This document shows, piece by piece, positions 1-64,000 of a DNA stretch of 64,000 nucleotides. Where the stretch lies: contig DS999225.1 in assembly GCA_000156295.1 (NCBI GenBank), positions 192,852 to 256,851 of the forward strand, written 5' to 3'. The stretch is from a marine gamma proteobacterium HTCC2148 (GTDB lineage Bacteria; Pseudomonadota; Gammaproteobacteria; Pseudomonadales; Halieaceae). Position numbers and translations under genes: made by a program. Numbering within the stretch: position 1 is the stretch's first letter; each line of letters begins with the position of its first letter. The notes beneath the pieces were generated by a model that had not been told where the DNA came from, did not search any database, and was given only the letters and a program-made list of their open reading frames with translations.

Positions 1-645
1 GCGGTGTTGCTGGCCTGGCTCATGCCCTTTGACATCGCGACCGACGAAATGAAATCGCGCATGTCACCCAACCTGTTGGACTTGTTTATTGCAGTAATAT
101 CGGGTGTCGCCGGTGCGTACGCTCACGCCAAGGACGAAATAGCGAAAAGCCTTGCTGGTGTCGCCATAGCTGTCGCCCTGGTGCCTCCGCTGAGTGTGGC
201 CGGCATCGGTCTTGGCTGGGGAGACTGGGATATGGCGCGGGGGGCATTATTGCTACTGACCACAAACCTGGTAGGTATTTCTCTGGCAGCCAGCGCTACT
301 TTTCTTGTACTGGGCTTTGCGCCGTTTACACGGGCGAGTCGCGGTCTGGCAGTCTCTCTGATGATCGCGGCCATAGTCAGTGTGCCCTTATATATTGCTT
401 ATGATCACCTTATCGAACGCAGCCGCTTGCAAGAACGGGTGCCCGCCGGCGAATTCCAGTTGTTGGACCAGAAGGTTCAAGTCGGTGAGGTGACGGTAAC
501 ACTGGCCAATCCTCTTCTGGTATCGGTGGTCGTGAGTTCAGCTGAAAGATTGGAAAACACCCATCTGGATGAACTCAAACGTATGATCGGTGAACAATTA
601 GACAGAGAGATATTGTTGGATGCGCAGCTCAATATACGACGTTGA
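1..645 (+). CDS. DUF389 family membrane protein, 3' part
   Basis: The frame is open from the first base, so the gene starts outside the window and only the last ~214 residues are visible. They hold four or so hydrophobic helices, including a segment with AGAYAHAKDEIAKSLAGVAI and the VALVPPLSVAGIG stretch typical of DUF389 (TIGR00341-like) membrane proteins, then a soluble C-terminal tail with a beta-alpha pattern. The family sits in the inner membrane and its function is not established. The gene ends 53 bases before a small lipoprotein gene on the same strand. Family assignment is fairly secure; no role is inferred. Confidence 0.8.
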   Translation, partial: AVLLAWLMPFDIATDEMKSRMSPNLLDLFIAVISGVAGAYAHAKDEIAKSLAGVAIAVALVPPLSVAGIGLGWGDWDMARGALLLLTTNLVGISLAASATFLVLGFAPFTRASRGLAVSLMIAAIVSVPLYIAYDHLIERSRLQERVPAGEFQLLDQKVQVGEVTVTLANPLLVSVVVSSAERLENTHLDELKRMIGEQLDREILLDAQLNIRR

Positions 646-698
646 TAATCATCGCGCTTTCACCGGCCCAGACGTGCAGTGTGCGGTAAACTGATCCA

Positions 699-1055
699 AT
701 GCGCCTGCTGTTAGTTATTCTTGTTTCATTGTCTGTTGCCGGCTGCAGCGGATATGAATTTAAAAATCTTGCCAAGTCCGATGTAGACCTGGTCACCGAT
801 GAGTTCATTGACGAATCGCGGCGCCTGGTGCGAGAACTGACGGTAAAGTTGTATAAGCGCAACCCTTCTCAGCTGCACAAAACTACGGGCATGACGATTG
901 AGAAGCGCCTGACGCTACTGCAGAATTCTGCTGGCGAACTCAATTTCGTGGAGCTGGCGGGACGTCAGGAAACAGAAGCACTGGAACTGGTGTTCAATCC
1001 TGATTTCGATGGTGATCGAATATCGAAGTCATTTTTTTGGGACTCAATAATGTAA
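699..1055 (+). pseudogene. small lipoprotein, probably frameshifted or truncated
   Basis: The 118-residue frame begins with a lipoprotein signal peptide and lipobox (SVAGC, Cys at about residue 16). A charged helical stretch follows, with the sequence VRELTVKLYKRNPSQL. This resembles a family of small proteobacterial lipoproteins recalled as having a hydrophobic stretch after an F-x-x-D-R motif. Here the frame reads FDGDRISKSFFW and stops soon after. A different frame from about 1016 to 1225 reads IEVIFLGLNNVNHGGG, which resembles the expected continuation. A frameshift near 1015-1025 is therefore suspected, from mutation or sequencing error. If it is intact, it is just a short lipoprotein. 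It could be cotranscribed with the DUF389 gene. Confidence 0.5.
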
Positions 1056-1167
1056 ACCACGGAGGTGGTGTTTACCCTAGTGCTGAGGCCACTGATAGAG
1101 CAAAGGCTGAGGTATTCAGGCACAAAAGTACACTGGCAGGCAGTGAGTCATGCCACCCACAAATCGC

Positions 1168-3930
1168 TCAAGTCGTTATAACCAGGCGCAAAGCCTGCAG
1201 CTGCAGACTGGCGTGTTGTATGTGAATCGCACATTCCTCGATGCGATAGCGCAGGTGCTCCAGTTCTTCCTCCCGGATCGCGGGGTTGAGTTGTCGCAGC
1301 GCTTCGAGTCGTGCCAATTCTGCGCCCAGATCATTGCGCATCCGATCCTCGGCTTCCGTTAACACTGCTTTAAGCTTTGCCTCTGCCTGGGCATTGGCAA
1401 GGCTCATCTTGGCATCCACTTCCTTGTGAACCTGTTTAATGATGGCCAAGGCCGTGGCTTTTTTGACCTTTTCTACCAGCGCATTCAAACGCTCATGAGG
1501 CACCAGCTCAGCCAGTTGCTTGCCGCGAGCATCTACCAGCAGTCGGATTGGCGACAGGGGCAGGAAGCGTTCTACCTGCAGCGCTTTTGGCGCTACACAG
1601 TTGATGGTGAACACGGCCTCGAGCAACATGGTACCCGCGGGAACACCCTTCAATTTCAGCGTTCCGATGGCGGCATTACCCAGCTCAGTGGAGTACACCA
1701 TTTCCATGGCTTCCTGGATCATCGGGTGCTCCCAGGTAACAAACTCCATATCTTCCCGGGACAGGCCTTTTTCCCGGCTGAAGGTAACAGTCGTGCCTTC
1801 TTCGCCTACATAGGGAAAGTGTCCGGTTAGCATGTGCTCCGAGGGACGCAGGATCAGCGTATGCTCGGAATGAAATTCCTGGTCGACACCAAAAGCCTCG
1901 CACAGTGCTTCCAGATAGTTTTCCAGTGTGTCCCCCGACTCCAGGGACTCGATTTCCTCTATCAGAGTCTCGGCAACTTCACGCTTGCATGAGTTTCTTT
2001 CGAGCAGTCGGTCGCGGCCTTCACGTAGCTCGTCTCTGGTGCGCAGGGTGAATTCAGCGGAGTCAGTTAGCAGTTCATCAAATGCTGCCGTTCGCTGCTC
2101 CAGCTGGGGCAACAAGCGCTGTTGAAAGTTCTGAAAAATCATGTAGCCAGCCGAGCAGGAATCGCGGAACAGGTCTAAACCCCTGTCATACCAGTCCAAC
2201 AGGGTTTCCTGGGCACTACCCTGGAGGTAGGGCACGTGGATTTCGACGTCATGGTCTTGGCCGATGCGGTCCAGGCGACCGATTCGCTGTTCCAGCAGGT
2301 CTGGATTCAGCGGCAGATCGAACAGGATAAGGTGATGAGCAAACTGAAAATTACGACCCTCACTGCCGATTTCCGAGCACACCAGGGTTTGAGCTCCTCC
2401 GGTTTCGTCCGCAAAGTAGGCGGCCGCGCGGTCCCGTTCAATAATAGACAGAGCCTCATAGAAAGCCGCCGAACGAATGCCCGCGCGCATATGCAAGTGA
2501 TGCTCCAGTGCAACAGCGGTGCTGGCATGAGCGCAAATGATCAGCACTTTTTCCGGGCGCAGTGCCTTGAGCGTTGTTTCCAGCCAGTCTACCCGCGGAT
2601 CGAAGTCCAGCCAGCTGTCGTCAAAGTACGGTAGCTCCGGGTGCAGGCGTTCTTCTAATTCGACCACAGCGTGCTCGTATTGCTCAGGCTGTGGCAACGG
2701 ATAACGGTGCAGGTGACGTTGAGGGAACCCTTCTACTGCGGCGCGAGTGTTGCGAAACAACACTCTTCCCGTGCCGTGGCGGTCCAGTAATTGCTCGATT
2801 AGTTGCGCCGGTGGTTGGCTGGCGTCGAGATCTTCCGGTAAGTTGCTGGGCATTTCTCCGCGATCCAGGGCATCAGTCATTTCACTGAGCGCACGAAATT
2901 GGGTCTCTTCTTCACGAAAGCTTTCCAGGTCGTGGAAGCGAGAGGGGTCAAGCAAGCGCAGCCTGGCGAAGTGGCTGGCCTGACCGATCTGCTCAGGCGT
3001 TGCGGTGAGCAGTAACAAGCCTGCGCTGCAAGTAGACAGTGCTTCAACGAACCCGTAGTCCTCACCCGCTTCATCCTCAGACCAATGCAGATGATGGGCC
3101 TCGTCGACCACAACCAGATCCCAGCCCGCTGCCAACGCCATTTGCTGAAGTTCGTCCCTGCCTTCAAACATATCAAGACTGCATAGAACGAGTTGTTCGG
3201 CTTCAAAGGGATTGCCTTCGGACATCTCTGCCAGGCGATCTGCGTCGAACAGTGAAAAGTGCAGGTTAAAGCGCCGTAACATCTCCACCAGCCACTGATG
3301 CAACAGGCTGGGAGGTACTAATATAAGCGCCCGTGTGGCTCGCCCAGTGAGTAACTGCTGGTGAATTATCATGCCAGCCTCGATGGTCTTGCCCAGGCCG
3401 ACCTCATCTGCCAGCAGCACTCTTGGAGCGTGCCGTTGGCCTACCTCATTGGCGATATAAAGCTGGTGATGGAGCAGGCTGGTGCGCGAGCCCATCAGTC
3501 CGCGGGCTGCGCTACCCTGCAATCGGTTGGTGTGTTGCAAGGTCGCAACTCGTAGGGCGAAATCCTGGTTCTTGTCGAAGTGGCCATTGAGTAAGCGCTG
3601 CTGTGGGGTGGTGAGTTGAACAAAAGCGTCCAGCTCTAGTTCAGAGACCACAAGCTGCTGATCGTGGTGGTCAGTGCCAGTGTACATGAGCAGGCCATGA
3701 TGCTCGTTGATTGCAGAAACAGTGAGCTCCACACCTTCAACGGTGCTGATATGGTCTCCTTCTTTAAACCGCAATCGAGTTAAGGGCGCATTTTCGCTGG
3801 CGTAGGTTCGCTCCTCGCCAACCGCGGGAAAACTGAGTGTAATTCTGCGCGGCTCGACATCGACGACGATGCCCAGCCCCAGTTGTGCGTCAGCGTGGCT
3901 GACCCAGCGCTGTCCTACCAGGTATTCCAT
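1168..3930 (-). CDS. rapA: RNA polymerase-associated SWI2/SNF2 ATPase RapA (HepA)
   Basis: A 920-residue protein (E. coli RapA is 968) that recycles stalled RNA polymerase by ATP-driven translocation. The N-terminal ~110 residues match the two RapA Tudor-like domains. The SNF2 helicase core has Walker A DEVGLGKT (about 175-182) and Walker B DEAH (about 276-279). The second helicase lobe carries the SEIGSEGRNFQFAHHLILFDLP and QRIGRLDRIGQ motifs near residues 470-530. The C-terminal ~350 residues match the RapA-specific domain. The start ATG overlaps the stop of the upstream tatD-like gene as TAATG, so translation is probably coupled. Assignment is secure. Confidence 0.96.
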   Translation of the reverse strand: MEYLVGQRWVSHADAQLGLGIVVDVEPRRITLSFPAVGEERTYASENAPLTRLRFKEGDHISTVEGVELTVSAINEHHGLLMYTGTDHHDQQLVVSELELDAFVQLTTPQQRLLNGHFDKNQDFALRVATLQHTNRLQGSAARGLMGSRTSLLHHQLYIANEVGQRHAPRVLLADEVGLGKTIEAGMIIHQQLLTGRATRALILVPPSLLHQWLVEMLRRFNLHFSLFDADRLAEMSEGNPFEAEQLVLCSLDMFEGRDELQQMALAAGWDLVVVDEAHHLHWSEDEAGEDYGFVEALSTCSAGLLLLTATPEQIGQASHFARLRLLDPSRFHDLESFREEETQFRALSEMTDALDRGEMPSNLPEDLDASQPPAQLIEQLLDRHGTGRVLFRNTRAAVEGFPQRHLHRYPLPQPEQYEHAVVELEERLHPELPYFDDSWLDFDPRVDWLETTLKALRPEKVLIICAHASTAVALEHHLHMRAGIRSAAFYEALSIIERDRAAAYFADETGGAQTLVCSEIGSEGRNFQFAHHLILFDLPLNPDLLEQRIGRLDRIGQDHDVEIHVPYLQGSAQETLLDWYDRGLDLFRDSCSAGYMIFQNFQQRLLPQLEQRTAAFDELLTDSAEFTLRTRDELREGRDRLLERNSCKREVAETLIEEIESLESGDTLENYLEALCEAFGVDQEFHSEHTLILRPSEHMLTGHFPYVGEEGTTVTFSREKGLSREDMEFVTWEHPMIQEAMEMVYSTELGNAAIGTLKLKGVPAGTMLLEAVFTINCVAPKALQVERFLPLSPIRLLVDARGKQLAELVPHERLNALVEKVKKATALAIIKQVHKEVDAKMSLANAQAEAKLKAVLTEAEDRMRNDLGAELARLEALRQLNPAIREEELEHLRYRIEECAIHIQHASLQLQALRLVITT

Positions 3931-4745
3931 TAAGCGTTCCCGAAAAATAAAGTCTGACTATTACGGTAGACCTGTCCCAGCAGTTCTTCCACTTCCATCT
4001 GCATTGTTTCAGCTACCTGCTCAGCAATAAAAGGAAGATAGTATGAGGCGTTAGGACGGCCGCGGTAAGGCACGGGGGTGAGATAAGGCGCGTCCGTTTC
4101 CAATAGCGCCTGCTTTACGGGGGTGGCTGCGATGACTTCACGCACGTTGTCAGCCCTGTTGAAAGTGGAAATGCCGTTGAAGCCCAGCATAAAACCTTCG
4201 CCTAAACAGTATTGGGCCAACTTCATGCCCGAGGTAAAGCTGTGTATGACGCCCTTGTTAGGCAGGCGACCGCTGAAGTTGGCTAGAATGGCGCGGGTGT
4301 CTTCATCGGCATCGCGCGTATGAATAACAACGGGAAGCTGCAAATCCACTGCAATCTGAAGCTGTTGCTCAAATACTTTGCACTGCACCGCGCGGTCAGC
4401 GTGATCATAGAAATAGTCCAGGCCAATCTCGCCAACTGCCAGCAGTCGCGCGTCGGTTTTCAGGTTTTCTCGAATGCGGCTTTCAACACCGTCATCGTAG
4501 TGCTCTGCCTCGTGCGGATGTATGCCCTGGGTGCCCCAGATATCTGTGGCGCTATTGGCCAGCGCCTTGACAGTGTCCAGATTGTCGGGAGAGACGGCGA
4601 TGGTAATGATTTTTTCAACGCCTACATCCCTGGCTTTATCGAGGGTCTCCGTTAGTTGATCACCTTGCAAGTAGTCCAGGTGGCAGTGAGTCTCGATGAT
4701 AGGCGTTTTAAAACGGGGGATTTCGCGACGTTTTTTCTTGCTCAT
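3930..4745 (-). CDS. TatD family metal-dependent hydrolase
   Basis: A 271-residue TIM-barrel metallohydrolase of the TatD/YcfH/YjjV family, cytoplasmic, with proposed nuclease or deacylase activity. Metal ligands are visible: HxH at residues 20-22 (THCHLD), the Glu of AVGEIGLDYFY, the His of PVVIHTRDA, and Asp in LETDAPYLTP. The frame stays open up to 4862. The ATG at 4745 (MSKKKRREIP) was chosen because homology begins shortly after it and the longer form would overlap the upstream LysR gene end. Its stop overlaps the rapA start. The exact member (TatD, YcfH or YjjV) is not decided. Confidence 0.88.
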   Translation of the reverse strand: MSKKKRREIPRFKTPIIETHCHLDYLQGDQLTETLDKARDVGVEKIITIAVSPDNLDTVKALANSATDIWGTQGIHPHEAEHYDDGVESRIRENLKTDARLLAVGEIGLDYFYDHADRAVQCKVFEQQLQIAVDLQLPVVIHTRDADEDTRAILANFSGRLPNKGVIHSFTSGMKLAQYCLGEGFMLGFNGISTFNRADNVREVIAATPVKQALLETDAPYLTPVPYRGRPNASYYLPFIAEQVAETMQMEVEELLGQVYRNSQTLFFGNA

Positions 4746-4765
4746 GGCTGGCTCGGTTGGATCGT

Positions 4766-5749
4766 TTACCGGTGCTGGGCCGCGCCGGCCGCAACTCGCT
4801 GTCGGAGCTTGCGGGGTTGGGTTGGACGCAGCTCGCGGATGGTACAGGTGATCTCTTCCCATAGCCAGTTGTGTAAGGGAGAGTTTTCTGTTCTTTGATG
4901 GGCCGCAAGAACATAATTCACGCTGCTATTTCCTGTGCGCGGCACTGGCAGTGCTGTAATGCCGTGACTGATACTTTCGTTCTGGGTCAGAAAAGCCGGA
5001 CCCAGCATATAATAATCGGTGTTACGCAGTACCTCCATCGCGGTCATCAGGTGCGATATTTCCAACGATCCTCGAGTGTTGGTGCCAAGGCCGTCAAATA
5101 AGTCTTCACCAGCCTTCACTTGCAACTGCTCCCGGTCAGAAACGTAAAGGCGCACCACCGGGTAGTTAGCCAAGTCTGCCAGACTGATATTACCGGCTTG
5201 TAACGGGTGGTTTTCGCGGATTAGCAACACCGGTGGGCTACTCCCCAGGTCTATGGTGCGAAAGTCTGGACTGTAATGCTGATGTCGAATGTGTACAGCG
5301 AAATCAAGCTTGCCCAGGGCGAGCTGCTCTAGCTGATTTTCTACCCGGGTGACAATGCGCAGGTGTAGGTTTGGCGCTTGCATCTGAAGGCGTTTTGCCA
5401 GAGTCGGCAGCAGGGCGACACCGATGTACTCCGACAAGGCCAAGGTAATTTCAGTATCAATCAGGGCGGGGTTGAATGCCTGCTTAGAGACCAGCTGGCC
5501 AATGCCGGAGAGTATTTCGGTGAGCCTGTCAGTCAACTCGAGGGCTCTGGGTGTGGGCTGCATGCCGTGACTGGAGCGGGTGAATAGAGCGTCATCAAAT
5601 ACCGCCCTTAGCCTAGAAAGGGTCTTTGACATAGCGGGCTGAGTGATAAACAAGCGCTCTGCTGCTCTGGAGACGTTTCTTTCTTCTAGTAATACCTGCA
5701 ATGAAATCAATAAGTTAAGATCTATTTTTGCAAGTTCTTTAGTATTCAT
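4766..5749 (-). CDS. LysR family transcriptional regulator
   Basis: A 327-residue LysR-type regulator. The N-terminal winged helix-turn-helix is clear (residues ~8-65, NVSRAAERLFITQPAMSKTLSRLR), and a LysR substrate-binding domain follows (about 95-300). The C-terminal ~20 residues are basic and probably disordered. Similarity to the NodD/LeuO-like subgroup is suggested by the opening DLNLL-SLQVLLEE. It lies 20 bases upstream of the tatD-like gene on the same strand. A perfect FNR-type site (5796-5809) lies 47 bases upstream of its start codon, and a TATGAA hexamer at 5774-5769 sits about where a class II promoter would place its -10. Oxygen control is therefore possible. The target genes are unknown. 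Confidence 0.9.
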   Translation of the reverse strand: MNTKELAKIDLNLLISLQVLLEERNVSRAAERLFITQPAMSKTLSRLRAVFDDALFTRSSHGMQPTPRALELTDRLTEILSGIGQLVSKQAFNPALIDTEITLALSEYIGVALLPTLAKRLQMQAPNLHLRIVTRVENQLEQLALGKLDFAVHIRHQHYSPDFRTIDLGSSPPVLLIRENHPLQAGNISLADLANYPVVRLYVSDREQLQVKAGEDLFDGLGTNTRGSLEISHLMTAMEVLRNTDYYMLGPAFLTQNESISHGITALPVPRTGNSSVNYVLAAHQRTENSPLHNWLWEEITCTIRELRPTQPRKLRQRVAAGAAQHR

Positions 5750-5795
5750 AATAGTGATATGATTTTAGTTCATACCAAGCATAATAATAATACAT

Positions 5796-5809
5796 TTGAT
5801 GAATATCAA
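5796..5809. promoter_or_regulatory. perfect FNR/ANR box (TTGATGAATATCAA)
   Basis: The sequence is TTGAT-GAAT-ATCAA, an exact match to the FNR/ANR consensus TTGAT-N4-ATCAA. It lies between the LysR gene (start 5749, minus) and the candidate small RNA (plus). For LysR, a TATGAA hexamer lies about 29 bases from the box centre, near class II spacing. For the RNA, no good -10 lies at that spacing. Instead a TTGATG/TAAGCT pair with a 17-base spacer overlaps the box, which would suggest repression. The direction of control is open. The same window encodes an FNR protein. Confidence 0.6.
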
Positions 5810-5822
5810 GCCCTCTATTAAG

Positions 5823-5952
5823 CTATTGCCAACTCGAAACAGAAGCCTCAAATGCCGAGGCTGGCAATAGGCCCCGCGGGGCGTTGCAGATGGCAACCCA
5901 TCCAGGTCCAACAAGAGTTATTTTCGAACCCGCCTTTATGGCGGGTTTTTTT
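5823..5952 (+). ncRNA. candidate structured small RNA with intrinsic terminator
   Basis: A run of perfect inverted repeats fills this gap. CTATTGCC (5823-5830) pairs with GGCAATAG (5863-5870) and encloses AGCCTC/GAGGCT (5844-5849/5857-5862). The 12-base palindrome GCCCCGCGGGGC follows (5871-5882), then a GTTGC/GCAAC hairpin (5883-5887/5893-5897). An intrinsic terminator closes it (stem 5927-5934/5940-5947, then T's). No upstream plus-strand gene exists that this terminator could serve, so a separate transcript is implied. The size (about 110-130 nt) fits a bacterial sRNA. A perfect FNR box lies just upstream. No known Rfam family was recognised. The overlapping reading frame runs through the terminator and looks non-coding. 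Confidence 0.5.
5927..5952 (+). terminator. intrinsic terminator of the candidate small RNA
   Basis: An 8-base-pair stem AACCCGCC/GGCGGGTT with a TTTAT loop is followed by a run of T's on the plus strand. On the minus strand the stem is not followed by T's, so the terminator is directional and points away from LysR toward the 3' end of the WS/DGAT gene. Confidence 0.85.
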
Positions 5953-6063
5953 ATGGGTGTGCGCATGGCATATGCCGGCGACAGCGTGGATGGGTTTTTT
6001 GGGGGGACAGGAATACCCCAGGGCTCTATTGCACTGAGCCCCGGCCTTCCGCTTGGGGTGTGC

Positions 6064-7857
6064 TTAGTTTTGCAGCTTTGGCTTTACCTTGGGCCTGGCC
6101 GTTGCCTTGCGTTTGGCGGGGGCCTTCTTTTTTACAGGTGCTTTTTTGGCCGTCGCTTTCTTGGGGGCCGTTTTTGTCGGGGCTTTCTTTTTGGCTGCAG
6201 CCTTCTTCACCGGCGCCTTCTTCTTCACCGGCGCCTTCTTCTTCACCGGCGCTTTAGCCACCGCTTTCTTGCTCGCTGAAGTCTTGGCTTTTGCCGATGC
6301 TTTATTTGCGGAAGCAGACTGACTGGTTTTGGCCTTAGTTTTGGTTTTGGTTTTGGTTTTCGGTTTAGATTCCGCCGCGCGCGCACGGCGAGAAGCGTCT
6401 ACCTTGGCTTTCTTCTTGGTGGCGCCTTTACCATCCGCGCGGGTTGCGGCAGCATAAAGAGCCTCGTAAGACTCGACCAGGCAAGTGTGATAAAGCTCGG
6501 GGTCTGGCATGATGGTGCGATCACCCAATACCGAAAGAGTGACCTTGCCGGCGTAGCTGAAAACCGCGTGAAACAGGCCCATGCCTGGCGTCAGCACACC
6601 AAGACCGTAGTAATCGACCATCTTGGCGCCAGAGCAGTAGAGGGGAAAATCGGGCCCCATTACGTTGGTCACAACAGTGGAAATATTTACCGGCAGTAGT
6701 GAGGAGAGCTGGTTGCGTGACCAGATACCTGCGGCCGCTTTGGTGACGGCCGGGGAGAATGCGCCCGCAATTTTCAGCACATCAACCAGAGGACTCTTTT
6801 CGCCGCTTTCCTTGGCCTCAGCTGTAGACTGGGTAACAGCCATCAGCCTTTCCAGTGGATCGATAATATCCGTATGCAGCGATGAATAAACTGATCCCAC
6901 CTGATTGTTGTCGTCGGTTACCCCACGACGGGTACGCATGTTCAAAGGAATGCCAGCTGCAAGCGACCCCTCAGACGGCGCTTCGTCTTTTTTTGTCAGG
7001 TAGCTTTGTAGCGCGCCACCGACTATGGAAAGGGCCACGTCGTTGATGGTGACTCCGGCGGCGTTTTTGATGTCTTTGAATCCCTCTAGCGGAAATTCTG
7101 CTGCATCAAAGACCCGGTGCGGCCCCACCGCCCTGTTAAGAATAGTTTTGGGTGCGGATATGTCCGGTGCGGGAATCTGGTCGCGAGCAACGTTGAGTGC
7201 ATACTTGCCCAACCCGATGCTGTTTTTTACCGTGCCACGCAGTAGGCTTGCCGTGTTTTTAATGCTGTTAACTGAAGCTTTGGATAGTAACTCGGCCATG
7301 CTGGGCTCGATGTCTACCAGGCGAGGTTCTTCCACTTCTTCATCGGCAGGCGAGGGGTTAGGCACAAGATCATGAATCAGTGCCATGAAAGAAGAGCCCC
7401 CGGCGCCATCGACGAGGGAGTGGTGCATCTTGGTGTAAATGGCGAAACAGCCTTTGGGAAGACCGGGAATATTATCCAGTCCTTCGATAATATAGGCTTC
7501 CCAAAGCGGGCGGGACATGTCCAACGGGCGGGCGTGCAGTCGGGCAACCTGAATGCATAGCTGGCGCCAGTCGCCCGGCTCCGGCAGAGCGATATGACGC
7601 AGGTGGAACTCTACATCGAAGTTTGCGTCCTTTACCCAGTAGGGTCTATCCAGACCACCGGGTACTTCGATGAGACGTGTTCTGAACAGGGGCTGTTTGG
7701 AGAGACGTCGCTCAAAGCCTGATATAACATCCTTGAAACGGACGAATCCGTCCGGGGCGCTGGAGGGGTCATAAATGCCCAGCCCCCCAACGTGTTGGGG
7801 AGTATTGGTTTGTTCCAGATTGATAAAAGCGGAGTCTAGAATGCCTAACTGTTTCAT
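6064..7857 (-). CDS. WS/DGAT acyltransferase with lysine/alanine-rich histone-like tail
   Basis: Wax ester synthase/acyl-CoA:diacylglycerol acyltransferase, making neutral storage lipids from acyl-CoA and an alcohol or diacylglycerol. The catalytic HHSLVDG motif lies near residue 143 and the second conserved motif (NDVALSIVGG) near 275. A PLW motif sits just before the active site. The enzyme part ends near residue 470, the usual family length. About 120 extra residues follow, almost all Lys, Ala, Thr and Pro, with KTKTKTK and repeated KKKAPV units like histone H1 or AlgP tails. The tail DNA contains tandem repeats (6201-6252, 6339-6361). Such a tail could bind DNA or a charged surface. The core function is secure; the tail's role is unknown. 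Confidence 0.9.
   Translation of the reverse strand: MKQLGILDSAFINLEQTNTPQHVGGLGIYDPSSAPDGFVRFKDVISGFERRLSKQPLFRTRLIEVPGGLDRPYWVKDANFDVEFHLRHIALPEPGDWRQLCIQVARLHARPLDMSRPLWEAYIIEGLDNIPGLPKGCFAIYTKMHHSLVDGAGGSSFMALIHDLVPNPSPADEEVEEPRLVDIEPSMAELLSKASVNSIKNTASLLRGTVKNSIGLGKYALNVARDQIPAPDISAPKTILNRAVGPHRVFDAAEFPLEGFKDIKNAAGVTINDVALSIVGGALQSYLTKKDEAPSEGSLAAGIPLNMRTRRGVTDDNNQVGSVYSSLHTDIIDPLERLMAVTQSTAEAKESGEKSPLVDVLKIAGAFSPAVTKAAAGIWSRNQLSSLLPVNISTVVTNVMGPDFPLYCSGAKMVDYYGLGVLTPGMGLFHAVFSYAGKVTLSVLGDRTIMPDPELYHTCLVESYEALYAAATRADGKGATKKKAKVDASRRARAAESKPKTKTKTKTKAKTSQSASANKASAKAKTSASKKAVAKAPVKKKAPVKKKAPVKKAAAKKKAPTKTAPKKATAKKAPVKKKAPAKRKATARPKVKPKLQN
6201..6252. repeat. three 18-bp tandem repeats coding KKKAPV
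   Basis: The unit TTCACCGGCGCCTTCTTC recurs with an 18-base period about three times. It lies within the WS/DGAT C-terminal tail and encodes KKKAPV-type repeats. A second low-complexity stretch of TTTTGG hexamers at about 6339-6361 encodes KTKTKTK. Both are prone to copy-number change. Confidence 0.8.
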
Positions 7858-7955
7858 ATTCTTTCCGAGCCCTGTGCAGGGAACCGATGGGTCTGCAAAA
7901 ATGAGGCGCCGTTATATCATTGTTGCCGCAAGCGTGCCATAAAGGTGATCAAAGT

Positions 7956-9248
7956 TTGTCCATTAATCTGAATAGTTGGCCCCTACGTTGGACGCTGTCT
8001 GTGACGCTCTGTCTGCAGTCGTTCGCTGGCCTCTGTGCGCCCACTTTTTATGGAGAAGACTTCATTCGATTTGGTGCCTCCTGGGAAGAGGGCGGTGAAC
8101 GCTGGCAGGAGCTTGCTGGCGCCACACCGGGACCCGCTGAAGCCAAGCCCTACATGAAACAGTTAGAAGCGCTGGAATTACGTGATGGCCCTTATGCCGA
8201 CGGTCTTGCCGAGCCACTGGCGGCCCTGGGTCGCTATTATCGACGACAGGGTGAATATCAGGAAGCAGTAAACCTTTATCGTCGAGCCATGCACGTGGTT
8301 CGTATTAATGACGGGCTATACAGTGACAGACAGATTCCCCTGTTGCGAGAACTGCTGGTTTCTTACCGTGAAGCAGGAGACCTGAAGTCTCTGGATCAGC
8401 GTTACGATTATTTCTTTCGGCTTTATGGCGGCGGTCAGCCGCCATTTACCGAGTTGCGGCTGCGTGCAGCCCAGGAGTACTTCCGCTGGCAACGCGAGGC
8501 ATTGCGCCGGGATGTGGGAAAGAATTCACGACGCTTACTGGATCTGATCAATGCCAACGAGGAACTGTTGCTGGGACTGCAACAGGATGTTGAGGTCGAC
8601 TACCTTTGGCGCAGGGAGATGGCGTTCAGCCAATTGAAAAACTTATACCTCTTATTGCAGCGCCATTCTCCCCTGCTGCAGGAGAGTCAAGTGTTGACTG
8701 CCAGCCAGTATATGGGAGCAAAGCCGGCAGTTGCTGAATTGGAGGAGCAGCGTATGAACTCGCTCCTGCGATCAGCGCCGGCGAAAGGCGCTGATCTGTT
8801 AAAGCAATTGATGAGTGCGGCACGAATGCGGGGGCCGGCGGAGCATGCATCGGTGGAGCTGGCGTTGGGCGACTGGTACCTCTGGTGCGGCAGCAAGCAG
8901 CGGTCATCCGAGGCCTATGCGGCAGTCGTCGCAGAACTGCAGGGCGCCGGTGAGAGCGGACTGCTGGAACAGTGGTTGGGTACGCCGGTGGAACTGCCGG
9001 ACAATGGCGTTTTTTGGGTGCCTCAGTTGATAGGGGTGGATGAAGGTCCGGTGGTTCGTGCCAGTTATGATGTCTCTTCCCGCGGCAGGTTGAGTCAATT
9101 ACAAACCACTTTGATCAGTGGGAGCGAGGACACGTCTCTCAATAGTTTTCGGCGTAAACTGTCGGCTGTTTTATTTCGCCCGCGATGGGTCAACGGTGAG
9201 CCTGAGGCGGTCACGGGACTGCAGCGTGATTATCAGATCCTAAACTGA
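7956..9248 (+). CDS. exported helical-repeat protein with TonB-C-like end
   Basis: A protein of about 430 residues. A TTG start at 7956 is preferred because AAAGGTGAT precedes it at good spacing and a clean Sec signal peptide then follows (ends near LCA-PTFYG). The frame itself is open from 7920. The mature part contains TPR-like helices, with LAALGRYYRRQGEYQEAVNLYRRA around residues 75-100. The last ~80 residues resemble the C-terminal domain of TonB-like proteins (FRRKLSAVLFRPRWVNGEP, then Y-Q-I-L). The protein probably lies in the periplasm or envelope. It is transcribed divergently from WS/DGAT and converges with the methyltransferase, leaving a 2-base gap. Function unknown. Confidence 0.75.
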   Translation: MSINLNSWPLRWTLSVTLCLQSFAGLCAPTFYGEDFIRFGASWEEGGERWQELAGATPGPAEAKPYMKQLEALELRDGPYADGLAEPLAALGRYYRRQGEYQEAVNLYRRAMHVVRINDGLYSDRQIPLLRELLVSYREAGDLKSLDQRYDYFFRLYGGGQPPFTELRLRAAQEYFRWQREALRRDVGKNSRRLLDLINANEELLLGLQQDVEVDYLWRREMAFSQLKNLYLLLQRHSPLLQESQVLTASQYMGAKPAVAELEEQRMNSLLRSAPAKGADLLKQLMSAARMRGPAEHASVELALGDWYLWCGSKQRSSEAYAAVVAELQGAGESGLLEQWLGTPVELPDNGVFWVPQLIGVDEGPVVRASYDVSSRGRLSQLQTTLISGSEDTSLNSFRRKLSAVLFRPRWVNGEPEAVTGLQRDYQILN

Positions 9249-9250
9249 GC

Positions 9251-9871
9251 TTACGCGTTCTCCAGGACCATAATGGCACCGGAAGCTTCTATTGCACCCT
9301 GGGTGTTCCATTCCAGAACTTCTGCATAGTGCTTGTCGGCGCAGCGTTCTGCCACTTCAAAAAACGGTGCACGTTCAGGATCAGCGATCAGAATTTGTTT
9401 AACTCCGGCCTTGACTGCTCGGTCGACCATTTTGGTCACTGGCTTTACCAGTTCGTCCCAGAAACAGATATCGGCTGCAATCAACATGTCATAACGAGAT
9501 AGTTGTTTGGTGCTCAGGTCCTCGAAGCGCGATACTAAATGCTCTGTCTGTACGCCGTTGATTTCGGCGGTGGCCTGCAGGAACGGAAATACATCTGGAT
9601 CAGCGTCTACAGAGGTAACACTGGAGTTGAAATTCTTGGCGCACCAGATACCCGAAATGCCCCATCCGCAACCCACATCGAGGATGTATCGACTGTGTTC
9701 AGGCGGATTTTTCTTCAGGTAGTCGATCAGCAGGCAGCTGGATTTCCACAACTTGTTGCCATGAATAGAGGGCTCGAGCCCCTGGCGCTTGACCTTGCGG
9801 ATTGCGGGGTGAGATCCGGTGGGCATAACGACACCGCGAAAACGTCGCTCTGTGCGTGATTTGGTGGCCAA
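9251..9871 (-). CDS. class I SAM-dependent methyltransferase
   Basis: A 206-residue protein with the Rossmann motif I DVGCGWGISGIWCA (about residues 65-80), an acidic motif II (VDADPD), and a motif IV-like MLIAADICFWDEL. It resembles the METTL/nicotinamide-N-methyltransferase-like group; the substrate is unknown. A TTG start at 9871 is proposed. It follows the stop of the DUF3604 gene by two bases, and that gene's last codons supply an AAGGAG ribosome site. The frame is open further upstream, but that would overlap the DUF3604 coding end. The layout implies translational coupling with the DUF3604 gene. Confidence 0.8.
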   Translation of the reverse strand: MATKSRTERRFRGVVMPTGSHPAIRKVKRQGLEPSIHGNKLWKSSCLLIDYLKKNPPEHSRYILDVGCGWGISGIWCAKNFNSSVTSVDADPDVFPFLQATAEINGVQTEHLVSRFEDLSTKQLSRYDMLIAADICFWDELVKPVTKMVDRAVKAGVKQILIADPERAPFFEVAERCADKHYAEVLEWNTQGAIEASGAIMVLENA

Positions 9872-9873
9872 GC

Positions 9874-11910
9874 TTACTCCTTGTTGGCATTGATCCAGAT
9901 GGGCGAGGTCCATGCCCGTTCCTGAATTGTTGGTGAGTAAAACGGTTCTGTTGCGGGATCCAGGCAGCAGCGACCAAACACGTCGCCAATGGCTCCTTTT
10001 TCCTGAAGTTTTGCAGTCTGGTGCTCCGCTTGCTCAGCACAGTTCTCGGCGAAAGGGTTTACGCCTGCAGCCTGACACTGCAGCGTGCTCCATCGGCAAG
10101 AAGGGTTTTCCAAAACTCGAGCATAATAGAATGCGGACTCGTTGCTATTGTACTGTGGATCGCGCCAAACGGTGCAAAGATTTTTATGCCCTGTGCCGGT
10201 CGGTAAGCAGCTTTCAGTGTCAACGCCGGCAGTGTTGTCGGTGCTGCCAGCCACGTCAAATACCTCTTCATGGGTAACACCCTCAGTGTCTAGCCAGCCT
10301 TTAATGATTTGCACTTTCTGTAAATCCAGGCCGGGGTTGCCCGGGCTGCCCGGGTCCCTGGCAGCGCTTACCAAAAACCCAGGAGACGTTTCAGGTGCTG
10401 TCAATTGGCCCCCCATTGGAATGCCAGCCTGATAGGCCTTTGTCACCATTTGCGGGTCAGCACAGAGATCATCGGCTATTTCCGTTCCGGCAAAGAAGCG
10501 CACGACCGGGCGCGTTCCGCTGGTGGCATAGGATTCCCTGCGGCGCATGCCTGCAAAAATAGCATCGCGCGAATTCTCCTCTGCCCAAACCACGGCGAGG
10601 CCGCCGGGGTTATCGAAAAAATGATCTTGCACGTTGCGGTAGCCAGCGTCTCTGCGACCCAGATGGCCAGTGTAGTTGTTTTCTTCGGCACCACCGGGGG
10701 AGGCGCTATGGGTGTCGGTGCTGCCAATGAATCCCAACATAAACGGATTAATGCCAGTGCTAGCTTGCAGGGCCAGACCGTCTTTGAGCGTATTACGAAC
10801 CATATTTCGGCGGCCAAATTCTTCAAGCGGCACCGCCCTGGCTTCATCGGTGCGCACTTCACCGTAAAGCGTTCCCAACATGGAAAGGTTGTCTGCTTCC
10901 ACCTGCTCGAAGTCACACAGTTCGTCCTCGGTATCCAGGCCAGCACCGGCGAGGCGGTCAAAGCGGCATTCGCTGGCCGCTTTGTGCTGAACCAGTTCCA
11001 CCAGAGGCTCGAAGAAGGACCTGTCGAGCGCTTCCTGCTCGTTGCGCGGATCAGGAAACATCAAACCCCGACTGAGGTTGGAATTGTGGGGAATGGCCAG
11101 CACATCACAGCCTGTCTCAGCGTCTATGCACTGATCGCGCAGCCTGCGCCAGAGTTCTGGCACGTTCTTCGAACCAGTGTCATAAGTGGAGATGGCCGAG
11201 TCAGTGACATGCGCATTGCGGAATATCACATTGCGGTGGAGATTCGAGTAGTTCGGAGCATCGGTGTATTCATAACCGATGAAGGTGGTGAAGCTGCACT
11301 CTGAACTGCGATCATAGTGCTGTTCTGCGGCGTCCTGAATTCCCTGCCACGCCTCGCTGTGCGCAGCATCACAATTTCCCAATGAGCAGATAAGAGAAAT
11401 GTTTTTTTCTGAGGTGTCGCCGACTACACCGATTTTGGCCCAATAATTAGCTGCCAGTAGCTGCGCGATGAACCAACTGCTGCGTCCGGCGATACAGGCC
11501 GGAAACCAGTAAGCGGCTTTTGATGAATCCTGCGTGCAAAGGTTTATCGGACCAAGAAATTCAGCGTGATCTGTAATTGCGGTAAAGTCCAGTGGCCGCT
11601 GAATCTGGGCCTTTAAGGTTTGTTCACCATCAGCATCCGAAAGAATAATGGGATTACCTTTGGCATAACTGTACGCTGCACCGGGCCCGTTGCGCTGACT
11701 GGATACATAGCTATCAAACGAAAAACTGGTGTGCACGTGCAAGTCCCCAAACATGGGTTTGCGAGTTTCACTGTAGTCCGCGCAGGGCTCTCGTTGCTCT
11801 GTACGCTCAAAGCCCGAAACAACCTGGCTGCAGACGAGCGTGATTGTGCTGGCGAGTATCGCTCTCTTTAGTAATACCGTTCTCTTGTAGGCGGTCATTG
11901 TTCCTGCCAT
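9874..11910 (-). CDS. exported DUF3604 (PHP-like) protein
   Basis: A 678-residue protein of the DUF3604 family, distantly related to PHP metal-dependent hydrolases. An N-terminal signal peptide is visible (hydrophobic ILASTITLVCSQVVSG), so the enzyme should be periplasmic. The start could be 11910 or 11898, both ATG. Likely metal ligands are the HVHTSFSFD motif (about residues 57-65), ITDHAEFL (about 110), and HNSN (about 270). Many Cys residues are present, which suits disulfides outside the cytoplasm. The family's substrate is unknown. It is followed within two bases by a methyltransferase gene. Confidence 0.85.
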   Translation of the reverse strand: MAGTMTAYKRTVLLKRAILASTITLVCSQVVSGFERTEQREPCADYSETRKPMFGDLHVHTSFSFDSYVSSQRNGPGAAYSYAKGNPIILSDADGEQTLKAQIQRPLDFTAITDHAEFLGPINLCTQDSSKAAYWFPACIAGRSSWFIAQLLAANYWAKIGVVGDTSEKNISLICSLGNCDAAHSEAWQGIQDAAEQHYDRSSECSFTTFIGYEYTDAPNYSNLHRNVIFRNAHVTDSAISTYDTGSKNVPELWRRLRDQCIDAETGCDVLAIPHNSNLSRGLMFPDPRNEQEALDRSFFEPLVELVQHKAASECRFDRLAGAGLDTEDELCDFEQVEADNLSMLGTLYGEVRTDEARAVPLEEFGRRNMVRNTLKDGLALQASTGINPFMLGFIGSTDTHSASPGGAEENNYTGHLGRRDAGYRNVQDHFFDNPGGLAVVWAEENSRDAIFAGMRRRESYATSGTRPVVRFFAGTEIADDLCADPQMVTKAYQAGIPMGGQLTAPETSPGFLVSAARDPGSPGNPGLDLQKVQIIKGWLDTEGVTHEEVFDVAGSTDNTAGVDTESCLPTGTGHKNLCTVWRDPQYNSNESAFYYARVLENPSCRWSTLQCQAAGVNPFAENCAEQAEHQTAKLQEKGAIGDVFGRCCLDPATEPFYSPTIQERAWTSPIWINANKE

Positions 11911-12299
11911 GCGGAGTCAAATCAGGTCGGTATATTAGCCCAGTCTGCATCTCTTGGCTTTCGCGTTTAAAGCAGGCGATGGTCACGGTGGTTAAAGTGG
12001 CACGATTGGGATAAGATTGTATAAAAGAACCATTGGCATGCACCGGTGGGTCATAAGTGGGGAGGTGAAGTTCATAGCTTGCATCCAATGCTATTAAACT
12101 AAGGTCTGCAGGCCTTACACCACCCTCTTTTCCCATAACCTGAATTGCGAGGAAATAACCTAGTCAGGTCAGTGCCCAACTATATTGAAGTCTCTCACAC
12201 ATTTAATATTCCGCCAGCATGCTGTGCGCTAACGGAGTTCTCTGTTAATCTCCGGTGAAGTGACTTCGAATGCAAGCACAGCGGACAAGGACGCATTAG
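11911..12299. other. 389-base intergenic region between DUF3604 and TetR genes
   Basis: No convincing gene was found. The region should hold divergent promoters. Visible elements are a near-perfect 16-base palindrome AAGGTCTGCAGGCCTT (12101-12116), the perfect 10-base palindrome CAGCATGCTG (12215-12224), and a small hairpin CGGAG/CTCCG (12233-12237/12250-12254). Either palindrome could be the operator for the adjacent TetR protein; this is a guess. Confidence 0.4.
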
Positions 12300-12956
12300 A
12301 TGACGACTGCACCCCGACGGCAGGTTGAATTGCTGGAGAAAAATCGCCCACGGCAAGAGCGGGCGAAACGTACCTATGAGTCGATTCTCGCCGCCGCCGC
12401 CGAACTACTTGTGGAAGTGGGTGTTGAGCGTATATCGACTAATCTGATCGCTGAGAGAGCTGGAATAACAGTTCCTGCCCTCTATCGCTATTTCCCAAAT
12501 AAGTATGCGGTAATAAACACCTTGGGCGCTGTGCTGATGGACCGTCAAAATGACGCGTTCCAGAAGTGGGTGGATCAAAACTACATAGAGGGTGAACCCG
12601 AGCGGCTGCTCGCTAATTTTTATGAGGTGCTCTGGCTCACCTATGAAGTGACGCTGAAGCAGGTCGGTGGTTTGGAAATAGCTCAGGCGCTGCGCGCTGT
12701 GGAGCCCCTGCGAGAGCTGAGGTTGACCTCACATCAGTTGTTGGCGCGGCAATTGGCGAACTTTATTGCTGAGTGGTTTAATCGCCCCGTGGACGAGGCA
12801 GTGATTCTACAGTCACGAATTACTGTGGAGTTAGGTTACTGCCTGGTTGAGATGGCACTGGAGGATAAGGCCCTGCCTGCGGAACAAGCCCTACGGCGGG
12901 GAGCTGCGATGCTGGAGACCAGTTTAATTGCGGTCGTAGAACAAGGGGCCTCTTAA
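12300..12956 (+). CDS. TetR family transcriptional regulator
   Basis: A 218-residue TetR-type repressor. The N-terminal helix-turn-helix (about residues 20-65) includes [23 protein letters not shown] and the recognition region [18 protein letters not shown]. The C-terminal ligand-binding domain is helical and not assigned to a ligand. The ATG at 12300 has an AAGGA site at good spacing. Its stop codon overlaps the stop of the convergent cold-shock-domain gene. The target may be its own promoter or the divergent DUF3604 gene; neither is shown. Confidence 0.9.
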
Positions 12957-12961
12957 AGAGG
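12947..12961. repeat. inverted repeat spanning two convergent stop codons
   Basis: GCCTCTT-A-AAGAGGC is a perfect 7-base inverted repeat centred on the overlapping stop codons of the TetR and cold-shock genes. It has no loop or T-run, so it is at most a weak bidirectional transcription end. Confidence 0.4.
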
Positions 12962-13390
12962 CTCTACATTCTCAGCTTGCGGGCCTTTGTCTGTATTGGC
13001 CTCTACAAAGCTCACTCTTTGACCGTCTTTAAGGCCGCGGCGACCCTCGCCAATAATTGACCGGAAATGAACGAAAATTTCTTCGCCATCGTCTTTGGTA
13101 ATGAAGCCAAAGCCTTTTGATACATTAAACCATTTTACCTCGCCTTCCTCCCTCGGGCCTTCAGTAACGGAGGCTTTGGTTGTTTGCTTCTTGCTGCTGC
13201 CATTGGAGGGTTTGCTGGCTGTGACTGCTGCTTTGCTCACTGGAATTGTTACCAGAAAAGCAGTGGCAAGTGTGGCGATGACTAAGACTAGGAAGACCAG
13301 GGCCGGTTGAGCCACTGTTACAAATGTAAGTAGGGCCCAGGCAGCGGTTGCGGCCAGGACGCTGATGACAATTTTTCCGAAAAAATTCAT
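12953..13390 (-). CDS. membrane-anchored cold-shock domain protein
   Basis: A 145-residue protein with an unusual two-part build. The N-terminal ~55 residues form two hydrophobic helices ([18 protein letters not shown] and [18 protein letters not shown]). A short Ser/Lys/Thr linker follows, and the C-terminal ~70 residues are a cold-shock domain. RNP1 (KGFGFI) and RNP2 (EIFVHF) are intact, so nucleic-acid binding is expected. The ATG at 13390 begins the membrane segment; the frame extends upstream without support. The RNA-binding domain would probably face the cytoplasm from the inner membrane. A separate soluble cspA-like gene lies just upstream on the same strand. Confidence 0.88.
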
Positions 13391-13553
13391 GTATACCCCT
13401 GTTAGTGAAGCCCGAAGGCGGCGGCAGTCTACCACCTAACGCGGCTAATAACGCAAAAATAGTGCAAATAGAAATCACGGACGGCGCTGGAGGCGTCGCC
13501 GGCTGGGCTTTGAGTTGCGCTTTTGTTCCGGAGTATTAAATCCGACGAACAGG

Positions 13554-13766
13554 CTACACCTTGTGGACGTCTTCCGCTTGCAGGCCTTTGGGGCCCTCTA
13601 TCAGACTGAACTCCACCTCTTGTCCCTCATTCAGGGTGCGGTAACCATCACCCTCGATGGAACGGAAATGCACGAAGACATCAGCATCTTCTTCTTCCCG
13701 GGTGATAAAGCCAAAACCCTTGGCATTGTTAAACCACTTTACCGTGCCGCTTACACGATCACTCAT
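13554..13766 (-). CDS. CspA family cold-shock protein
   Basis: A 70-residue single cold-shock domain, the standard size for CspA-like RNA chaperones. RNP1 reads KGFGFI and RNP2 reads VFVHF, both complete. The start has a GAGGT ribosome site. It lies 102 bases downstream of valS on the same strand, with an A/T-rich -10-like stretch (CATAATAAAAG) in the gap, so it probably has its own promoter. Which csp paralogue it is cannot be told, nor whether it responds to cold. Confidence 0.93.
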
Positions 13767-13868
13767 ACCTCTTACCTCGGTTCTAGCGTATTGCTTTTAT
13801 TATGCTACGCCACTCACTGGGAATGACGCAGACGTGAAACCTTTGGTGCCGGAGAGATTCCGGAGCTA

Positions 13869-16637
13869 CTAGATATTGCGGATACGTTGCTCCTGCTCTT
13901 TTAACTTCTGCAGTGCCTGTTCTTGTGCCTGCATTTTATCTCGTTCTTTTTCTACCACCTCGGCGGGTGCTTTGTCGATGAAGGAGCTATTGCCCAGCTT
14001 ACCCTGAAGACGTTTCAGGTCTTTCTCCAATTTTTCGGTCTCTTTGGCCAACCGGGCCAGTTCTGCTTCCGTATCAATCAAGCCTGCCATGGGGACGAGA
14101 ATTTCCAAGTCACCAACAAGGGCAGTAGCAGCTACTGGTGCTTCTTCTGTCGTGTCCAACCAGGTGACTTCGTCCAGTTTCGCAAGCTTTCTGAGGAAGG
14201 GGGCGTTCTGCGTCAGTCGTCTTTGATCCTCTTCGCCGCCGTTCTTCATCAGGACTGTGAGTTCCTTACCGGGAGGAATATTCATTTCCCCGCGAATGTT
14301 ACGGACACCCACGATAACGCCCTTCAGCCATTCTATATCCGCGTTTGCGGCGCTGTCCACAGCGCTGTCATCTGCTACCGGATAGGGTTGTAGCATAATG
14401 GTTGGGCCAGATTTTCCGGCCAATGGCGCCACAGTTTGCCAGATTTCCTCGGTAATGAAGGGCATCAGGGGATGCAGCAGCCGAAGCCAGGTTTCCAGAA
14501 CGCGGATCAGGGTGCGCCGGGTGCCTCGTTTTGCCTCCGGACTGGCGTTGTCATCCCAGAGCACGGGTTTGGACAGTTCGAGGTACCAGTCGCAGTACTC
14601 GTTCCATATGAATTCGTACAGCGCCTGGGATGCCAGGTCGAAGCGGTAGGACGCAACGCAACGTGCAACATCGCTTTCTATTTCCTGCAGTCTGCTGACA
14701 ATCCAGCGATCAGCCAGGCTGCGGTCAAACGGCAGTGATTCGTCCTGACCGCAGTCTTCGCCATCGCAATTCATCATCACATAGCGAGCTGCATTCCAGA
14801 TTTTGTTGCAAAAATTCTTGTAGCCTTCGATGCGGCCGATATCGAACTGCACATCGCGCCCGGTTGAAGCCAGAGAAAAATAAGTAAAGCGAAGTGCGTC
14901 GGTGCCGTAGGCCGCGATACCATCTGGAAATTGCTTGCGGGTTGCCTTTTCAATTTTCGCAGCCAGTTTTGGCTGCATCATTCCTGCCGTGCGCTTGCTG
15001 ACCAGTGGTTCGAGTTCGATTCCGTCAATCAGGTCAATCGGGTCCAGCACGTTGCCTTTCGACTTGGACATTTTCTGCCCCTCGGCATCGCGCACCAGTC
15101 CATGCACATAAACCGTATCAAAGGGTACCTCTTTGCGAAAATGCAGCGTCATCATAATCATTCTGGCAACCCAGAAGAAAATAATGTCAAAGCCCGTGAC
15201 CAACACTGAACTGGGATGAAAGATTTTCAGGTCTTCGGTTTCTTCCGGCCAGCCGAGGGTAGAAAAAGTCCAAAGCGCAGAGGAAAACCACGTGTCCAAC
15301 ACGTCGTTGTCCTGGCTTAAGCTTATTGTGTCCGCCAATTTGTGTTCAGCACGTACGGCCTTTTCTGACTCGCCTACGTAGATATGGCCGTCGTCGTCGT
15401 ACCAGGCTGGGATTCGATGTCCCCACCATAGCTGGCGACTGATGCACCAGTCCTGAATGTCACGCATCCAGGCGAAGTAAGTGTTCTCCCACTGTTTAGG
15501 GACGAACTGAATGTCACCATTTTCTACCGCGGCAATGGCTGGCTTGGCCAGTTCGCGAGCATCAACATACCATTGGTCCGTGAGGTATGGCTCGATGACT
15601 ACCCCAGAGCGATCGCCGCGTGGCACCTTGAGTGTATGGTCGTCAATTTTATTCAGCAGTCCCAGCGCATCCAGATCGGCAACGATTTTCTCGCGAGCCT
15701 CGAAGCGGTCCATACCAAAGTATGCCTCTGGTGCATCTGAGCCGATCGCAGCGTTGTCATCAAGAATATTCAGCAGTGGCAGGCCGTGACGCTTGCCCAT
15801 TTCATAATCATTGAAATCGTGAGCTGGGGTAATTTTTACGCAGCCAGTACCAAATTCCTTATCGACGTAGTCGTCGGCGATGATGGGAATCTCGCGGCCG
15901 GTAAGCGGCAGTTCTACCATGCGACCAATCAAGTGGGCATAGCGCTCGTCTTCGGGGTGAACTGCTACCGCAGAATCTCCCAACATAGTTTCAGGGCGGG
16001 TTGTCGCCACGGTGAGATGGCCTTCGCCACCCACTAAAGGATAGTCAAAGTGCCACAGGTGCCCCTGCTCTTCCTCAGAGATAACTTCAAGATCAGAGAT
16101 GGCGGTATGCAGCACCGGGTCCCAGTTCACCAGGCGTTTGCCGCGGTAGATCAGGCCTTCTTTATAAAGGCGAATAAACACTTCCTGCACTGCATTGGAA
16201 AGACCTTCGTCCATAGTGAAGCGTTCTCTGGACCAGTCCAGAGAGGATCCGAGGCGACGCAGTTGGCGGGTGATGGTGCCGCCGGATTCTTCTTTCCATT
16301 CCCAGACTTTTTTGATGAACTCCTCACGTCCCAGGTCGTGGCGACTAATGCCTTTGGCTTCCAGTTGACGTTCAACCACCATCTGAGTCGCAATGCCAGC
16401 GTGATCGGTACCCACTTGCCATAGCGTGTTGTAACCAGCCATGCGGTGATAGCGAATCAGGGCGTCCATGATTGCTTCCTGGAACCCGTGGCCCATGTGC
16501 AGGCTGCCGGTCACATTCGGCGGTGGGATCATGATGCTGTACGCTTCGTCTCCTCCTTGAGGAGCAAAATAGCCCTTGGATTCCCATTCTTGGTACCAGC
16601 GGGTTTCGATGTCGGCGGGTTGGAATGTCTTTTCCAT
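13869..16637 (-). CDS. valS: valyl-tRNA synthetase
   Basis: A 922-residue class I aminoacyl-tRNA synthetase that charges tRNA-Val. The HIGH-type motif is HMGH (residues 47-50, in [11 protein letters not shown]) and the KMSKS motif is KMSKSKG near residue 525. The C-terminal coiled coil typical of ValS is present ([19 protein letters not shown]). The ATG at 16637 ([11 protein letters not shown]) matches the known ValS N terminus better than the ATG 30 bases upstream. holC and pepA lie upstream on the same strand, the conserved gammaproteobacterial order. Confidence 0.97.
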
Positions 16638-16720
16638 CAGTTGGGAGGTCCAGGGGTAGTCATGCAAGGAGCGCGATTATACGCCATGCGTTAAAGGCTG
16701 TGTAGGAGTGAACAATTGGC

Positions 16721-17140
16721 CTAGAGGTCGTGTTTTTCCAGGTGGTAGCCCCGTTCTTTATAAAAGAGCCAGGACTTGCGGAGCGCGGCGAGACTGTCTT
16801 CGTCCTGGGTAACGACTTCGGCGACCCTGGCAAAGCGGGAAAAGAAAGAAGGTATTTCCAGTTGCAAGTTGATCAGCAGGTCTGAGTGTTTACCCGGATC
16901 CTGCCCCCAGCCAATGGCTATTTGCTCTGATTGCTCTTCGCCAGCGAGGGCGTGTGGCATGAAACTGGCTGGCCGAAAGCTCCACAGTAATTCGTTCAGT
17001 GCCTGGGCCTGGGGTTTGTCAGTGGCGTTGATATAAATGTTGTGACCCTGAGCATAGGCTTTATCCGCGAGTCTGGCTGCTACCTCCAGGCGTTGGCCAG
17101 CGGCAGCAGCTTGTACCACGTAAAAGCCTACGCGAGTCAC
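16721..17140 (-). CDS. holC: DNA polymerase III subunit chi
   Basis: A 139-residue protein matching HolC, the chi subunit that links the clamp loader to SSB. The sequence begins MTRVGFYVV and contains the ARLADKAYAQGHNIYIN and LLWSFRPASFMPHA motifs characteristic of the family. A GTG start at 17140 is chosen because it overlaps the pepA stop as GTGA, and homology starts there; the frame runs further upstream inside pepA. The pepA-holC-valS order supports the call. Confidence 0.93.
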   Translation of the reverse strand: MTRVGFYVVQAAAAGQRLEVAARLADKAYAQGHNIYINATDKPQAQALNELLWSFRPASFMPHALAGEEQSEQIAIGWGQDPGKHSDLLINLQLEIPSFFSRFARVAEVVTQDEDSLAALRKSWLFYKERGYHLEKHDL

Positions 17141-18624
17141 TTCCCGGCGCGATCCATCAGGTAGCGAGTCAGTAAGCCTACCGGACGCCCTGTGGCGCCT
17201 TTGGGCGCGCTGTCCCAGGCGGTACCAGCGATATCCAGGTGGGCCCAATCATAACTTTTGGCGAACTCTGCCAGGAAGCAGGCTGCTGTGACGCTGCCGC
17301 CGCCACCGCCGCCGATATTGCCCAGGTCGGCAAAGTTGCTCCTGAGTTGTTTGGTGTACTCGTGCCACAAGGGCATGTGCCAGGCGCGGTCGTGACTTTC
17401 TGTACCCGCGGCAAGTAATTGCTGCGCCAGTTGCTCCTTGTTGGCGTAGAGCCCTGTGGCATGTGAACCCAAGGCGACGACACAGGCGCCGGTGAGGGTT
17501 GCAATATCGATCACCGAGGCAGGCTTAAAACGCTCCACGTAGGTAAGCGCGTCGCAAAGGACCAGTCGGCCCTCTGCATCTGTATTGAGGACTTCAATGG
17601 TCTTGCCTGCCATGCTGGTGACGACATCACCGGGCTTCGTGGCCCCGCCGCTGGGCATGTTTTCGGCCGCTGCAATAACAGCAATGACGTTGAGCGGAAG
17701 CTTCATAGTGGTAATTGCGTCCATGGTGCCAAATACACCTGCGGCGCCACCCATGTCGTACTTCATCTCATCCATTTTAGCGCCGGGCTTGAGGGAAATG
17801 CCTCCACTGTCGAAGGTAATCCCTTTGCCGACCAGAACATGGGGGCTGTCGTTCTTTTTGCCGCCCTGGTAATTCATAACGATCAGTTTGGCGGGTTGAT
17901 CGGTGCCAGCAGTGACCGATAACAATGAACCCATGCCCAACTCGCGCATTTTCTTTTCTTCGAGGATTTGTACACTCAGTGCATTACTGCTGCGGCCCAT
18001 TTTACGAGCCTGCTGTGCTAGGTAACTGGGGGTGCAAATATTGCCCGGCAAGTTGGCCATGTTGCGGGCGGTATTAATGCCATTACCAGTAGCACTGCCC
18101 TGGTCCAGCGCGCGCTGTGCAGCCGCTTTTGGCGCAGCGCAGCTAATCACTACACGCTGAAGGCTTAACGCAGGTTTTGGCTTGGAAACGGTCTCGGTGT
18201 AGCGGTAGCTTTTGCTTTCCAGCGTGCGAGAGAGCATTTCCAGCAGCCAGTGGTCGTCCGCGCCCTTGACCTTCATGTCGTCCAGCAGTAACAGCGCACT
18301 TTTGGCGCTGGTACCGTTAATTCCACTGTAAACCGCCTGGGCGAAATCTCTGGCAGCGGAGCGATCGAACTGCTTTTTTTCTCCGCATCCTACGAGTAGT
18401 AGTCTTTTAATTTTCCCGGTGCCCGGCAGTGTTGAGCACTGGCCGCTTTTGCCAGTAAAGTCGCCCAAATCAAGAACTGCTTTTATCGCCCCTCCTGACG
18501 CTTTGTTCAGGGCTGAGGCAGTGCCAGATAACTTACTGTCACTGAAAATGTACACAACAGCACATTCGGTGGTGGCGGTGGTGGGGTCGTTGACTTTTCG
18601 GGCAGAAAACTTGATCGCAGTCAT
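17137..18624 (-). CDS. pepA: leucyl aminopeptidase (M17)
   Basis: A 495-residue cytosolic M17 leucyl aminopeptidase, typical in length. The C-terminal catalytic domain holds the two-metal site: VGKGITFDSGGISLKPG (Lys and Asp ligands), the MKYDMGGAA stretch, and the signature NTDAEGRL. The N-terminal domain (1-170) is the usual macrodomain-like fold. The ATG at 18624 (MTAIKFSARK) is preferred over an upstream in-frame start. The gene is divergent from lptF, 92 bases apart, and overlaps holC by three bases. In some bacteria PepA also binds DNA; that is not testable here. Confidence 0.96.
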   Translation of the reverse strand: MTAIKFSARKVNDPTTATTECAVVYIFSDSKLSGTASALNKASGGAIKAVLDLGDFTGKSGQCSTLPGTGKIKRLLLVGCGEKKQFDRSAARDFAQAVYSGINGTSAKSALLLLDDMKVKGADDHWLLEMLSRTLESKSYRYTETVSKPKPALSLQRVVISCAAPKAAAQRALDQGSATGNGINTARNMANLPGNICTPSYLAQQARKMGRSSNALSVQILEEKKMRELGMGSLLSVTAGTDQPAKLIVMNYQGGKKNDSPHVLVGKGITFDSGGISLKPGAKMDEMKYDMGGAAGVFGTMDAITTMKLPLNVIAVIAAAENMPSGGATKPGDVVTSMAGKTIEVLNTDAEGRLVLCDALTYVERFKPASVIDIATLTGACVVALGSHATGLYANKEQLAQQLLAAGTESHDRAWHMPLWHEYTKQLRSNFADLGNIGGGGGGSVTAACFLAEFAKSYDWAHLDIAGTAWDSAPKGATGRPVGLLTRYLMDRAGK

Positions 18625-18716
18625 GGCTAATAATCTCGCTGTTTTGGCAAGCGCTAGTGTATGATGTTGCGCCAGTAAACCCAACCAGAATATGCAGATT
18701 TCGAACTGAGTAGGCT

Positions 18717-19826
18717 ATGAAAATTCTCCGCTATCTCGCACTGGATGTGCTGGTGCACATGGTCGCCGTGAGCTTTGTCTTATTGGTGATTATTATCAGT
18801 GGTCGATTTGTTAAATACCTGGCTGAAGCTGCCGTGGGTGATTTGGCCGCCGGTATTCTCGTCCCGGTGCTGTTGTATCGCCTGCCGGGATTTATGGAGC
18901 TGATTATTCCACTTGGCCTTTTTATAGGGATTCTAATGTCCTACGGCCGTCTTTACGTAGAAAGTGAGATGGTGATTTTCACCGCCACAGGTATCAGTCC
19001 CCAGCGCTTGGCTGGCTACACCCTGGTGCCCGCCCTGCTGGTCATGGTGATTGTCGGTGGCCTCAGCTTGTTCATCTCTCCGCTGGGTGCCGCGCGCTCT
19101 GAAGCTTTGCTCCACGCTCCGGAGTCCTCTCAGGGCATCAACGCATTGGCAGCTGGTCGTTTCCAGACCCGACGAAGTAATGACATGGTGAGCTACGCAC
19201 AAGCTGTCGATGCGAATGGTGTTATGCATTCCGTTTTCCTCTCCCAGGCAGAGAGGGAAGATGATGGAGAGCTGACTATGCTGCTGACCATTGCCAGTGA
19301 AGGTGAAGTGAAATTTGACTCCGCAACAGGGGCTCGCTACCTGGAACTGCGTAACGGCGTGCGCTACGTGGGCTATCCGGGTGACCTGGACTACCAGGTC
19401 GTTAGTTTTGAACAGTTCGGGGAGCTTATTCCTGAGCCAGAGGGGGGGGTCCGTACGGCTGACCCAGTCGATGGCCGCACGACTGCCCATCTTTTGAGCT
19501 CAGAGCTGCTCGAAGATAAAGCCGCTTTGCACTGGCGTCTCTCTATTCCCGTGATGGTGCCGATTGTCGCCATTATTGCCATGTGTATGAGCCATACAAA
19601 TCACCGGCGTGGCCGCTATATCAAGATGGCACCGGCGTTTATTCTTTATTTGGGTTACCTGACTCTGCTGGCCAATGCGAGATCTGGCATTGCGTCGGGA
19701 GAAGGCGGGACAGTCAATATTTGGGCGGTGCACGCACTGTTTCTAGCGGTGGCACTGGCGATGCTTTACGGGCCGGCGGTGTTGGGCCGGCTCAAGCACC
19801 GGAGGTATCTCAATGCGAAAGCTTGA
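18717..19826 (+). CDS. lptF: LPS export permease LptF
   Basis: A 369-residue inner-membrane permease of the LptB2FG transporter that extracts lipopolysaccharide for transport to the outer membrane. Three N-terminal membrane helices, a periplasmic beta-jellyroll (about 130-260), and three C-terminal helices fit the YjgP/YjgQ family. The start MKILRYLALDVLVH is typical. The gene overlaps lptG by 14 bases, which indicates cotranscription and coupled translation. It is divergent from pepA, as in Pseudomonas and relatives. Confidence 0.95.
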   Translation: MKILRYLALDVLVHMVAVSFVLLVIIISGRFVKYLAEAAVGDLAAGILVPVLLYRLPGFMELIIPLGLFIGILMSYGRLYVESEMVIFTATGISPQRLAGYTLVPALLVMVIVGGLSLFISPLGAARSEALLHAPESSQGINALAAGRFQTRRSNDMVSYAQAVDANGVMHSVFLSQAEREDDGELTMLLTIASEGEVKFDSATGARYLELRNGVRYVGYPGDLDYQVVSFEQFGELIPEPEGGVRTADPVDGRTTAHLLSSELLEDKAALHWRLSIPVMVPIVAIIAMCMSHTNHRRGRYIKMAPAFILYLGYLTLLANARSGIASGEGGTVNIWAVHALFLAVALAMLYGPAVLGRLKHRRYLNAKA

Positions 19827-20874
19827 TCGACACGTCGGGTGGACAGTATTCGTTGCGATTTTATTGGTATTGGCAATCATCGTTGGCCTGGACGCGATTG
19901 CTGCTTTTATTGACGAGGCGGACGACATTTCCAAGACCTATACCTTTGGTCAGGTCGGACTTTATATTTTGCTGACATTGCCTGGTCGCCTCTATGAATT
20001 TATTCCTTTTGCCGCCCTTATTGGCTGCATGTTGGGTTTGGGTCAACTGGCTACGTCCAGCGAGTTGGTGGTTATGCGAGCTGCCGGCGTCTCAACAGGT
20101 CGTTTGGTTTGGGTGGCCATGAAGCCGGCGCTGCTGATAGCGATAATGGGTTTTTCCCTGGGCGAATTTGTCGCCCCAGAGACTGAGCAGATGGCCGAAA
20201 CGCAGCGTGCGCTCGCCCAAAATCCGGGTGAGAGTTTTGGAGGACGTTACGGCATCTGGAACAGGGAGGGTAATACCTTTCTGCACTTTAACGCGGTGGA
20301 AGCCGGCGGTGTAGTTCACGGTATTACCATGCTGGAGTTTGATGAAGACTTGCTAATGGAGTATTCCCTGCGGGCTCGTCGGGCTAGTTTTGAGGGCGGC
20401 TACTGGACCATGGAGGATGCAGTGCTGACCAACTTCAGCAGCTGGCAGACCACCCGGGAAACCCATGAGGTAATGCGCTGGGATACAGGGATTACACCTG
20501 AACTCCTGACTGTAATGGCCGTAGAGCCCGAGTATTTGCCCATTTCTGATCTCTATCGTTTCAGTCGCTACTTGCAATCCCAGGGGCTGGATTCCGATGA
20601 CTACCAGCTCGCGTTGTGGGGCAAGATATTGCAACCGGCGGCGATTGGTGCGCTGGTGTTGGTGGCGATATCGTTTATCTTTGGACCCTTGCGCGAGGGC
20701 ACTATGGGTTTTCGAATCTTTGCCGGCGTGATTGTGGGGATTGTGTTTCGCACCAGTCAGGACTTGCTCGGCCCGGCTAGTCTGGTGTTTGGCTTTGCAC
20801 CGATTTACGCGGCTTTGGTACCAATTTTACTCTGTGGGGCGGCAGGCATGTTGCTGTTACTCAGAGCGCGTTAG
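19813..20874 (+). CDS. lptG: LPS export permease LptG
   Basis: A 353-residue partner of LptF in the LptB2FG complex. It has the same layout: N-terminal helices, a periplasmic domain (~residues 125-265), and C-terminal helices. The family start MRKLDRHVGWTVF and the segment ELVVMRAAGVSTGRLVW are typical of LptG. Its stop overlaps the stop of the convergent RDD gene by four bases. Confidence 0.95.
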   Translation: MRKLDRHVGWTVFVAILLVLAIIVGLDAIAAFIDEADDISKTYTFGQVGLYILLTLPGRLYEFIPFAALIGCMLGLGQLATSSELVVMRAAGVSTGRLVWVAMKPALLIAIMGFSLGEFVAPETEQMAETQRALAQNPGESFGGRYGIWNREGNTFLHFNAVEAGGVVHGITMLEFDEDLLMEYSLRARRASFEGGYWTMEDAVLTNFSSWQTTRETHEVMRWDTGITPELLTVMAVEPEYLPISDLYRFSRYLQSQGLDSDDYQLALWGKILQPAAIGALVLVAISFIFGPLREGTMGFRIFAGVIVGIVFRTSQDLLGPASLVFGFAPIYAALVPILLCGAAGMLLLLRAR

Positions 20875-21335
20875 CGGTCAGAGTTACGGCTACTTTTGGG
20901 CAACAGTACCAATTCAGTACCTGATAAGTAGTCATGCCAGTAGCGGCCGTTGCGATCAATGAGTTTCCACCAGTAGCCAAGACCCAGGCACCCGACGGAC
21001 ACCACGGCACCCGCGCAGCGCAATAGTGCCTGGGTAAATGTCGGATTTTCGCCGCCAATACTCACCAGCTTAATTCGCCAGGCCTGCATTCCCAGTGTTT
21101 GGCCACTTTTCAACCAGAACGCGCTGTAGAAACCGACCAGGCAAATTACGATGAGAGCCTGGCCGATATGCGGGTTCAAGACCTCCTGTGCACCATTAGT
21201 CAACCGTACAGACAGACCTAGTGCCAGGCCATTCACTACGAATACCAGTGCTATCACCAGTAACGCGTCATAAACCATGGCTATAAGGTGGCGCAGTAGC
21301 GAAGGGGAGGGCGGCTTTTCCTGAGTATCATCCAT
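20871..21335 (-). CDS. RDD family membrane protein
   Basis: A small integral membrane protein with three hydrophobic segments in an RDD-like domain: RHLIAMVYDALLVIALVF, then the second helix (IGQALIVICLVGFYSAFW), and the GQTLGMQAWRIKLV motif after it. The RDD family is of unknown or transport-related function. The start is uncertain. The ATG at 21335 begins the recognisable domain, while in-frame starts at 21353 (ATG) and 21422 (GTG) would add 6 or 29 residues. No start has a strong ribosome site. It converges with lptG and diverges from the two-component genes. Confidence 0.85.
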   Translation of the reverse strand: MDDTQEKPPSPSLLRHLIAMVYDALLVIALVFVVNGLALGLSVRLTNGAQEVLNPHIGQALIVICLVGFYSAFWLKSGQTLGMQAWRIKLVSIGGENPTFTQALLRCAGAVVSVGCLGLGYWWKLIDRNGRYWHDYLSGTELVLLPKSSRNSDR

Positions 21336-21458
21336 AGGTGATAAGTCTATCATTAATTGCGCCAGATTAAGGATTGGTAATGATGCCTCCTTAGTGTCAT
21401 CGCCACGTTGGTCGGCACTCACCCCCGTGCTACATTGCCGGTATAAGTGGGTGACAAC

Positions 21459-22142
21459 ATGAACGTATTATTGGTAGAAGACGATCAGTCCGTGGCAAAA
21501 TTTATTTGCTCGGAGTTGGAGCGTGTCGGGCACCGGTCTGTGCACTGCACTGAAGGTGATCTGGCTTATGACACAGCCCGGGATCAAGCCTTTGATGTGT
21601 GGGTTGTCGATCGCATGCTGCCGGGCAGAGATGGTCTGCAGCTGATTCAGGATCTGCGGGAAATCGGCAATGAAACCCCTGCGCTGGTGCTTAGTGCACT
21701 GGGCGAGGTTGACGATAGAGTGAAGGGCTTGCGCAGCGGCGCCGACGATTACCTGGTGAAGCCATTCGCTATGGATGAGTTGTTGGCCCGGCTGCAGGCG
21801 CTTTCGCGGCGCGGTGTCAACAACCAGGACGGCACTACCCGGCTTCAGGTGCAAGACCTGGTGATGGATCTATTGAAGCAGAATGTTAGCCGCAGAGGGC
21901 TGGCTGTTTTATTGCAACCACGCGAGTATAAACTGCTGGAATACCTGATGCGCCATGCCGGTCAGGTAGTGACACGCACGATGCTGTTAGAGCATGTATG
22001 GGGCTACAATTTTGACCCGCAGACCAATGTGATTGATGTGCATGTATCGCGTCTGCGCCAGAAGATTGATAAGGATTTTGATACTTCACTGTTGCTGACT
22101 GTGAGAGGCGCGGGTTACCGACTCGGCCCTGAGGCCCAATAA
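21459..22142 (+). CDS. OmpR-type response regulator
   Basis: A 227-residue response regulator. The receiver domain has the acidic pair (VEDD, residues 6-9), the phosphoacceptor Asp51 (VVDRMLPG), and Lys in VKPFAMDEL. The C-terminal winged helix is of the OmpR/PhoB type, ending in NVIDVHVSRLRQKI and VRGAGYRL. The ATG at 21459 is chosen over a GTG 12 bases upstream. The stop overlaps the start of the adjacent sensor kinase (TAATG), so the two are cotranslated. Signal and regulon are unknown. Confidence 0.93.
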   Translation: MNVLLVEDDQSVAKFICSELERVGHRSVHCTEGDLAYDTARDQAFDVWVVDRMLPGRDGLQLIQDLREIGNETPALVLSALGEVDDRVKGLRSGADDYLVKPFAMDELLARLQALSRRGVNNQDGTTRLQVQDLVMDLLKQNVSRRGLAVLLQPREYKLLEYLMRHAGQVVTRTMLLEHVWGYNFDPQTNVIDVHVSRLRQKIDKDFDTSLLLTVRGAGYRLGPEAQ

Positions 22143-23512
22143 TGCAAAAGGTCATTGGTAGCTTGACCTTCCGTTACATCGCCAAGTACCTGCTGGTACT
22201 GAGTGCCACGGTTTTTCTGGTAGTGGTTGGGCTTTACGCTTTCTTCAGTTACAACTATTTTCGCGACTTTTCGCAGAGCATCATCGAAGAGCAGGAGACC
22301 CTGCAGATTGTTTACGAGGGCCAGTCACTTGTGGGGGTTCGCCGTTATCTGCAGGATCAACGCGACACCCAGATACTGGATCGCTTTCATTATCTCGTGA
22401 GTGACAGAGCGGGAGATAAGATGGCGGGGGATCTCCCCGAGTCTACAGGCTACAGGGAATTCGACGATGGCTGGGTAGGTTTCGAGCTTGCACTGCTGGA
22501 ATGGGGAGAGTCAATTGAAGTCGATTTCATTGCCCGCGAAGTAACCCTGGGTGATGAATACAGCGTGATTGTAGCGCGCAGTTATGAGCAGGCAGTTCAT
22601 CAGGCGCGCCTGGTTTTTGCCACTCTGGCCCGCACCATGATCATTACTATTTTATTGGGTTTGATCGGCGGGTATTTTGCTGCGGCCCGAAGTTTACGGC
22701 GAGTGGAAATGCTGGGCAGGGAGATGTCGCGAATCATCAGGGGTGATCCCTCCCAGCGACTCGACGCCAGTGCTGAAAGAGGCCAGGTGGGCGAACTTGC
22801 GATTATTCTCAATCACTTGCTGGACCAGACTGAATCCCTGATGCACGGGGTGCGAAGCGTGTCCGACAATATTGCTCACGATCTGCGCACCCCTTTGAGC
22901 CGCTTGCGTAACCAATTGAGTGAGTTGCACCACAGCTTGCCGGCAGAGAAAAGTGAAGATGTAGAACGCTTGCTCAATGACTGCGATAGTTTGCTGGCAT
23001 CCTTCAATGCGGTATTGCGCATCTCTACGATGGAGTCAGGTAATCGCCACGCCGGTGGCGGCGAAGTGGACCTGCGCCAGCTGTTAAGCGATGTCGTAGA
23101 ACTTTACGAGCCAGTGGCCCAGGAAAGTGAGATTGAGTTGGATTGGGTAACAGTACCTAATGCGAGTTGCCAGGGAGAAGCGGATCTATTGTTCCAGATG
23201 TTTGCCAATGTTCTGGACAACGCGATTAAATACACGCAACAGCAAGGCTCGGTGAGAGTTGAGCTGGCTCATAATTCATCTAACGAAGATTCTGGATACA
23301 GGGTTGTGATCTCAGACACGGGGCCGGGTATATCGGCGGAACACTGGGAAGACGTATTCAGGCGTTTCTATAGGGTAGAACCCAGTCGATCTTCCCAGCC
23401 TGGACATGGGCTAGGTCTCAGCATGGCCCAGGCAATTGCCCACTATCATGGTGGGACAGTAGACCTGGAAGACAATCAGCCCGGTCTGAGGGTACTCATC
23501 AACCTGCCGTAG
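22142..23512 (+). CDS. sensor histidine kinase
   Basis: A 456-residue membrane sensor kinase. Transmembrane helices lie near residues 13-33 and 160-182 and flank a periplasmic sensing region of about 120 residues. A HAMP-like linker follows, then the H-box NIAHDLRTPLSRLRNQL (His near residue 246). The ATP-binding domain carries the N-box NVLDNAIKYT, the G1 box SDTGPGI and the GHGLGLSMAQAI motif. It is coupled to the response regulator by overlapping stop and start. The signal is unknown. Confidence 0.93.
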   Translation: MQKVIGSLTFRYIAKYLLVLSATVFLVVVGLYAFFSYNYFRDFSQSIIEEQETLQIVYEGQSLVGVRRYLQDQRDTQILDRFHYLVSDRAGDKMAGDLPESTGYREFDDGWVGFELALLEWGESIEVDFIAREVTLGDEYSVIVARSYEQAVHQARLVFATLARTMIITILLGLIGGYFAAARSLRRVEMLGREMSRIIRGDPSQRLDASAERGQVGELAIILNHLLDQTESLMHGVRSVSDNIAHDLRTPLSRLRNQLSELHHSLPAEKSEDVERLLNDCDSLLASFNAVLRISTMESGNRHAGGGEVDLRQLLSDVVELYEPVAQESEIELDWVTVPNASCQGEADLLFQMFANVLDNAIKYTQQQGSVRVELAHNSSNEDSGYRVVISDTGPGISAEHWEDVFRRFYRVEPSRSSQPGHGLGLSMAQAIAHYHGGTVDLEDNQPGLRVLINLP

Positions 23513-23521
23513 TTTGTTCGA

Positions 23522-24361
23522 CTACTCCTGCCCGTTTGAGCTCTGCAGACTAATATGATCTGTGGCAGGAGGGGGCGGTTTTGGCCGATTGCGGTCCTTT
23601 TCCTCAAGTACTTCACTGCCCTCGGGAGCCAGGCTGATAGCTGATAAATCCAGGTTTGGGATCTCAGGTTCGGGTGCATGGCAGTCGGAAAAGTCTGTCC
23701 CTTGCGGCGACAGGTCAAGAGTCTCAGAATCAGGTACGGTTGTCGCCTGATTGGTAACCAGGTTTGGAATGCTCTCACCCGCCTCACTCATGGCAAGGTG
23801 GCTGGTATCGGGGGCTGGGGGAGGCGAGGGCGCTTCTTCAGATAGCCGCTGACTCGCTGCGTCAAGATCCAGCGCAGAAGTATCGATATCCGCAACTATT
23901 TGCTCACTGCGTTCATCAGGTTTGAGTACTTCAGTGCCTTGCGGGCTCAGATTCAGACCTGAGTCCCCGTCGGGAGCACTATTTGCGGCGTTAGTGGCGG
24001 GCTCAGTGGACGCCTGAGAATCACCATAGGCACCGATATCGGGCGCAGACGCCAAGGCGGCGATGCGTTCGGCCGCGGTTTGCTGCTTTGCCGGTTTGGG
24101 AGCAGGGGTGGCTTCATGAGCACTGGCAACCTCCACCGCTTTGATCAGGGGTTTAGCGCCGGCATTTTCCATTGCCTGCTTATATTTAAGCGCGGTAGGC
24201 TTATCGCACCCTCGCTTGACCAGCTGTGGGTTACCGCTGAATAGTTTATCCAGGGTCGCGTCATTTGCTTTGAACAGGGCCGCTAGCTTGGCTCTTACTT
24301 GATCAAGCTGTTGTCCCTCCAGTAACTCTCCCGAGTAGTAGATATTGTAGAGCGATTCCAT
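23522..24361 (-). CDS. acidic repeat protein with N-terminal small domain
   Basis: A 279-residue protein with no recognised function. The first ~75 residues form a compact domain (SLYNIYYSGELLEGQ, VRAKLAALFKA, LFSGNPQLVKRG, KYKQAMENAGAKP). A similar N-terminal domain is recalled in some proteobacterial membrane proteins (e.g. beside DUF805). The rest is low-complexity, acidic and rich in Ala, Pro, Ser and Glu. It carries a repeated motif, LNLSPQGTEVL, LDLSPQGTDF and ISLAPEGSEVL, with a fourth degenerate echo. No signal peptide or membrane helix is visible, so it is probably cytosolic. It converges with the sensor kinase (9-base gap). Confidence 0.7.
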   Translation of the reverse strand: MESLYNIYYSGELLEGQQLDQVRAKLAALFKANDATLDKLFSGNPQLVKRGCDKPTALKYKQAMENAGAKPLIKAVEVASAHEATPAPKPAKQQTAAERIAALASAPDIGAYGDSQASTEPATNAANSAPDGDSGLNLSPQGTEVLKPDERSEQIVADIDTSALDLDAASQRLSEEAPSPPPAPDTSHLAMSEAGESIPNLVTNQATTVPDSETLDLSPQGTDFSDCHAPEPEIPNLDLSAISLAPEGSEVLEEKDRNRPKPPPPATDHISLQSSNGQE

Positions 24362-24468
24362 GGCTCTTCTCCCTAGCTTTCGCAGTCACAGTATACGCCC
24401 ATGGGAGCACCTTTGCTCCAGCGCCAAGTCTGGTAATATTCGCGACATAGATTTGAAGTGTTGAATTA

Positions 24469-25503
24469 ATGAGCGACCGCGTTCCCACACGTTTTATGAA
24501 GACCCTGCTTAAGATGGTGGGTGAGAGAGGCTATGATTTCTCCGGTATTCTTGCTGAGGCAGGTCTGGATTTTGACCCACTGGACGAACAATCCCCGGGC
24601 TATCGCTCGGAGGTGAGTGCCATGCAGTACTCGCGCGTTTACCAAAATGTGCTGAGTTTGCTGCAGGATGAAACCTTTGGCGTTACTGGCAGTGAGCTGG
24701 TTGCGCCTGGTGCGTTTCGAATGATGTGTTATTGCGTCATTTCCTGCGAAAACCTGGGGCAGGCGATACAGAGAGCTTCTGAATTTTATCGCACTTTTTT
24801 TGATGAACGCAGTCAGTTATACGCAAACTTCAGCCAGGAGTTTGCCCGGGTAGGTTATCGCACCATTGACAGGGAATGTCGTCCACAGGTTGGTCCCGCA
24901 GATGCTTACGGACTCTCTGTTTGGCATCGTTTTTTTGGCTGGCTTTGCGGTCGCCCTATCGAACTAAAGCGCGTTGATTTCACCGGCGCGCCCCCCGCTA
25001 ATATTGAAAAATACGAAGACCTCTTTCGCTGTCCGCTCTATTTTAACCAGACTAATGATCTGCTGTATTTTGATAGTACTTGCCTGGCCTGGTCTGTGGT
25101 TCACACCCAGCACTCTCTGCGCGAGTTTTTGCGCACGGCACCCTACCAGATGCTAATCATGGAAAATGATCCCGCAGGGAACAATCTGTCCGCCCAGGTC
25201 AAGGCTATGATTGGCCATGATTTCAGCGAGGGCTTTCCCAGCTTTGAAATGATCAGCAGTGCTCTGAGCATGTCAGCGCCTACCCTGAGGCGTCGACTGA
25301 AAAGAGAGGGAACAACGTTTCAACAGATTAAAGACGACTCCCGTTGCGAGGCAGCTAAACTTTGTCTGAACCGCCACGATCTCTCGATTAACGAAGTTGC
25401 AATGCAGATGGGCTTTACTGACCCCAGCGCCTTTCACCGATCATTCAAAAAATGGACTGGACAAACACCGGGGCAATTCCGCAGCCAGCTAAGGCGGGAT
25501 TGA
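24469..25503 (+). CDS. AraC family transcriptional regulator
   Basis: A 344-residue AraC-type regulator of the OruR/ArgR-like group, with an N-terminal Arabinose_bd-type domain (PF12625-like, about residues 20-210) and a C-terminal double helix-turn-helix (about 240-340). The latter includes LSMSAPTLRRRLKREGTTFQQIKDD and the signature EVAMQMGFTDPSAFHRSFKKWTGQTP. Regulators of this group often control fatty acid, lipid or amino acid catabolism; no target is shown here. It is divergent from the acidic repeat protein. Confidence 0.92.
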   Translation: MSDRVPTRFMKTLLKMVGERGYDFSGILAEAGLDFDPLDEQSPGYRSEVSAMQYSRVYQNVLSLLQDETFGVTGSELVAPGAFRMMCYCVISCENLGQAIQRASEFYRTFFDERSQLYANFSQEFARVGYRTIDRECRPQVGPADAYGLSVWHRFFGWLCGRPIELKRVDFTGAPPANIEKYEDLFRCPLYFNQTNDLLYFDSTCLAWSVVHTQHSLREFLRTAPYQMLIMENDPAGNNLSAQVKAMIGHDFSEGFPSFEMISSALSMSAPTLRRRLKREGTTFQQIKDDSRCEAAKLCLNRHDLSINEVAMQMGFTDPSAFHRSFKKWTGQTPGQFRSQLRRD

Positions 25504-25544
25504 ACAAGGTTTGGAGATCGAAAAACACGCAGTAATAAGCCTCA

Positions 25545-25679
25545 GTGGCCTCTTCTAATAACATCGAGGCACTCAACGAGTGGCAGGGCTGTCTCGTTGC
25601 CAGTGCCGAAAATGCCAACATCGAAGAATCATTCATTGCAGCTCAGCTGACATTTGAGTGTTGCAGTAGCGTACAATAA
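25545..25679 (+). CDS. possible 44-residue small protein
   Basis: A short frame with a GTG start in the 198-base gap between the AraC gene and the bolA-like gene. Its translation is acidic, arginine-free and protein-like in composition (e.g. IEALNEWQGCLVASAENANI, two adjacent Cys near the end). There is no clear ribosome site and no recognised family. It could be a remnant of a longer gene or chance; listed because the gap is otherwise empty. Confidence 0.2.
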   Translation: MASSNNIEALNEWQGCLVASAENANIEESFIAAQLTFECCSSVQ

Positions 25680-25701
25680 AGCCCCCTTTTCGAGGCGCAC
25701 C

Positions 25702-26025
25702 ATGAACGTACAAACTGAAATAGAACAGAACCTCAGCACCGAACTTCAGCCCGATTTACTTGAAGTCAGCAATGAGAGTCACATGCACAGTGTTCCCCCG
25801 AACTCTGAAACCCATTTCAAAGTGGTTGTTGTTGCAGCTCAGTTTGACGGTAAACGCAAAGTGGCCCGTCATCAGCAGGTTTATCAGGTGCTCGCGGATC
25901 AGCTCGAAGGGCCTGTTCACGCGCTTGCACTGCATACTTATTCCCCAGGCGAGTGGGCACAGCGCCAGCAGGCGGCACCGGATTCACCGGATTGCCTGGG
26001 TGGATCGAAAAGCAAGGACAGCTGA
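25702..26025 (+). CDS. BolA family protein
   Basis: A 107-residue BolA-like protein. The core is typical of BolA: the SHMHSVPPNSETHFKVVVVA stretch, then the conserved RHQQVYQVLADQL, then HALALHTYSPGEW. BolA proteins bind monothiol glutaredoxin with a [2Fe-2S] cluster and influence cell shape and stress gene expression. The ATG at 25702 is preferred; the frame is open from 25654. It lies three bases before trhO and is probably cotranscribed with it. Naming it bolA rather than ibaG rests on length and the C-terminal tail. Confidence 0.88.
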   Translation: MNVQTEIEQNLSTELQPDLLEVSNESHMHSVPPNSETHFKVVVVAAQFDGKRKVARHQQVYQVLADQLEGPVHALALHTYSPGEWAQRQQAAPDSPDCLGGSKSKDS

Positions 26026-26028
26026 GTT

Positions 26029-26991
26029 ATGTCTGGAGTCGTTGTTGCTGCCCTGTATCGATTTGTTGCTCTGGATAATTATCGAGAAATGCGTGAGCCG
26101 CTGCTGGACGAGTGTTTAGCCGCCGAAGTGAAGGGGACCTTGTTGCTGGCCAGTGAGGGAATTAACGGCACCATCGCGGGAACCCGTAAAGGGATAGATC
26201 GGGTGCTTGGCTACTTAAAGGGTGATCCGCGCCTGGCGCAACTGGACCATAAAGAATCCTTCGATGAAAGCATGCCGTTTTATCGGATGAAGGTGAAGCT
26301 CAAGCGTGAGATTGTTACCATGGGAGTTGAGGGAATCGATCCCAATCTGGTTGTGGGCACCTATGTCAAAGCACAAGATTGGGACCAGCTGGTCAACGAT
26401 CCTGATGTGTTATTGATTGACACTCGAAACGACTACGAGTGCAGCATAGGCTCGTTTAAGGGTGCGGTTGACCCACACACCACCAGCTTTCGTGAATTCC
26501 CTGAGTATGTGCGCAGTCAGCTGAATCCTGACAAGCAAAAAAAAGTGGCTATGTTCTGTACTGGCGGTATTCGCTGCGAAAAAGCGTCAGCCTACATGCT
26601 GCAGGAAGGATTTGATGAGGTCTATCACCTGCAGGGCGGTATCCTCAAGTATTTGGAAGAGGTGCCCCAAGAGCGCAGCACCTGGGAGGGCGAATGTTTT
26701 GTCTTTGATAACCGAGTGGCGGTTAATCATCAGCTTGAAAAAGGCCAGTACGATCAGTGCTATGGCTGCCGGATGCCCATTACCGAAGAGGAAAAGCAGT
26801 CAGATAAATACCAAAAGGGGATCTGCTGCCCCCATTGCTACGATAAACTGACTCCCGACCAGATCGCCCGCTTTAGCGAACGGCAAAAGCAAATTGAACT
26901 CGCGAACGCTCGCGGTGAGAATCATGTGGGAGCTGCTGCACCGGAGTACCAGCAAGGCGCTAGTTCAAGTGTTGTTTCAAAAGACGCCTGA
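26029..26991 (+). CDS. trhO: tRNA U34 hydroxylase TrhO (rhodanese-related)
   Basis: A 320-residue member of the YceA/TrhO family, which oxidises uridine 34 in certain tRNAs to 5-hydroxyuridine. The N-terminal acylphosphatase-like domain (1-100) has the family motif [15 protein letters not shown]. The central rhodanese domain has the active-site loop [11 protein letters not shown] (Cys near residue 177). The C terminus carries a cysteine-rich segment, CYGCRMP and CCPHCY, likely a zinc site. It follows bolA by three bases and its 3' end overlaps the convergent protease gene by 32 bases. Confidence 0.94.
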
Positions 26992-27685
26992 ATCCTGAAA
27001 CTGGCACGTAAATGCTGACTGTTTGATTATTACCTTGCGATATTACGCCACTCAGCTGCGCGCGGCCTTCTGCTGATAGCTGAATCACCGCGCCGCCAGA
27101 AGCGCCTTTGTAAGCGCTGCAATCACTTTCGCTTTGGGCAGGTGCCTGCCGGGTAATATTGCAGCTTGCATGGTAGGTAAGCACTGCGCCGTCAGCGCCT
27201 ACTCCCGCGTCCCCGGAGAAGCCCGCCATAGTGACTGGGCGTTGCATATCTGCGCGCTGGGGGTGAATTTCCAGCGCCGCGACCTGGCGGGTACTCACCG
27301 AGTCATAGAGTTTCAACACAGCCCAATCAGCATACATACCGCCACCATCGGCCACCCGGTAAGCTTCTCTACTCAGGGTCTTCCCAGCCACAGGGGTGAG
27401 GGTAAACGTAATCGGTTTGCTGAGGTCTCGGTAATACTCCAGACAATGCCATGCGGTGACCACGGTATCTGCATGGCTGCTATTGCGAGGAGCCACCAGA
27501 GTGCCGCTGCAATTCTCCAGTTGATGTCGTCCGTAACCGTTTTTGTATTGAACGCCGGGGACATTCAGTTTCCCCACCGCTTGTAACCAGTCTGGAGACT
27601 GGCTGTTATAGGCCTGACGTTGTTCAGCTTGGGCACTAGCAACCAGCAACGTGGTGGACAGCAGTAATCGAATGATCGTTGGCAT
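26960..27685 (-). CDS. exported trypsin-like serine protease
   Basis: A 241-residue chymotrypsin-fold protease with a Sec signal peptide (ends near ASAQA). The catalytic triad is visible: His in [11 protein letters not shown], Asp in YADWAVLKL, and Ser in [10 protein letters not shown]. Cys residues near the His and the Ser suggest disulfides. It is a periplasmic or secreted endopeptidase of unknown target. The 3' end overlaps trhO by 32 bases in convergent orientation. It is divergent from the catabolic operon (115 bases between starts). Confidence 0.88.
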
Positions 27686-27799
27686 AAATTTATATTTAAG
27701 GCTTAACTTTTTAACCAGTGGTCATGGTAATCAGCTTGGCGTCCGCCGTCACCCACATTAGGATGGGTGCTGAATTTGCCCATCAGAATTGGAGAGTGC

Positions 27800-28660
27800 A
27801 TGCAGATCAGCGATAAGGTAGCCGTTGTCACCGGTGCGAGCCGCGGCGCAGGGAAAGGTATCGCCATTGCACTGGGGGCAGCTGGCGCAACAGTTTATGT
27901 GACCGGTCGCACTCGCAATGAAGGCGATGCAGCACTTCCGGGCACGGTCCAGGCAACGGCTCAAGCGGTTACCGAGGCAGGTGGCACAGGCATTCCCCTG
28001 TATTGTGACCACAGTGACGACGATCAGGTAAAGACCGCTTTTGAACGGGTAGAGGCGCAGCAGGGCAAAATCGATATTTTGGTCAATAATGCGACCAATC
28101 TTCACGATGCACTAACGGTGAAAGGTCCTTTCTGGGAAAAGCCACTGGGTCTGACCCAACTCTGGGATGTGGGTATGCGATCCCACTATACCGCCAGTTA
28201 CTATGCTGCTCCTCTACTGTTGGCCAGCGATAGGGGGCTGATCGTTAATACGTCGTCCTTTGGTGGAAGAATTTACATGCACGGTCCCGCCTACGGTGCA
28301 GGAAAGGCCGCGGTAGATAAATTGGCCCACGATATGGCGGTGGACTTCAGACCCCACAATGTGGCGGTTGTTTCTATCTGGATGGGCTTGTTGCTAACCG
28401 AAAGGACTCGGCTGGTTTTCGAGGCAGAGCCGGAAATGTATGCAGATTTGGTCGATACCTGTGAGACCCCTCAGTTCACCGGTCGAGTGATTGAAGCTCT
28501 TTATCGAGATCCGACGTTAATGGAGCGCAGCGGTAAGGTTTGGATAGGGGCAGAATTGGGCGAAGAGTACGGTGTCACTGATATCAATGGTCGGCAGCCG
28601 CCCTCGCATCGGGCTTTTTTTGGTGAAACTACGACCTACGGCGATGCCGTAGTAGAGTAG
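27800..28660 (+). CDS. short-chain dehydrogenase (DHRS1-like), first gene of catabolic operon
   Basis: A 286-residue classical SDR. The cofactor motif TGASRGAGKGI is at residues ~11-21 and the catalytic YGAGK follows IYMHGPA. The long insert before the active site and extended C terminus resemble DHRS1-like enzymes. The ATG at 27800 is chosen; the frame is open from 27767. It is the first of six same-strand genes and likely oxidises or reduces an alcohol/ketone in the same pathway. The substrate, possibly a steroid-ring intermediate, is not shown. Confidence 0.85.
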   Translation: MQISDKVAVVTGASRGAGKGIAIALGAAGATVYVTGRTRNEGDAALPGTVQATAQAVTEAGGTGIPLYCDHSDDDQVKTAFERVEAQQGKIDILVNNATNLHDALTVKGPFWEKPLGLTQLWDVGMRSHYTASYYAAPLLLASDRGLIVNTSSFGGRIYMHGPAYGAGKAAVDKLAHDMAVDFRPHNVAVVSIWMGLLLTERTRLVFEAEPEMYADLVDTCETPQFTGRVIEALYRDPTLMERSGKVWIGAELGEEYGVTDINGRQPPSHRAFFGETTTYGDAVVE

Positions 28661-28776
28661 AAAATAGCCCAAATGGAGGATGCAATTGCTGATCTGGGCG
28701 GGTGTAATAGCGATTCTTCCGCTAATGAAGCGGCCTATGTCATAAAACAGCACATAACAAAACAATAGGTGAAGCC

Positions 28777-29967
28777 ATGAATGATTACGGACTGGAATCC
28801 CCTCGCGCCCAGGAGTTGATTGATGCGGCCCGCGCTATGGGACCTGCACTGACTCAAAGACGCTCGCAATGTAAAACAGACCGGCGAGTCTCGGACGCCA
28901 CAGTGGCTGATTTTGAAAAGGCCGGCTTTTTCAAGATTTTGCAGCCCGAACAGTGGGGTGGATACGCCATGGATCCCCAGGTTTTCTATATGGTGGGCTA
29001 CGAAGTGGCCCAGTTCTGTCCCTCCAGTGCCTGGATACTGGGCGTGATTGCTGTTCACAATTGGCAGTTAGCTGTGTTCGATGACCAGGCAGCGCAGGAT
29101 GTTTGGACAGATGACCCCAGCGTGTTGATCTCCTCGTCTTATGCTCCCGTTGGCAAGGTTAAAGTCGTCGATGGCGGTTTTCGCTTAAGCGGCCGATGGA
29201 GTTTTTCCAGCGGATCTGAACACTGCAAGTGGGCGTTTCTCGGAGCGGTGGTGCCGACACCAGAAGCGCCGTTCGACATGGCCAACTATCGTACTTTCCT
29301 GGTGCCGATCGATGACTATGAGATAGCGGACAATTGGGACGTTGTCGGCCTGCAGGGCACGGGCTCCCACGACATCGTTGTAGACGATGTATTTGTACCC
29401 GAGCACCGCACCCACAAGTCAATGGACGGCTTCCTCTGCGATAATCCCGGCAATGCAGTAAACGACGCCCCTCTTTACCGAATGCCATTCATGCAAGTTT
29501 TCGTGCGTGCGGTGTGCACGGCTACGCTGGGAGCCTGTGAGGGCGCATTGCAGGCTTTCATTGAGGTCGCAAAAACTCGTCAGGTTGGTCCAAATAAAAT
29601 GAGTAACGACCCCTATGCTCGTCAGTTAGCTGCGGAAGTCCGCGCTTCGATTGAAGAGATGAAACTGACTATGGTCCGTAATTTTGACGCCATGATGGAG
29701 AGCTGTCGCTCTGGAGAAGCGATTCCGGTGGATAGCCGGGTGCGTTATCGTTATGACTCTGCTGTGGTTGCCGACCGCTGTCTTGAACTTTCCAGTCGCA
29801 TGCTGAAGGCTTCCGGCAGCGGTGGCATTCGCAAGGGCAGTGAATTACTGGATTTCCATTTGGATATGCTTGCCAGCCAGGCACACGTGGCAAATAACTC
29901 CGTGCCGTTCGCCAATAATATGGGCGGAATGATGTTCGGCGAGGAGAACCTGGACTACGCTGTATAA
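28777..29967 (+). CDS. HsaA-like flavin-dependent monooxygenase oxygenase
   Basis: A 396-residue protein of the acyl-CoA dehydrogenase fold, closely patterned on HsaA, the oxygenase that hydroxylates 3-HSA (an aromatic steroid intermediate) to a catechol. Shared features include GFFKILQPEQWGGYAMDP, HNWQLAVFDDQAAQDVW, the ISSSYAPVG segment, VVGLQGTGSHDIVV and DVFVPEHR. It needs reduced flavin from a reductase (HsaB), which is not in the operon. The ATG has an AGGTGA site. Alternative substrates, such as other phenols, are possible, so the symbol is withheld. Confidence 0.85.
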   Translation: MNDYGLESPRAQELIDAARAMGPALTQRRSQCKTDRRVSDATVADFEKAGFFKILQPEQWGGYAMDPQVFYMVGYEVAQFCPSSAWILGVIAVHNWQLAVFDDQAAQDVWTDDPSVLISSSYAPVGKVKVVDGGFRLSGRWSFSSGSEHCKWAFLGAVVPTPEAPFDMANYRTFLVPIDDYEIADNWDVVGLQGTGSHDIVVDDVFVPEHRTHKSMDGFLCDNPGNAVNDAPLYRMPFMQVFVRAVCTATLGACEGALQAFIEVAKTRQVGPNKMSNDPYARQLAAEVRASIEEMKLTMVRNFDAMMESCRSGEAIPVDSRVRYRYDSAVVADRCLELSSRMLKASGSGGIRKGSELLDFHLDMLASQAHVANNSVPFANNMGGMMFGEENLDYAV

Positions 29968-30052
29968 CAGTTCGTGCGACTGGAGATCGGCGCCGTGCAG
30001 GAGTAAGCCTGCACGGAGGGCTGTCAACGTGGAAAATTAAGGAAGAATGACG

Positions 30053-30886
30053 ATGGGAAAGGTCGGTCTGCTGCCCGAAGGCAACTATGCTAACTGTGCT
30101 AACGGGTACAAAATGCACTATCTCGACGAGGGTCATGGCGAGGTTGTGGTTTTTCTTCATGGATCAGGCCCCGGCGCCAGCGGCCACTCAAACTTCAAGG
30201 GTAACTACCCCGCGCTTGTAGCCGCGGGTTATCGCTGTATCGTTCCTGATCACGTGGGTTATGGGTTTTCGGATAAGCCTGATGACGTCGATCATCCGCT
30301 TTCGTTTTTTGTGGAATGTATCAAGCAAACGCTCGATTGTGCGGGGGTCGAAAGATGCACCCTTGTTGGTAATTCCCTGGGTGGCGCGATCGCATTTGGC
30401 CTGGCTCTGGATTACCCCGATCTGGTTGAGAAATTGATTTTAATGGCCCCAGGTGGTCTCAGTGAGCTTGCTGAGTACCAGAAAATGCCGGGCATGCAGA
30501 AGGTGTTTCAGGTATTCGGCTCTGGCGAGCCAGTGACACCCCAAGTGATGAAAGACCTGTTTGCGACGGGCTTGATGTTCAACCCCGAGCACGCCACTGA
30601 GGAGTTGGTGGCGGAACGTATGCAAATCATGCAGATCATGAATGGTCATGTAATGGCTACCATGCAGGTGCCAGTGCTGGTAGATCGGTTGCCCGAGATT
30701 CAATGCCCCACGCTGGGCTTTTGGGGTATGGATGAAAAGATGATGCCTGAGGAAGGGATCATGGCCATGGTCAAGAATATCAAGCATATGCGCACCATTT
30801 TGGTTAATGAATGCGGCCATTGGGTCATGGTCGAACATGAGGCGATGTTCAATCGGGCCTGTGTGGATTTCCTGCAGAACGGCTGA
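30053..30886 (+). CDS. meta-cleavage-product hydrolase (HsaD/TesD/BphD-like)
   Basis: A 277-residue alpha/beta hydrolase for C-C bond cleavage of a ring-fission product. The oxyanion motif HGSGPGASG is at about residues 37-45. The nucleophile Ser is in GNSLGGA (near 106), the acid Asp in FWGMDEK (near 225), and His in NECGHWVMVEH (near 256). This triad and the HGxGPGA motif are typical of BphD/HsaD enzymes. The ATG at 30053 has AAGGAAG seven bases away; an ATG at 30047 is too close to it. It sits directly after the HsaA-like gene. Confidence 0.88.
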   Translation: MGKVGLLPEGNYANCANGYKMHYLDEGHGEVVVFLHGSGPGASGHSNFKGNYPALVAAGYRCIVPDHVGYGFSDKPDDVDHPLSFFVECIKQTLDCAGVERCTLVGNSLGGAIAFGLALDYPDLVEKLILMAPGGLSELAEYQKMPGMQKVFQVFGSGEPVTPQVMKDLFATGLMFNPEHATEELVAERMQIMQIMNGHVMATMQVPVLVDRLPEIQCPTLGFWGMDEKMMPEEGIMAMVKNIKHMRTILVNECGHWVMVEHEAMFNRACVDFLQNG

Positions 30887-30960
30887 TCAACCAGTAATTT
30901 AAACCATAAAATGGCTGCAGGGGTGTAAAATTACGCCTCTCCCTTCGGGTATGTACCACT

Positions 30961-31752
30961 ATGATGGATTCTCAGCTAATAGAGCGCCTCGGCGATGAGT
31001 TGTACCAGGCATTGCGTGACTTCCGCACTCTTACACCGCTCACCGACCGCGAAATTGGCATCACTATAGAAGATGCCTACCATATCAGTTTGAGAATGCT
31101 GAGCCGTCGGGTGGAAGGCGATGGTGAGCAGGTGGTCGGCAAAAAAATTGGCGTAACGAGCAAGCCTGTGCAGGAAATGTTGGGCGTATTTCAGCCTGAT
31201 TTCGGCTTTCTCACCGACGCCATGGCCTATCCGGACATGGCCGATATCCCGATTGCCGGTCATTTGATTTCCCCGCGTGCCGAGGGTGAGATTGCGTTTC
31301 GACTGAGGAAAGATCTTGTGGGCCCGGGTGTGACTGAAGCCGATGTGCTGGATGCCACAGAAACGATTATCCCCTGCTTTGAAATTGTCGACTCCCGAAT
31401 TGAAGATTGGAAAATCAAAATTCAGGACACTGTGGCTGATAACGCTTCCTGTGGTGTTTACGTATTGGGCAAAAATGAAGTCGATCCGAGGGACTATGAT
31501 CTGCCTAACCTGAAAATGAGAATTTACAAGAACGATGAACTGCATGCCGAGGGCCTGGGTAGCGCAGTGCAGGGAAACCCCTTGACCGCCGTTGCCTGGC
31601 TGGCTAACACCCTGGGCGAGTTTGGTATTCCATTCAAGGCTGGCGAATTGATTCTCTCCGGTTCTCTGGCGCCTCTGATTCCGGTGGTCGCCGGTGACAG
31701 GATGAGTTTGGAAATCGAAGGTGTGGGTGGTTGCAGCTGTACATTTGTTTAA
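30961..31752 (+). CDS. 2-hydroxypenta-2,4-dienoate hydratase
   Basis: A 263-residue enzyme of the MhpD/BphH/TesE family. It adds water to 2-hydroxydienoates from ring-fission to make 4-hydroxy-2-oxo acids. Typical segments are VVGKKIGVTSKPVQEMLGV, SPRAEGEIAFRL, PCFEIVDSRIEDW, and the VADNASCGVYVLG stretch. Length and motifs are standard for the family. It lies between the hydrolase and the dehydrogenase/aldolase pair, in pathway order. Confidence 0.93.
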   Translation: MMDSQLIERLGDELYQALRDFRTLTPLTDREIGITIEDAYHISLRMLSRRVEGDGEQVVGKKIGVTSKPVQEMLGVFQPDFGFLTDAMAYPDMADIPIAGHLISPRAEGEIAFRLRKDLVGPGVTEADVLDATETIIPCFEIVDSRIEDWKIKIQDTVADNASCGVYVLGKNEVDPRDYDLPNLKMRIYKNDELHAEGLGSAVQGNPLTAVAWLANTLGEFGIPFKAGELILSGSLAPLIPVVAGDRMSLEIEGVGGCSCTFV

Positions 31753-31794
31753 TAGCCAGTTGCTCTCACAAAGTGAGAGTGATCAAGGAGTAAT

Positions 31795-32703
31795 ATGAAC
31801 GACAAGATCAAGGTGGCTATTATCGGCCCCGGGAATATAGGCACTGACCTGTTGGTAAAGGCAATGCGCAGCGATTGGGTGGAACCTGTTTGGATGGTTG
31901 GAGTCGACCCCGATTCTCCCGGACTTGCGCGGGCCACTGAGCTGGGTTTGAAAACCACTTCCGATGGCGTGGATGGCATGCTGCCTACGATGAGAGAGGA
32001 TGGTGTACAAATCTGTTTTGACGCGACTTCAGCCTATGTTCACGCAGAGAACAGCCGCAAGGTTAACGAGCAGGGAGCCGTGATGATTGACCTGACTCCA
32101 GCCGCCATTGGTCCATTTTGTGTGCCTCCAGTGAATCTGCGCGAAGCGGTTGCCGAAAAGGCGATGAATGTGAATATGGTCACCTGCGGCGGTCAGGCGA
32201 CTATACCCCTGGTAGCTGCTGTTAGCCGGGTGCAAAAAGTCTCTTACGGTGAAATCGTCGCTACTGTGAGCTCAAAGTCCGCAGGTCCGGGCACGCGTAA
32301 AAATATCGATGAATTCACCCGCACAACCTCCAATGGCATTGAAAGTGTCGGTGGTGCCGATAGTGGCAAAGCCATAATTGTTATCAACCCGGCAGAGCCT
32401 CCTTTGATCATGCGCGATACCGTGCACTGCCTGACCGTGGATGAGCCGGACCAGGCGGCGATTACTCAATCTGTCCACGACATGATTGTAGAAGTGCAAA
32501 AATATGTGCCGGGTTACACCTTGAAAAACGGTCCAGTATTCGACGGTAAACGCGTGTCCATTTATATGGAGGTGGAAGGCCTGGGTGACTTTTTGCCAAA
32601 GTATGCTGGCAATCTGGATATTATGACTGCAGCCGGATTGCGCACGGCAGAAATGTATGCCGAAGAGATATTAGCTGGTAATTTCGTGCCCACTGCGGCC
32701 TAA
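31795..32703 (+). CDS. acetaldehyde dehydrogenase (acylating)
   Basis: A 302-residue enzyme of the MhpF/BphJ/TesF family that converts acetaldehyde or propanal with NAD and CoA to the acyl-CoA. It has an N-terminal Rossmann motif ([13 protein letters not shown]) and the catalytic Cys in [12 protein letters not shown] (near residue 127). The partner-binding region contains [14 protein letters not shown]. It forms a channelling complex with the aldolase encoded next. The start has an AAGGAG site. Confidence 0.95.
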
Positions 32704-32762
32704 CGCCATCAGTTGTTTCTTTGTTAACGGGAATGACGTCGAGCAAAAACGAGAGAAAAATA

Positions 32763-33794
32763 ATGAATCTTAAAGGCAAAAAAATCACCGTCCACGATAT
32801 GTGTCTGCGTGATGGCATGCACCCAAAAATGCACCAGATCAGTGTCGATGAAATGGTCAACGTATCAAAGGCGTTGGACGCGGCTGGCGTGCCGCTGATC
32901 GAAGTGACACATGGCGATGGCCTGGGCGGTGCTTCTGTGAACTATGGTTTTCCTGCAGCTTCAGACGAGGAGTACCTGACCGCTGTTTGCAAAGAAATGA
33001 AAAACAGTAAGATTTCTGCGCTGCTATTGCCTGGTATTGGAACAGTCGATCATTTGAAAATGGCGGTAGACTGCGGAATTTCCACCATTCGTGTGGCAAC
33101 GCACTGCACTGAAGCGGACGTCTCCGAGCAGCATATCAAGATGGCCACCACTATGAATGGCCTGGATACAGTGGGTTTTTTGATGATGGCTCATATGATC
33201 GAGCCTGAAGAGTTGCTTATTCAGCTGAAATTGATGGAGGAGTTCGGCGCAAACTGCGTGTACATCACTGACTCGGCTGGCTACATGCTGCCTGAAGATG
33301 TCACCGCCAGGGTTGCACTGGCTCGCGCCGAGTTAAAGCCTGAAACAGAACTTGGTTTTCACGGTCATCACAACATGGCGATGGGTGTGGCCAACTCTAT
33401 TGCTGCAGTTGCAGCGGGCGCAAATCGCATTGATGGTTCGATGGCAGGTTTGGGGGCCGGTGCTGGGAATACGCCGTTGGAAGTTTTTATTGCTGTCTGC
33501 GACCGCATGGGCATCGAAACCGGTGTTGACACTTTCAAGGCAATGGATATAGCCGAGGATTTGATCACACCCATGATGGATCACGTGGTGAGAATCGACC
33601 GCGATGCCCTGACTCTGGGTTACGCGGGGGTCTACTCTTCATTTTTGTTGTTTGCGAAACGGTCCGCCGAGAAATACAACTTGTCGAGCCGGGATATTTT
33701 GGTGGAACTGGGACGTCGGCGGACCGTAGGCGGTCAGGAAGATATGATCGAAGACCTGGCGCTCGACATGGCCAGGGAGCGCGGCACTCTCTAG
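32763..33794 (+). CDS. 4-hydroxy-2-oxovalerate aldolase
   Basis: A 343-residue Mn-dependent aldolase of the MhpE/BphI/TesG family. It splits 4-hydroxy-2-oxo acids to pyruvate plus an aldehyde passed to the dehydrogenase. The metal and active-site motifs [10 protein letters not shown] and [15 protein letters not shown] are present, with the DmpG-like communication domain at the C terminus. The ATG at 32763 is used because homology starts there; the frame is open from 32721. It is the last gene of the catabolic operon and is followed by an intrinsic terminator. Confidence 0.95.
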
Positions 33795-33814
33795 CGAGTG
33801 GTGAAATGCGCAAA

Positions 33815-33847
33815 GGTCTTACCGGTCGGCGGGTAAGGCCTTTTTTT
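33815..33847 (+). terminator. intrinsic terminator of catabolic operon
   Basis: The stem GGTCTTACC (33815-33823) pairs with GGTAAGGCC (33832-33840), with one G-T pair and an eight-base loop, and is followed by seven T's. It lies 21 bases after the aldolase stop codon and separates the catabolic operon from the export operon. Confidence 0.88.
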
Positions 33848-34011
33848 GTGGCTGGACGAAAGAGCTCCGGTATAGAGTTATAGATTGGAAGCAGATAAGC
33901 CATTGCAACTCCAGCGCTGCTAACGCACTAGCAAAAGCTAACAAATGCACATCATTGTGCTACTCTTTCGGTCGCAAGCCGTTGGTTCAGCAATCGAATT
34001 TTGGGGTCACT

Positions 34012-35130
34012 ATGAATAATAATACGAGCGAGTCACATGCAATGACCGCGAATGAATTTACTGATGTAATGATACGTGTCGGTATTGTCCTTATCTTGGT
34101 CGTGCTTTGCTTCCGAGTGTTCAACCCGTTTTTGAATTTGATGCTGTGGGCATTGATTTTGGGAATGACTCTTTTTCCTCTGCACCAGAAACTGGCATCA
34201 AAATTTGGTGGCAATCAGGGGCGAGCTGCAACGGTTATGGTGCTGGCAGGCTTGCTGCTTTTGGGCTACCCCGCGGTGAAGCTGAGCTCCTCTTTAGCGA
34301 GTCAACTCACTGATATCCACCACGCTTACGAGGCGGGTACGCTTGCGCTTCCCGAGCCTAATGCATCGGTAGAGAATTGGCCTGTTATTGGAAAAAACGT
34401 TTACAGCGCCTGGCAGGAAGCTGCCAATAATCTTCCGGAATTTTTGGCGGATAATAAGGCGAATATCGAATCCGTCATCAAATCTGGATTGGCTGTTGCC
34501 AAAAGTACTGCCGGCGGTATTGGTTTGTTCATGGCTGCGTTTATCCTGGCGGGCATTATGATGGCTTTTGGTCATGGCGGTAGTGGAGCGACGCTGACTA
34601 TTTTTAGTCGCATTGCCGGCCCTGAACAGGGCCCTAAAATGCACAACCTTGCGACCATGACGACGCGTTCGGTCGCCGTTGGCGTGCTTGGCGTAGCGGT
34701 TATTCAGGCCGTTTTGATGGGCCTGATATTTATTCTAATTGGTGTCCCGGCTGCAGGCCTTTTGGCGCTCATCATTATGATGCTGGCGATCGTGCAGCTG
34801 CCCGCTATGTTGGTTGGAATCCCGGTGATTATCTGGGTATGGAACGGAGGTGACGCGGGAGCCACAATGAATACATTCTGGACGGTGGTGATTTTGGTTT
34901 CGGGTCTGGCCGACAATGTTTTAAAGCCATTGCTCCTCGGTCGGGGTGTCGATGCACCAATGCCGGTGATTCTAATCGGCGCATTGGGTGGCATGATTTC
35001 AGCCGGTTTCATCGGCTTGTTCATTGGTGCAGTTGTGCTCGCCGTCGGTTACCAGATATTCATGCAATGGGTTGCCGAGCATGAAGAAGAATTGGAAACT
35101 ATGCCAGTCGCAGACGACGCTGCGGAATGA
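34012..35130 (+). CDS. AI-2E family permease
   Basis: A 372-residue inner-membrane protein with about eight hydrophobic segments, of the AI-2E/PerM/YdiK permease family. Visible family features are the early SKFGGNQGRAATVMVL and the conserved C-terminal LADNVLKPLLLGRGVDAPMP. Family members export small signals or ions; substrates vary. The ATG at 34012 is preferred (GGGGTC upstream); the frame starts at 33955. It overlaps the next gene by four bases (ATGA) and so leads a four-gene export operon. Confidence 0.88.
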   Translation: MNNNTSESHAMTANEFTDVMIRVGIVLILVVLCFRVFNPFLNLMLWALILGMTLFPLHQKLASKFGGNQGRAATVMVLAGLLLLGYPAVKLSSSLASQLTDIHHAYEAGTLALPEPNASVENWPVIGKNVYSAWQEAANNLPEFLADNKANIESVIKSGLAVAKSTAGGIGLFMAAFILAGIMMAFGHGGSGATLTIFSRIAGPEQGPKMHNLATMTTRSVAVGVLGVAVIQAVLMGLIFILIGVPAAGLLALIIMMLAIVQLPAMLVGIPVIIWVWNGGDAGATMNTFWTVVILVSGLADNVLKPLLLGRGVDAPMPVILIGALGGMISAGFIGLFIGAVVLAVGYQIFMQWVAEHEEELETMPVADDAAE

Positions 35131-36647
35131 CCTGCCTGAGGAGGGCGTTGGCGGCCACTTGCGCCACGCTTGCCTTGCAGGCATGTACTAATCTTGGCCC
35201 AGATTACCAGGAGCCTGAGGTCAGTTGGCTGCAAGACTGGGAAACTGATCTCTACGGTCAGGTGCTGTCTTCTCCCACAGAAGAGGAGGATCTCCAGTTT
35301 TGGTGGCAGGCGTTTAACGACACTACACTCAACGGCCTTATAGATACGGCGCGCACAGAGAACCCTACTCTCCGCCTTGCTGGCCTGGCTGTTCTGGAAA
35401 GCAGAGCATTGTTGGGCATCGCTACCGGCAGTCAATACCCTCAAGTTCAGCAAGCTAATGGCTCCTGGGCCCGCGTTGACAATTGGCCCACCGAGGGTCG
35501 CAGTTCTGGCGACCATTCCGATCTCAATAGCTACAACGTGGGCTTCAACGTGGGCTGGGAGATGGATTTCTGGGGGCGCTATCGTCGCAGCATAGAGTCT
35601 GCTGATGCAGCCTTCTTCGCCTCGTTAACTAACCAACAAAACGCCCAGGTTCTCATGGCGGCACAGGTTGCACAGGCTTACTACAGTTACCTTACCATCG
35701 CCAATCAGATTGAAATTTCCAAAGAAAACGCCGAGCTGCAAGAGCGTAGCCTGGAGATCACCAACAATTTGTTTGAAAGCGGGCAGTCGGCAGAACTGGA
35801 CGTACAGCAAGCGCGCACCCAGTACCTGGCCACCTTGTCGAGCATACCGAACCTGGAGATTAGTTTGCGCCAGGTTGAGAATGCACTTAGTGTGCTTTTG
35901 GGCCGCTCCCCCGGAGATATGCCAGAGTTGGAGGGTGTCGCGCAAGGCTTGCCGACTTTGAACCCTGTGTTTATTGATGCATTTCCGGCAGCTTTGTTAA
36001 TGCGCCGCCCCGATGTGCGGACGGCGGCCTGGAGTGTAGCGGCCCAGTCGGCCCAGATCGGTGTTGCCAAGGCTGACCTTTACCCCTCAGTTTCCTTGTT
36101 TGGCACTATCGGGTGGTCGGGTAATTCTCTCAATGCCACCACTGATACCCTATCGACTGGCATCGGCCCCAGTTTTAGCTGGAACCTGTTTAACTACGAC
36201 AGAATCGAGAACAGTGTGCGAGTGCAGGACGCGCGCCTGCAGCAGGCTATTGAAGGTTATCAGCTAACGGTACTGGCGGCGGCCTCAGAAATTGATGACG
36301 CTGCGATCAGCGTGGTTAAGACCAAGGAACAACAGTTATTACTGGCTGAAGCGCTGAAAGCGGCTGACCGTTCCCTGGTGTTGTCGACCAAACGTTATCA
36401 AGAGGGTTACTCCGATTTTCAGCGGGTGTTGTCGGCGCAGCAGGCGAGGGCAGCACGCTCCTCTGCCTATGTCGCAAACCAGGGTGCACACATCAGTGGC
36501 GTTATTGCCTTTTATAAAGCGCTGGGCGGTGGCTGGCAGCCTGCGGGCCCCGAAGATCTTGTACCGCAGGAAATTCGCGACATTATGCAAGAGCGCACAG
36601 ATTGGAATGGCATGCTCAATGACCCTGTACCGCTTGCTGAACAATAA
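35127..36647 (+). CDS. outer-membrane efflux lipoprotein, NodT/OprM family
   Basis: A 506-residue TolC-like outer-membrane factor of tripartite efflux pumps. A lipoprotein signal with lipobox (LALQAC, Cys near residue 20) is followed by the family opening NLGPDYQEPEV. Two long OEP domains are present, with features such as AQVAQAYYSYLTIANQIE, LLMRRPDVR-AAW, and the LLGRSPGDMPEL turn. It is translationally coupled to the AI-2E permease gene (ATGA overlap). Confidence 0.93.
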   Translation: MTCLRRALAATCATLALQACTNLGPDYQEPEVSWLQDWETDLYGQVLSSPTEEEDLQFWWQAFNDTTLNGLIDTARTENPTLRLAGLAVLESRALLGIATGSQYPQVQQANGSWARVDNWPTEGRSSGDHSDLNSYNVGFNVGWEMDFWGRYRRSIESADAAFFASLTNQQNAQVLMAAQVAQAYYSYLTIANQIEISKENAELQERSLEITNNLFESGQSAELDVQQARTQYLATLSSIPNLEISLRQVENALSVLLGRSPGDMPELEGVAQGLPTLNPVFIDAFPAALLMRRPDVRTAAWSVAAQSAQIGVAKADLYPSVSLFGTIGWSGNSLNATTDTLSTGIGPSFSWNLFNYDRIENSVRVQDARLQQAIEGYQLTVLAAASEIDDAAISVVKTKEQQLLLAEALKAADRSLVLSTKRYQEGYSDFQRVLSAQQARAARSSAYVANQGAHISGVIAFYKALGGGWQPAGPEDLVPQEIRDIMQERTDWNGMLNDPVPLAEQ

Positions 36648-36665
36648 TTTAAAGGCTGAAATACT

Positions 36666-37811
36666 ATGAGCGACTCAGAAGTAACAGCGGATAGCCCTGA
36701 GAAACCGGGGGCCGAGGTCTCTGCCAGTCAAGCGCCCGAAGCGGTTAAGCGGGGCGGACTCGCGATCGGTCTGGTGATTATTCTAAGTCTGACCTGGTAT
36801 TTGGCTTCAGACAGGTACACCCCCTATACAACGCAGGCACGTGTGCAGGGTTATGTGATTGGCGCTGCTCCCAAGGTCTCGGGAGTCATCACCGAGGTGT
36901 ATGTGAAAAACAATATGCGAGTGGAAGCCGGGGCGGCACTTTTTCAGGTCGATACCTCCCAGTATGAGATTGCCTTGGCCAAGGCCCTCTCCGACTATAA
37001 CAATGCCCTGAGACAGGTTGAGGCCGGCGATGCGGGGGTCGACGCTGCCAGAGCGAATTTACGTGCATCACTGGCCAACCTCGAGAAAGCGCAAAAAGAT
37101 ACCAATCGACTAGAACGCCTGTACAAAGAAGACCCGGGGACAATTTCTACGCGACGCCTTGAGGTTTCCAGGGCAAATCTGGATCAATCGAAAGCCGCAG
37201 TGTCAGCGTCGGAGGCTGCGATCAAACAGGCGATTGATGCCAAAGGTGGTGGCTCCAGCGAAGAAGAAAATACCATTTTAGCGATCGCGCGCACGGGTGT
37301 GAATAAGGCGCAGTTAGACCTCGACAACACGCTAGTGACAGCCACTGATCGCGGAGAAATTACTGACTTGCGCGCAGATGTAGGCGCTTTTGCCGGCGCG
37401 GGGCAGGCTGTCATAACGCTGATATCCTTGAACGATGTTTGGGTCCAGGCCGAATTTACAGAAAATAACCTCGGTAATATCGTGGCGGGTACGCCGGTAG
37501 AAATCTTGTTTGATTCACTGCCGGGCCAGGTGTTTGATGGAAAAATAGACAATATAGGGTTGGGGGTAAGCGCAGGAAGCTCAACTCAACCGGGCACACT
37601 GCCCACGATTGATAATAACCGAGACTGGCTGCGTGCCTCGCAACGTTTTCCTGTCGTCGTTACGTTCGATGTAAAGCAAGAAGACTTGATGGTTCAATTG
37701 AGAATGGGTGGGCAGGCGTCTGTGATGGCTTACGCTGAAGGCGCCTGGATAACGCGGATATTGGGTAAGGTCTACATCCGCTTCATGAGCATAATGTCTT
37801 ACGCATACTAG
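36666..37811 (+). CDS. HlyD/EmrA-type membrane fusion protein
   Basis: A 381-residue periplasmic adaptor. One N-terminal transmembrane helix (GGLAIGLVIILSLTWYLA) is followed by the biotinyl-lipoyl-like motif ARVQGYVIGAAPKVSGVI. A coiled-coil hairpin covers about residues 100-200, then come a second lipoyl half and a beta-barrel (SLNDVWVQAEFTENNLG). It bridges the outer-membrane factor and the DUF2955 protein. It starts 18 bases after the upstream stop. Confidence 0.92.
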   Translation: MSDSEVTADSPEKPGAEVSASQAPEAVKRGGLAIGLVIILSLTWYLASDRYTPYTTQARVQGYVIGAAPKVSGVITEVYVKNNMRVEAGAALFQVDTSQYEIALAKALSDYNNALRQVEAGDAGVDAARANLRASLANLEKAQKDTNRLERLYKEDPGTISTRRLEVSRANLDQSKAAVSASEAAIKQAIDAKGGGSSEEENTILAIARTGVNKAQLDLDNTLVTATDRGEITDLRADVGAFAGAGQAVITLISLNDVWVQAEFTENNLGNIVAGTPVEILFDSLPGQVFDGKIDNIGLGVSAGSSTQPGTLPTIDNNRDWLRASQRFPVVVTFDVKQEDLMVQLRMGGQASVMAYAEGAWITRILGKVYIRFMSIMSYAY

Positions 37812-37828
37812 GCAGAGGAGCGCTGGTC

Positions 37829-38863
37829 ATGCATATCGGTGCCAAGCGGGTATTCAGGCTGAGCCTGACCGTGGCGCTTTCCCTGGCGGTCAGTTATGGC
37901 ATGGCCAATACCATGCCCTACATAGCGCCGCTCTTTGCCTTCATGTTGGGTGCCGCTCCTAAGCCACCGATGGGGTTTAAGGGCTTAATAGGCTTGATTC
38001 TGATTCTGGGCATGATTCTTAGCACTGGCCTGTTGTTGATTCCGCTGCTGACCTATTACCCCATGACGGCACTGATGCTGGTGCTAATGGGGCTATTCTT
38101 TGCCAATTACCTGTCGCTCAACATGGGTAAAGGCCCGGTGGGCGTGTTTCTTACGGTTGGAATTACCTTGATTTCTGCGCTGGGCCTTCTAGGTCACGGT
38201 ATAGCGATGATGGTGATATCCGCTCTTCTGCTCAACGTTGCCATTGCTGTGATTTGTCAATGGATTGTCTATCCCTTATTTCCAGAAGATGACGTGGCTC
38301 CGGCGCCACCTGCTCTTCCTGAACGACTGCAGTCCAGTTGGCTGGCGTTGCGCGCTACCCTGATTATTTTCCCCAGCTATTTACTCGTACTTTACAACCC
38401 TACCGCCTACGCTCCCATTATTATGAAATCGGTTGCCTTGGGGCAGCAGGCTACCGAAACCGATGCAAGGCACGCAGGCAGAGAGTTACTGGGTTCGACC
38501 TGCATGGCGGGAATAATGGCAATCGTTTTTTGGTGCTGCCTCAAGCTGGCGCCCAATCTCTGGATGTATTTTCTTTGGACGCTGGTATTTAGCATGTATT
38601 TTGTCGCTAAGTTCTACGCGGTTCTGGAAAGTCGGTTTAGCCAGAGTTTTTGGCAAAATGTGATGGTCACCTTGTTTATTTTTATCGGTCCTGCGGTAGA
38701 GGATACGGCAAATGGTAAAGACCCTTACAAGGCGTCAGTAATCAGGATAGGGCTCTTTCTCGGAGTGACGATTTATGCATGGATGATGTTAGTTTCCCTT
38801 GAGTGGCTGCGTAAGCGGCAAGAGTATAAAAAACCACCGGCATTGCTAGTGGAGGTGCAATAG
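37829..38863 (+). CDS. DUF2955 (FUSC-like) inner-membrane efflux protein
   Basis: A 344-residue membrane protein with two clusters of hydrophobic helices, fitting DUF2955, related to the FUSC/AaeB aromatic acid exporters. The N-terminal half includes SLAVSYGMANTMPYIAPLF and the second half AYAPIIMKSVALGQQ. With the adaptor and outer-membrane gene it forms an AaeAB-like pump, plausibly exporting aromatic carboxylates. Position right after the meta-cleavage operon suits that. The substrate is inference. Confidence 0.88.
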   Translation: MHIGAKRVFRLSLTVALSLAVSYGMANTMPYIAPLFAFMLGAAPKPPMGFKGLIGLILILGMILSTGLLLIPLLTYYPMTALMLVLMGLFFANYLSLNMGKGPVGVFLTVGITLISALGLLGHGIAMMVISALLLNVAIAVICQWIVYPLFPEDDVAPAPPALPERLQSSWLALRATLIIFPSYLLVLYNPTAYAPIIMKSVALGQQATETDARHAGRELLGSTCMAGIMAIVFWCCLKLAPNLWMYFLWTLVFSMYFVAKFYAVLESRFSQSFWQNVMVTLFIFIGPAVEDTANGKDPYKASVIRIGLFLGVTIYAWMMLVSLEWLRKRQEYKKPPALLVEVQ

Positions 38864-38995
38864 TGTCTGGCACTCTTTATATCGACTAGTTTTTTTTCAG
38901 GTGCAGCCAGCGCCTGCGCTATGTCAAAAAAAGCGCGCAAGCCCTGATCAGTGATCGCTGCAGGTGAGGGAGCTTATGCTCAGTGTTTTGCCGTA

Positions 38996-39970
38996 TCAAC
39001 GATGTTTGATCAGTAGTTCAAAGGAACGGCGGCGATCTTCGAAGTAATACATATTAGTCACCGCCATAATTTCATCCGCATCGTGCTGCTGAGCTAGTTG
39101 GCTGATTTGTTGCCAAACCTGTTCAGGAGTTCCTACGGCCCTACTGGGCGCGCGGCTCCTCATAAACGCTTCTTCACGCGGCCCTACTGGGTAGGCGCAG
39201 GCCTCTTGTGGGGTGAGTGATTTGCCATCGCTCTGGCCGCTGAAAAACCGGAACAAGTTCAGATCGTATGCCAACTGTAATGCTAGGGCGTGCTCTTCAT
39301 CCTCGGCGCAGAAAACGCTGATTGTGAGAATCGCATGAGGGGCGGGTTGTAGCTCGCTGGGCTGAAAACTCTGCTTGTACAGACTAATCAATCGACTGTC
39401 TGCCTGCGGGTTAATGAAAAGCCCCAGGTTATAGGGTAGTCCTTTGCTGGCAGCCAACACAGCACTGTCGGGACTGGAACCCAGCATCCAAAGGGGCAGC
39501 CCGGGTGGCGGTTTGGGACTGACCAGGGGTTGGGTATTTTCGCTCCAGAGATATTCTTCCAGTTTGGTGGTGAGTTCGGGAAATCGGTCAAATTTAGGCC
39601 TACCATCGGTGGCCAGGGCCATAGCGGTGGTCATATCTGCCCCGGGTGCGCGCCCGATGCCCAGGTCTATTCGGCCCGGGTAGAGGTTCGCCAGTACTGA
39701 AAAGACTTCGGCAATTTTATAGGGGCTGTAGTGCGGGAGCATAATCCCGCCAGAGCCTATTCTAATAGTGTTGGTGGCGGCGCCAATCGCGGCAAGGAGC
39801 ACTTCCGGAGCGCTACCTGCGACTGTGCGAAAAGCATGGTGTTCCGAGACCCAAAAACGTTCGTAGCCCAGCTCCTCGCACCAACGGGCCATGGTCAGTG
39901 TTTCTTGCAATGCGGTTGCGGCGTCATCGGCGTGCCTTGCCAATGATTGGTCTAGAACGGATAGTTTCAT
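38996..39970 (-). CDS. LLM class flavin-dependent oxidoreductase
   Basis: A 324-residue luciferase-like monooxygenase of the MsnO8/YhbW-type subgroup. The TIM-barrel core is seen in LSVLDQSLARH, RFWVSEHHAF, the GSGGIMLPHYSPYKIAEVF segment, and RIDLGIGRAPG. The cofactor is probably FMN. F420 cannot be excluded, because a gene resembling NADPH-dependent F420 reductase lies at the window end. The substrate is unknown. The gene is divergent from the acylase. Confidence 0.9.
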   Translation of the reverse strand: MKLSVLDQSLARHADDAATALQETLTMARWCEELGYERFWVSEHHAFRTVAGSAPEVLLAAIGAATNTIRIGSGGIMLPHYSPYKIAEVFSVLANLYPGRIDLGIGRAPGADMTTAMALATDGRPKFDRFPELTTKLEEYLWSENTQPLVSPKPPPGLPLWMLGSSPDSAVLAASKGLPYNLGLFINPQADSRLISLYKQSFQPSELQPAPHAILTISVFCAEDEEHALALQLAYDLNLFRFFSGQSDGKSLTPQEACAYPVGPREEAFMRSRAPSRAVGTPEQVWQQISQLAQQHDADEIMAVTNMYYFEDRRRSFELLIKHR

Positions 39971-40184
39971 ACGGGTGTTATTGCCAGTGCTTTGAAATCG
40001 AGACCTGAGTTTAAACTATCGCACTAACTTGGACATAGCGTGTGCGGTGGGCATCTCTCAGGTAATTTGGTCATCAGTTAGTGGTTCCGTGCGCTGCTAG
40101 CATGGCAATATACAATCGGACGGGTCGGGCCGATGCAGGTCGGCTTACAGGGCCCCATCAAATAGAGTAAAGAGTGGATCCATA

Positions 40185-42680
40185 ATGATGAAAACTCAAC
40201 TTCAGTTGCTTTTACTGGTTCTATCCGTTGGCTTGATGGGCTGCAGCGACAGCGACAGCGACAGTGACAGGGACACGTCGCCAGACGATACGATCACTGA
40301 ACCCCCTGTGGAGGAATTTTCCTACGACGCAACGCTAACCCGAACCGAGTATGGTGTACCGCACATCGTTGCAGAGGATTGGGGCAGTTTGGGTTATGGC
40401 CATGGCTATGTCTTCGCCGAGGATAACTACTGCATGCTGATGGAGGAAATTATTCGTGCCAGCGGGCAGTCTCTGGAATTTTTTGGCGAGGCGGGCGGCA
40501 GCGAGAGTACAGATTTTGTTTTTAGCCTGGTTAACAATAATTCCGATGGACAACTGGAAGAGCGGTACCTCAGCCAACAACCTCAGTACATCCTTGATCT
40601 TGTAGCGGGATATGCCGCCGGCTACAACCGTTATCTGCGAGAAACGGGAGTAGACAATTTGCCGGAAACTGACCCCGACTGCCGCGGTGCAGACTGGGTG
40701 CGGGAAATCAATGCGGTCGATCTTTGGAAGTACTTTCGACGTATTCAGCTGCAGGGCAGTACCGACCAGGGCATTGTCAGAGCAGCCATTTTGGATGCTA
40801 AAGGTCCCGGGCAAGCTGGCGCTTCTGCAATGCCAGCCCCTGTGTCTGCTGCCGATTTACAGCGAGCTTTTGCCAATGCAGACAAGGGTAGTAATGCAAT
40901 TGCGCTGGGGCGAGACGCGACCCAGACAGGCAGTGGCATGCTGCTGGGTAATCCACACCAACCATGGTTTGGTGTGGGTTCGTGGTATCAGGTACACCTG
41001 ACGATTCCTGGTGAATATGATGCTATGGGCGCTGCACTCAAGGGATTCCCCAAGATTGCAATTGGCTTTAACAAGGATATGGCCTGGACCCATACCGTGA
41101 GCTTTGCTAGCCGGTTTACCCTGTTTGAGTTGAAACTCAATCCTGACGATCCTTTGCAGTACGAAGTAGACGGGGAGTTCAAGGATATTGTGCCTGAGGA
41201 AGTGACCATCAAAGTCGCAATGCCCGATGGTAGCTTCGAAGAGAGAACACATACGTTTTACCACTGGGAATATGGTCTGATTGTGAGTCTGGCCTCAACG
41301 GCAGGGGGCATCGCCCCCGAGTTCGCCAGCCTGTTTGACGGTTGGCCCACACCCCAGGGCACTGTGTATGCATTGCGGGATGCTAATTTGGAAAATCTCC
41401 GAGGCATTGAAATGTGGGTGAATGTGGGCAAATCCTCCACTGTCGGAGAGTTTGCCGATGCACTTAAAGTGATAGGTAACCCGTTGTTCCACTCCTTGGC
41501 CGCTGACCGCAATGGCGATGCTTTCTACGGAGAAATTTCGGCTATTCCCAATGTGACCGAGAAAAAAATGGAGGAGTGTATTGTCGGCATTAATGCTGTG
41601 GTGCGTTCACTCACTAATAACGCGATTTTAGCGCTGGACGGCACTCGCAGTGACTGTCAGTGGGGAGCCGATGCGGATGCTCCGCAAGACTCTGGACTAT
41701 TCGGCTTTGCTAGTTTGCCCAGTTTTTTCACCACCGAATATGCTGCCAATAGCAATGACAGCTACTGGCTTAGTAACCCTGAACAGCCACTGGAGGGCTT
41801 CCCTACGACAATGGGCTTTATCGGCCATGAGGGGCAACAACAAAACCTGAGAACTCAAATTACTCATGAGATGGTTGGCCAAAGGCTGGAAGGGACGGAC
41901 GGATTTGACGCCAGCCCGGGGTTTACGCTCAGCAGTTTGCAGCAGTTGATGTACGCTAACCGGGTGTTTGCTGCCGATTTGACGTTGGATGATGTGCTCA
42001 CTGTGTGTACAGAAACTGCATGGCCAGAAATCTTTCCGCCACCCGGCGGGAAAAGAGCCTGTGACGTGCTGTCGCAATGGGATCGTCTGGCCAACATAGA
42101 CAGTCGTGGCACTCAAGTCTTTACCGAATTCTGGAAAGCAATTTCTGCCGGCGGTGCTGCCTTTGAAAATGCTGTGACAGATCAATCACTCTGGTTTGAA
42201 GACTTCGATCCGACCAGGGCACTGGAGACTCCCAAAGGCTTCGACCTGTCGCTGGAAGTGAATCGTGAACGGATTCTTAGCGCGTTAACGACAGCGGCAA
42301 ATGCATTAGATGCCGCTAACGTTGCTTTTGATGCGCCGTGGGGAGAAGTACAGGTACTGCCGCGCAATGGAATCGATGTGCCCATACACGGAGGTGATGG
42401 CGGTATGGGCGTGTTCGGTGCAATAAGCTCTGGCTTGTCTGATGGTGGCTATCGTACGATCGGCGGTGGTAACTCCTATATCCAGACAGTGACCTGGGAT
42501 GAGAGTGACTGTCCGATTGCGGATGCAATCATTACAACCTCCCAATCGATAAACCCGGAGTCGCCATACTACAGCGATCAGAGTGAACTCTATTCGCGCA
42601 AAGAATGGGTACGTATGCCTTTTTGCGATGATGCGATCGAGGCCAATCGCATTACTGAACCCCTGCAATTGCGGGAGTGA
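40185..42680 (+). CDS. penicillin acylase family lipoprotein
   Basis: An 831-residue Ntn-hydrolase of the penicillin G/acylhomoserine-lactone acylase family. An N-terminal lipobox (GLMGC, Cys near residue 20) is followed by an SDSDSDSD linker encoded by five AGCGAC-like hexamers. The self-processing nucleophile is likely Ser236 (DKGSNAIAL, preceded by Gly). The alpha chain carries VPHIVAEDWGSLGYGHGY and the beta chain starts at that Ser. It should be anchored on the outer or inner membrane facing the periplasm. Substrates could be N-acyl homoserine lactones, amides or lipid acyls; none is shown. Confidence 0.88.
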   Translation: MMKTQLQLLLLVLSVGLMGCSDSDSDSDRDTSPDDTITEPPVEEFSYDATLTRTEYGVPHIVAEDWGSLGYGHGYVFAEDNYCMLMEEIIRASGQSLEFFGEAGGSESTDFVFSLVNNNSDGQLEERYLSQQPQYILDLVAGYAAGYNRYLRETGVDNLPETDPDCRGADWVREINAVDLWKYFRRIQLQGSTDQGIVRAAILDAKGPGQAGASAMPAPVSAADLQRAFANADKGSNAIALGRDATQTGSGMLLGNPHQPWFGVGSWYQVHLTIPGEYDAMGAALKGFPKIAIGFNKDMAWTHTVSFASRFTLFELKLNPDDPLQYEVDGEFKDIVPEEVTIKVAMPDGSFEERTHTFYHWEYGLIVSLASTAGGIAPEFASLFDGWPTPQGTVYALRDANLENLRGIEMWVNVGKSSTVGEFADALKVIGNPLFHSLAADRNGDAFYGEISAIPNVTEKKMEECIVGINAVVRSLTNNAILALDGTRSDCQWGADADAPQDSGLFGFASLPSFFTTEYAANSNDSYWLSNPEQPLEGFPTTMGFIGHEGQQQNLRTQITHEMVGQRLEGTDGFDASPGFTLSSLQQLMYANRVFAADLTLDDVLTVCTETAWPEIFPPPGGKRACDVLSQWDRLANIDSRGTQVFTEFWKAISAGGAAFENAVTDQSLWFEDFDPTRALETPKGFDLSLEVNRERILSALTTAANALDAANVAFDAPWGEVQVLPRNGIDVPIHGGDGGMGVFGAISSGLSDGGYRTIGGGNSYIQTVTWDESDCPIADAIITTSQSINPESPYYSDQSELYSRKEWVRMPFCDDAIEANRITEPLQLRE
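40245..40274. repeat. five AGCGAC-like tandem hexamers
   Basis: Five consecutive 6-base units (three AGCGAC, one AGTGAC, one AGGGAC) encode the SDSDSDSDRD linker just after the lipobox of the acylase. Copy number may vary between strains. Confidence 0.8.
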
Positions 42681-42713
42681 TAACAATGTTGTGTGACATG
42701 GGGTTATAAGATT

Positions 42714-43511
42714 ATGGGCGTGATGGACAGGTTCAGGCTGGACGGCAAAGTGGCGGTCATTACCGGCGCTGGCAAGGGCATAGGGGCGGGCATAGCGCTG
42801 GCTTTGGCCGAGGCGGGGGCGAATATTGTGCTGGCTGCAAGGACAAAAGCGGATTTGAACAGGGTGGCTGATGAGATCACCCTGCTAGGCCGCGAATCAC
42901 TGGTGATGCCTACAGATGTATTGGACTTTGAACAGTTGGCTTCCCTGGTAGAGGCCACGATTGCTCGGTTTGGTCGTATTGATATTTTGGTCAATAACGC
43001 GGGTGGTTTTCCGCCCAAACCGATGCTGCAAACATCAGCAAAAGAGTTTGAGGCTGCGATGCGGTTTAATGTGACAACAGCGTTTGAACTTTCTCGGCTT
43101 TGTGCGCCTTACCTGGCTGAGAAGCAAGACGGCGCTATTCTGAATATTTCCTCTGTCGCTGGGGAGAAACCCACCCCCTGCTTTTCGGCCTATGGTACGG
43201 CTAAGGGAGCATTAAGCCTGTTAACACGCGAATTGGCGCAGGAATTTGCCCCCCGAATTAGGGTGAATGCGATCGCGGTAGGCTCTACCCGCACCGACGC
43301 ACTCAATACAGTGCTGACACAAGAAGTGGAGCAAACTATGGTCGAGCTGACGCCCATGGGAAGGCTAGGAGAAGTTGAAGATATAGCACTTGGTGCAGTG
43401 TATTTATGCTCTCCTGCTGCAAGCTACGTTACCGGCGATATTCTCGGTATCAATGGCGGCCTTGAACGCTTGAACATGCAGATGCCGCGAGCCTGGGGCG
43501 GCATGGGTTGA
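42714..43511 (+). CDS. short-chain dehydrogenase/reductase
   Basis: A classical SDR of about 265 residues, with TGAGKGIGAGI cofactor motif near residues 16-26, NNAGG, and the catalytic Ser/YGTAKGA pair (near residue 160). The sequence resembles 7-alpha-hydroxysteroid dehydrogenase and glucose-1-dehydrogenase-type enzymes. The start is uncertain: ATG at 42714 or 42723 (MDRFRLDGK). It starts 33 bases after the acylase stop and may be cotranscribed. The substrate is unknown. Confidence 0.85.
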   Translation: MGVMDRFRLDGKVAVITGAGKGIGAGIALALAEAGANIVLAARTKADLNRVADEITLLGRESLVMPTDVLDFEQLASLVEATIARFGRIDILVNNAGGFPPKPMLQTSAKEFEAAMRFNVTTAFELSRLCAPYLAEKQDGAILNISSVAGEKPTPCFSAYGTAKGALSLLTRELAQEFAPRIRVNAIAVGSTRTDALNTVLTQEVEQTMVELTPMGRLGEVEDIALGAVYLCSPAASYVTGDILGINGGLERLNMQMPRAWGGMG

Positions 43512-43617
43512 CTTTCTTCGGCCCATTAACGGTATTTGGCACGCCTGGATTCGCACTCTCAGAGGTGCCAGCCAGGCCTTCATGTTAAGCGGACAAACTG
43601 GCTTACCTTGGCCAGCA

Positions 43618-44949
43618 TCAGTGATCATTACTGGCCTGAGACTGGAGTTTGTACTGTTGCAGCAGTCGGTGTGCGACCACCATCCAAATCAAAATCATGG
43701 CAACGTTTACTGCAGAAAAGCCAAGTAAATCCAGGCCAATAAACTGAGTGCCCACAAACACCAGTGCGGCGGCGATGACATCACCAGTGCGCACGAAGAA
43801 GGTATCTATAGCCTGTTTGGCTTTGTACTTTTCATCGGGAGTGGTTTGCAGCCACAGCATTTGCTTAGCTGTATTCATGACAGAGTAATCGGTTGAGTTT
43901 TCAGCGAGTTTAGTTGCGATGAATACCATCATGCTGGCCCCGAGCAAGGGCAATGCATAGGTTCCCAAGGCGATGATGGGAAGGGCGAACAAAACGCCGG
44001 CTATGCCGAAAAACTTCACTAGCCTGGAGACAAGCAAAGCCTGGATTACGATAGTTGCAACATTGACCCAAAAGAAAAATTGGCCATAAAACTTTCCAAT
44101 AAACGCCTCTGTATCGAAGTCGGCCTGGCCCGCTGCTAGCTCCACCGCATAATCCAGTACAACTCGGCTAAGAATATATTCACCGGTTGTGTTGACCACA
44201 TTTAACAAGACCAGCAGCCCGGCAATCAGTATCAAATAGCGACTCTTGAATACCAGTGCAAAGCCACTGCTGTTGGTTAGGGGTTTTGATTCCTGCTCGC
44301 TAGCAGTGCGTGTGGATGAAGAGTGCATAATCAAGGCGTAAAGCGCCAGATGGACGAGCAGCAGGCTCGCAGCGATATGCATCATGGTGACAGAGCTTAC
44401 GCCTGAGCCATAAAGCCAGCCCGCCACTGCCGCACCAACCGGTCCGCCGGCGGTTGAGCCAACTGCAATCAATGGAAAGAGTCTTTCACCAGTATCTCTG
44501 TTATACAGTTCGTTGGCATAAGACCAGAACTGGGCGATCATGCTGACACTAAAAATACCAAGGAATACGTAAAACGCGAAACCAATGTACGGTACTTTCA
44601 TTGACAGGGCGCCTGCAAACAGCACGATGCAGACAGCAAACCCAAGAACAACATAAACGAGTAGCTTTTGACGTGGAAGACGGCCGGCGAGCCAGCCATA
44701 GAAGGGAACATAGGCGACGAGCACAATGGCCTGAAATGCCGCAGCATAGGATTTTAGCTCTGCACCGCCAGTAGCAAGGATTAGCGGTTCACGCACGGTT
44801 TTTAAAATGTAGTACGCCATTAACAAAAAATAGACGTTCAAAAACATCATCAGAACCATGCGGCCTTCGCCGGGTCTTACATCGCCGAATATTCGTATCA
44901 ATCGGTCAGGCCAGTTGCCAGAACTGATGGTTTCATGCGTTTGCTGCAT
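43618..44949 (-). CDS. NTT/MFS-like transporter
   Basis: A 443-residue membrane protein with about 12 hydrophobic segments. It resembles the bacterial homologues of ATP/ADP translocases (NTT/TLC family) and related MFS transporters. Characteristic segments are FLNVYFLLMAYYILKTVREP, the VPFYGWLAGRLPRQKLL loop, and NTAKQMLWLQTTPDEKYKAKQ. The ATG at 44949 has no strong ribosome site. Substrates are unknown; these bacterial forms are not shown to move nucleotides. Confidence 0.78.
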   Translation of the reverse strand: MQQTHETISSGNWPDRLIRIFGDVRPGEGRMVLMMFLNVYFLLMAYYILKTVREPLILATGGAELKSYAAAFQAIVLVAYVPFYGWLAGRLPRQKLLVYVVLGFAVCIVLFAGALSMKVPYIGFAFYVFLGIFSVSMIAQFWSYANELYNRDTGERLFPLIAVGSTAGGPVGAAVAGWLYGSGVSSVTMMHIAASLLLVHLALYALIMHSSSTRTASEQESKPLTNSSGFALVFKSRYLILIAGLLVLLNVVNTTGEYILSRVVLDYAVELAAGQADFDTEAFIGKFYGQFFFWVNVATIVIQALLVSRLVKFFGIAGVLFALPIIALGTYALPLLGASMMVFIATKLAENSTDYSVMNTAKQMLWLQTTPDEKYKAKQAIDTFFVRTGDVIAAALVFVGTQFIGLDLLGFSAVNVAMILIWMVVAHRLLQQYKLQSQASNDH

Positions 44950-45236
44950 TTGTGAGTGCCTGTGTGTTCGATTACTGCTGCATCGGCGTATTCTGAAAAA
45001 TCATTATGACGCCCGTGACAGCGTGTTATCAAGCACCGCAGAATTGAATGGCTTGCGAGCCGCTACGTATGTGATCGATAATTAAAAAGAGAGTTGGCGA
45101 AAAGAGAGTCCTATCACTGGCTAGGATGAGAAACCCCGGGGTTTGCTCGATTTTTTTCACATGTCATGGGAGGATGCGCGTCAGAAGCCTTGATTATAAA
45201 AATTCAGATATTCGATAACAATGGGAGAATGGTGAG

Positions 45237-46820
45237 ATGATCACCTGCGGCGAAGTCTTGGTTCAGGCGTTGGAGGCCTATGGTATCGAAGTTGCTTTCG
45301 GTATACCGGGCACTCATACCATTGAGCTTTACAGAGGATTACCAAAAACCGGGATCCGCCACGTGACGCCTCGTCATGAGCAGGGAGGTGGCTTTATGGC
45401 AGATGGCTATGCACGGGTCACCGGCAAGCCCGCGGCTTGCTTCACTGTTTCTGGCCCGGGCGCGCTAAATATAGCGACCGCCATGGGACAGGCCTTGCAG
45501 GACTCCGTACCCATGCTGGTGATCTCAGCTGATAATGCTCGCGCTCAGCTGGGCTTGGGTCAGGGTCGTCTGCACGACACTGAAAATCTAGCGGCTGCCA
45601 TGACCCAGTGCAGCGTTTGGAGCCATACACTAATGAGCCCTGATCAGCTTCCGGAAGTGTTGGCCCGAGCATTTTCTATTTTTAGTAGCCAGCGCCCTGG
45701 CCCCGTGCATCTGTCCATCCCAATTGATGTGATCACTGCTGCCGCTGATACTGTCGATATTAAACCCTGGTCTCTGCCGACCAGACCCGCAGCTAATTTG
45801 GACGCCCTGCAGCGGGCTGCCGTTTTGCTGCAAAGTGCCAAGCGGCCCGTTATCGCCCTGGGCGGAGGCAGCGCGGATGCCTTCACCAGTATTCAAGAGC
45901 TGGTGGAACGGGTCGATGCTCCAGTAACACTCACTCACAATGCAAAAGGAGTGATACCGCCTGGGCATCCTTTATTGGTGGCTTCAAGCCCTTCTTACAA
46001 GCCGGTGCGTGATCTTTATCACGATGCGGACGTCGTTCTGGGCATTGGCACAGAGTTCAGTGAAACCGACTATGATTTCTTTTTTGATGGGGGATTTTCA
46101 TTGGGAGGATCGCTCATTCGAGTGGATATTGATAGCGCACAGCTCAGTCGAAATGCCAGGCCAGAGCTTGCGATCTGTGCTGATGCTGAGCTTGCCATCA
46201 CTGCTTTGCTACCCCTGCTGCAGTCGACCAGACGCAACGGTCAAGAGCGCACTGCTGCTGTCAACGACCAGCTCAAAGCTCTTGACTCCAGTGACTATCA
46301 GGTTTTTCTCGATACTTTACAGCGAGCTCTCCCGGGTGCTGCAGTCATGGGGGATTCTACTCAGCCTGCTTACTTCGCAGCCGCTCAGTATCACGCGCCA
46401 CAACCAAGGCGTTTTGCCAGTGCCGCAACTGGCTATGGCACCTTGGGTTATGCACTGCCTGCTGCATTTGGTGCTCGCCTGGGTTTACCAGAGACTCCGG
46501 TAATCGCCTTGATCGGAGACGGTGGACTGCAATTCACGATTAACGAATTATCCACGGCGGTCGAAGCAGAGTTGTCGGTAGCTGTCGTGGTCTGGAATAA
46601 CGAACGCTACGAAATGATCGCGCAAAATTTTGACGCTGCGGGAATGAAGCCAATTGCCTGTGATATTCACACACCAGACTTTTTGGCTATCGCCCAAGGT
46701 TACGGTTGTCGTGCCGTGCAAGTAACCTCACTGTCAGAGCTCGAAGCGGCACTTGTCGCGTCTCAGGACTTTGCCGGCCCCACGGTGATTGAAGCGCGGG
46801 AAGAGGATTTTCTGCAATGA
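45237..46820 (+). CDS. aruI: thiamine-diphosphate enzyme, 5-guanidino-2-oxopentanoate decarboxylase
   Basis: A 527-residue ThDP enzyme of the acetolactate synthase-like superfamily. The catalytic Glu is in RHEQGGGFMADGYARV (near residue 46), the GDG...N thiamine motif is IGDGGLQFTINEL (near 425), and the central domain is NAKGVIPPGHPL. The best known match for an enzyme of this build next to an AruH-type transaminase is AruI, which decarboxylates the 2-oxo acid formed from arginine. The start has GGGAG/GGTGAG sites. An aruIH pair supports the call; a generic ALS-like role is the alternative. Confidence 0.82.
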   Translation: MITCGEVLVQALEAYGIEVAFGIPGTHTIELYRGLPKTGIRHVTPRHEQGGGFMADGYARVTGKPAACFTVSGPGALNIATAMGQALQDSVPMLVISADNARAQLGLGQGRLHDTENLAAAMTQCSVWSHTLMSPDQLPEVLARAFSIFSSQRPGPVHLSIPIDVITAAADTVDIKPWSLPTRPAANLDALQRAAVLLQSAKRPVIALGGGSADAFTSIQELVERVDAPVTLTHNAKGVIPPGHPLLVASSPSYKPVRDLYHDADVVLGIGTEFSETDYDFFFDGGFSLGGSLIRVDIDSAQLSRNARPELAICADAELAITALLPLLQSTRRNGQERTAAVNDQLKALDSSDYQVFLDTLQRALPGAAVMGDSTQPAYFAAAQYHAPQPRRFASAATGYGTLGYALPAAFGARLGLPETPVIALIGDGGLQFTINELSTAVEAELSVAVVVWNNERYEMIAQNFDAAGMKPIACDIHTPDFLAIAQGYGCRAVQVTSLSELEAALVASQDFAGPTVIEAREEDFLQ

Positions 46821-46845
46821 AATTTATGATAAAGAGGCCGGCGAG

Positions 46846-48036
46846 ATGAACTCTAGCTTCGAAGCACATTTCAGTGCAATGTCGACTCGTTTAGAAGGAG
46901 ACGATTCGCCCGTATGGGCAGTGCACGACGAAGCACTGGAACGTCAGAGCAATGGCGAAGACGTGTATCTGTTATCGGTAGGTGACCCGGACCTGGCTAC
47001 GCTTCCCACGACGATTCGAGCCGCTATCGATAGTCTGGAGAAGGGGCGCACTCACTATGCGCCCGGTCGCGGTGAATTGGGCTTACGTGAAATTATAGCC
47101 GATATAGAGTTGCGAGCCTCTGGCAAACCCTGCGATCCGGATGAGGTGGTGATATACCCGGGAGCGACTAATGCGATTTATTCGGTGCTCGCTTGTCTGC
47201 TGGATACCGGCGATGACATCGTCGTTATGGAGCCGATGTACGTCGGTTACGACGGCATATTTAAATCCCTGGCGCTCAACAAAATCGGTGTGCCGTTAGA
47301 CGTGGATTCGGGCTTCACGTTTGACCTCGCAAGCGTTAAGGCGGCCGTTACTGATACCACCAGGCTGGTGTTCATCAACACGCCGGGGAATCCTGCAGGT
47401 AACATTATCCCCGCTGCAAAATTGCAGGAGCTGGCAGCTTTCTGTTTGGAGCGGAATATTTGGTTGGTGTGTGACGAGGTCTACTCGATGATCACCTTTG
47501 ATGGTGAGCACATCTCGTTGCGCAAGGCGGCCCAGAGTTTGGACAATGTGATTATCGTTGACGGCATGTCCAAGTCGCATGCAATGACAGGCTGGCGATT
47601 GGGGTGGACAGTAGCACCGAAAAAAGTTGCCGATCGTCTATTAGCTTTTACGTCGTCGACGATTTTCGGTTGTTGCCAGTTTGTTCAGGACGCTGCCGCG
47701 CATGCCTTGGTGAATGACGAGGAGTATATTAATGGCGTTCGCGAGGAATACAGGCAGCGGCGTAATTATGTCTGTGAACGCGTCGGGGGCATTTTGGGGT
47801 TATCCTGCGACGTGCCAGCGGCAGGTATGTTTGTAATGATACACGTAGACCTGGCCGGGACAGACGGCTTGGCTTTCGCCGAGAATTTGTTGGCAGAGCA
47901 GGGTGTCTCAGTACTGCCTGGCATCGGTTTTGGTGATTGCACCGAACATTATGTCAGAGTATCGCTTGCTCAGCCGATCACTACTTTACGACCAGCGTTT
48001 GATCGTATCGAAGCCTATTGCGAGAGACAGGCTTAG
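46846..48036 (+). CDS. aruH: arginine:pyruvate transaminase-like aminotransferase
   Basis: A 396-residue fold-type I PLP aminotransferase. It follows Pseudomonas AruH in pattern: LLSVGDPDLATLP, THYAPGRGELGLREIIA, VVIYPGATNAIYSVL, and the PLP-Lys motif SMSKSHAMTGWRLGW (Lys near residue 243). AruH starts the arginine transaminase pathway, producing 5-guanidino-2-oxopentanoate for AruI. The ATG at 46846 is preferred; the frame opens at 46789 inside aruI. It begins 25 bases after aruI. The exact substrate could be another basic amino acid. Confidence 0.82.
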   Translation: MNSSFEAHFSAMSTRLEGDDSPVWAVHDEALERQSNGEDVYLLSVGDPDLATLPTTIRAAIDSLEKGRTHYAPGRGELGLREIIADIELRASGKPCDPDEVVIYPGATNAIYSVLACLLDTGDDIVVMEPMYVGYDGIFKSLALNKIGVPLDVDSGFTFDLASVKAAVTDTTRLVFINTPGNPAGNIIPAAKLQELAAFCLERNIWLVCDEVYSMITFDGEHISLRKAAQSLDNVIIVDGMSKSHAMTGWRLGWTVAPKKVADRLLAFTSSTIFGCCQFVQDAAAHALVNDEEYINGVREEYRQRRNYVCERVGGILGLSCDVPAAGMFVMIHVDLAGTDGLAFAENLLAEQGVSVLPGIGFGDCTEHYVRVSLAQPITTLRPAFDRIEAYCERQA

Positions 48037-48048
48037 CCACCGGAAGAA

Positions 48049-48831
48049 CTAGTCAATCACGTGCTCTTTTTTTTGGAAGGTCATTAAGTGCTGCTTGGGT
48101 AACTCGTCTGAGACAGACGTAAGTGCAAGGCCAACAGCCGCCATTTCCTTTTCGGCCTGCGCCAGGGTCATTGTGTGTAGCGGCTTAATGCCAATAGTGG
48201 GATCCTCTCCTCGGTATTCGACCAGTAAAACTCTGCCGCCTGGTTTCAGTGAGGCGGCGACCCCGGCCATCACTTCCAAAGGGCAAGAAAATTCATGGTA
48301 CGCGTCCACCAGTAATACGACATCGGCAGAGCTTGCCTCCAGCGAGGGATCACATTCGCTTGCGAGCACGGTTTCTACATTGGGGACGCCGTAGTTGGCG
48401 GTTCGATGCTCGATAATCGCCAGCATCTCTGGCTGAATATCGACGGCGAGCACTTTACCATCTGGCACCTTCGTCGCCATCGGAAAACTAAAGTAGCCGG
48501 TTCCGGCGCCTAGATCGACCACGACATCAGAGGGGTTCAGGTTAAGGGACTCCATGAGCAAGTCCGTTCGCTCTTCCTGCACCCGTTGTGGTCTTTCGAG
48601 CCAGTTAGCACCTCTATGTCCCATGACATGGGAGATCTCACGTCCCATGAAGACCTTGCCTATGCCGTCTGGACTGGCAGTAGTGACTTGGTAATGTGGG
48701 GCTGGCAGGGCTTCACTGTCACCCAATGCGGCTCCAGTACCAAACAAGGCGCTAAAGACGCAGAGCGATAGGGCACCGTGGTAGCTGAGAAGCCGTCTAA
48801 GATTCTTTTTCCGCTGCTTAAGAGCTTCCAC
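48049..48831 (-). CDS. exported class I SAM-dependent methyltransferase
   Basis: A 260-residue protein with a basic N terminus and hydrophobic segment (YHGALSLCVFSALFGTGAALG), a probable signal peptide or anchor. It has a standard methyltransferase fold: VVDLGAGTGYFSFP (motif I), KVLAVDIQPEML, and SADVVLLVDAYHEF. The GTG start abuts the flavin reductase stop with no gap, so they are probably coupled. A methyltransferase outside the cytoplasm is odd because SAM is cytosolic. Alternatively, the helix may anchor a cytosolic domain. Substrate unknown. Confidence 0.8.
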   Translation of the reverse strand: MEALKQRKKNLRRLLSYHGALSLCVFSALFGTGAALGDSEALPAPHYQVTTASPDGIGKVFMGREISHVMGHRGANWLERPQRVQEERTDLLMESLNLNPSDVVVDLGAGTGYFSFPMATKVPDGKVLAVDIQPEMLAIIEHRTANYGVPNVETVLASECDPSLEASSADVVLLVDAYHEFSCPLEVMAGVAASLKPGGRVLLVEYRGEDPTIGIKPLHTMTLAQAEKEMAAVGLALTSVSDELPKQHLMTFQKKEHVID

Positions 48832-49464
48832 TCAGAGCACCGTTCTGGGAGGGACGTCTGGCTTGGCATAGGCCATTTTCTTCTCAAGCTGCACGCTGTG
48901 ATAGCTGTCGAGCCCGGACAAAGCCGTCGTCCCTGTGGCGATTAAATCCAGTGAAAAATCATGATTAATGCTCTGGTCAGGGACCTCCAGCCCAATGACC
49001 TCACCGATGACCAAATGCGTGCCGTTAATGGCTAACTCCTGATGCTCACGCAACTGCATGGCCAACTTCACCGAGGCCTCTGAAACCAGCGGAGCATTGA
49101 AGCCGGGCCACCACTCAGGCGTGAGGCCAGTGGCCTCGAACTCACTGATGTGCTGGGGGTAGCGGGCTGCTGTTTGATGCGCTGCCTCAACAATGTCATG
49201 AGTGACGTGGTTGATGCTGTATTGCTGCGTTGCGAGGATGTTGGCGAGTGTGTGCCTTTCATCACCCCCTGGTCTCACCACCAGAGCCAGAAGTGGCGGG
49301 TGGGACCCAAGGTGGACGACTGAGCTTACTATTGACAGGTTATCTTGACTCGAGGCGGCAGTTGTACCGATCAGGTTCGCAGATTTGAAGCCCGATAAGG
49401 AATTGACCAACGCGGCCCTCTGACGGCTAGCCATCTCGGCCAGACTCTTGCCATCAAGGCGCAT
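48832..49464 (-). CDS. flavin reductase-like domain protein
   Basis: A 210-residue protein of the flavin reductase-like (FMN-binding split barrel) family. The segment SGFKSANLIGTTAASSQDNLSIVSS matches the early part, and LLALVVRPGGDERHTLANIL the middle of the fold. FMN-binding should occur at the Ser/Thr-rich turn. The ATG at 49464 is chosen; the frame is open to 49635. It could supply reduced flavin to a partner oxygenase or act on a redox substrate. It lies in a minus-strand redox set. Confidence 0.8.
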   Translation of the reverse strand: MRLDGKSLAEMASRQRAALVNSLSGFKSANLIGTTAASSQDNLSIVSSVVHLGSHPPLLALVVRPGGDERHTLANILATQQYSINHVTHDIVEAAHQTAARYPQHISEFEATGLTPEWWPGFNAPLVSEASVKLAMQLREHQELAINGTHLVIGEVIGLEVPDQSINHDFSLDLIATGTTALSGLDSYHSVQLEKKMAYAKPDVPPRTVL

Positions 49465-49468
49465 CTCG

Positions 49469-49852
49469 CTAGGTCTCCCTCGCGGAGCAAGACTGACTGT
49501 ACAGACGGTCGTATCGCCAATGGGCCCAGCGGGTGTAAAAAATGTTGAAAACGGGTGCAATAATAGGCCACTGCATCCACTTGAAAAAAGGCCCGATGCG
49601 CGTGAAACTCCAAGCGGCCACATTAGCGTCCACACCCTTCAGGAACGAGCCGTCTGGCGTGCGCAAATGTAGCACCCGCAGAAGCGCATCTGGAGCTGGT
49701 AAGTCTGCGTCAGGCTCCATTGCGTGGATATCTATCAGCTCAAGACCTTCGTTTTTCATTCGCCCTAGACGGTCCATTTCTTTCGTGCAAATAGAGCAGC
49801 GGCCGTCATAAAAAAGCGCCGCGGGGCGGACGTGGGCGTTTGGTGTCTTCAT
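49469..49852 (-). CDS. DCC family thiol-disulfide oxidoreductase (DUF393)
   Basis: A 127-residue DUF393 protein with the signature YDGRCSICTKEM (residues ~15-26), holding the DxxCxxC motif of a thioredoxin-like redox site. The segment GVDANVAAWSFTRIGPFFKWMQWP is the typical second part of the family. It lies four bases before the flavin reductase gene on the same strand and probably forms one transcript. Function is inferred from motif only. Confidence 0.9.
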   Translation of the reverse strand: MKTPNAHVRPAALFYDGRCSICTKEMDRLGRMKNEGLELIDIHAMEPDADLPAPDALLRVLHLRTPDGSFLKGVDANVAAWSFTRIGPFFKWMQWPIIAPVFNIFYTRWAHWRYDRLYSQSCSARET

Positions 49853-49915
49853 GCTAATTGTTACGCGAGTGATGGGCAGTTGGATTGCGCTGCATCACCA
49901 GCGGGGCATTCGCTG

Positions 49916-50350
49916 CTACAGACTCTCGACGAAGGCGCCGATGTTGTCGATATCCTGTTCACTGAGGAGGCCTGCTTGGCTCCACATCAAGGAACTTTGT
50001 TTCCCGCGAGTTTCTCCCGCCTTATATTGGAGCAATTTAGAAGCGATCTCGGTCGCAGTCTGTCCGGCCAACATTGGACCAATGCCACCCTCTCCCTTGG
50101 CACCGTGGCAGGCAATGCATCCGGTGTACGCTTGTTCTCCCAGTTTCTCCGGCGAAGCCTCCGCTCGGGCTTGAGCAGAGGCTGTCTCAAGGGCTACCAC
50201 ACCGCCTGTTTGCGCAACCCAGGCCTCATAGCACTCGCCGGAGCAACCGTGATTGTCCTCTGATGTATATTTGTTGTTCTGCATGCCCCACAGTGGAAGT
50301 CCAAAAGCAAACAGGGCGAAGAGTGATATAACGATGGCGTATCTGGGCAT
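49916..50350 (-). CDS. class I cytochrome c (c5-like)
   Basis: A 144-residue periplasmic cytochrome c. An N-terminal signal or anchor helix (YAIVISLFALFAFGLPLWG) precedes a single heme site CIACH (near residue 78), and the axial Met is likely in QSSLMW. A GEGGIGPMLAGQ turn resembles cytochrome c5/c553 proteins. Extra Cys residues (GCSGEC) near residue 36 may form a disulfide. The start has GAGGT at good spacing. A terminator sits just upstream, so it has its own promoter or read-through from the membrane gene. Confidence 0.9.
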   Translation of the reverse strand: MPRYAIVISLFALFAFGLPLWGMQNNKYTSEDNHGCSGECYEAWVAQTGGVVALETASAQARAEASPEKLGEQAYTGCIACHGAKGEGGIGPMLAGQTATEIASKLLQYKAGETRGKQSSLMWSQAGLLSEQDIDNIGAFVESL

Positions 50351-50363
50351 GTGTTACCTCAAT

Positions 50364-50401
50364 AAAAAAAAGGGCCTCCCAGAAATAAGTCTGGACGGCC
50401 C
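50364..50401 (-). terminator. intrinsic terminator between small membrane gene and cytochrome c
   Basis: Read on the minus strand, GGGCC-GT-CCAGA and TCTGG-GA-GGCCC (50401-50390 and 50383-50372) form a stem with an internal mismatch and a six-base loop, followed by eight T's (50371-50364). It terminates the 50433-50750 gene just before the cytochrome c start. Confidence 0.88.
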
Positions 50402-50432
50402 CGGATTAATCTGGAGCGACTAGGGTTTGGGT

Positions 50433-50750
50433 CTAAGCTTCGCTGTCAAGCTTCCATATGCAGTTTGAGGCGTGAGAGAAATCATTACTGATAATCGCTT
50501 GGCGGGCAGTAACTGCCTCCGCCTCCTTAAACAGGGCCACCGTCATAGCAATGCCCCCGAAAACCAATAAGTGCGCCATCCAGGTCAACCCAAAGTGAAA
50601 AATAGAGAAGAAGGTTAGGCTAAATACCATACTCCACATCCAGCCCAGAACCTGCATAAAATAATGCTGCGATGCGAGGTCGAGATTGCGTAGCGGATTG
50701 TGGGAGCTATTCATAACCGCGTCCCAGCAATTGACGATAAATTTTTGCAT
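50433..50750 (-). CDS. small membrane protein, unknown function
   Basis: A 105-residue protein with two hydrophobic helices: MQVLGWMWSMVFSLTFFSIFHFGLTW and MAHLLVFGGIAMTVALF. The soluble N terminus reads NCWDAVMNSSHNPLRNLDLASQHYFMQ. No family is recognised with certainty. It is followed by an intrinsic terminator and then the cytochrome c gene. It is probably an inner-membrane accessory of the adjoining redox set, though that is only context. Confidence 0.7.
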   Translation of the reverse strand: MQKFIVNCWDAVMNSSHNPLRNLDLASQHYFMQVLGWMWSMVFSLTFFSIFHFGLTWMAHLLVFGGIAMTVALFKEAEAVTARQAIISNDFSHASNCIWKLDSEA

Positions 50751-50908
50751 GATGATGCTCTCCTAGTTGCTTATAAGGTACGGAGACATCTCCGGGAAGG
50801 ATTCTCGTTGTCCATAGGTTGTCCATAAACGGTGCTTAAAACCGACCGGCCTCGTTGCTGTTGCGATCTGGCCGTTTGAACGATAAATCGATGCCGTCGC
50901 TTTATTAA

Positions 50909-50936
50909 CTGACAGGCACCAGGGCGCCTCTATAAT
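50909..50936 (+). promoter_or_regulatory. sigma-70-like promoter upstream of hydrolase
   Basis: A -35 hexamer CTGACA (50909-50914) and a perfect -10 TATAAT (50931-50936) are separated by 16 bases. It lies about 50 bases before the proposed hydrolase start at 50987. Confidence 0.7.
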
Positions 50937-50986
50937 GGTAGAGTGAGCATCACGGTTGGTTCAGTATTTACGCAAGGGATATCAGT

Positions 50987-51877
50987 TTGATACAAATAGA
51001 AGAGTGGCGAGCTAGAGGACAGCAAGTTGAACTGCTTGGGCACAACTTGTTTTACATTGACGAACACCCCACTGAAAGTCCTCGCGGTACTATTGTGCTG
51101 ATACATGGCTTTCCTACTGCCAGCTGGGACTGGTGGAAAATTTGGCCTGAGCTGAACAAGCACTACCGTTTGGTGGCTATGGACATGTTGGGCTTTGGGT
51201 TCAGCGCTAAGCCATGCCCTCATGATTACCGTATCGTAGAGCAGGCTGATTTGTGCGAGGCTTTGGTGAGTCATCTCAATCTGCAAGAGTTCCATGTGTT
51301 GGCCCACGACTATGGCGATACCGTGGCGCAGGAAATGCTGGCGAGGCAAAATATGCAGCAGGGGGCAGGCCGCTGGCTGTCCTGTCTTTTTCTCAATGGT
51401 GGCTTGTTTCCAGAAACGCACAATGCACTGCTAGTACAGCGTTTGCTATTGGGCCGTTTGGGTTTTCTGGTTCGTCATGCATTTAGTAAGGCGAGCATGC
51501 GGAAATCCTTTGACCGGGTCTTTGGCCCAGACACCCCCACCAGTGACGAAGAGCTCAATGCATTTTGGGATTTATTCACCCTTGATAATGGCCAACGGAA
51601 TCTGCATCGTTTAATTCATTATATGACTGACAGACGAATCAATCGCGAGCGCTGGCTGCTTGCGCTTCAGCAGGCCTGTTGTCCCATCGGACTTATCAAC
51701 GGCAGTGTTGATCCCGTTTCAGGTGAGCACATGGTGGCGCGCTTTGAAGAGCTTGTCGGTGGTGAACACTTTATAAGACGCTTGCCTGCGATCGGGCATT
51801 ACCCTCAGGTCGAGTCACCCCTGGAGGTGCAGGCTTATTATCTCGAGTTTCTCGCGGCGATGGAGCCTGCGGGCTGA
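50987..51877 (+). CDS. alpha/beta hydrolase, haloalkane dehalogenase/epoxide hydrolase-like
   Basis: A 296-residue alpha/beta hydrolase. The oxyanion HGFP motif is at IHGFPTASWDW (residues ~40-50). The nucleophile is Asp in LAHDYGDTVAQ (near residue 107), as in dehalogenases and epoxide hydrolases rather than esterases. The catalytic His is in AIGHYPQVESP (near 267). The start is probably TTG at 50987 behind GGGATAT; no better ATG is near. The halide-binding pair of true dehalogenases was not confirmed, so the substrate is open. Confidence 0.85.
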   Translation: MIQIEEWRARGQQVELLGHNLFYIDEHPTESPRGTIVLIHGFPTASWDWWKIWPELNKHYRLVAMDMLGFGFSAKPCPHDYRIVEQADLCEALVSHLNLQEFHVLAHDYGDTVAQEMLARQNMQQGAGRWLSCLFLNGGLFPETHNALLVQRLLLGRLGFLVRHAFSKASMRKSFDRVFGPDTPTSDEELNAFWDLFTLDNGQRNLHRLIHYMTDRRINRERWLLALQQACCPIGLINGSVDPVSGEHMVARFEELVGGEHFIRRLPAIGHYPQVESPLEVQAYYLEFLAAMEPAG

Positions 51878-52000
51878 TTATGTTTGTCAGCGTCCGATTT
51901 GTCGCTGCTATGCATAATTAGTGGCTTTTTCACCCATGCCTTTAGCTGGTGTTCGTTGAGCGCACCTTAGGCATAGAGTCCATCTGGAGGGATTGAAACC

Positions 52001-52681
52001 ATGAAAAGAACTTTGCTACTGCTTCTGGCCATCTCCATAGCGGCCTGTGCGACAGGAACAGACCCGGCTGTGACAGCAAGTGCAATTGACGATTTTCAGC
52101 CCGATGCCCGCCCCACGGCCAAGACAATGGTGTATGAGTGCGACGATGCAGAATTCATTACCAGGGTAGGGCCAGGAGAAATGGCCTTGTGGTTTGAGGA
52201 TCGCTACCTGATTCTGTCACAGGTGCGTGCCGCCTCAGGCACAAAATACCAGGAGGGTGATGTCGTCTTCTGGTCGAAGGGAGACCAGGTGATTTTTAGC
52301 GCAGCGGGAGTCCGCTATGCAAATTGCCAGATCAATCATGTCCGCGCGCCCTGGGAAGATGCCAGACGGCGCGGTGTGGATTTTCGTGCGGTAGGCAATG
52401 AGCCAGGGTGGCATTTGGAGGTGCGCGGTGATCAGCACCTGCTTTTTGTCGGAGATTACGGTGCGACTAAAATCATGTTCAGCAATGTCCATACCACTGA
52501 AGATCGCGAGCAATTGCATTATTTGTCTCAAGACGATGACAACAGCATTAATGTCACCGTCATTGAGAGCGCGTGTATCGATACGATGAAGGGCGACCAG
52601 TTTCCTTACAATGTGCAAGTTCAACTTAATGACCGTAATTATCAAGGCTGCGGCCGGACGCTGGATCATCCGTGGGAATAG
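52001..52681 (+). CDS. two-domain lipoprotein: MliC-like plus COG3650-like
   Basis: A 226-residue lipoprotein with lipobox ISIAAC (Cys near residue 16). The first half (about 40-110) has the MliC lysozyme-inhibitor layout: VYECDDAEFITRVGPGEMALWF and a YQEGDVVFWSKGDQVIF strand. The second half (about 125-226) matches a COG3650-like domain: FRAVGNEPGWHLEV, then SACIDTMKGDQFPYNVQV and GCGRTL. MliC domains inhibit C-type lysozymes. The paired domains could make an envelope defence or stress lipoprotein. Function is from family features only. Confidence 0.8.
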   Translation: MKRTLLLLLAISIAACATGTDPAVTASAIDDFQPDARPTAKTMVYECDDAEFITRVGPGEMALWFEDRYLILSQVRAASGTKYQEGDVVFWSKGDQVIFSAAGVRYANCQINHVRAPWEDARRRGVDFRAVGNEPGWHLEVRGDQHLLFVGDYGATKIMFSNVHTTEDREQLHYLSQDDDNSINVTVIESACIDTMKGDQFPYNVQVQLNDRNYQGCGRTLDHPWE

Positions 52682-52730
52682 ACCGCTCTGCCATGACTCT
52701 CGATGCTGTCGGTCGTTGGTTTCTGAACTC

Positions 52731-52744
52731 TTGATTGACATCAA
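52731..52744 (+). promoter_or_regulatory. perfect FNR/ANR box upstream of small ORF
   Basis: TTGAT-TGAC-ATCAA exactly matches the FNR/ANR consensus. Its centre is 29.5 bases before the -10 hexamer TATCAT (52767-52772), the spacing expected for a class II FNR-activated promoter with the site at about -41.5. The predicted transcript start is near 52779, so the transcript would lead into the small ORF at 52836. The fnr gene itself lies convergent just downstream. Confidence 0.75.
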
Positions 52745-52766
52745 CGCAGGTAGAACGAGCTCCCCT

Positions 52767-52772
52767 TATCAT
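52767..52772 (+). promoter_or_regulatory. -10 element of FNR-dependent promoter
   Basis: TATCAT differs from TATAAT by one base and sits at the class II distance from the FNR box at 52731-52744. No consensus -35 is needed at such promoters. Confidence 0.65.
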
Positions 52773-52835
52773 TACCGTAATTGATGAGGGAATACATAAC
52801 GGCCCCTGATCGAGACCCATAGACAGGAGCAATTC

Positions 52836-52925
52836 ATGAAGAACGCACTAACGCTGGCTGCAGCCGTCGCATTGACTGGTGGCACCGCAATGACATTTCA
52901 GTTTGAGCAGGTCAATTCGCTTTGA
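52836..52925 (+). CDS. 29-residue small protein under FNR-type promoter
   Basis: A short frame (MKNALTLAAAVALTGGTAMT start) with a strong AGGAG ribosome site six bases before the ATG. The first ~20 residues look like a signal peptide or single membrane helix; the remainder (FQFEQVNSL) is short. It lies about 57 bases downstream of a predicted FNR-dependent transcript start. It may be a real anaerobically expressed small membrane peptide, a remnant of a frameshifted gene (the +1 frame stays open after it), or a leader for an sRNA. No family is recognised. Confidence 0.45.
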   Translation: MKNALTLAAAVALTGGTAMTFQFEQVNSL

Positions 52926-52992
52926 TGTACGTTGGCCTGAAGAAATTAATGTAAGTGAATGTTTAAGGCGTGCGTTAATGGCGAGCCTGCCT

Positions 52993-53748
52993 TTAGCTGC
53001 CAAGATTTGCCATGTCCTTTAAACCCTGAGGATTCAGGATTTCAATTTCTTTATTGTCTACGCGTAAAACATCCATTTTTTGCATTCGGCTAAAGACCCG
53101 GGAGACCGTTTCAACGGTTAACCCGAGATAGTTACCTATGTCGACTCGGGACATAGGTAAGCGAAACTGGGTGGCGCTGAGTTTGCGCCGGGCGTTGCGG
53201 CCCGAGATACTAAGCATGAGTGCAGCAACGCGCTCATCTGCAGAATTTTTACTCAGCAGCGTGATCAATTGTTGATCTTCGGTGATTTCGCGGCTCAGAA
53301 GTTTGAAAAAGTGGCGCTGCAGGTTGGGCATCAGGGTGCTGAGTTTTTCGAGTGAAGCGAAGGGAATCTCGCAAACGGCAGCGGTCTCCAGCGCTTTGGC
53401 AGAGGACGCGTGCGCATTGTTGCTAATGCCGTCCATGCCAAGTATCTCCCCTGGAAAATAAAAACCGGTGACCTGTTCTTGACCATCGTCTGTCGTCTTG
53501 TAGGCCTTAATAGTTCCAGAGCGGACGGCGTACACCGATTGAAAATCGTCACTTTCCCGGTACAGATGCTGGTGCTTTTGCAAGGGTTTGCTTCGCTGGA
53601 TGATGTCGTCCAGCTGCTGGATATCATCGCTCTCTAATGCCAGGGGTAGGCAGATGCTGTTTAGGCGACAGTTCCCGCAATTAACCTGATAGTCATGAGT
53701 GCAGGGGTTGAAGGCAGTATCCTGAGCCTGTGTGAGATGAATCGTCAT
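52993..53748 (-). CDS. fnr: FNR/ANR-type oxygen-sensing transcriptional regulator
   Basis: A 251-residue Crp/Fnr regulator that binds an oxygen-labile [4Fe-4S] cluster. The cluster Cys pattern is complete: Cys24, Cys27, Cys33 (VNCGNCRLNSIC) plus Cys126 (AAVCEIPF), and Cys16 is an extra. The cAMP-binding-like domain follows, then the helix-turn-helix with VETVSRVFSRMQ, whose E-x-x-S-R matches FNR's specificity for TTGAT. The ATG at 53748 has AAGGAGAAG upstream. It lies 74 bases after hemN on the same strand, so an upstream FNR box may autoregulate it. ANR is the Pseudomonas name for the same protein. Confidence 0.95.
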   Translation of the reverse strand: MTIHLTQAQDTAFNPCTHDYQVNCGNCRLNSICLPLALESDDIQQLDDIIQRSKPLQKHQHLYRESDDFQSVYAVRSGTIKAYKTTDDGQEQVTGFYFPGEILGMDGISNNAHASSAKALETAAVCEIPFASLEKLSTLMPNLQRHFFKLLSREITEDQQLITLLSKNSADERVAALMLSISGRNARRKLSATQFRLPMSRVDIGNYLGLTVETVSRVFSRMQKMDVLRVDNKEIEILNPQGLKDMANLGS

Positions 53749-53822
53749 TTGCTTCTCCTTGCAATGCTTCGAGATTATAGACGATTTTTCCATCATTCTG
53801 TAATTCGATTTCTGTGCCAAAT

Positions 53823-55259
53823 TCATACAGTTGCTGAGAATTTAGGCGCAGATTCATCACCTTTATGGGCGCCCAAATATGCGTCAAAAAGCATACATAT
53901 ATTTCGCAAGAAGGGTCTCCCGCGCTTGGTCACACTGATCGTGTTTTCCGAAATCTCCAGTAATTGATCGGCGACCATTGGCGCCAGTTGATCCAGCTGC
54001 CGCTGGAACATGTGACTAAAGTCGATACCGAATTGGCGGTTGCAATCACTGATATCCAGTTTCAGCTCTGATATCAGTGTCATGATGATGTGTCGACGTA
54101 ACTTGTCATCATCGTTGACCCGGCAACCCCGGGTCACAGGCAGCGCGCCTGCATCCAGTAATTGGTAGTAAGCGTCCAGTTCGCGCTCGTTTTGGAGGTA
54201 GAAATCGCCAATCTGGCTGATAGAGGAAACTCCAAGCCCCAATAAGTCATCGGCCATGTGGAGGGAGTAGCCCTGGAAGTTGCGCTGCAAACGTCCCTCT
54301 CCCTGGGCAACGGCCAACTCATCTTGCGGCATTACATAGTGGTCCATCCCAATATGAAGGTAGCCAGCATCCTGCAGAGTGTGGCTGATGATTTCATGCA
54401 GCAGCAGCTTTTCGTTTGGTTCTGGCAGACTTAACCGATCGATGGCTCGCTGGCTGCTGAAGCGTTCCGGCAAGTGAGCATAGTTATAGCAGGCTATGCG
54501 ATCCGGGCGCAGAGAAATAACCTTGCCTAGCGTTTCAGTCATGGTATGGCGGTCCTGATGTGGCAGCCCATAGATCAGGTCAAAACTCAAAGATCGAAAA
54601 TTGTGAGCGCGAATGCAATCGACCAGTGACGCAATTTGTGGGTAGGACTGAACTCGGTTGACCGCTTTTTGCACCAGCGGATCAAAGTCCTGGATGCCAA
54701 GGCTGATTCGGTTAAAGCCGACGCCTTTTAGCAACGCGATGGTGCTGTTCTCAACAGTTCTTGGATCAATTTCAATAGAGTACTCGCGGTACCCCTTGTC
54801 CAGAAGGCGAAAGTGGCTCGCCAACAGGTGCATCAGCTCAGTGATTTGGGCGTGATCCAGGTAAGTGGGCGTGCCGCCACCCCAGTGCATCTGGGTGATG
54901 GGCCGCTGATCGCCAACCAGCTCAGACTGCAAAATAATTTCATGCTGTAGACTTTTCAGGTACTGCTGGGCGGCATTTTTTTTACGCGTTACGATTTTAT
55001 TGCAGGCACAGTAGTAGCAGATATCGCTGCAAAACGGCACGTGCAGGTAAAGCGACAGTGGTGCACGTTGATGATCACCATCGCTGTTTTGCCAGTCTCG
55101 GTACTGTTGCATCGGGAAGTCCGGGCGAAACTGGGGAGCGGTGGGGTAGGAAGTATAACGAGGGCCTTGGCTGGCATATTTTTTAGCCAGATTCATGTCG
55201 GCCTGATGTCTTGTGGCTACGGCGGTAGAAGCGACAAGGTCGGAGTGCATGGTGTTCAT
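53823..55259 (-). CDS. hemN: oxygen-independent coproporphyrinogen III oxidase
   Basis: A 478-residue radical SAM enzyme (E. coli HemN is 457) that decarboxylates coproporphyrinogen III in heme synthesis without oxygen. The cluster motif C-x3-C-x2-C is PFCSDICYYCACN (Cys77, 81 and 84). The Gly-rich GGGTPTYLD (SAM binding) and SFDLIYGLPHQ segments follow. The ATG at 55259 is preferred; the frame opens at 55334 but that would place the FNR box inside it. The box lies 62 bases upstream. It precedes fnr on the same strand. Confidence 0.96.
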   Translation of the reverse strand: MNTMHSDLVASTAVATRHQADMNLAKKYASQGPRYTSYPTAPQFRPDFPMQQYRDWQNSDGDHQRAPLSLYLHVPFCSDICYYCACNKIVTRKKNAAQQYLKSLQHEIILQSELVGDQRPITQMHWGGGTPTYLDHAQITELMHLLASHFRLLDKGYREYSIEIDPRTVENSTIALLKGVGFNRISLGIQDFDPLVQKAVNRVQSYPQIASLVDCIRAHNFRSLSFDLIYGLPHQDRHTMTETLGKVISLRPDRIACYNYAHLPERFSSQRAIDRLSLPEPNEKLLLHEIISHTLQDAGYLHIGMDHYVMPQDELAVAQGEGRLQRNFQGYSLHMADDLLGLGVSSISQIGDFYLQNERELDAYYQLLDAGALPVTRGCRVNDDDKLRRHIIMTLISELKLDISDCNRQFGIDFSHMFQRQLDQLAPMVADQLLEISENTISVTKRGRPFLRNICMLFDAYLGAHKGDESAPKFSATV

Positions 55260-55320
55260 CGGGGGATAAAGCTCTCGAATATATTGACAGTGACGATAAC
55301 AGTATCGGCACTGCCGGACG

Positions 55321-55334
55321 TTGATCTGAATCAA
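55321..55334 (-). promoter_or_regulatory. perfect FNR/ANR box upstream of hemN
   Basis: TTGAT-CTGA-ATCAA is an exact FNR/ANR consensus. Its centre lies 29.5 bases from a -10-like TATCGT (minus strand, 55298-55293), giving the class II layout with a predicted start near 55286, about 27 bases before the hemN ATG. It would switch on hemN, and probably fnr, when oxygen falls. Confidence 0.8.
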
Positions 55335-55393
55335 CGGAGCCTTCCACAGTGTGTTGAAATCGCTGGTTATGGTTACGGTTACGGTGGCGGGGC

Positions 55394-56560
55394 CTAGCCC
55401 AGTGAGGCAACACTTTTGATGACCAGGCGCACTAGTTCGGCTTGGCGAGAGACCCCAGTTTTGGCGAAGATAGATTTTAGCTGAGCCCTGGCGGTGTGTT
55501 GCGAGACATTCTGTGTGTCTGAGACCTCTGCCAGGCTCAAGCCTCGTGCCAACAGAATGGCCAGATTAGCCTCTGCGGGGGTCAGTTCGAATAACTCCGC
55601 CAGGGTCTGGCGAGAGGCGGATTCGTGTAGATCCGGGTCGGATATGAAAATGGCCGCACTGGGGCTTGATTGACCCTCGCTCCACTTGGATACGGGAACG
55701 GGGCGGACCACCAGCCCCAGGTCAGAGCGTCCCGATGAACGGGGAACTCTCAGGGCCCTCACTACAGAGGGCTCACCCTGGTGTTGGGCACGGATAATGT
55801 TGGCCACTGCTTGCTGCAGTTCTTTATTGATGTCCCTGCCTTCGATATGCAGCCATTGGCCTTTCAGGCTCAAACCATCTCCCTGTTCCAATAATACCTG
55901 GGCTACCGGGTTGGCACTGAGTACCCGAGCCTGCTCATCCAGGATAATGCTCGCCACTGCCAATTGAGAGACTGCACCGGCGTAAATATCCCGCTCCGAA
56001 GTTCTGCGACTGATCGTCGCGTAAATTTGTATGGCGCGTCGTAAGTGTGGGGCAATGTGCTCCAACAGGCGGCGCTCCTCGGCGTTGAAGCGAGGCTCAT
56101 CACTGCGCCGGGAAAATCGCAAGCGCGCCAGCATACCGCCTGGCTCTGCAGTATCGACGCCCAGTATGTGGAACAGGCCTACCGGCTGGAGGTAATGACG
56201 GTAATAATCAGATTCTTCAAGCTCTTTATCAGATAGTACGTCTTCGAGAGCTACCACCTTATCCAGCGGCAGGTTTACGAAGGGATCAAGCGAAAAGAAC
56301 TCCTCTTGATAGGAGGCGGCCTGCCAGGCATTGGGGTCGGCGAGCGTGTCATCAGTATCGCCTGGCTCCGGGCGCACGCTATTGAGTATTGCGCCTTGAT
56401 CCTCATCCGAAGGTGGGCGCACAACCAATGACGCTACCTGAGCATCCAGCATTTTTCGCAGTTGGGGCAGGGCGCTTTGCCAAGGACGATCCTCAAGTGG
56501 ACCCTCGTAGATTAGGCCCAGTAGATCGTCGTAGCTGAGGTCTGGTGATCCCGCTGTCAT
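55394..56560 (-). CDS. LuxR-type helix-turn-helix regulator
   Basis: A 388-residue protein with a C-terminal LuxR-type helix-turn-helix (about 325-388): FELTPAEANLAILLARGLSLAEVSDTQNVSQHTARAQLKSIFAKTG. The N-terminal ~180 residues resemble a GAF/PAS-like region. A PAS-like middle (VASIILDEQARVLSANPVAQVLLEQG) follows. No autoinducer-binding signature is seen, so it is not a typical quorum receptor. It starts eight bases after the DUF1631/GGDEF/EAL gene stop on the same strand, so they may be one operon. Signal unknown. Confidence 0.87.
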   Translation of the reverse strand: MTAGSPDLSYDDLLGLIYEGPLEDRPWQSALPQLRKMLDAQVASLVVRPPSDEDQGAILNSVRPEPGDTDDTLADPNAWQAASYQEEFFSLDPFVNLPLDKVVALEDVLSDKELEESDYYRHYLQPVGLFHILGVDTAEPGGMLARLRFSRRSDEPRFNAEERRLLEHIAPHLRRAIQIYATISRRTSERDIYAGAVSQLAVASIILDEQARVLSANPVAQVLLEQGDGLSLKGQWLHIEGRDINKELQQAVANIIRAQHQGEPSVVRALRVPRSSGRSDLGLVVRPVPVSKWSEGQSSPSAAIFISDPDLHESASRQTLAELFELTPAEANLAILLARGLSLAEVSDTQNVSQHTARAQLKSIFAKTGVSRQAELVRLVIKSVASLG

Positions 56561-56568
56561 TGAATAAA

Positions 56569-59500
56569 TTACTTTTGTAAATTCGAGAGGTCCTCGGTGA
56601 CCTCTGTCAGTAGTTTGGGCATACCCACTCCCCAGCCCTGCAGGTAGTCCACACCGATCTCATGCAGCTTCTCGATAATTTGATCATTTTCAACCGACTC
56701 GGCGATGGTTTCTTGGCCCAGGAAGTGGGCCAGGTCGTTAATAGAGCGAGCCATGGCGTAGTCCGCTCTGTTTTTGTGAATACCGGTGACAAAGGTGCCA
56801 TCGATTTTCACGTAATCAACGGGCAACTCGCGCAAGTAGTTGTGGCTTGCCAGTCCTGTCCCAAAGTCGTCAATGGAAAATTTACAACCGATGTTGCGGA
56901 AGGCGCGCACAAAGTCCGCTGCCTTGACCAGGTTGGAGATGGTGCCAGTTTCTGTGATTTCAAAACAAATGTGACTGGTGCCCACGCCAAACTCTGAAAT
57001 TTGTTCCAGCAGGTATTCCATGAAGTCATCATCAGTCACACTGCCACCCGACAAGTTAATAGCCAGGTTGGGCACTTCCTTTTCCTCATCCATTAACTGA
57101 CTGACCCAGCGAAACGCCTCTTGCACCACCCAACGATCCACCAGGTTCATAAAACCATAGCGCTCTGCGCTTTGAATGAATTCCTCTGGCGAGGCAAGAC
57201 TACCGTCAGGATTGGCAAGACCCAGTAGTAGTTCGTAATGGCGCCCCGTCGGTTGTTTACCTTCAACAGAGACTTGCATGATGGGCTGGGCTCGAAGTAC
57301 AAAGCGGTCAGTGGCAAGCGCCTGCTCAAGGTCTTGCTTTGTTTTGGATTTGTCGTTGTTGAAACTGGTCGCCAGAGCCTGGTCTTCTTCGTAACGCTGA
57401 ACCCGGTTACGGCCCTGCTCCTTGGCAATTTCCATGGATGTGCGAGCGGACTCCAGCACCTGATCCACCGACGGGCTGTATTCCAGGATTGGAGCAACAC
57501 CGATAGAAACGGTAAAGGAGACACTTTCCCCATCCAGTTCAATGCTGCCCGCTTCGATATTCTGCCGAACCCTCTCTGCCAATTGCATCGCCTGATCTAG
57601 TTCGCGATCAAGTAATAGTACGGCGAACTGGTCGTTTTCAATGCGAGCTGAAGAAGATTTTTTCCCGTGTAGCTGGGCCAGCAGTCGACTAAACTCAAGC
57701 AGCACTGCGTCTCCACTAACTTCGTCGTAAATTTCATTGACCAGTTTGAATTGGTCGATGTCGATATACAGCACAGCATGCCGGGAGTTTTTTAGCTGCG
57801 CATGACGCAGTGCCTGGCCCATCTGACCGAGAAAGGTTTCCCGATTAATCAGTTTGGTGAGGCTGTCGTGGTTGCGTGAGAAGCTGAGGTTTTTTTGCAC
57901 GTGCTCCAGAGTTTGGTACATGCTTTGGTCAATCACCGAGAGCTTGTCGGCTGGCGCAGATGGCTGTACACCTCGACTCAGCTTGCGAGCCAACTGCACG
58001 GCGTTCAGGTCTGCAATTTTCTGACCACGCTCGTTAACAAAAATATAGCGGTCCTTGGCTGGACTGGTCCATGCCAGTTGCATGCGCTTTTTTTGCCCGT
58101 CTTTATCACGGTAGGTCAGCCAGACATTATTATCCAGTTGCTCGACTCTGCGTACCCACCGCCGCAGACGCGGAAGATCATCTACCTTGGCGCGGAATGC
58201 CTTTGCGGACTCTGCGCTGTCGCTAATGTTTTCGCTGACTTCCGTGGAGTCTATGGCCAGGTTTCCAGCCAGGATTTCGCGTAACTCCGTCAGCACATCC
58301 TGGTGATCGACGCTGGTGGGCAGTGCCAGCACAATCTGCTGCTCCACCATATCGATTAGTGTTTCAGCCTCCAAGCCCAGTTGCATCAGCATGTCATCAC
58401 TGAGTTCGCCCGACTGTTTGTCATTTAGCCAGCTCGCTAACTGGTCCAGAGTATTGATCTGATCAGACCAGGTGCTGCTCTGCGGCCCTTCTTTGACGTG
58501 GGTGAGGACCATTAAATCGCGCCATCCGGACTCCACCAGGTCAAGCAATACGCGCGGCGCTGCAGGGGGACGAATGCGCTCGTTGATGACACTGGCAACC
58601 GCCCGCCGCGCTTGTTGTAGTTTTTCTTGGCCCTCCTGAATGCGAACTACCCGCTCAATATTGCGAGAAAGCGCGCGCTCTTGCTGTTCGTTGAGTTTTT
58701 CAATGTTCTGCAGAGCCCGATCAAATACTGAAGCGTCGGTCTCATAGTCCTGGACAATATCATCGACGACTTGTTTGATGCGGTCCTCCAGCGCCCGGTT
58801 AGGGAAGTTTGCGCTGGTGGCGAGACCAGAGAGTTTGTCCACTACGGCTCTGGCGGAGTGTTCGTCGTTTAGAAAAAAGCGAGAATCCAGCAGGGCCAGG
58901 CGAGCCAGAGGAATTTGCAGGTTTGCCAGCGCCGGCTTTAATTCGGGGGTTACGTCTACCTGAGATTTGATGGTGCCAAACAAATTGTCAACCAGGTCCA
59001 GTTGGTTGAGACTTGCAGCGGTGAGTCCACTGGTTTCTCTAATCCCGGTCAATTGCTCTTTGTGTTCGGCCAGGTATTCCCTGAGCGAGCTCTCCCCCTG
59101 CATGGCCAGGTGCACCGCGTTGTCGCCTTGCAGAATGCGCAGTACCTGGGCAATAGTGTTGGCGTCGGCAAGGGACTGTTGATCGATTTTTGAACTGGGC
59201 ACGGTGCTGCCGTCCCAGGTGCCACTCATGGGAGTGCTGGCATCTACTGTGGCGCCATCGAATCTGCCTTCTACCTCACGTCGGAAGTTCAAGGCATCGA
59301 CCACTGACTGGTAGAGGTTTTGGGATCCGCTGTCCATCGCAAGGTCGCGATCCGCGGAGTTGACTGCGCTGGTTTGGACGTTGCCCAGGGCGGCTGCAGC
59401 CTCACTGAGAAATTCGCTATCTCCGGTAGTTTCTGTGGCCGGCGTTTTTTCCCAAGACGGTCGGCGGGGTTTTCTTGTCTTGCGTTGCAGCAAGCTTCCC

Positions 59501-60549
59501 GAGTCGAGCACCTGTTGTTCCACATTTGGCTTTACGCCATTGCGGGCCAGGTAAGCGTTGAGCGGTTGGTAATAGCCATCCAGTGGACGGATCACGTGCT
59601 GAGAATAGTATTCCAGCACTAAAGGTGCTGCCTCCAGGGAGACACCAACGGTTTCCATCGATTGCTGGAACGCGCGGCTCAACTGTCTGGCGTGAATTGG
59701 TAAGCGGACATCAAAAGGGTCTTCGTCGATGAGACTGGCTAAACGAACAACCAGGGATTCGAGCGCGACCCGGTGTAGCTCTTCTGCCAGCGCAACCATA
59801 CGATCCAGGGCGAGTTGGCCCTCATATTCATACAGATCCACCAGTCCTAGCTCATCGAGACTGACGATGTCCTGCTGCCAGTATTCGTCCTCGTTTTCGT
59901 CTTCGCCGGGCACCAATTGCTGGAAATACTCTTCGACCTTGCTAAAAACGATATTACAGATTTCGTTTTTGCGCCTACGGACAAGTATTGCGGCGTCGTA
60001 GATTCGGTTGCGGCCATTCTCGTCCGGTTTTATCCGACTGGACAGGGCCAATAGCTCTTCCAACATATCATCGAGAGCGCCGGGGAAATAACGGGCTAGT
60101 TGTTTAATAGCGTCGCTGTGGAATTGCTTAAGCAGGCGAGAGTTTTCAGCCGTGGATCCGGTGATGGCGGGAGTGTCAGGTTTCCCGGGTATTGAAGCTG
60201 GCTGGCCAGTCAGGGATTGTATGTATCGTTCCGCCGACTCTTTATCGAGATACAGGGGAGTCAGCGACAGCACACCACCGGCAACACCGTCAATGCGCGC
60301 TTCCACACTCTCTACACTGTCATCGTCGGGCAGCGAGAGTTGCGCCTTCATGCCAGCACGCAGACTGACCTTACCACCATCGCTGGTGCCTGCTAACAGA
60401 GTAACCTCAGTTAATTGCAGCGTACCTTCGGGGTTAGTACCCAGCTTACCGGCCAGCCTGGCTCCTCCATCCAACTCCAGGTTTGCCTGGTGTTGGAACG
60501 CTTCTGACTGGGTGCCGGGCATCGTGTTCCTAAATGATTGAGTAGACAA
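56569..60549 (-). CDS. DUF1631-GGDEF-EAL protein
   Basis: A 1326-residue cyclic di-GMP protein. A PilZ-like N terminus (about 25-120) and a long DUF1631 region (about 140-870) precede a GGDEF domain (about 900-1065) and an EAL domain (about 1080-1320). The GGDEF signature is degenerate, reading ENDQF (RIENDQFA), so cyclase activity is unlikely. The EAL domain keeps key residues: YELLLG in place of EAL, INLSGGSV, FEITETG, FSIDDFGTG, VKIDGTF and ETIAESVE. It is likely a phosphodiesterase. No membrane segment was seen. Proteins of this architecture occur in Pseudomonas-like bacteria; targets here are unknown. Confidence 0.9.
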   Translation of the reverse strand: MSTQSFRNTMPGTQSEAFQHQANLELDGGARLAGKLGTNPEGTLQLTEVTLLAGTSDGGKVSLRAGMKAQLSLPDDDSVESVEARIDGVAGGVLSLTPLYLDKESAERYIQSLTGQPASIPGKPDTPAITGSTAENSRLLKQFHSDAIKQLARYFPGALDDMLEELLALSSRIKPDENGRNRIYDAAILVRRRKNEICNIVFSKVEEYFQQLVPGEDENEDEYWQQDIVSLDELGLVDLYEYEGQLALDRMVALAEELHRVALESLVVRLASLIDEDPFDVRLPIHARQLSRAFQQSMETVGVSLEAAPLVLEYYSQHVIRPLDGYYQPLNAYLARNGVKPNVEQQVLDSGSLLQRKTRKPRRPSWEKTPATETTGDSEFLSEAAAALGNVQTSAVNSADRDLAMDSGSQNLYQSVVDALNFRREVEGRFDGATVDASTPMSGTWDGSTVPSSKIDQQSLADANTIAQVLRILQGDNAVHLAMQGESSLREYLAEHKEQLTGIRETSGLTAASLNQLDLVDNLFGTIKSQVDVTPELKPALANLQIPLARLALLDSRFFLNDEHSARAVVDKLSGLATSANFPNRALEDRIKQVVDDIVQDYETDASVFDRALQNIEKLNEQQERALSRNIERVVRIQEGQEKLQQARRAVASVINERIRPPAAPRVLLDLVESGWRDLMVLTHVKEGPQSSTWSDQINTLDQLASWLNDKQSGELSDDMLMQLGLEAETLIDMVEQQIVLALPTSVDHQDVLTELREILAGNLAIDSTEVSENISDSAESAKAFRAKVDDLPRLRRWVRRVEQLDNNVWLTYRDKDGQKKRMQLAWTSPAKDRYIFVNERGQKIADLNAVQLARKLSRGVQPSAPADKLSVIDQSMYQTLEHVQKNLSFSRNHDSLTKLINRETFLGQMGQALRHAQLKNSRHAVLYIDIDQFKLVNEIYDEVSGDAVLLEFSRLLAQLHGKKSSSARIENDQFAVLLLDRELDQAMQLAERVRQNIEAGSIELDGESVSFTVSIGVAPILEYSPSVDQVLESARTSMEIAKEQGRNRVQRYEEDQALATSFNNDKSKTKQDLEQALATDRFVLRAQPIMQVSVEGKQPTGRHYELLLGLANPDGSLASPEEFIQSAERYGFMNLVDRWVVQEAFRWVSQLMDEEKEVPNLAINLSGGSVTDDDFMEYLLEQISEFGVGTSHICFEITETGTISNLVKAADFVRAFRNIGCKFSIDDFGTGLASHNYLRELPVDYVKIDGTFVTGIHKNRADYAMARSINDLAHFLGQETIAESVENDQIIEKLHEIGVDYLQGWGVGMPKLLTEVTEDLSNLQK

Positions 60550-60599
60550 AGGTGCGAGTATAACCTTTAACCAAGTTGCCTCAAACCGCCCCGGATGGG

Positions 60600-62840
60600 T
60601 TAGCGTTTGGCTGGCTTCTGGCGACGTTTGCCCTTGAGTGCCTTTTTAACCGTCTGTTTACAGTCATAATACCAAAAGGGTACGCGCCACAGCGCTGACA
60701 GTGACTTGCCCAGATGATTCTCATAGTGCTTGATAAAGCGTTGACGATCATTCCAATTGAGTTTGTAAGCAATTCTAATCAAGTCCAGCATGCGGTGACG
60801 TGTTTGAACTTTAGAGCCGGGGCCTGACCATGCGCGAACTCGACCGATATCTATCGCCATGGGACAAACATTGCCCTGCTGATCTTTTACTAGCAGTAAA
60901 TTACCTGAGGACAGATCCCGGTGAATGATTTGTTTGTTATGCATGCTGCATACAAATCCGCTAATCAACCTGAACCAGGCTTCTTTGTCCAAGCCCTCGA
61001 ATTCGGCCTCACCCCGGTTGATGGAGGCATACACATCGCGGGCAGAAAATGCTCCGGGTACGAACTGGCACAGATACCAGGAATCACGAATTCCAGGTTG
61101 TTGCCGGGCTTCGAAAAACGCAATTGGAAGGGGGGTTGCCACGCCTTTACGCAACATATCGCAAGCGTTATTCCAGTGGCGACGGCCTTTGCTGGGGTAG
61201 AAGCGGTAGGTGAAGTGCTTAATACCCTTAACGCGGTTGAGCTTGACTGTGACCTGCTCGCAAATCCCACGGGGATCAGCAACATTCCAGAGTCGGTTGC
61301 GGGCGTCCCGGAGTACCTGGGTTGCTTCTAGCTGTTCTAGTTTGCCCGGATGCAGCTGCTGGGCCAGAATCAAATCCTGCTCTCGGGATTCGGCTCTTAA
61401 CATGTGTGCGCCGTGCCAGTGGAGATCGCTATAACCTATCGACTGCCATTGGGGCGAGGAGAGGTGGACAACCTGGTCGATCGACAGGACCTGCGATTTA
61501 TCGCTTGCCTGCGTCTGACAAGGACCCTGCAGTTCGATGACCATGGGGTGCTCGTTGATGACCAGTGGGTTGGCTAGCTCCTGTCCTGTAGCATCGCGAA
61601 ATATAGCTTGGTCCAAGACACCTTGAGTCAACACTGCGTCCAGGGGTTTAACCTGACCGTCCCGGGTCCATGCCAGCATGAAGTGTCGTCCGGTTTTGTC
61701 GCTGTACTGAAACATGCTGGCGCCGTCCGGGTCGTGCTCTGCACTGAGGCAGTGAGCCCCCGCCAGACGCTTTGCGATATAGGCCATGGCGTGAAAAGCG
61801 AGTGTCGGTGCAAAGTTCTCAGGATTTCCTTTTACTTTCTCGTAGAAACTGACTTGGTCAATCATCGGATAGTCGTTCGCGCCATCATCGATCAGGCCAT
61901 CCCGGGAGCAGATCAACGGTCCCCAGTAGACCCGAGACAGGGCGTTGCTGGCGGCGGCCAGGGCCAGGTAGCGGACCAGGTAATCTGTTCTCTTTTGTTC
62001 AGGCCAGGCAGCACGACGTTGCAGTCTTTTGATCGTCCAGCAGGTGTAAGTGCACATCAACTCATTGGTGCCTGTTCGAGCGCCAATAGCTTTTAGAATG
62101 CGTGCCTTTTTGATCAGGTTGAGCTTTAACGGCTCCCGTGCCATTGCACCCAGCACGCGGTGGTCAAAGGCCTCGGGTTCGACCACTCGCTCAACGAAAA
62201 GGTTGTCGCTGTGAATATCGGGGGTGACGCCCAGACGTCGAAACATGCCCAGGTAGGTGGCATTGTAGAGAGGTTCAAAGTCCGAAACGTTAGGGCCAAC
62301 CAAGCGTATGTCGAAGTTTGTAGCGACCTCTTGACCGAGGATGTTGGCCAGCAAAAAACCTTGAGAGGATAATCCGGACCATTTCCCTCGGTTTGGTGTA
62401 TTGCCAATTTCAAACAGGCTGACCCTGCCCTGGTAGGCACCGAAACAGTCCTCCAGAAAATCTCGCCAGCGCTGCTGCGCGGTCACATCTTCGAACAGGA
62501 TTTGGGCCTGGGCGATCGGTGGCAACAAGTCCAACATGATTTCCACATCTGCTGCCAGTAGTCGTTCCAGCAATCGATGGGCAGGTCCCTCAGCACTGCC
62601 GTAACTGAAGTCCATGCGCACCTGACGAATGTCCAACTCCTGCAGGCGATCGATAACGTAGTCATCACAGGCTGGGTCTTCACTGGGTGCTACGTTAACG
62701 CCAAAAAAATCCTTTGGGATAACCAGACCGGCGTCCGGCTGGTGATCAGTGCCTATGAGCCGGGCGCATAGACCAACCGCGTTTAATAACTCCCAGGCGG
62801 CCGTAGGATAGCCGTAGAGGGGGTGCAGCAGTTTGTTCAC
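60600..62840 (-). CDS. glycosidase-like barrel fused to WaaP-type kinase
   Basis: A 746-residue protein with two parts. Residues about 30-420 resemble a clan-A glycoside hydrolase barrel (GH39-like): LVIPKDFFGVNV, QVRMDFSYG, and LFEIGNTPNRGKWSG. In active enzymes that last motif reads N-E-P; here the acid/base Glu is Thr. Residues about 490-746 match the Kdo/WaaP lipopolysaccharide kinase family, with IIHRDLSSGNLLL (near 633) and AIDIGRVRAW (near 663), the catalytic Asp and metal Asp. The start codon is GTG at 62840 with weak ribosome site. It plausibly phosphorylates a surface sugar while the barrel binds it. Inference only. Confidence 0.8.
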   Translation of the reverse strand: MNKLLHPLYGYPTAAWELLNAVGLCARLIGTDHQPDAGLVIPKDFFGVNVAPSEDPACDDYVIDRLQELDIRQVRMDFSYGSAEGPAHRLLERLLAADVEIMLDLLPPIAQAQILFEDVTAQQRWRDFLEDCFGAYQGRVSLFEIGNTPNRGKWSGLSSQGFLLANILGQEVATNFDIRLVGPNVSDFEPLYNATYLGMFRRLGVTPDIHSDNLFVERVVEPEAFDHRVLGAMAREPLKLNLIKKARILKAIGARTGTNELMCTYTCWTIKRLQRRAAWPEQKRTDYLVRYLALAAASNALSRVYWGPLICSRDGLIDDGANDYPMIDQVSFYEKVKGNPENFAPTLAFHAMAYIAKRLAGAHCLSAEHDPDGASMFQYSDKTGRHFMLAWTRDGQVKPLDAVLTQGVLDQAIFRDATGQELANPLVINEHPMVIELQGPCQTQASDKSQVLSIDQVVHLSSPQWQSIGYSDLHWHGAHMLRAESREQDLILAQQLHPGKLEQLEATQVLRDARNRLWNVADPRGICEQVTVKLNRVKGIKHFTYRFYPSKGRRHWNNACDMLRKGVATPLPIAFFEARQQPGIRDSWYLCQFVPGAFSARDVYASINRGEAEFEGLDKEAWFRLISGFVCSMHNKQIIHRDLSSGNLLLVKDQQGNVCPMAIDIGRVRAWSGPGSKVQTRHRMLDLIRIAYKLNWNDRQRFIKHYENHLGKSLSALWRVPFWYYDCKQTVKKALKGKRRQKPAKR

Positions 62841-62902
62841 TTCAGCGGATCCACTTCATTGCCTGACTTGATGGCGCAAGTATAACAGGAGCCGCCAGTT
62901 GT

Positions 62903-63703
62903 TTACTGATCTGGGCTTGCCGCGTCCAGGAACGCGGGTTTCTCACCGCCGCCGTGCACCGCAAAACTGGTGCCGCTGACATAAGACGCGAGTGATGAAG
63001 CCAAAAACAGACAGGCGTCGCCGATGTCTTCAGGAACCGCCATTCGACCCATAGGGATGGTGGCTTCCACTGCCGCAATACCATGCTCATCCCCGTAGTG
63101 GAGATGGGATTGCTCGGTGCGAGTGAGGCCCACAATGATCGCGTTCACCCTGACTTTGGGCGCCCATTCGACGGCCAGTGAACTTCCAAGGTTAACCAGG
63201 CCGGCTTTGGCGGCGCCGTAGGCAGCGGTCCCCGGAGATGGGCGCAGGGTGCTAACGCTGGCGATATTGATAATACTGCCACCGCTTTCCTGAGTCTGCA
63301 TGATACGGTTGGCAGCCTGGCTGAAGTTCAGCGGTGCGATCAGATTCAGCCGGATAATGGATTCGGAGAAGCGAGGAGATACCTCGGCGGCATCAGCATG
63401 GGGGGCACCGCCAGCATTGTTGACCAGCACATCCAGACGACCAAATTGTGCGACGGCATAGTCGACGCAGGCCTCAATCTGTTCAAAATTTTTCACGTCG
63501 CAGGCGATGAACAGTGCCTGCCTGCCGCCGGCGCTGGGCAGGCTTTCTGGCTCTGAACGCCCGCAGATCAGCACCTTGGCCCCGGCTGCGAGGAAGCGCT
63601 CGCTAATACCTCGGCCAATACCTTTGCCGCCCCCAGTGACAATGATGGCCTTACCCTCAAAATCCATGGGATTTGGGTTTAATAGCTTAGCGGTACTGTC
63701 CAT
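62903..63703 (-). CDS. short-chain dehydrogenase/reductase
   Basis: A 266-residue classical SDR with cofactor motif TGGGKGIGRGI (residues ~20-30), NNAGG, and catalytic YGAAKAG (near residue 160). It resembles the FabG/steroid-type SDRs. The ATG at 63703 has AGAGGAG; an ATG at 63667 (MDFEGKA) is the alternative. It lies upstream of the barrel-kinase gene on the same strand. Inverted ACAAG half-sites lie 22-50 bases before its start. Substrate unknown. Confidence 0.88.
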   Translation of the reverse strand: MDSTAKLLNPNPMDFEGKAIIVTGGGKGIGRGISERFLAAGAKVLICGRSEPESLPSAGGRQALFIACDVKNFEQIEACVDYAVAQFGRLDVLVNNAGGAPHADAAEVSPRFSESIIRLNLIAPLNFSQAANRIMQTQESGGSIINIASVSTLRPSPGTAAYGAAKAGLVNLGSSLAVEWAPKVRVNAIIVGLTRTEQSHLHYGDEHGIAAVEATIPMGRMAVPEDIGDACLFLASSLASYVSGTSFAVHGGGEKPAFLDAASPDQ

Positions 63704-63724
63704 ATCTTTTAACTCCTCTGGCTG

Positions 63725-63753
63725 ACAAGCCCTGGGTGCTTGTGATCAACAAG
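63725..63753. promoter_or_regulatory. overlapping ACAAG inverted repeats upstream of SDR
   Basis: ACAAGC (63725-63730) pairs with GCTTGT (63738-63743), and CTTGT (63739-63743) pairs with ACAAG (63749-63753). The three half-sites lie between two divergent genes. They could be an operator for an unidentified regulator. No regulator is encoded nearby. Confidence 0.25.
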
Positions 63754-63908
63754 TGATTTACATAAGATGCCTGCGGCGCCGCCAATCCTAACTGAACAAA
63801 AGGGGGCTGGGAACTGAGCGGACTGAGCCCTTTCTGCGTAGAAGAGACTAAGTGGAGTTGGTAGCAACTGCTGTACTCCTTTCTATTACCCCTATCAGGA
63901 CACACATC

Positions 63909-64000
63909 ATGACAACAGAAACACTACCCGTATTGGCTATTTTAGGCGGAACTGGAGACCTTGGCACGGGCCTTGCCCGTCGCTGGGCTCAGGCTGGCTA
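63909..64000 (+). CDS. NADPH-dependent F420 reductase-like protein, 5' part
   Basis: The first ~30 residues are visible (MTTETLPVLAILGGTGDLGTGLARRWA), then the window ends. The GGTGDLGTGLARRWAQAGY pattern matches the Rossmann start of NpdG-type NADPH:F420 oxidoreductases (TIGR01915-like). An AGGA site precedes the ATG. Enzymes of this fold also occur in bacteria without F420, so cofactor use is not established. Confidence 0.75.
   Translation, partial: MTTETLPVLAILGGTGDLGTGLARRWAQAG

Follow-up and report, generated by a model that had tools for sequence, protein, structure and literature searches.

A probable LysR-linked small-RNA gene of Halieaceae and its likely pairing with a CrcZ-like RNA

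What lies between the LysR-type regulator gene and the WS/DGAT gene of the marine gamma proteobacterium HTCC2148, and what might it act upon? The window analysed here is a stretch of 64,000 nucleotides from this genome. A first-pass annotation, made from its letters, had described between the two genes a perfect FNR box, a block of inverted repeats and a strong terminator, read together as an unannotated small RNA (sRNA), perhaps oxygen-controlled like E. coli FnrS. The elements themselves are all present. The FNR-like box TTGATGAATATCAA (5796-5809) carries 10 of the 10 FNR consensus bases and is followed by an outer inverted repeat (CTATTGCC, 5823-5830, and GGCAATAG, 5863-5870), an inner repeat (AGCCTC, 5844-5849, and GAGGCT, 5857-5862), a GC palindrome (5870-5882), a further hairpin (GATGG, 5889-5893, and CCATC, 5898-5902) and an intrinsic terminator (AACCCGCC, 5927-5934, and GGCGGGTT, 5940-5947) with a T run to 5952. 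As had also been noted, no plus-strand gene lies directly upstream, both the LysR gene and the WS/DGAT gene being on the minus strand.

The proposed small-RNA unit and its predicted promoter

The features of the locus are as follows.
4766..5749, minus strand: LysR-type regulator gene (PF00126 and PF03466 above their cut-offs), adjoining the sRNA divergently and probably controlling it
5769..5808, no strand assigned: conserved divergent promoter element, made of the dyad TTCATACCAAGCATAAT (5769-5785), AATACATT (5789-5796) and ATATCA (5803-5808)
5796..5809, no strand assigned: perfect FNR-like box, found in this genome only and overlapping the predicted -35
5796..5824, plus strand: predicted sRNA promoter, with -35 TTGATG (5796-5801), a spacer of 17 nt and -10 TAAGCT (5819-5824)
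5831..5952, plus strand: proposed small RNA, a conserved unit of about 122 nt
5889..5902, plus strand: hairpin GATGG/CCATC, holding part of the seed
5898..5909, plus strand: seed CCAUCCAGGUCC, complementary to a CrcZ-like RNA
5914..5925, plus strand: U-rich stretch AGAGTTATTTTC before the terminator, conserved in an alignment of 15 sequences
5927..5952, plus strand: intrinsic terminator, with one pair doubly changed in 2 of 14 sequences
6064..7857, minus strand: WS/DGAT gene (TIGR02946), tail-to-tail neighbour of the sRNA unit

The block at about 5831-5952 on the plus strand is very probably a real, previously unannotated small-RNA gene. In many genomes, promoter, seed and terminator are kept next to this same LysR gene, bearing out the first-pass annotation on this point, and the fold of strand 5815-5955 beats 200 of 200 dinucleotide shuffles (z -3.82). 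The predicted promoter derives from its spacing and from a TANNNT column in relatives; a scan for consensus promoters did not list a plus-strand promoter at 5796..5824. The 8-bp outer repeat was considered as RNA structure and rejected: it is probably not an RNA stem, because it begins upstream of the implied start (about 5831) and is unseen in the aligned relatives. The GATGG/CCATC hairpin shows one double change (G-C to A-U) among 14 sequences and is lost in some genera, the seed being retained even there.

The columns of the divergent promoter element are conserved in the 15-sequence alignment and in most of 55 aligned homologs, suggesting that the element is likely to be a LysR-type binding site and that the sRNA is likely to be controlled by the neighbouring LysR protein. 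In GcvA-GcvB and OxyR-OxyS, the gene of a LysR-type regulator has a divergent Hfq-type sRNA gene, and here, too, the sRNA gene is divergent from a LysR-type regulator gene. However, the regulator belongs to another LysR branch, Rfam reports no similarity between the sRNAs, and the apparent target is another regulatory RNA. In keeping with an Hfq-dependent sRNA, the unit is intergenic, ends in an intrinsic terminator with a U run, and carries a conserved seed complementary to an unlinked RNA, the complementarity being weaker in most of group g12. The U-rich stretch is a possible Hfq-binding module, and an Hfq gene was found in 11 of 12 genomes searched, that of the window included.

In the window, every Rfam family, FnrS among them, stayed below its gathering score, and membership of the sRNA in any Rfam family was rejected, the 19 sub-threshold matches lying mostly over the terminator. 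For the LysR gene, none of the NCBIfam cut-offs was reached (best BsrA, 130.7 bits against 480 required). Its frame (4766-5749, minus strand) overlaps by 97 bases a TatD frame at 3930-4862 on the same strand, for which a later ATG is possible. The WS/DGAT protein has a long lysine/alanine/proline-rich, histone-H1-like tail (window 6064 to about 6480, minus strand), which begins past the matched domain, in the residues after about 471.

Distribution of the unit beside the LysR gene

A DNA search covered the window genome and 37 relatives, 38 genomes in all. It recovered the unit at E below 1e-12 in each of the 7 other members of the genus; at E below 1e-3 it found the unit in the equivalent place in 7 further genomes from 7 genera. 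Matches under 1e-3 in G013, G029 and G036 consist of the terminator only, that of G013 lying beside LysR. Across the 15 oriented sequences the conserved parts are the divergent promoter element, the TANNNT -10-like column, GATGG/CCATC, CATCCAGGTCC, the U-rich stretch and the terminator, and the 5' end AACTCGAAACA is kept in most of the genus.

Built from these 15 sequences, a covariance model for the 3' core scores at least 48 bits in 33 of 140 family (Halieaceae) genomes, and in all 33 a LysR ortholog lies divergently upstream (31 identified by tblastn, G060 and G145 by position). Weak model matches not beside LysR, namely those in G046, G019, G047 and G062 and the second match in G133, were left out. 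A WS/DGAT homolog occurs within 1.5 kb downstream in just 19 of 31 loci, and is therefore not an essential partner. Decay of the regulator is visible in G071, where LysR is reduced to a 27-aa match, and the LysR frame of G152 holds one stop.

Among 390 genomes of the order, 21 had matches at E up to 1e-4. The matches under 42 bits (11 loci, L066-L076, of which 9 are outside the family) have neither LysR nor WS/DGAT beside them and were rejected; five of the 11 are tRNA genes, and the rest resemble terminators or gene ends by eye. At the sensitivity of this search, the unit therefore seems restricted to the family. The LysR protein itself (E up to 1e-60) is found in 99 of the 140 family genomes, some matches of about 40% identity being paralogs. 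In g12, a GC stem with a T run stands upstream of LysR in 43 of 43 genomes inspected, many of them with a changed seed. At locus L270 (G065), the TatD start appears to pass almost straight into the region where LysR starts, as though LysR had largely been lost; the sRNA seed is retained there, and the sole LysR match in that genome is a paralog elsewhere.

The CrcZ-like RNA and its probable pairing with the seed

Exact complements of the seed core (TGGACCTGGAT) number 96 in the eight genomes of the genus, and 8 of these are the sRNA itself. All the remaining 88 sites were inspected and grouped by flank, which gave one large group, non-coding and conserved, in 7 of the 8 genomes; the window genome is the member missing from it. 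The other 81 sites fall into groups of at most two members, and 80 of them share bases with a sense open frame 80 codons or more in length. The conserved complementary place is the cbrB-pcnB interval, between a sigma54-type response regulator and pcnB. A wider search of the window genome, allowing up to 3 mismatches, returned 171 matches against 116 in a reversed control, and among the 29 contexts inspected, with 100 of the 171 matches listed, there was no convincing gene-start site.

At the partner locus the PcnB model is over its cut-off; the response regulator matches sigma54-activator models below their cut-offs only, so its name CbrB rests on position. In P. aeruginosa, crcZ occupies the same cbrB-pcnB position and has an RpoN promoter and A-rich motifs, according to PMC8395346. 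The partner found here is like Pseudomonas CrcZ/CrcY/CrcX in its cbrB-pcnB position, its sigma54-like promoter and its A-rich motifs (PMC8395346). It differs in staying under the Rfam gathering score, and the sRNA itself is not CrcZ-like. CrcZ is the only Rfam family listed at the partner loci of the genus, at 7 of 8 loci and below gathering; the best RF01675 match has 30.2 bits (E 2.9e-5) and that of the window genome 23.7 bits (E 0.0042), the gathering score of 95 bits being unmet.

Across the family, the site occurs in 100 of the 104 intervals inspected, and 47 hold two or more. A sigma54-like TGGCA-N7-TGC lies 74-87 nt upstream of the site in 95 of these 100 (1% in shuffles), and an A-rich run within 45 nt of it in 100 of 100. 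The interval further holds one or two GGACCUGGAUGGGG hairpins. A CrcZ-like RNA with a sigma54-like promoter and repeated hairpins appears widespread in Halieaceae (for example L204, in the window genome, L155 and L180). The CrcZ motif is also present in 18 genomes with no LysR hit, of which G071 alone has the sRNA; its presence in the 17 genomes where neither LysR nor sRNA was seen indicates that the motif is under a constraint of its own and that it either predates the sRNA or has a broader distribution. The window genome encodes two exonuclease-III-like proteins, either of which may be the acting Crc: the best PDB match of L366 is P. aeruginosa Crc (210 bits, 2.3e-61), and that of L365 a putative exodeoxyribonuclease (303 bits), the score of L365 to Crc (266 bits) being above that of L366.

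Complementarity and co-variation suggest that the sRNA is likely to pair with the CrcZ-like RNA. Ungapped duplexes were scored in the 80 genomes that have both loci. For 43 of the 44 genomes outside g12, the highest-scoring duplex falls on the CrcZ site, in 24 of these with no equal among 60 shuffles; within g12 it does so in 13 of 36, three having no equal shuffle. At site 1 the window genome has a single A-C mismatch, and 3 of 60 shuffles equal its score; its site 2 carries a bulge. Minimum-energy co-folding gains -19.5 kcal/mol in G002 and -14.4 kcal/mol in the window genome, values that carry no shuffle control and depend on an arbitrary CrcZ start, which happens to fall near A-rich motifs in G002 and G000.

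For co-variation, seeds were picked by a masked-consensus rule blind to the partner, and 59 of the 80 pairs were counted, 20 being left out for a weak seed match and one having no site. All 12 of the 12 pairs are standard in 33 of the 59 genomes, and at least 11 in 49. The two variable pairs are Watson-Crick in 48 and 47 genomes, against permuted means of 37.1 and 32.9, with 0 of 20,000 permutations as high; these permutations ignore kinship. Reduced to 30 distinct combinations, the matches are 22 and 20, reached by 93 and 234 of 20,000 permutations, kinship again being ignored. Own-genome duplexes have a mean energy of -30.7 kcal/mol versus -29.25 kcal/mol when permuted (0 of 5000 as strong), and in 46 of the 59 genomes the own duplex beats the mean of the swapped ones. 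Over the 30 combinations, doubly changed cells number 13 versus 5.1 expected (0 of 500 shuffles as high), and 2 of 500 shuffles equal the covariation score and 6 of 500 the count of paired cells. The remaining two of the five whole-structure measures are unexceptional against shuffles, 194 of 500 matching the number of pairs changed and 285 of 500 that of further types.

The paired changes themselves are A-U to G-C in G054 and G057 (2 of the 8 genomes of g35), in the g17 genome G023 and in five members of g12, and U-A to C-G in 11 g12 genomes. Because the controls ignore the tree, the occurrence of change in three separate genera is the main guard against shared descent. One variable pair is broken in 13 of the 59 genomes (G000, G009, G021, G116, G120, G128, G137, G140, G143, G145, G149, G150 and G152), a second site remaining intact in five of them (G009, G021, G149, G150 and G152). 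A one-base bulge, as judged by eye, would restore pairing in part of g12, G104 and G130 being examples.

Possible function and competing readings

The best explanation, which we regard as probable, is that a LysR-controlled, Hfq-type sRNA base-pairs with a CrcZ-like RNA and thereby tunes carbon catabolite repression. Its support in sequence comprises the conserved unit, the LysR linkage, the complementarity, the co-variation and the presence of Hfq, Crc-like proteins and PcnB; what is predicted is that the unit is transcribed, that LysR controls it, that its RNA binds Hfq and pairs in vivo, and in which direction it acts. A trans-acting sRNA would be made divergently from the LysR gene and under LysR control, and a sigma54 promoter would drive its partner from the cbrB-pcnB interval. 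The seed CCAUCCAGGUCC would pair with GGACCUGGAUGG, just 3' of the A-rich Hfq motifs and running into a G-rich CrcZ hairpin: CAGGUCC would nucleate the duplex, the GAUGG/CCAUC hairpin would open, and the duplex would then invade the CrcZ hairpin. Such pairing may lower, remodel or destabilise the CrcZ decoy and so free Hfq (with Crc), and in the predicted direction the LysR signal, when present, would thus lead through freed Hfq/Crc to stronger catabolite repression.

In Pseudomonas, CrcZ is a decoy that relieves Hfq/Crc repression, according to PMC8395346 and PMC5501646. Sponge or decoy RNAs that pair with sRNAs are represented by SroC acting on GcvB (a work cited in PMC8395346) and SkatA acting on PrrF1. 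The proposed pair shares with them the RNA-RNA control of a regulatory RNA; SroC and SkatA, however, are of a type in which an mRNA fragment faces a base-pairing sRNA, whereas the present sRNA would come from an independent gene linked to LysR and be set against an Hfq/Crc decoy. No sRNA was found described as pairing with CrcZ in the accessible parts of the CrcZ literature covered; a P. aeruginosa RIL-seq study (cited in PMC12802169) lies outside this coverage, so that study may already contain a CrcZ-sRNA pair. If true, a conserved sRNA directed against CrcZ would give the decoy a base-pairing regulator of its own and extend the CrcZ-type circuit to marine Halieaceae. The fuller proposal, to which we give slightly less than an even chance, is that Halieaceae have a dedicated LysR-linked anti-CrcZ sRNA that antagonises the Hfq/Crc decoy, has undergone compensatory evolution in several genera and sets a metabolite signal over CbrB-type control.

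Control of the sRNA by FNR, in a likeness of FnrS, was rejected as the main reading after conservation, genome count and the boxes of the window were weighed, and we hold it to be improbable. FnrS of E. coli is a short terminator-ended RNA near an FNR site, and the present RNA, too, is short, terminator-ended and near an FNR-like site. An fnr-type regulator gene (NF008365 over cut-off; 52993-53826, minus strand) adjoins hemN (53823-55334, minus strand) in the window, with two further perfect boxes nearby (52731-52744 and 55321-55334), and 3 of the 6 perfect boxes of the genome lie within these 64 kb, where shuffles give 0.09. However, six boxes in 4.33 Mb is about the number given by chance, and at the aligned position the box is 10/10 in 1 of 55 homologs, that of the window genome itself, the others scoring 3 to 8 (8 in 20 homologs; G023 was mis-positioned by the search expression, which missed 33 more homologs). 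The box also overlaps the predicted -35 and is centred near -28 from the predicted start; activating positions for FNR are at -41.5 or further upstream, so this is not one of them. Unlike FnrS, then, the unit has a box that is unconserved at orthologous promoters and no Rfam match over gathering, and the FNR link drawn by the first-pass annotation is unsupported: FNR control of the sRNA is unlikely. A species-specific local FNR input, probably repressive, is possible because the window carries the fnr-type gene and hemN near two more boxes.

The pairing might also work in reverse, with an abundant CrcZ-like RNA sponging an sRNA whose true targets are other mRNAs. This reading is unlikely, if much less so than an FnrS-like role. 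CrcZ is an Hfq sponge in Pseudomonas, as stated in PMC5501646, and the motif persists in the 17 genomes without a visible LysR or sRNA; however, besides the sRNA and the CrcZ place, the genus has no conserved non-coding exact seed-core site, and the remaining exact sites, nearly all overlapping sense frames (80 of 81), recur in no more than two places. A small-protein gene, or a functionless terminator remnant, is the least probable reading and would be a considerable surprise. A 26-aa frame with a ribosome-site-like AAAGGA does lie inside the unit in three g9 genomes, but no short frame of the window copy is accompanied by such a ribosome site, and seed and promoter are conserved where the frame is absent; the window unit showed no convincing coding potential. 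In the g9 loci L050 (G015), L051 (G061) and L268 (G060), the 26-aa frame begins MFIAATFGLYFALLGWIAWDE behind the AAAGGA, and of the six codons at which G015 and G060 differ, three differ silently; a dual-function RNA is possible there.
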